DNA from: SAR202 cluster bacterium Io17-Chloro-G7
Lineage (GTDB): Bacteria; Chloroflexota; Dehalococcoidia; UBA3495
Direction of reading: 5' to 3'
NCBI GenBank assembly: GCA_002817055.1
Contig: MUCU01000032.1
Coordinates: forward strand, 1 to 16,140
DNA: 16,140 nt
Positions 1 through 16,140 of the stretch are shown here, one piece after another. The notes below the pieces were generated by a model. That model did no database searches and had not been told where the DNA came from. It worked only from the letters and a program-made list of their open reading frames with translations. The first letter of the stretch is position 1, and every line of letters starts with the position of its first letter. The position numbers and the translations under genes were made by a program.

Positions 1-73
1 CCCGAAGCGCGACGCTCACGCCAAAATTCTGTATTCGAGCACTAACTTCCCGGCCGGAAACCGCCCAAGGCCG

Positions 74-973
74 CTAGGCGGTGGATCTGGGAACCTCGGC
101 TTCTCTTGCGATGGCCAGCAGATGTAGGACCACGTTAGACGAGCCACCCATAGCGACAGCGATCGTGATAGCGTTCTCGAATGCCTGCCGGGTCATGATG
201 TCCCGGGGGCGAACGTCCTCCTCTAGCAACCGCAGTAGGTTGTGCCCTACATCTCGAGCCTCAACCAGTTTTCGGGGGTCTATCGCCAGAGTGGAAGCGT
301 CGCCCGGGAGCGACATGCCCAACGCCTCAATGGCGGTAGACATGGTGTTGGCGGTAAACAGCCCGCCGCAAGAACCCTCGCCTGGGCAGGCCTGGCACTG
401 TAACTCCGTCAACTGGTCCAAGGTCATGTCACCCTTGGCGTACGCGCCAACTGCTTCGGCCACGTCCTGAATGTTCACGTCCTTGCCCTGGTACTTGCCA
501 GGCATGATGGAGCCGCCGTACATGAATATCGAAGGTACGTTCAGCCGGGCGATGGCCATCATGCAACCGGACATGTTTTTGTCGCAACCGGCGATGGTGA
601 TGAGACCGTCCATCCGCTCGCCGAAGGTCACCACCTCGATGGAATCGGCAATGACCTCGCGGCTCACAAGCGAGGTTTTCGCACCCTCGGTCCCCGCAGA
701 GATGCCGTCGCTAATCGTAATCGTGCCAAACTTGAAAGGGAGGCCATTGGCCGCCCGGACCCCTTCCTTTGCCGCTTCGGCGAACCGGTCCAGGTGGACA
801 TTGCAAGGCGTCACGTCGCTGGCCAGGCTGGCGATGGCAACGAACGGCTTTTCCATGTCCTGCAGGGTGATGCCCATAGCCATCAACATGGCCCTGGCCG
901 GCGCCCGCTCAGGTTCGTGGGTAAGTTCGCTGCTGCGGTGTTTGGTTTTGGCGGCTTTCGTGACTGAGGACAA
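74..973 (-). CDS. ilvD: dihydroxy-acid dehydratase, C-terminally truncated
   Basis: IlvD dehydrates 2,3-dihydroxy acids in valine, isoleucine and leucine synthesis, using an Fe-S cluster and Mg2+. Numbered from the in-frame ATG at 991, the cluster cysteines are visible: TPCN (C63), AGCDKN (C136, with the neighbouring lysine K138) and GSCGG (C208). ISDGIS lies near residue 95. I prefer the TTG at 973 as start, because AAGGAG at 981-986 sits 7 nt upstream of it; the ATG at 991 has no ribosome site. The family is about 550-570 residues. Here similarity stops right after [11 protein letters not shown] and the frame closes at TAG 74, so the whole C-terminal domain is missing. The remaining 73 bases on the 3' side do not resume it in any frame I checked. 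This is probably a broken gene, or an assembly junction. Family identification is secure. Confidence 0.85.
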
Positions 974-980
974 CGAACAT

Positions 981-986
981 CTCCTT
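981..986 (-). promoter_or_regulatory. ribosome binding site deciding the ilvD start
   Basis: On the minus strand this reads AAGGAG. It lies 7 nt before TTG 973, which is in the IlvD frame, and inside the 5' end of the longer reading from ATG 991. The nearest ATG (978-980) abuts it directly and is in another frame. The site therefore favours TTG 973. Confidence 0.55.
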
Positions 987-1152
987 ACCATTTAGAAAAT
1001 AATAACCGGGCCTGTGCTTCTGCTAAACTCCCATCCACTGCTTGCTCAATTTCCTTGGAACTAGCCTCGAAACTAGCCTTGAAACTAGCCTTCGGGTGTT
1101 GCCGCCGACACTCCTTTACCTCAAGATTACTATTTCGGACAATCGGCGCCAC
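985..1152 (-). CDS. possible 55-residue leader ORF upstream of ilvD
   Basis: A small open frame runs from GTG 1152 to TAA 985. Its stop overlaps the ilvD Shine-Dalgarno (TAAGGAG), an arrangement that would allow translational coupling. The predicted peptide includes KASFKASFEASS, encoded by a 12-bp tandem repeat, followed by a possibly amphipathic helix (KEIEQAVDGSLAEAQARLL) and a C-terminal FSKW. It is not rich in Ile, Leu or Val codons in the way a classical ilv attenuator peptide is. I recognise no family. The only ribosome-site candidate is GAGGG, almost touching the GTG. This may be chance. Confidence 0.2.
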   Translation of the reverse strand: MAPIVRNSNLEVKECRRQHPKASFKASFEASSKEIEQAVDGSLAEAQARLLFSKW

Positions 1153-1457
1153 TCCCTCTCAACTTCTTCGTTCCACATTCCACCCCACCCCAAATGCATT
1201 TCCCCCTCTTACATCACATCCGCATTCCCCCTGCCTTGTACCTTCCGGCCACCTTCCTCAAAAATATGACGCGCACCCGTGTCAGCCTTGGTCTGGTCAG
1301 CCGGAAAGCGGACTCAAGTACCCCGCCAGACGCTGTCAGGCCTTTGGCGCCTTTATTCACTTAACTCCGGTGCCTATCTCCGACTCATGATCCAACCCCA
1401 CGGTCGGCTCAGCTTCCCCCTCCCCTTGGAACGGACTGCTCCAACTGGGCCGCCGCC
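988..1457. other. intergenic region between ilvD and the OLD gene
   Basis: Apart from the short possible leader ORF and the 12-bp repeat at 1057-1092, I see no convincing gene. The stretch from about 1150 to 1265 is strikingly pyrimidine-rich on the plus strand, so an ilvD leader transcript would be purine-rich there. No T-box signature was found. Confidence 0.5.
1057..1092. repeat. 12-bp tandem repeat, 3 copies
   Basis: Three consecutive copies of a unit close to GAAACTAGCCTT. Copies 2 and 3 are identical; copy 1 differs at two positions. Confidence 0.85.
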
Positions 1458-3458
1458 TCAATTGAGCATGGCATTTAGGTCTTGAAACAGTGCCTCGAAA
1501 CCGCTCAAGGCTTGGTCCATATCCGGCAGGCTAAAATCGGGGCCTTGCTGGATTAGGAACGCTGCCGCACGATATCGATCAAAACGTCCCGGCCCTTCAG
1601 GCAGCGACGTCATAAAGTTCTTAACTTCTTCCACCACCTTAGCGGATGGGTTTCCTGAGAGCTCAAGGGTACGAATGTCGTCGTGCTGCAGGTTGTACGC
1701 CAATCGCATCAGGTCCAGGTAGTTCCTTCGCCCAATCACGTCCTCAATATCAGCATCAGCAATATCAGCATCAGCATTTCCGACAGACCTGTCTCCCGTA
1801 TACTTATCTAAAGTCAGAACACGACTTTGACGTAGTAGTTCCGAGTTCCTTACGTCCGGGTCGGAACCGGTGATTCCGTTGGCGCCCGTAACCACGGCCA
1901 AGCGAAGGTCTTTGCCAGCAAAAAGGGTTAGGAAAGCCCCGACTTTGTCGATGCCGCCGCCCGGAGTAACCACCCAACGTTCATCCAAGGTGGTCCTTCC
2001 CAAAGATTCCAGTCTGCGTTTGAACCAATGGAAATAAAGGACCTCCGTAGGCCCTTCAACCAAGACCGTATGTTCTGCGATTGTGAAAGAACGAGAAACC
2101 TCATAAGCCAGCGCTGCCTGCAGCGGTTGGAGCGTCTCCGGGTTGGAGCTAAGCTCCTGATCACCCACCGTTGTCCCCTGGTCTCTCTCGTAACCCGGCA
2201 ACTCCCCTTCTGCCATCGGAGTTAAGACATTTTCCACCGTCCGGACCCGGTAAAGCTTGGAGGGGTCGATCATAAAAGGCGAGTGGGTGGTATAAATCAC
2301 TTGGTAGCTTGGCGCCAGCCGCTCTTCGAAGTAACGCACAAGGTCGGTCTGAGCGTTGGCGTGCAGGCTGAGACCGGGGTCATCCAAAAGCAAGATCAGG
2401 TTATCACCCAGATTACCGCGGATATGATTAAACCAGATCACGAAGGAAAAAAACCAAATGAAGCCGGTGCTGCGTTCGTCGAAATTTATTGTGTCCCCGT
2501 GGCGGGTGTTCTGAATGCGGATCCGGATAATCCAGCCTTCGTTGAAGGGCGCCGGATCCCCAGGAAAGGCATGCTGTAGCTGAAATTGAACACGAAGGCT
2601 TTGGTTCTGTGACCAATACTGAAATACTTCCTGAGTAATACGATGGGAGGCCGCTTCCAGCTCCGCTGTCAGCATTTCGTGCTGGTCGACTCGCTCCAAA
2701 TCGTCCACACTGCGCCCAACAGTTTCCAGCAAGGCGAGAAACACCCGGTCCCCTTCATCCAGATTGTTGGCCTGGGCTCTGGCCCGCAGGTCATTTACGG
2801 CAATTTGGCCGGGCATTCTCAAATACTCAGAGAAGTAAGCAAACTTGGGCAGGCGGTGAAGAAGCATGTGAGCCACGGTTTCATGGGCATTGTTGGTCCG
2901 GAAATTGGAGACGACCGCAGCGAAAAGTTCGTGAAGTCGGTCGGACCGTGGTTCCATGTCGCTTAGCAGACGGTGTAGCTCGGCTAGGCTTTCAACGCCC
3001 TGAACGGCCTGAAATTCTTCCTGGTCCAAATCGAAGGATGAGATAAGGTGCTGAACGATGGAGGTTTCATTCAATGCGAACGTAAGCACCGTCTTATTGT
3101 CGTAGCCTTTTTGGATCTTAATCATTTGAACCTGCCGGGCGGCTGGCCCGATCACAGGCTCCAAGTACGCAACGTCATCGGGGCTCAGGTTCCAGGTCGT
3201 GGTTAGCGCTTCGGCGGGCTCGTCGTTAGCCCGCTGCTGATATTCCATCATGAACCGGCGGGGATAATCGAATATATTGAATTCCGATGCGCTTGGGTCC
3301 GTAGAGTTTAGCTTACCGATGGACCTGAGTATTGCGGTTTTACCGGATTCATTCTTCCCCACCAGGCAAGTCACTTTTGCATCAACCGAAAATTCAGTCG
3401 AATCGTTGATGCTCTTATAGTTCTTTATTTGGACGGTTTTCAGGATCATTGCGGCCAC
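1458..3458 (-). CDS. OLD-family ATPase/TOPRIM protein
   Basis: OLD proteins couple an ABC/SMC-type ATPase to a TOPRIM nuclease, and several act in phage defence. Visible in order: Walker A GKNESGKT (34-41); an ABC-signature-like FDERSTGFIWFFSF (327-340); Walker B LILLLDDPG (354-362); a switch histidine in TTHSPF (H392); and a TOPRIM start TVLVEGPTE (465-472, with E468). The usual TOPRIM DxD strand is replaced by AVVTGANGIT (521-530), with no aspartate. ADIEDV near 569-574 matches the acidic stretch that follows TOPRIM in relatives. The start is GTG 3458, or ATG 3449; neither has a clear ribosome site. There is no adjacent UvrD-like helicase, so this resembles stand-alone OLD rather than Gabija. 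A 15-bp tandem duplication lies within the coding region at 1746-1775. Confidence 0.88.
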   Translation of the reverse strand: MAAMILKTVQIKNYKSINDSTEFSVDAKVTCLVGKNESGKTAILRSIGKLNSTDPSASEFNIFDYPRRFMMEYQQRANDEPAEALTTTWNLSPDDVAYLEPVIGPAARQVQMIKIQKGYDNKTVLTFALNETSIVQHLISSFDLDQEEFQAVQGVESLAELHRLLSDMEPRSDRLHELFAAVVSNFRTNNAHETVAHMLLHRLPKFAYFSEYLRMPGQIAVNDLRARAQANNLDEGDRVFLALLETVGRSVDDLERVDQHEMLTAELEAASHRITQEVFQYWSQNQSLRVQFQLQHAFPGDPAPFNEGWIIRIRIQNTRHGDTINFDERSTGFIWFFSFVIWFNHIRGNLGDNLILLLDDPGLSLHANAQTDLVRYFEERLAPSYQVIYTTHSPFMIDPSKLYRVRTVENVLTPMAEGELPGYERDQGTTVGDQELSSNPETLQPLQAALAYEVSRSFTIAEHTVLVEGPTEVLYFHWFKRRLESLGRTTLDERWVVTPGGGIDKVGAFLTLFAGKDLRLAVVTGANGITGSDPDVRNSELLRQSRVLTLDKYTGDRSVGNADADIADADIEDVIGRRNYLDLMRLAYNLQHDDIRTLELSGNPSAKVVEEVKNFMTSLPEGPGRFDRYRAAAFLIQQGPDFSLPDMDQALSGFEALFQDLNAMLN
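1746..1775. repeat. 15-bp perfect tandem duplication within the OLD gene
   Basis: Two exact copies of AATATCAGCATCAGC, in frame on the minus strand. They encode the repeated acidic ADADI-ADADI stretch near residues 562-571, next to the region where the TOPRIM acidic residues would be expected. Confidence 0.9.
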
Positions 3459-3489
3459 TAATATTAATGATCAAATTCCAACGTAGGCC

Positions 3490-3516
3490 GCAAATGTCTC
3501 ATTGCGCCACATTTGC
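3490..3516. promoter_or_regulatory. inverted repeat upstream of the OLD gene, possible operator
   Basis: GCAAATGT (3490-3497) and ACATTTGC (3509-3516) form a perfect 8-bp dyad with an 11-bp spacer. It lies immediately downstream of the proposed -10 box on the minus strand, where a repressor could block transcription start. A role as an operator is inference. Confidence 0.35.
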
Positions 3517-3525
3517 CAGGCAATG

Positions 3526-3553
3526 ATCATAGGAGTCGCCTCCCCAGGTCCAA
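3526..3553 (-). promoter_or_regulatory. candidate promoter of the OLD gene
   Basis: On the minus strand, TTGGAC (3553-3548) and TATGAT (3531-3526) are separated by 16 bp. Transcription would start near 3519, giving a leader of about 60 nt to GTG 3458. Confidence 0.35.
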
Positions 3554-3677
3554 GTTGTAGTCATAGAACGCCCCAGGTTATAGATTTAATCCACTGATTT
3601 CACTATTGTACTACTCCATTAAGGCCGGGTATTCTTTAGCTTTTGATAGATTGAGGCAATAGCCGTAATTTTGCGGC

Positions 3678-3707
3678 CACGTTGGGATTGCTCACGTTGG
3701 AATTGCT
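3678..3707. repeat. 15-bp tandem duplication
   Basis: CACGTTGGGATTGCT is followed directly by CACGTTGGAATTGCT, with one mismatch. Confidence 0.85.
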
Positions 3708-3721
3708 ACGGTACGGCAATC

Positions 3722-3757
3722 CCGGTCTTACTCTGCGTTCCGGTTTTACTCTGCGTT
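3722..3757. repeat. 18-bp tandem duplication
   Basis: CCGGTCTTACTCTGCGTT is followed directly by CCGGTTTTACTCTGCGTT, with one mismatch. It lies 14 bp after a different tandem duplication. Confidence 0.85.
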
Positions 3758-3906
3758 AATGCAGGTGTGGAGTGTTACTCTGGAAGCAGCGTCTTTCGAG
3801 CATCATTTTTGAGGATCAACCGTAGCTTCGGAGCCTTCCCGCGATCATCTGTCGAGAATGGTAGAGCAGACCGATGCTGGCGACCGTAGTTGAGCCATTA
3901 CTTCCT

Positions 3907-3978
3907 AGGCTCACGAATCCCCTTGGGCTCACGAATCCCCTTGGGCTCACGAATCCCCTTGGGCGCACAAATCCCACT
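3907..3978. repeat. 18-bp tandem repeat, 4 copies
   Basis: The unit is GGGCTCACGAATCCCCTT. Copies 2 (3925-3942) and 3 (3943-3960) are identical, copy 1 (3907-3924) differs by one base, and copy 4 (3961-3978) is degenerate. There are no spacers, so it is not a CRISPR array. Confidence 0.9.
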
Positions 3979-4215
3979 TCATGGTTTATAATCAGCCCTA
4001 CGCCGACTAGCCCTAGAAGACATGGGACCAGATAATACAGGCTTTTGCGCCGGTTCCGTGCCTCTTTGTTTAGAGTTAAGCGTCTGGGAAACCCGGAAAT
4101 CCGGGTGCGGGAAAATTACCGTGGTTGAATCTACTCCAACGGGTCGGCCCAGAAAATTGCTAGAAGCTTCTGGCGCTGGCTGACGGGGTGGCCATCATAA
4201 CTTGGGAAGGACTTG

Positions 4216-5001
4216 ATGAGTAAGTTTATTGACCGATTGGACCGGATTATGGAAGGTACCCCGGCCGCCATGGGGTTTGGCGTGCGTCGGGAACAAAAAT
4301 CGCCCGGAATGGCCTTGCTGGCAATAGTTTCCGGGTCTGACGCTAAAGCGTTGGAGCAAGTCGCCGAATTGAACCCGGATGGGGTTTTGGTTTCCGGAGT
4401 TGATGACCCGGCGAAGCTTAAAGAAGCTTGCCAGGCCCTGGGAGAGAGCATCCCTTGGGGAAAACCGGTTACATCATTAACCGAGGATGAAGCTAATTCC
4501 TACGAAAAGGAAGGCTGCGACCTGCTAGCCTTTTCATTGCAAGGCACCAGTTTGGCGGCGGTAGGTTCCGAAGATGTCGCACGGATTTTGCGGGTCGACA
4601 TTACCATGGACCCGGAGCAGTTGCGGGTGATCGACGCCTTGCCTGTAGATGTGCTGCTAATCGGCGGCCCTGGCGAAACAACCGCGTGGTCATTGGAAGA
4701 CCTGATGGCTGTCGCAGGCGTATCCCGCCGGGTCAACAAGTACGTCATTGTCGAAACGTCGCAACTTCCGGGCGCCAAAGAACTGGAAGCATTGCGCAGC
4801 GCCGGGATCAACGGATTGGCTGTGGACGTGGCAAAAGTGCCGGCGGAAAAGCTGACCGAGTTGCGGAAGGCTCAAGAAGATATGCCTCGTCAGCGTCCCA
4901 ACAAAAGAGACCGAACCTTGGCCATACTCCCCCAATCCGCGTTTCCTTACGGGAGCAGCTCCGAACCACAAGAACCGGAGCCCGACGAAGAAGACGAATA
5001 A
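4216..5001 (+). CDS. hypothetical protein with alternating alpha/beta pattern and acidic tail
   Basis: I do not recognise the family. The ATG at 4216 follows GGGAAGG (4204-4210) at 5 nt, so it is a better start than the TTG immediately before it. The 261-residue product has no signal peptide or membrane segment. It alternates hydrophobic strands (ALLAIVSG, DGVLVSGV, CDLLAFSL, VDVLLIGGPG, KYVIVETS, GINGLAVDV) with helices, which suggests an (alpha/beta) barrel-like fold. IGGPGE is a possible phosphate- or ligand-binding loop. The last 35-40 residues look disordered and end in a strongly acidic EPQEPEPDEEDE. The M50 protease gene follows 171 bp downstream on the same strand. A hairpin at 5003-5024 follows the stop. 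It is probably a real, soluble cytoplasmic protein. Confidence 0.8.
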   Translation: MSKFIDRLDRIMEGTPAAMGFGVRREQKSPGMALLAIVSGSDAKALEQVAELNPDGVLVSGVDDPAKLKEACQALGESIPWGKPVTSLTEDEANSYEKEGCDLLAFSLQGTSLAAVGSEDVARILRVDITMDPEQLRVIDALPVDVLLIGGPGETTAWSLEDLMAVAGVSRRVNKYVIVETSQLPGAKELEALRSAGINGLAVDVAKVPAEKLTELRKAQEDMPRQRPNKRDRTLAILPQSAFPYGSSSEPQEPEPDEEDE

Positions 5002-5002
5002 T

Positions 5003-5024
5003 TCCCGGCAGCATTCCGCCGGGA
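5003..5024 (+). terminator. hairpin after the hypothetical gene, weak terminator
   Basis: TCCCGGC (5003-5009) pairs with GCCGGGA (5018-5024) across an 8-nt loop, directly after the stop codon. No U-tract follows, so intrinsic termination is uncertain; it could protect the 3' end of the RNA. Confidence 0.35.
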
Positions 5025-5172
5025 GTCTCGTCCTGCTTGGATTTTGGTCCTGCCGGAAGACACATTGACGCGTCTGGGGCCTGCCTGGTTCCCCCTAATT
5101 ATTCATTGTGGACCCACTGAAAAATAAACCTGCTGAAAACTTGCCCTATAAAGCAGCTAGCCGGGGTAATAC

Positions 5173-5874
5173 ATGTTGCTGGGTTCCTATGGACTGCTTT
5201 TAGACGCCCCGGCATCGTTCGTAAGGCTGACCTTGGTGGTGGCGTTTTCATTGGTCGTGGCTGTTACCATCCACGAATTTAGCCATGCCTTGGTGGCCAA
5301 TGGGTTGGGCGACACCACCGCAAAACGCTTGGGGCGATTGAGTCTAAACCCCATTCGGCACCTGGACCCAAGCGGCACGGTTATGATGCTTGTAGCCGGA
5401 TTCGGCTGGGGGAAACCGGTCCCCATCGACCCGCGTCAGCTAGCCCACGGGAACACCGGCACCGCTTTGGTTGCTGCGGCCGGTCCATTATCTAACCTGG
5501 TGCTGGCTTTCGTCATAGCGGTGCCGATAAAACTGGGCGCCCTGGGTTCGACCCATCCGGACTTGAGACGTGTGGCCCACGTGATGACCGGTGGTTTTAC
5601 CGAAGGGTTGGCCGATATTGCGGGACTGGTGATTCTCTTCAACCTGCTATTGGCCGTTTTTAACCTTATCCCCCTTGCTCCTCTGGACGGTTCTAAAGTT
5701 ATGGCCGGGTTTGTACCCGCCGAGCACACATCCGCTTACAACCGGTTGCAGCAAAGCGGACCAGCCATCCTGATCGGGATTATTCTGCTTGATTTCACCT
5801 TGGGCCTGGGGATACTCTGGGGTATTATCGGCCCCGTGGTGCGAACCCTCACCTCGGCCGCCATTGGTGGCTGA
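5173..5874 (+). CDS. site-2 protease family (M50) zinc metalloprotease
   Basis: This is an intramembrane zinc metallopeptidase of the compact M50 type, about 230 residues, lacking PDZ or CBS domains. The zinc-binding HEFSH is at 34-38 inside the first hydrophobic segment (about 16-45). The conserved AAGPLSN is at 102-108. The second active-site element, [10 protein letters not shown], is at 164-173 with D172 as the likely third zinc ligand. At least four hydrophobic segments are visible (about 16-33, 97-120, 146-170, 190-222). The ATG at 5173 is preceded by a weak GGGG site. The protein should sit in the cytoplasmic membrane. Its substrate cannot be read from the sequence, and neighbouring genes do not suggest an anti-sigma factor target. 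Confidence 0.93.
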
Positions 5875-6036
5875 CCCGGCTCGTGCCTATGCAGCTTCGG
5901 CCAAGCCTAAGACCGACGCTACACGCTGGCGTTACCCGGTATTACCCAGGATAGAGACGGGGAATACGTGATGTATAGTATAGTTTAGCCGCGGATTGTG
6001 GCCCCTCGATCCCAGACTCAACCCAGGAGGCGGCTC

Positions 6037-6456
6037 ATGGCCAGTCACGAACTCCGGGTATTCGATTACGATAAATTGGAAATTGGAGAGGAACTGGGCT
6101 CCTACGAGTACGTACTGACACAGGAGATGCTAGACAACTTCCGTGCCGCCGTGGGGGACCCGGACGCCTCATTTCCCACCTTAGCGGTAAAGCACGACGC
6201 CACAGCCTTCGCCATGGTATACGAAGACAACACAGGCGGGGTGAACGCAGGAAACGAGGTGGAGTTCTTTAACCCGCCCATACCCGGGAAAATCATCCGG
6301 GTTACGGGCCGGGTGGCCGACAAGTACCTGCGCCGGGACAAGCCTTACATGGTTATAGAAGCCACCGCCATAGATGAAGACGGTCGCTTACTGGAAAAAC
6401 TGCGCACCTATCAGATGAAAAAGCCAGACGAGGTTGGAAAGAAATGGCAAACGTAA
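6037..6456 (+). CDS. MaoC-like hot-dog dehydratase, N-terminal-type subunit
   Basis: This is a half-size hot-dog protein of 139 residues, of the kind pairing with a second MaoC-like subunit to hydrate or dehydrate acyl-CoA or acyl-thioester substrates. AGGAGG at 6025-6030 lies 6 nt before ATG 6037, so the GTG at 5998 is rejected as start. The core reads GDPDASFPTLAVKHDATAF, then GNEVEFFNPPIPGKIIRVTG, a typical hot-dog strand. It lacks the D-x4-H dyad of R-specific enoyl-CoA hydratases in its normal place, which suggests a structural or substrate-binding partner. Its last 13 bases overlap the start of the next gene, so the two are almost certainly cotranslated. The exact substrate is unknown. 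Confidence 0.85.
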   Translation: MASHELRVFDYDKLEIGEELGSYEYVLTQEMLDNFRAAVGDPDASFPTLAVKHDATAFAMVYEDNTGGVNAGNEVEFFNPPIPGKIIRVTGRVADKYLRRDKPYMVIEATAIDEDGRLLEKLRTYQMKKPDEVGKKWQT

Positions 6457-6863
6457 AGATAGAGCTAGACCAGGAGATTCCAACAGTTTCCAAGAAGATT
6501 ACTCAAGAGAGCATTAACCGGTTCGAGGCTTGCGGTATTCTGGACCGGCAGAACATTCACAACAACCCGGATCTGGCCAGGGAGCGTTTGGGGTTTGCCC
6601 ATCCCCTGGCTTCCGGGCGCATGTCGGTGACTTTTGCCGCCGAGAGCCTACGCAAGTTCTTCGGCGCCGAGGTTTTTAACCACACCGGCACCGTGAATCT
6701 AAAGTTCCTGCGACCGGTCAAAAACGGCGACACGGTAACCGTCACGGGGAAGGTAAGTCACCAACAGGAAGTAGATCAGGGCACCCTGGTCACCATCGAC
6801 CTGTTCTGCGAGAACCAAGACCGGGACCGGACGGCCATCGGGCAAGGCACCGCCATCGTGTGA
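6444..6863 (+). CDS. MaoC-like hot-dog dehydratase, catalytic-type subunit
   Basis: This is the second half-size hot-dog subunit, 139 residues. DRQNIHNNPDLA (34-45) aligns with the hydratase-2 motif D-x-N-P-x-H, keeping D34 and H39, the usual catalytic pair. FAHPLASGRMS follows, as in the family. The gene starts at ATG 6444 inside the previous gene, with a GGAAAG ribosome site. Known two-subunit MaoC-type enzymes form heterodimers in which one subunit is catalytic; I infer the same here. The LigB-family gene downstream suggests a route degrading aromatic or other organic acids, although a separate promoter seems to lie between them. Confidence 0.87.
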   Translation: MANVKIELDQEIPTVSKKITQESINRFEACGILDRQNIHNNPDLARERLGFAHPLASGRMSVTFAAESLRKFFGAEVFNHTGTVNLKFLRPVKNGDTVTVTGKVSHQQEVDQGTLVTIDLFCENQDRDRTAIGQGTAIV

Positions 6864-6884
6864 TGCTGGTAGCCGAGTTTAGGA

Positions 6885-6913
6885 TTGGTTCGGATCGGAC
6901 AATCAGATAAAAT
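6885..6913 (+). promoter_or_regulatory. candidate promoter of the LigB-family gene
   Basis: TTGGTT (6885-6890) and TAAAAT (6908-6913) are spaced by 17 bp. This would give a leader of about 95 nt before ATG 7016. Confidence 0.4.
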
Positions 6914-6916
6914 TTG

Positions 6917-6952
6917 GCCCCGCCACATTCACCATGTAGCTATATTCGGGGC
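6917..6952 (+). promoter_or_regulatory. hairpin in the gap between the MaoC and LigB-family genes
   Basis: GCCCCG (6917-6922) can pair with CGGGGC (6947-6952). It could be a leader structure or a poor terminator of the MaoC pair; no U-tract follows. Confidence 0.25.
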
Positions 6953-7015
6953 GTCTTCATGCAGGCACTGCAATTGTAGTCGTGTAACCCAGCATCCATT
7001 TGAGGAGGCACGGTC

Positions 7016-8110
7016 ATGGGAGAAATTCTAGGTATTGGAATCACCCATTATCCACCCCTATTGGACAATTCCGAAAGCTTTAGTCTAATTCCAATTATCT
7101 CGAAGAGCCCCATGGTCCCCGACGAGATGAAGAACCCGGAAAACTGGCCGGAACCCATGCAAATAGAGTATGCCAACGAGAAGGCCCTGACCATTGAACA
7201 CCGGGAGCGATTAATCGAGGCCTTGCGCCGGGTACGCCGGGCTATCGATGATTTCAAGCCCGACGGCATTATTATCTTTGGCGACGACCAATACGAAAAT
7301 TTCAAGGAGGACTGCGTCCCGCCTTTCTGCGTCCACATCCGTGACCGGATGGAGAGCCAGCCCTTCATGAATCCCATGCTCGGCCTGGGCAGCAACAATG
7401 TGTGGGGAGAGCCAGACGACAAGGTCTTTGTGCATCAAGGGGACAAAGACCTAGCCAAACACATCACTACGGAGCTACTGGACCGCGGGTTCCCGATGGC
7501 CTACTCATTGACCAATAGCCACCATGCCGAGGAACACGGTCCCACCGGCTTGACCCATGCATTCTTAAACGGCCTGCTTTATCTGGACTGGGACCGGAAA
7601 GGGTTCGACTACCCGGTGATTCCCATTCAGGTGAACGCTTACGGCAAAAACGTGATCCAAAGTGAAGGCGCTATCGCCCACCTCAAACCCAACCGCAAGA
7701 ACGAACTATATGGCGACGAGTTTTCTCCGCCAGCCCCTAGCCCTGCTACTTGCGTACAACTGGGTCAGCACATGAGAGAAATCCTGGAGGAGCTGCCGGG
7801 CAAATACGTAATAATGGCTTCTTCCGGATGGTCCCACGCCTTCCTGGTCGCCAAGAACCATTGGCTTTGGCCAGACATTGAGGCCGACCGGAAGCACTTT
7901 GAAGACTTACGCGACGGCAATTTTGACAAATGGGCGCAGTTGACCAACGACCAGATAGACGAATCCGGCCAGCAGGAGTTCCGAAACTGGATCTGCTTGT
8001 CCGGAGCGATGGAAGGGTATAAGGCAGAGATCGTCGACTACATGGAAAACTACATTTTCAACTCAAACAAGTGCTTCGCTGTCTTGCGACCCGGCGAAAG
8101 CTCATCTTGA
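7016..8110 (+). CDS. LigB-family class III extradiol dioxygenase-like protein
   Basis: The family cleaves catecholic rings using Fe(II). AGGAGG (7003-7008) supports ATG 7016, giving 364 residues. Compared with LigB: H11 in ITHYPP fits the first metal ligand; E321 in GQQEFRNWICLSGAMEG fits the glutamate ligand; H274 in ASSGWSHAF fits the catalytic histidine. The second histidine ligand, expected in a D-H-x-x-x-F context, is glutamine here (FGDDQYENF, Q92). SHHAEEHGPTGLTHAF (168-183) is also typical of the family. The protein may be a dioxygenase subfamily with an altered metal site or a related non-oxygenase. There is no separate small LigA-like gene next to it. Substrate unknown. Confidence 0.85.
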   Translation: MGEILGIGITHYPPLLDNSESFSLIPIISKSPMVPDEMKNPENWPEPMQIEYANEKALTIEHRERLIEALRRVRRAIDDFKPDGIIIFGDDQYENFKEDCVPPFCVHIRDRMESQPFMNPMLGLGSNNVWGEPDDKVFVHQGDKDLAKHITTELLDRGFPMAYSLTNSHHAEEHGPTGLTHAFLNGLLYLDWDRKGFDYPVIPIQVNAYGKNVIQSEGAIAHLKPNRKNELYGDEFSPPAPSPATCVQLGQHMREILEELPGKYVIMASSGWSHAFLVAKNHWLWPDIEADRKHFEDLRDGNFDKWAQLTNDQIDESGQQEFRNWICLSGAMEGYKAEIVDYMENYIFNSNKCFAVLRPGESSS

Positions 8111-8249
8111 CCCTTGTCACCCATAAGGTGGAAGAGGCGAACGCCTAACCCATCGGCCATACTCAAATGAGACCTTACAGCTGTTCCTAAGGGTGCAATC
8201 TGGCATTCCGGGAATTTGGGAACTAGCAATTTCGCTGGATTTTGGTCCT

Positions 8250-8283
8250 CGCCGGGACGACGAAAGGAAACTGCCTCCCGGCG
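8250..8283 (+). other. inverted repeat in the gap before the selenoprotein gene
   Basis: CGCCGGGA (8250-8257) and TCCCGGCG (8276-8283) form a perfect 8-bp stem with an 18-nt loop. It lies 140 bp after the dioxygenase-like gene and just upstream of the candidate selenoprotein promoter. There is no U-tract. It could be a processing or termination structure. Confidence 0.35.
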
Positions 8284-8297
8284 GTCCACAGCGTCCC

Positions 8298-8326
8298 TTG
8301 CAAACTCCCACTGGTTTAGTTACACT
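8298..8326 (+). promoter_or_regulatory. candidate promoter of the selenoprotein gene
   Basis: TTGCAA (8298-8303) and TACACT (8321-8326) are separated by exactly 17 bp. The start of transcription would fall near 8333, about 27 nt before ATG 8360. Confidence 0.4.
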
Positions 8327-8359
8327 CGAATTATCCAGCCATCGCTAATTAGGAGAACT

Positions 8360-8656
8360 ATGCCCGGTAGCGAATTCGGAAAAGTCGAAGTCGAAATCCT
8401 ATACTGCGCCTCTTGAGGTTACTATCCTGTCGCCACGTGGTTGGCGTCGGAATTCTTTCACTCGGATGCCCCCGGCGACGTCGCATTGAAACTAACGCCC
8501 GACGGCAAAGGCCGCTTGGAAGTCTACCTAGACGGAGAGAAAATCTTCGACCGCAAAGAGGCAGGCGCTTTCCCCGATTTGGGCAAGGTCAATGAACTAA
8601 AGATGACTATTGCCGAAAAGCTATTTGAAATCGAGGACGCCCTAACCGCTGATTAG
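8360..8656 (+). CDS. SelW-like (Rdx family) selenoprotein, in-frame TGA = Sec19
   Basis: One reading frame runs from ATG 8360 to TAG 8656, broken only by TGA at 8414-8416. Reading it as selenocysteine gives 98 residues, the usual size of SelW/SelT/SelH-type Rdx proteins. The start VEVEILYCASU (9-19) is the first strand and CxxU redox motif of the thioredoxin-like fold (C16, U19). It continues directly into GYYPVATWLASEFF, a matching helix, then VALKLTPDGKGRLEVYLDGEKIFDRKEAG and FPDLGKVNELK, the conserved second half. Similarity extends seamlessly on both sides of the TGA, so neither half is a separate gene. AGGAG (8351-8355) precedes the ATG. A SECIS-like hairpin follows the TGA and a terminator follows the gene. 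The molecular role of the family is redox-related but not well defined. Confidence 0.9.
8427..8450 (+). promoter_or_regulatory. bacterial SECIS-like hairpin
   Basis: Within the coding RNA, CUGUCGCCA (8427-8435) pairs with UGGCGUCGG (8442-8450). The upper stem has five Watson-Crick pairs, followed by one U-U mismatch and three more pairs including a G-U. The 6-nt loop CGUGGU contains a G in its first two positions and a GGU. The loop begins 20 nt after the UGA. These values fit the general description of bacterial SECIS elements bound by SelB. Confidence 0.7.
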
Positions 8657-8734
8657 CGCCCTTCATCCTATGGTTTAATCCAGGGCGCCCAACCCAAGGA
8701 GTCCCCTTATTCACTGGGATCGACACCAGATTGA

Positions 8735-8770
8735 TGCAGACCCGTCTGAACTAACGGTCTGCATCTTTTT
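8735..8770 (+). terminator. rho-independent terminator after the selenoprotein gene
   Basis: TGCAGACCCGT (8735-8745) pairs with ACGGTCTGCA (8754-8763), with one bulged C and an 8-nt loop. TCTTTTT follows immediately. It ends less than 50 bp before the pentapeptide-repeat gene, so that gene must start after it and has its own promoter or depends on readthrough. Confidence 0.8.
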
Positions 8771-8816
8771 ATGGTCAAACAACGACCACATCCAGTCTGG
8801 CAAATTGGAGCAACTC

Positions 8817-9518
8817 TTGGCCAACGCAGAGCATATCCAGATAGCCAAATCGGGCCCGGCGGCCTTCGGCGAGTGGCGGGAACAGAACCCCAACACCCAA
8901 CTAGACCTGTCGGGTGCAGACCTAGCCGGGATAAACCTGAAGGGCGCCAAAATCCGTGGGGCGAACCTGTCGGGCGCAGACTTAGCCGGAGCAACATTGG
9001 GCCGTGCCAGCCTTGCGGGAGCTAACCTTTCCGGGGCCAATCTGGAAGCGGCAGATCTGGGACGCGCTATCTTGACCGGGGCCAACTGTTCGGGCGCAAG
9101 CTTGCTCAACGTCAATTTGTTCTGGGCCGACCTGAATAACTGCAACCTTTCGGGAGCTGTTCTCCGCTTGTGCCGCTTGGGCCGGGCTTCATTCGTGGGC
9201 GCAAACTTGAGCGGTGCGGACTTTAGCCAAGCCAACATGATCGAAGCAGACCTACGCAACACCAACATGGAAGGAGCGACGTTTCATTCCTCCAACATGA
9301 ACGGGGCCGACTTGGGCCGCGCATTCATGAATGGCGCTGATTTCAAACTAGCCATGATCCGCGATTCCATGTTCGTGGCGGCAGACCTTCGGGGCGCCAA
9401 CTTTCAACAAGCCAGCCTACACCGCTCGGACATGACCATGGCCAAGTACGACGAATCGACCCGGTTCCCCGTGGGCTTCGACCCCAACGACACCGGGCAG
9501 AAGGATGTCGACGGCTAG
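8817..9518 (+). CDS. pentapeptide-repeat protein
   Basis: From about residue 30 onward the protein consists of A(D/N)LxG-type pentapeptides (LSGADLAGINLKGAKIRGAN and so on), about 35 repeats up to residue 215. Such repeats form a right-handed quadrilateral beta-helix; some family members mimic DNA and bind gyrase, but most have no known role. I prefer TTG 8817 as the start. GGAG (8807-8810) lies 6 nt upstream, and the resulting MANAEHIQIAKSG resembles the usual opening of this family (MANxEHLxIL), followed by a WREQNP linker. TTG 8805 is in frame but has no ribosome site. There is no signal peptide. Central repeats contain three cysteines within about 40 residues. The last 25 residues fall outside the repeat. 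Confidence 0.88.
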   Translation: MANAEHIQIAKSGPAAFGEWREQNPNTQLDLSGADLAGINLKGAKIRGANLSGADLAGATLGRASLAGANLSGANLEAADLGRAILTGANCSGASLLNVNLFWADLNNCNLSGAVLRLCRLGRASFVGANLSGADFSQANMIEADLRNTNMEGATFHSSNMNGADLGRAFMNGADFKLAMIRDSMFVAADLRGANFQQASLHRSDMTMAKYDESTRFPVGFDPNDTGQKDVDG

Positions 9519-9685
9519 CCCGGGCTTATTTCCCGCAACTTGGTCCGAGCCGGCTAAGAATCCGCTATTGGCTTTAGCGCCGCCGGATTTCATACCCTGG
9601 GGAACTTTTCCCTGGAACCCCATATGTTAAAATGATCCAGAACGGCAGCTTCGGGCGCTCCTTCGAATTCATACCGGAGACACAA

Positions 9686-9715
9686 ATGGGCGGTAGCGCA
9701 TCAGGTAAGGGTTAA
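9686..9715 (+). other. nine-codon upstream ORF abutting the DRTGG gene
   Basis: ATG 9686 follows GGAG by 8 nt and reads nine codons (MGGSASGKG) to TAA 9713-9715. The next codon, in the same frame, is the TTG start of the DRTGG protein. It could couple translation or be an accident. Confidence 0.25.
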
Positions 9716-10747
9716 TTGGCAATCTTGCAGATCGCAGCGGACCGTCCGGGCTCTGGGAAATCCAGCCTGTCTGGCGCCTTGCTACTCCACCTAACTTGCG
9801 CAAACAGGCGGGCCGCCTACTATAAACCTTTATCCAAGCTTGCTGAAAACGACCTCGACGTCGCCTTTTTCTCCCAGTCGCTTAAGGCCAACGCTGCCTT
9901 CACACCACCTCCAGCCGCAAGCCCAATGCCCCGGTCCAATTCTAGCCTTGACGCCAATCTCTCCACCCGAGTGGAGGCGGAGGTAACTCGACTCAAGAGC
10001 TTGGCCGAATCAGTACTGTTGGAAGGCCCCGACCTAGCAGATACGGAAGGTGTGGTTTCACCCCTCCCCCTAGAATTGTCGAGCGCTACCGGTTCCTGGA
10101 TTGTGGCTGTGTTTAGTTACTCGAAAGAGTTGACGTCCGATGCTATAGCCGAATCCTGCCAACCCTTGGGAGAGCGCTTGGCTGGCGTGCTCATAAACAG
10201 CGTAACGGCGTATCGCGGTCATCATGCCAAGAACGTTCTTGGCGCTGAATTAATCAACAGAGGGATTCCCTTTTTGGGGGCGGTTCCCGAGGACCGGACA
10301 ATGTTGGGGGTCTCGGTCCAGCAAATATTGGACTACTTGAAAGGACGCTGGGTACAAGAGCCGGAGCATGTGGATGCCCGAGTGGAGCGGTTCTTGATAG
10401 GTGGCAACATATTGGATGACGGTCCCAGTTATTTTGGCCGCCTCGCCAATCAAGCAGTCATCACCCGCGGCGCCCGGCCCGACATTCAGATGGCCAGCCT
10501 AACCAGCCACCCTCTCTGCATAGTGTTGACCGGCGGTCAGGAACCCGCCGAGTACGTTAAGGCTGAGGCATCGCAAAGAGGCGTGCCTCTAATTCTGGTT
10601 GATACCAATACTATTGATACCGCAGACTCGCTTAGCGGCCTTCTTGACTTGGCCACGTCTCGAAGCGTACAGAAAATCCAGCGCTTCTTGCATTTGCTGG
10701 AGGAAAACGCCGACCTCGAAGCAATGGCGTCTCTGGCACTCAGCTGA
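9716..10747 (+). CDS. BioD-like P-loop and DRTGG domain protein (phosphotransacetylase N-terminal-like)
   Basis: The product resembles stand-alone versions of the N-terminal half of long phosphotransacetylases: a BioD/CobB-like P-loop domain followed by a DRTGG domain. DRPGSGKSS (9-17) is the P-loop. LLEGPDLAD (101-109) matches the BioD-like acidic strand. GVLINSV (157-163) and AVPEDRTMLGVSVQQI (189-204) are typical of the first domain's end. The DRTGG domain covers about 215-315, with RFLIGGN, AVITRGARPDIQMASL and CIVLTGG. There is no catalytic phosphotransacetylase domain, so a regulatory role is likely. The start is TTG 9716, with AAGG at 9707-9710. A nine-codon ORF (9686-9715) ends exactly before it. 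Confidence 0.8.
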   Translation: MAILQIAADRPGSGKSSLSGALLLHLTCANRRAAYYKPLSKLAENDLDVAFFSQSLKANAAFTPPPAASPMPRSNSSLDANLSTRVEAEVTRLKSLAESVLLEGPDLADTEGVVSPLPLELSSATGSWIVAVFSYSKELTSDAIAESCQPLGERLAGVLINSVTAYRGHHAKNVLGAELINRGIPFLGAVPEDRTMLGVSVQQILDYLKGRWVQEPEHVDARVERFLIGGNILDDGPSYFGRLANQAVITRGARPDIQMASLTSHPLCIVLTGGQEPAEYVKAEASQRGVPLILVDTNTIDTADSLSGLLDLATSRSVQKIQRFLHLLEENADLEAMASLALS

Positions 10748-10756
10748 CCGATTAAC

Positions 10757-10779
10757 GGCTGACCCGACCAGCCTTTCTT
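10757..10779 (+). terminator. weak terminator after the DRTGG gene
   Basis: GGCTG (10757-10761) pairs with CAGCC (10769-10773) over a 7-nt loop, followed by TTTCTT. The short stem makes it uncertain. Confidence 0.3.
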
Positions 10780-10846
10780 GCCCCAATGGCAATTGCTCTA
10801 ACCTCATGGCAACCTACGCCCCGCCATCCCTAGACACCACACCAAT

Positions 10847-10910
10847 GGTCGATGGTGGCGCTGACCCATTTGTTTGTTAGTAGAGTCTCGATGTATCGCC
10901 ACCATCGACC
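10847..10910. repeat. 14-bp perfect inverted repeat at the end of the SDR gene
   Basis: GGTCGATGGTGGCG (10847-10860) and CGCCACCATCGACC (10897-10910) are exact inverse copies, 36 nt apart. The right arm encodes part of the dehydrogenase C-terminus (VDGGD); the left arm lies past its stop codon. It may terminate or protect the transcripts of the convergent genes. Confidence 0.7.
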
Positions 10911-11650
10911 GGGAGGACCGCGCCATTCACGAAACGCGACGCATCCGAGCACAACCAGACTATCGCCTCCGCCGTCTCTTCGGCAAAGCCAAACCGATTG
11001 AGGGCTGAATAGCGACTGACAACCGCCTGAATCACATCCGGAGCGGCCTCCACATACGGATCCACCATCTCAGAGTGTGTAAAACCTGGAGCCACGACAT
11101 TGATTTTGATGCCATGCTGCGCATAGTCAACCGCAGCAGTCTTGGACAGGCCGACGAGGCCGAATTTACTCGCGCTATACGGCGCATGCCCAACATCATT
11201 TGGCTTGGAACCGTAAACAGAGGATATATTGACGATAGAACCCTTTCCCTGCTTGAGCATTGCGAGAATTTCGTACTTCATGCACAGCCACACCCGCTTC
11301 AAATTGGTGTTCATGACTTCATCCCAGCCCTCCTCCTCAATCTCCGCCACCGGCACCATCACGGGTCCAGTGATGCCCGCATTGTTGACCGCACAATCCA
11401 GTTTGCCGATTTTGGCCACTGTGCCATCAATCAAAGCTTCAATATCGGCCCGTTTGGTGACGTCGGTCTTGATGAACAGCCCTTCGGCTCCCAAGGCCTT
11501 GATCTTTTCCACGACCGCCTAGCTCTGCTCTTCTCGGCGAGCGGCAACGACAACCGTGGCCCCTTCTTGGGCGAATTTCAAAGCCGCCGCTTCACCCAGC
11601 CCGGAACTCGCTGCGGTGACAATCACCACTTTCCCTTCGAAGGTTTTCAT
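10877..11650 (-). pseudogene. short-chain dehydrogenase/reductase interrupted by one TAG codon
   Basis: The frame from ATG 11650 to 10877 codes for a complete classical SDR (NAD(P)-dependent oxidoreductase, about 257 residues), except for TAG at codon 44 (11519-11521). Before it: VIVTAASSGLGEAAALKFAQEG, the dinucleotide-binding start, with alanine where TGASSG is usual. After it: NNAGI, NISSVYG with the catalytic serine, YSASK with tyrosine and lysine, and a C-terminal VLPVDGGD. The context RREEQS-stop-AVVEKI suggests a single GAG-to-TAG change. GGGAG (11659-11663) stands 8 nt before ATG 11650, and a good promoter lies upstream. A GTG at 11512 could restart a shorter protein, but that would lack the cofactor-binding glycine loop. 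Substrate unknown. Recent inactivation or a sequencing error are the simplest explanations. Confidence 0.85.
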
Positions 11651-11739
11651 CGGTTTCTCTCCCTCACCTGTGATGGCCTGGTTCTTTTCTTTCCACCCGG
11701 CAAGACCTCTCCAATCATGTGTTCTGTGGGATGCCTCGA

Positions 11740-11768
11740 ACTATAAAAGGGCCGCCCCAGGGCGTCAA
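11740..11768 (-). promoter_or_regulatory. promoter of the short-chain dehydrogenase gene
   Basis: On the minus strand, TTGACG (11768-11763) and TATAGT (11745-11740) are 17 bp apart, five of six matches to consensus in each box. A leader of about 80 nt would precede ATG 11650. Confidence 0.55.
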
Positions 11769-12028
11769 CTTCTTCTGATTCACTCAACCAAGCTGCTCCG
11801 ATATGGTAACCATCCCCTGAAGAGTGTAATAGTCAATAAATGCCTGCCCCTACCCAACAGTCTCCCTCGGGGCGGTCCATTTGCCACGGACGACCTCACA
11901 ACTGTCCGAAATGGCGGCGCATTCCCGCTGCATTAACAGCAGGGTAGCCAGGCGCCAGCCGTCTATTTACCGCATCACTTGTTGAGCAATATGGGGAATG
12001 AAGAAGACAGAGGCCACGTAGCAAGAAG

Positions 12029-12052
12029 AAAGCCGGGAAGCCCCGGCTTTTT
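12029..12052. terminator. terminator hairpin downstream of the helicase gene
   Basis: AAAGCCGGG (12029-12037) pairs with CCCGGCTTT (12042-12050) around a 4-nt loop. On the plus strand five T follow the stem; on the minus strand, the direction of helicase transcription, TTTCTTCTT follows. It is located 54-77 nt after the helicase stop and may work in both directions. Confidence 0.6.
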
Positions 12053-12105
12053 CCTAATACCAATTTAGTTGCATTACATCTGCTGTCGGCTAACGAAGCA
12101 CTTTT

Positions 12106-13950
12106 CTAGCGGCCTGTAAACCGACTCGATGTTTTCCTCTTTACCGTGCGTTTGCCGAGAAATGAGGGACCGTTCCCTCCGCTATCTTGGCGCTTTCTTT
12201 CCCTATTGGCGTCGGCGCTCTGGCCTGGTCTACCCGCGCTGCCTGGCCTGTTAGTGTCACCAGGCCTGCCCGTGCCATTTGGTCTACCTGTGCCACCGGG
12301 CCTCCCGATCTCTCCAAGCCTGCCTGTGTTGCTCGGTCTGCCGGCGCTGTTTGGCCTGCCTGTACCACTGGGTCTGCCGATTTCGCCGGGTCGGCCCGTT
12401 CCGCTTGGCTTACTTGTGCTGCTCGATCTATTGGCTCCGCTTTGGCTAACGGTGCTGTTTGGCCTAGCTGTTCCGCCGGGCCTGCCGTTGCTACTGGGCC
12501 CGCCAATCTCGCCGGGTCTGCCCGTGCTATTTGGTCTGCCTATGCCGCCGGGCCTTGGGATCTCGCCGAGTCTGCCCGTGCCGCTTGGTCTGCTGGCGCC
12601 GCTGGGCCCGCCCGACCCGCCAGGTCTGCTGATACTATTTGGCCTGCCCCGACCGCCCGACCTACCTGCCCCGACAGGGCTGCCTGTACTGCTGGGCCTC
12701 CCATTGCTGCTGGGTCGACCGGTCTCGCCGGGCGTACTGGCGCCGCTTTGGCTGCCTGTGTTGTTTGGCCTACCCGCACCGCCGACCCTGGGCCTCTCAT
12801 CCGGGAACTGTTCCTCTGGAGAGAAATTCCCGTAATCAAACCCTGGCAGGCGCCGACGTTCGATGCGCGTGCCTATTTCCTTTTCCACCTCGCGGATCAG
12901 AGCGCCATCGGCCGCTCCGGCCAGGGTGAATGCCTCGCCGGTCTGCTCAGCGCGGCCCGTACGGCCTATCCGGTGGGTGTAGGCATCGGAAGTGCCGGGA
13001 AAATCAAAGTTGATTACGTGGGAGACATCGGGCACATCGATACCATGAGCGGCAATGTCGGTGGCTACCAGAATGTCGATTTTCCCGTCCCGAAATCCGT
13101 CCATGGCCCGTTGGCGAGCGTTTTGTGACATGTTTCCTTGGAGCGCCGCTACCCGGTACGACTTTTTAGCCAGGTCCAAGGCCAAGGTGCGTGCCCGGTG
13201 CTTCGTCCGGGTGAAGACCAAGGCTCGACCGGTGGCAGTCTGTTCCAAAAGTGCCAAGAGCAGGCTCTTTTTGAGTGTCTCCGGCACTGGGTAAAGGGCG
13301 TGGAAAACGGTCTTGGCCGGGGCAATGGCCCCGATCTGGACCTGCATTGGGTCCTTCAGTATGCCCACGGCCAAAGAGCGGATCTCCTTGGGCATGGTGG
13401 CCGAAAAGAAAAGGGTCTGCCGTTCGGCGGGGATGTGGGCCAAGATTCGGCGCACATCGGGCAGGAATCCCATATCGCACATGGTATCGGCCTCGTCCAA
13501 GACCAACACCTCAACGTTCGACAGGTCGATATCTTTTTGGTCCACGTGGTCCAGCAAGCGTCCGGGACAGGCCACCATCACTTGGGGGCCACGTCTGACT
13601 CCAGCCAATTGGGGGCCTTTGCCAACGCCACCGTAAATAGCAATGCTTTTTACCCGGAGGTGTTTCCCAAGGTCAACGAAGGTCTGGTGTATTTGCTCGG
13701 CCAACTCCCGAGTTGGAGCAATGACCAAGGCTCGAATCCCTCTCTTAGGGGTTGCGCTGGCCAGGCGGTGGAGGATGGGGAGAGCGAATGCGGCGGTCTT
13801 ACCAGTGCCGGTTTGAGCCAGTCCCAAGACATCCCGGCCACCTAGTGCGCCCGGGATTGCTTGTGCCTGGATCGGTGTGGGCTTAATGTAACCTGCCGAC
13901 TTGACACCGGCCAACACCTGAGGGTGGAGGGAGAATTTTTCGAAGCTCAC
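12106..13950 (-). CDS. DEAD-box ATP-dependent RNA helicase with hexapeptide-repeat tail
   Basis: The protein unwinds RNA duplexes, probably in ribosome assembly or mRNA turnover. Core motifs are intact: Q-motif TPIQAQ (25-30), AQTGTGKT (45-52), PTRELAEQ (79-86), DEAD (152-155), SAT (183-185), VATDIAAHGID (295-305) and HRIGRTGR (326-333). The core resembles RhlE-type helicases. After about residue 392 it changes to some 31 hexapeptides close to GRPxxT (393-578), ending in a basic segment (KRTVKRKTSSRFTGR). The tail is arginine- and glycine-rich, without aromatic residues, and likely a disordered RNA-binding extension. The start is GTG 13950, with AAGGAG (13962-13967) at 11 nt. Long antisense open frames in the repeat region are composition artefacts. 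Confidence 0.95.
   Translation of the reverse strand: MSFEKFSLHPQVLAGVKSAGYIKPTPIQAQAIPGALGGRDVLGLAQTGTGKTAAFALPILHRLASATPKRGIRALVIAPTRELAEQIHQTFVDLGKHLRVKSIAIYGGVGKGPQLAGVRRGPQVMVACPGRLLDHVDQKDIDLSNVEVLVLDEADTMCDMGFLPDVRRILAHIPAERQTLFFSATMPKEIRSLAVGILKDPMQVQIGAIAPAKTVFHALYPVPETLKKSLLLALLEQTATGRALVFTRTKHRARTLALDLAKKSYRVAALQGNMSQNARQRAMDGFRDGKIDILVATDIAAHGIDVPDVSHVINFDFPGTSDAYTHRIGRTGRAEQTGEAFTLAGAADGALIREVEKEIGTRIERRRLPGFDYGNFSPEEQFPDERPRVGGAGRPNNTGSQSGASTPGETGRPSSNGRPSSTGSPVGAGRSGGRGRPNSISRPGGSGGPSGASRPSGTGRLGEIPRPGGIGRPNSTGRPGEIGGPSSNGRPGGTARPNSTVSQSGANRSSSTSKPSGTGRPGEIGRPSGTGRPNSAGRPSNTGRLGEIGRPGGTGRPNGTGRPGDTNRPGSAGRPGQSADANRERKRQDSGGNGPSFLGKRTVKRKTSSRFTGR
12217..12774 (-). repeat. 18-bp periodic coding repeat (31 hexapeptides)
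   Basis: The region encodes about 31 consecutive six-residue units near GRPGGT, GRPNST and GRLGEI, in frame in the helicase tail. Larger blocks recur, for example GRLGEI-xRPGGx-GRPNxT appears twice. Third-codon positions vary between units, so the array is not very recent as a whole. Confidence 0.85.
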
Positions 13951-14026
13951 TTAGGGGGTTACTCCTTGACTGTTTTACAGAGCCAAGTCGCAACATAAGC
14001 CCCATGATCACGGTCAATCTGGAATT

Positions 14027-14052
14027 GCGGCTAAGCCGCTAAGTAATTACTT
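14027..14052. promoter_or_regulatory. two adjacent palindromes upstream of the helicase, possible operator
   Basis: GCGGCT-A-AGCCGC (14027-14039) is a perfect dyad around one base. The base pair after it begins AAGTAATTACTT (14041-14052), a perfect 12-bp palindrome. They lie 77-102 bp before the helicase start. Binding by a dimeric regulator, or a hairpin in the helicase leader, are both possible. Confidence 0.35.
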
Positions 14053-14059
14053 TCCTCAG

Positions 14060-14097
14060 TATAGCATGCGGCCTGCCTTATAGCATGCGGCCTGCCT
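14060..14097. repeat. 19-bp perfect tandem duplication
   Basis: Two exact copies of TATAGCATGCGGCCTGCCT, 110-147 bp upstream of the helicase start. Confidence 0.9.
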
Positions 14098-14208
14098 TAC
14101 AAGCAGACCTTCCGGCCCCAACGACCGTGTTTCATCCAGACAAATATAGACAACTAGACGCGGAAATCCAGAACACAATTGATTCTCTCAAACTCTTTGC
14201 CTCTTTCA

Positions 14209-14230
14209 CAATTCTTGCTCAATTCTTGCT
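14209..14230. repeat. 11-bp perfect tandem duplication
   Basis: Two exact copies of CAATTCTTGCT, continuing as CAAT. Confidence 0.85.
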
Positions 14231-14301
14231 CAATGACCGACGTGCCTAGAAACCGCATACGGGAGCCCTGAGCCACTGGACATATATTGGACCAAGTGTT
14301 C

Positions 14302-14331
14302 TTGACTGGCGGCTAAATCTTCCCGTAAACT
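14302..14331 (+). promoter_or_regulatory. candidate promoter of the Fe-S carrier gene
   Basis: TTGACT (14302-14307) and TAAACT (14326-14331) are separated by 18 bp. A leader of about 75 nt would precede ATG 14413. Confidence 0.45.
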
Positions 14332-14412
14332 GGTTATTGCAACTAATCACCAAAGTTTCGCTACTGCAACTATATCTCACCTTCGATTGGAAAATGGTGT
14401 TTTGGAGAGTTT

Positions 14413-14769
14413 ATGGCTTTAACACAAAATGGAGTGGAACTGACCGTCGCCATCAGCGAAAAAGCGGCGGAAAAAATCAAATACTTTGCTAGCAAAGACG
14501 GTATGACCGAGAATGTAGGCGTCCGGGTTGCGGTCAAGGGCGGCGGTTGCTCCGGTCTCACCTACGACCTTGTCATCACCGACAAAGAACTGGAAAGCGA
14601 CAAAATTGTCGAGCAGTACGGCGTCAAGGTCATGGTGGACAAAAAGAGTTACATCTACTTGGTGGGGACCGAGTTGGAGTTTTCCGACGGCTTGAACGGC
14701 AAGGGCTTTATCTTCCAAAACCCCAACGCAACCAAAACCTGCGGTTGTGGTACTTCCTTCTCTGTCTAA
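14413..14769 (+). CDS. A-type iron-sulfur carrier (HesB/IscA/ErpA family)
   Basis: A-type carriers accept Fe-S clusters from the scaffold and hand them to target enzymes. The 118-residue length is normal. The three cluster-binding cysteines are all present: C46 in KGGGCSGLTYD, and C110 and C112 in the C-terminal TCGCGTSF. NPNATKTCGCG is the family signature. GGAG at 14404-14407 precedes ATG 14413. A strong terminator follows the gene, so the adjacent ygfZ-like gene may need its own promoter, although both point the same way. Whether it is closest to IscA, ErpA or SufA cannot be decided by eye, so no symbol is given. Confidence 0.95.
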   Translation: MALTQNGVELTVAISEKAAEKIKYFASKDGMTENVGVRVAVKGGGCSGLTYDLVITDKELESDKIVEQYGVKVMVDKKSYIYLVGTELEFSDGLNGKGFIFQNPNATKTCGCGTSFSV

Positions 14770-14820
14770 ACCTCGCACTAAATACAACTCAACCACCCGG
14801 TTCACGGGTTTGAAAAGAAC

Positions 14821-14865
14821 AAAAGCGCCGTCTTATGAGAGGTATGACTGGCGCTTTTTGTTTTT
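14821..14865 (+). terminator. rho-independent terminator after the Fe-S carrier gene
   Basis: AAAAGCGCCGTC (14821-14832) pairs with GACTGGCGCTTTTT (14846-14859), with one bulged T. A further TTTTT follows at 14861-14865. Confidence 0.85.
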
Positions 14866-14925
14866 CTGATTGATCTGTCCGGCTGACTTCTTCGTCAATC
14901 TGTCCAAAATATATGGGAGCATCTG

Positions 14926-16029
14926 ATGGCACTCCAACGCTCTGTTTTACACGCCGCTGGCCCAGCAGTGGGAACTGATTTTGCGGGAATTGATTTTATC
15001 GAAAGGCACGGTTGGGAACTCCCGGGGGTATACACCGATGTGGCCTCGGAATATGAGTCGGCCACAACCGCCGCCGCCGTCCATGACGCCTCGTACATGG
15101 GCCGCCTAAAAGCTACCGGAGAGGACGCTCTCGATTTGCTCAACCGCTTGTCCACCAACGAATTAGTTGGCCTTGAGCCTGGGCAGGGTGCCCCTACAAT
15201 CTTGACCACGGACCGCGGTCGCATTCTGGACGCAATTATTGTGGTCAATACCGGAGAGCATGTTTTACTTTTGACCAGCCCCGGAATGCAGGACGCAGTA
15301 ATTTCATTCCTAGACAAATACACGATTATGGAAGACCTGATTGTGGAGGACGTGACCGCCACCACATCTATGCTGGCAGTTTGGGGTCCCCAATCCGCGG
15401 GACGGTTGGCCGAGGTCGCCAGCGTTAACCTCGACGGCTTGCCTCTTTATCATTCAGTTTCTGCCGAACTGGGGGCCAGTCCGGTGCGGCTAATCTCCTG
15501 CTCGTTGTCCGACCTGCCCGGTTTTTACATAATAAGTTCGGCGGATCACGCCTCGAAATTATGGCAATCCCTAACCGGATCCGGTGTCACCCCCATGGGC
15601 GAATCGACCTACGAGACGGCGCGTATTAACCAAGGCATTCCCGTTCAGGGCAGTGAAATGGGCGAGGAATTCAACCCGCTGGAAGCTGGCCTAATAGGTT
15701 CCATAGACTTCGCTAAGGGCTGCTACATTGGCCAAGAAGTCATAGCCCGTTTGGACACCTACAAGAAAGTCCAGAAGTACTTGGTCAAGTTGGCCTTCGA
15801 CAATGCCGGCAACGTCTCACCTGGCACAATTCTAAGCTATGAAGGCAAACCGGTCGGCAAAGTGACTTCGGTCGCCAGGGATCCGTCAACCGGCCAGACC
15901 ATCGGTCTTGGTTACGTGCGCACAGCGCAAGCATTGGCGGGGACGCGGTTGGAACTGGCGGAGCCTGAGTCCGCTTCGGCGGAGATTGTCAGCCTGCCCC
16001 AGATGTTCGGTCCCGAAAAAGGGTTATAA
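14926..16029 (+). CDS. ygfZ: YgfZ/GcvT-family folate-binding protein
   Basis: YgfZ (IBA57 in mitochondria) binds tetrahydrofolate and helps mature or repair certain Fe-S enzymes. The protein is 367 residues. The fold resembles the glycine-cleavage T protein, with AAVHDASYMGRLKATGEDAL (50-69) at its start. The diagnostic YgfZ signature KGCYIGQE is at 264-271, with the conserved C266; true aminomethyltransferases lack this motif. GGGAG (14915-14919) stands 6 nt before ATG 14926. Placement next to an A-type carrier matches the ISCA-IBA57 partnership and strengthens the call. A dual or T-protein-like activity cannot be excluded, as N-terminal length (EYESATTAAAVHDAS) also suits GcvT relatives. 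Confidence 0.88.
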   Translation: MALQRSVLHAAGPAVGTDFAGIDFIERHGWELPGVYTDVASEYESATTAAAVHDASYMGRLKATGEDALDLLNRLSTNELVGLEPGQGAPTILTTDRGRILDAIIVVNTGEHVLLLTSPGMQDAVISFLDKYTIMEDLIVEDVTATTSMLAVWGPQSAGRLAEVASVNLDGLPLYHSVSAELGASPVRLISCSLSDLPGFYIISSADHASKLWQSLTGSGVTPMGESTYETARINQGIPVQGSEMGEEFNPLEAGLIGSIDFAKGCYIGQEVIARLDTYKKVQKYLVKLAFDNAGNVSPGTILSYEGKPVGKVTSVARDPSTGQTIGLGYVRTAQALAGTRLELAEPESASAEIVSLPQMFGPEKGL

Positions 16030-16140
16030 CGACTTTGCACCAAAAGTGTCATTCTTGTATGTTGACTCCCGGGGACGGAGGTAAGACCGTTGTCATTCTC
16101 AGGGCATAAAAGCCCGTTGCTCAGATAGGTCTCCCTCCGC

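Follow-up and report, generated by a model that had tools for sequence, protein, structure and literature searches.

The window analysed here, the whole 16,140-nucleotide stretch of contig MUCU01000032.1 from SAR202 cluster bacterium Io17-Chloro-G7, carries on its + strand a short selW-like gene (8360..8656; 98 codons and a TAG) that is assigned to the Rdx family by profile matches, an AlphaFold2 model and Foldseek. Read directly from the sequence, a single frame runs from ATG 8360 to TAG 8654-8656 and is interrupted by TGA 8414-8416 alone, as the first-pass annotation had described, and an AGGAG motif resembling a Shine-Dalgarno sequence lies 5' of the ATG (8351..8355, + strand). The conceptual product has 98 residues with U at residue 19, placing the TGA (+ strand) within a C16-A-S-U19 motif whose Cys16 is encoded by TGC 8405..8407 (+ strand). 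No Shine-Dalgarno-like site was found within 25 bases 5' of TTG 8441, the start of a shorter reading of the same frame. When the window was searched for frames that a TGA interrupts and that have a Cys at most 3 residues away, the 8414 site and five other places (+196, -8060, -7767, -7437 and -2671) came out, and these five all fall inside genes called either on the opposite strand or in a different frame. Within the window no Rfam family scored above its gathering score, and no tRNA genes were found. Elsewhere on the contig, a short-chain dehydrogenase (SDR) gene on the - strand (10877-11521) is split by an in-frame TAG (11519-11521), upstream of which the N-terminal part continues in an unchanged frame; a pseudogene, an error or some other cause could account for this arrangement.

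Related loci were collected by scanning the contigs of genomes with two C-terminal peptide patterns, which yielded 45 loci (L001-L045); because the patterns lie outside the Sec site, they introduce no bias on the Sec codon. The 41 closer loci (L001-L041) represent 39 genomes, as L012 and L013 share one genome and L036 and L041 another, and are labelled SAR202, Dehalococcoidia or Chloroflexi/Chloroflexota, with the exception of L039 (Proteobacteria). The closest relative, L001, is from SAR202 cluster bacterium Io17-Chloro-G4, with 88% identity over the best segment, and an alignment search of viral contigs found no relative of the selW-like gene. In L001-L037 the gene occupies a constant place in an order of genes on one strand, consisting of a gene with no Pfam match (5998-6456 in the window, + strand), a MaoC dehydratase gene (6444-6863, + strand), selW, a pentapeptide-repeat gene immediately downstream (8805..9518, + strand), and a gene combining a BioD-like ATPase (AAA_26) with DRTGG (9716..10747, + strand). 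Each of these four neighbours was found in 36 of the 37 loci, with the misses at contig edges (upstream in L034, downstream in L016), and IscA and GcvT come next in 19 of them. Judged from gene order, this conservation suggests one vertically inherited operon. L038-L041 are more divergent Sec-containing SelW relatives, of which L041 is a paralogue in the genome of L036; none of the conserved neighbours was found beside them, L039 having little flank. The window itself has a LigB-type dioxygenase gene (7016-8110) between the MaoC gene and selW, for which tblastn found no match in the examined flanks of any of the 41 related loci.

Membership of the Rdx, or SelW-SelT-SelH, family is indicated by profile matches above the curated cut-offs. 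The 98-residue product matches Pfam Rdx with an E-value of 2.8e-15 (56.7 bits, cut-off 22.6) and the NCBIfam model CXXU_selWTH (TIGR02174) with 49.2 bits (cut-off 34.2), and falls below the cut-off of the Campylobacter-type equivalog NF041051 (52 against 88 bits). An AlphaFold2 model computed on a 24-row alignment in which Sec was entered as C reaches a mean pLDDT of 84.9 and a pTM of 0.75, and shows a thioredoxin-like fold in which residues 16 and 19 sit in the loop between the first strand (9-15) and helix 1 (22-33), the expected place of a C-x-x-C/U motif. Foldseek returned 22 PDB matches at an E-value of 0.001 or less, from 2obk, 2p0g, 2fa8, 2oka, 3dex, 2ojl and 2npb, with a best value of 1.1e-7 among bacterial SelW-related structures. 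Three of the latter, 2p0g, 2fa8 and 2obk, share the fold and the placing of the two redox residues, and in the sequence alignment their second redox Cys lies opposite residue 19, where the window protein would have Sec instead. In the first-pass annotation the TGA had been assigned to the second redox position of a C-x-x-U motif, and the Cys of these aligned homologues agrees with that placement.

The same codon is found throughout the closer relatives. Codon 19 is TGA in all 41 closer loci, including L029, whose sequence contains N, and the corresponding position is Cys in all four Bacteroidota loci (L042-L045), so that these loci have either TGA or Cys opposite residue 19, the pattern of an in-frame TGA opposite Cys by which bacterial selenoproteins are recognized. 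With the same TGA recurring in 41 loci from 39 genomes, an error in base calling is very unlikely. In a comparison of 37 rows (the window and L001-L037 less L013), G7, K8 and C16, all encoded 5' of the TGA, are identical in 37/37 while third codon positions vary, as is expected of translated sequence. The claims of the first-pass annotation that similarity continues on both sides of the TGA, and that a stop at exactly this codon is unlikely to be due to chance, are thus upheld by a conserved protein in related loci, by the 41 of 41 count, and by the retention of upstream amino acids over variable third positions. In 41 of 42 rows the TGA is preceded by T, the last base of codon 18 (8411-8413), regardless of the amino acid encoded (CCT, TCT, GCT and AGT all occur), with C in its place in L040; this near-constant T possibly reflects an influence of codon context on whether Sec is inserted or translation terminates.

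Protein databases present a different picture of the family. A search found 355 homologues, and among the 120 for which details were listed, 116 are 67-71 amino acids long and start after the Sec position, some of the 120 being named 'Rdx family protein' or 'predicted Rdx family selenoprotein'. P0118, the only one of the short homologues matched to its DNA, equals the post-TGA part of L011 save for its first residue, and L011 has the TGA. It therefore seems, as had been anticipated, that gene callers miss the full frame, and many database copies of SelW-like relatives probably start after the Sec codon and lack the active site. Only four of the 120 are full-length, with W at position 19 in P0002, P0004 and P0014 and R in P0006. 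Codons for W and R can be one base from TGA, and these four could be gene-caller readings, sequence errors or cases of true Sec loss; they would form a biased sample if only such readings give a full-length call.

Immediately 3' of the TGA lies a putative bacterial SECIS hairpin (8427..8450, + strand), identified by folding, synonymous constraint and covariation, with a 5-bp upper stem, a 6-nt loop (CGUGGU, 8436-8441), a U.U mismatch and then three further pairs. The loop begins 19 nt past the TGA, and the minimum free energy is -11.6 kcal/mol. According to the accessible portion of PMC13188914, a bacterial SECIS has a loop of 3-9 nt with a G in its first two positions, a stem of 4-16 bp, a distance of 16-37 nt from the TGA and an energy of -7.5 or lower, and the window hairpin, with G as the second loop base, conforms on each count. 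Its stability is ordinary in comparison with shuffled sequences (z of -0.94 to 0.05 over four cuts), and among all TGAs of the window on both strands, 269 of 444 have a hairpin that satisfies the rule without its energy term. The presence of a hairpin by itself consequently proves little, and in the light of this control the rule on its own was not accepted as evidence. With the stem position held fixed, the window is among the 36 of 42 rows that satisfy the rule without the energy term; of the six that fail the strict rule, five have Ser26, which costs them the closing pair, and the sixth, L040, has no G at the required place in the loop.

More telling evidence comes from the choice of synonymous codons. 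Over codons 1-65, codons 24-29 rank highest of 60 six-codon windows for synonymous conservation, with a mean excess of 0.54 as compared to 0.095 at the 57 other scored codons. Codon 25 is GCC in 37/37 rows, Thr26 is ACG in 32/32 and Ala29 is GCG in 34/37, codon 28 being less constrained. Where Ala29 departs from GCG, the wobble base of codon 24 changes in compensation, the C-G pair becoming U-A in L022 and L038 and A-U in L027 and L028. Of 34 distinct rows, 33 preserve this wobble pair (columns 30/45), a figure matched by none of 1000 synonymous permutations. The mean number of pairs per row is 6.18 of 7, versus 6.02 under within-column synonymous permutation (0/1000 reach the observed value) and 5.16 when codons are redrawn by background usage. 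A covariation score was reached by 0/500 shuffles, a result subject to the relatedness of the rows, and other covariation measures were reached by 7, 72, 2 and 25 of 500; the count of pairs changed on both sides is not extreme (72/500 shuffles are as high), and RNAalifold recovers four inner pairs only. The sequence 3' of the TGA is under constraint at the RNA level.

The first-pass annotation had also implied a selenocysteine-decoding organism, with selA, selB, selD and tRNA-Sec as the genes to be sought, and a search of the 39 relatives' genomes, mostly drafts, is consistent with it. Using curated cut-offs, selA was found in 33, selB in 34 and selD in 37; a tRNA-Sec scoring at least 62 bits is present in 33. 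The gathering score for tRNA-Sec, 47, is passed by 35 of the 39, and because 5 of 14 control genomes pass it as well, matches below 60 bits, which are probably other tRNAs, were left uncounted; ARAGORN reported tRNA-SeC(tca) in all 12 loci given to it. All four components occur together in 28 of the 39 genomes, among them G009 and G035, whose loci are on chromosome records. Every genome has at least one of the four, and at least one is missing from 11 (G001, G003, G004, G006, G008, G014, G017, G018, G024, G036 and G038), which may be due to draft incompleteness. By extension from these relatives, the Io17-Chloro-G7 genome would itself encode the Sec machinery. Among the 37 genomes with selD above the cut-off, the match includes one in-frame TGA in 36, and in G026 the TGA lies in a separate piece of the match; selD is probably a second selenoprotein of these genomes.

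TGA also retains its usual function, serving as the stop codon of 5 of 12 other window genes checked. A related arrangement was observed within selW itself: in L031-L034 the frame closes at a second TGA, which shares bases with an ATG approximately where the pentapeptide match starts, and in L035 it closes at a TGA with an ATG directly after. The second TGA would be the selW stop and the ATG probably the start of the pentapeptide gene, in which case one gene seems to use TGA as both Sec codon and stop.

These observations bear on two other explanations of the interrupted frame. Were the TGA a true stop, the locus would be a decayed or error-containing copy from which only the fragment beginning at TTG 8441 is made, and the 67-71 residue products that gene callers report for 116 of 120 listed homologues are of just this kind. 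Such a fragment, however, would be without two parts of the modelled fold, its first strand and its active-site loop, and has no visible ribosome site before it; decay is likewise at odds with a TGA common to all 41 closer loci, with protein conservation on both sides and with synonymous variation upstream, making this account very improbable.

The TGA could instead be read as another amino acid, either Trp through a changed code or Cys through a tRNA-Cys with anticodon UCA, a type of tRNA that is known. The W at position 19 of three full-length database homologues would fit the former, but W and R codons are single-base neighbours of TGA and the four full-length records are, as we infer, an unrepresentative sample. 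Reassignment is moreover difficult to reconcile with five window genes that terminate at TGA, with SelA, SelB, SelD and tRNA-Sec in most relatives, and with a SECIS-like constraint 3' of the codon, and is regarded as highly unlikely.

The reading favoured here, with a probability of roughly 0.96, is that 8360-8656 is a SelW-like (Rdx) selenoprotein gene of a SAR202-type (Dehalococcoidia) bacterium, with Sec inserted at TGA 8414-8416 by means of a SECIS. The hairpin just 3' of the TGA would recruit SelB carrying Sec-tRNA-Sec, and ribosomes at this TGA would insert selenocysteine at residue 19, TGA elsewhere remaining a stop. The product would be a small thioredoxin-like protein in which Cys16 (Cys in 37/37 compared rows) and Sec19 are predicted to form a redox-active selenylsulfide. 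A tentative and rather doubtful extension is that SelW of SAR202-type bacteria is fixed as a Sec protein and serves a dedicated redox step of the operon's pathway and not general thiol defence, an idea prompted by the absence of a Cys form in the 41 closer loci and by the stable order with the MaoC-type gene and its partner, the pentapeptide gene and the BioD/DRTGG gene.

SECIS elements of eukaryotes are found in the 3' UTR. The window hairpin differs from that of mouse selenoprotein W in lying inside the coding region. The mouse protein (2npb) is matched by fold (Foldseek E-value 9.2e-5) and weakly by sequence (0.0093), and both proteins are CxxU, the motif given for SELENOW in the available part of PMC8508763. 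Closer counterparts are the marine SelW-like proteins, which are reported as the most abundant selenoprotein family of the Sargasso Sea (48 genes; PMC1088965) and of the GOS data (427 sequences; PMC2398784), and whose share in a subsequent GOS set is 11.3% (PMC9402790). As described there, these proteins are CxxU, with a bacterial SECIS and a marine source, and the window gene is alike and belongs to that kind. The accessible text of PMC1794560 notes very few or no Cys forms of SelW-like proteins in Sec-using organisms, with which the 0 of 41 found here agrees, and counts three selenoproteins for Chloroflexi. SelA and SelB are reported to co-occur in sponge symbiont bins, in a paper that also mentions SAR202 and selenocysteine (PMC5649159), as does PMC2629846.

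The word Chloroflexi is absent from the main texts of PMC1088965 and PMC2398784, as are SelW, Chloroflex and SAR202 from that of PMC13188914, and these three terms and Dehalococc from that of PMC12013277. A search of literature mostly outside subscription titles found no paper that brings SAR202 together with selenoprotein or with the Rdx family. The family is already known, and what the window gene adds to the Sargasso and GOS reports is an owner clade, the SAR202-type bacteria, with Sec throughout it, together with a conserved gene neighbourhood and order, covariation in the SECIS, and a probably widespread truncation of its annotation. Many protein records of the SelW-like family, the listed homologues suggest, start after the Sec codon and are missing the active site. 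An ecologically important uncultured clade is hereby identified as the owner of part of a selenoprotein family that is very abundant among marine prokaryotes, and a Sec-type SelW in SAR202-type bacteria implies that these bacteria use selenium.
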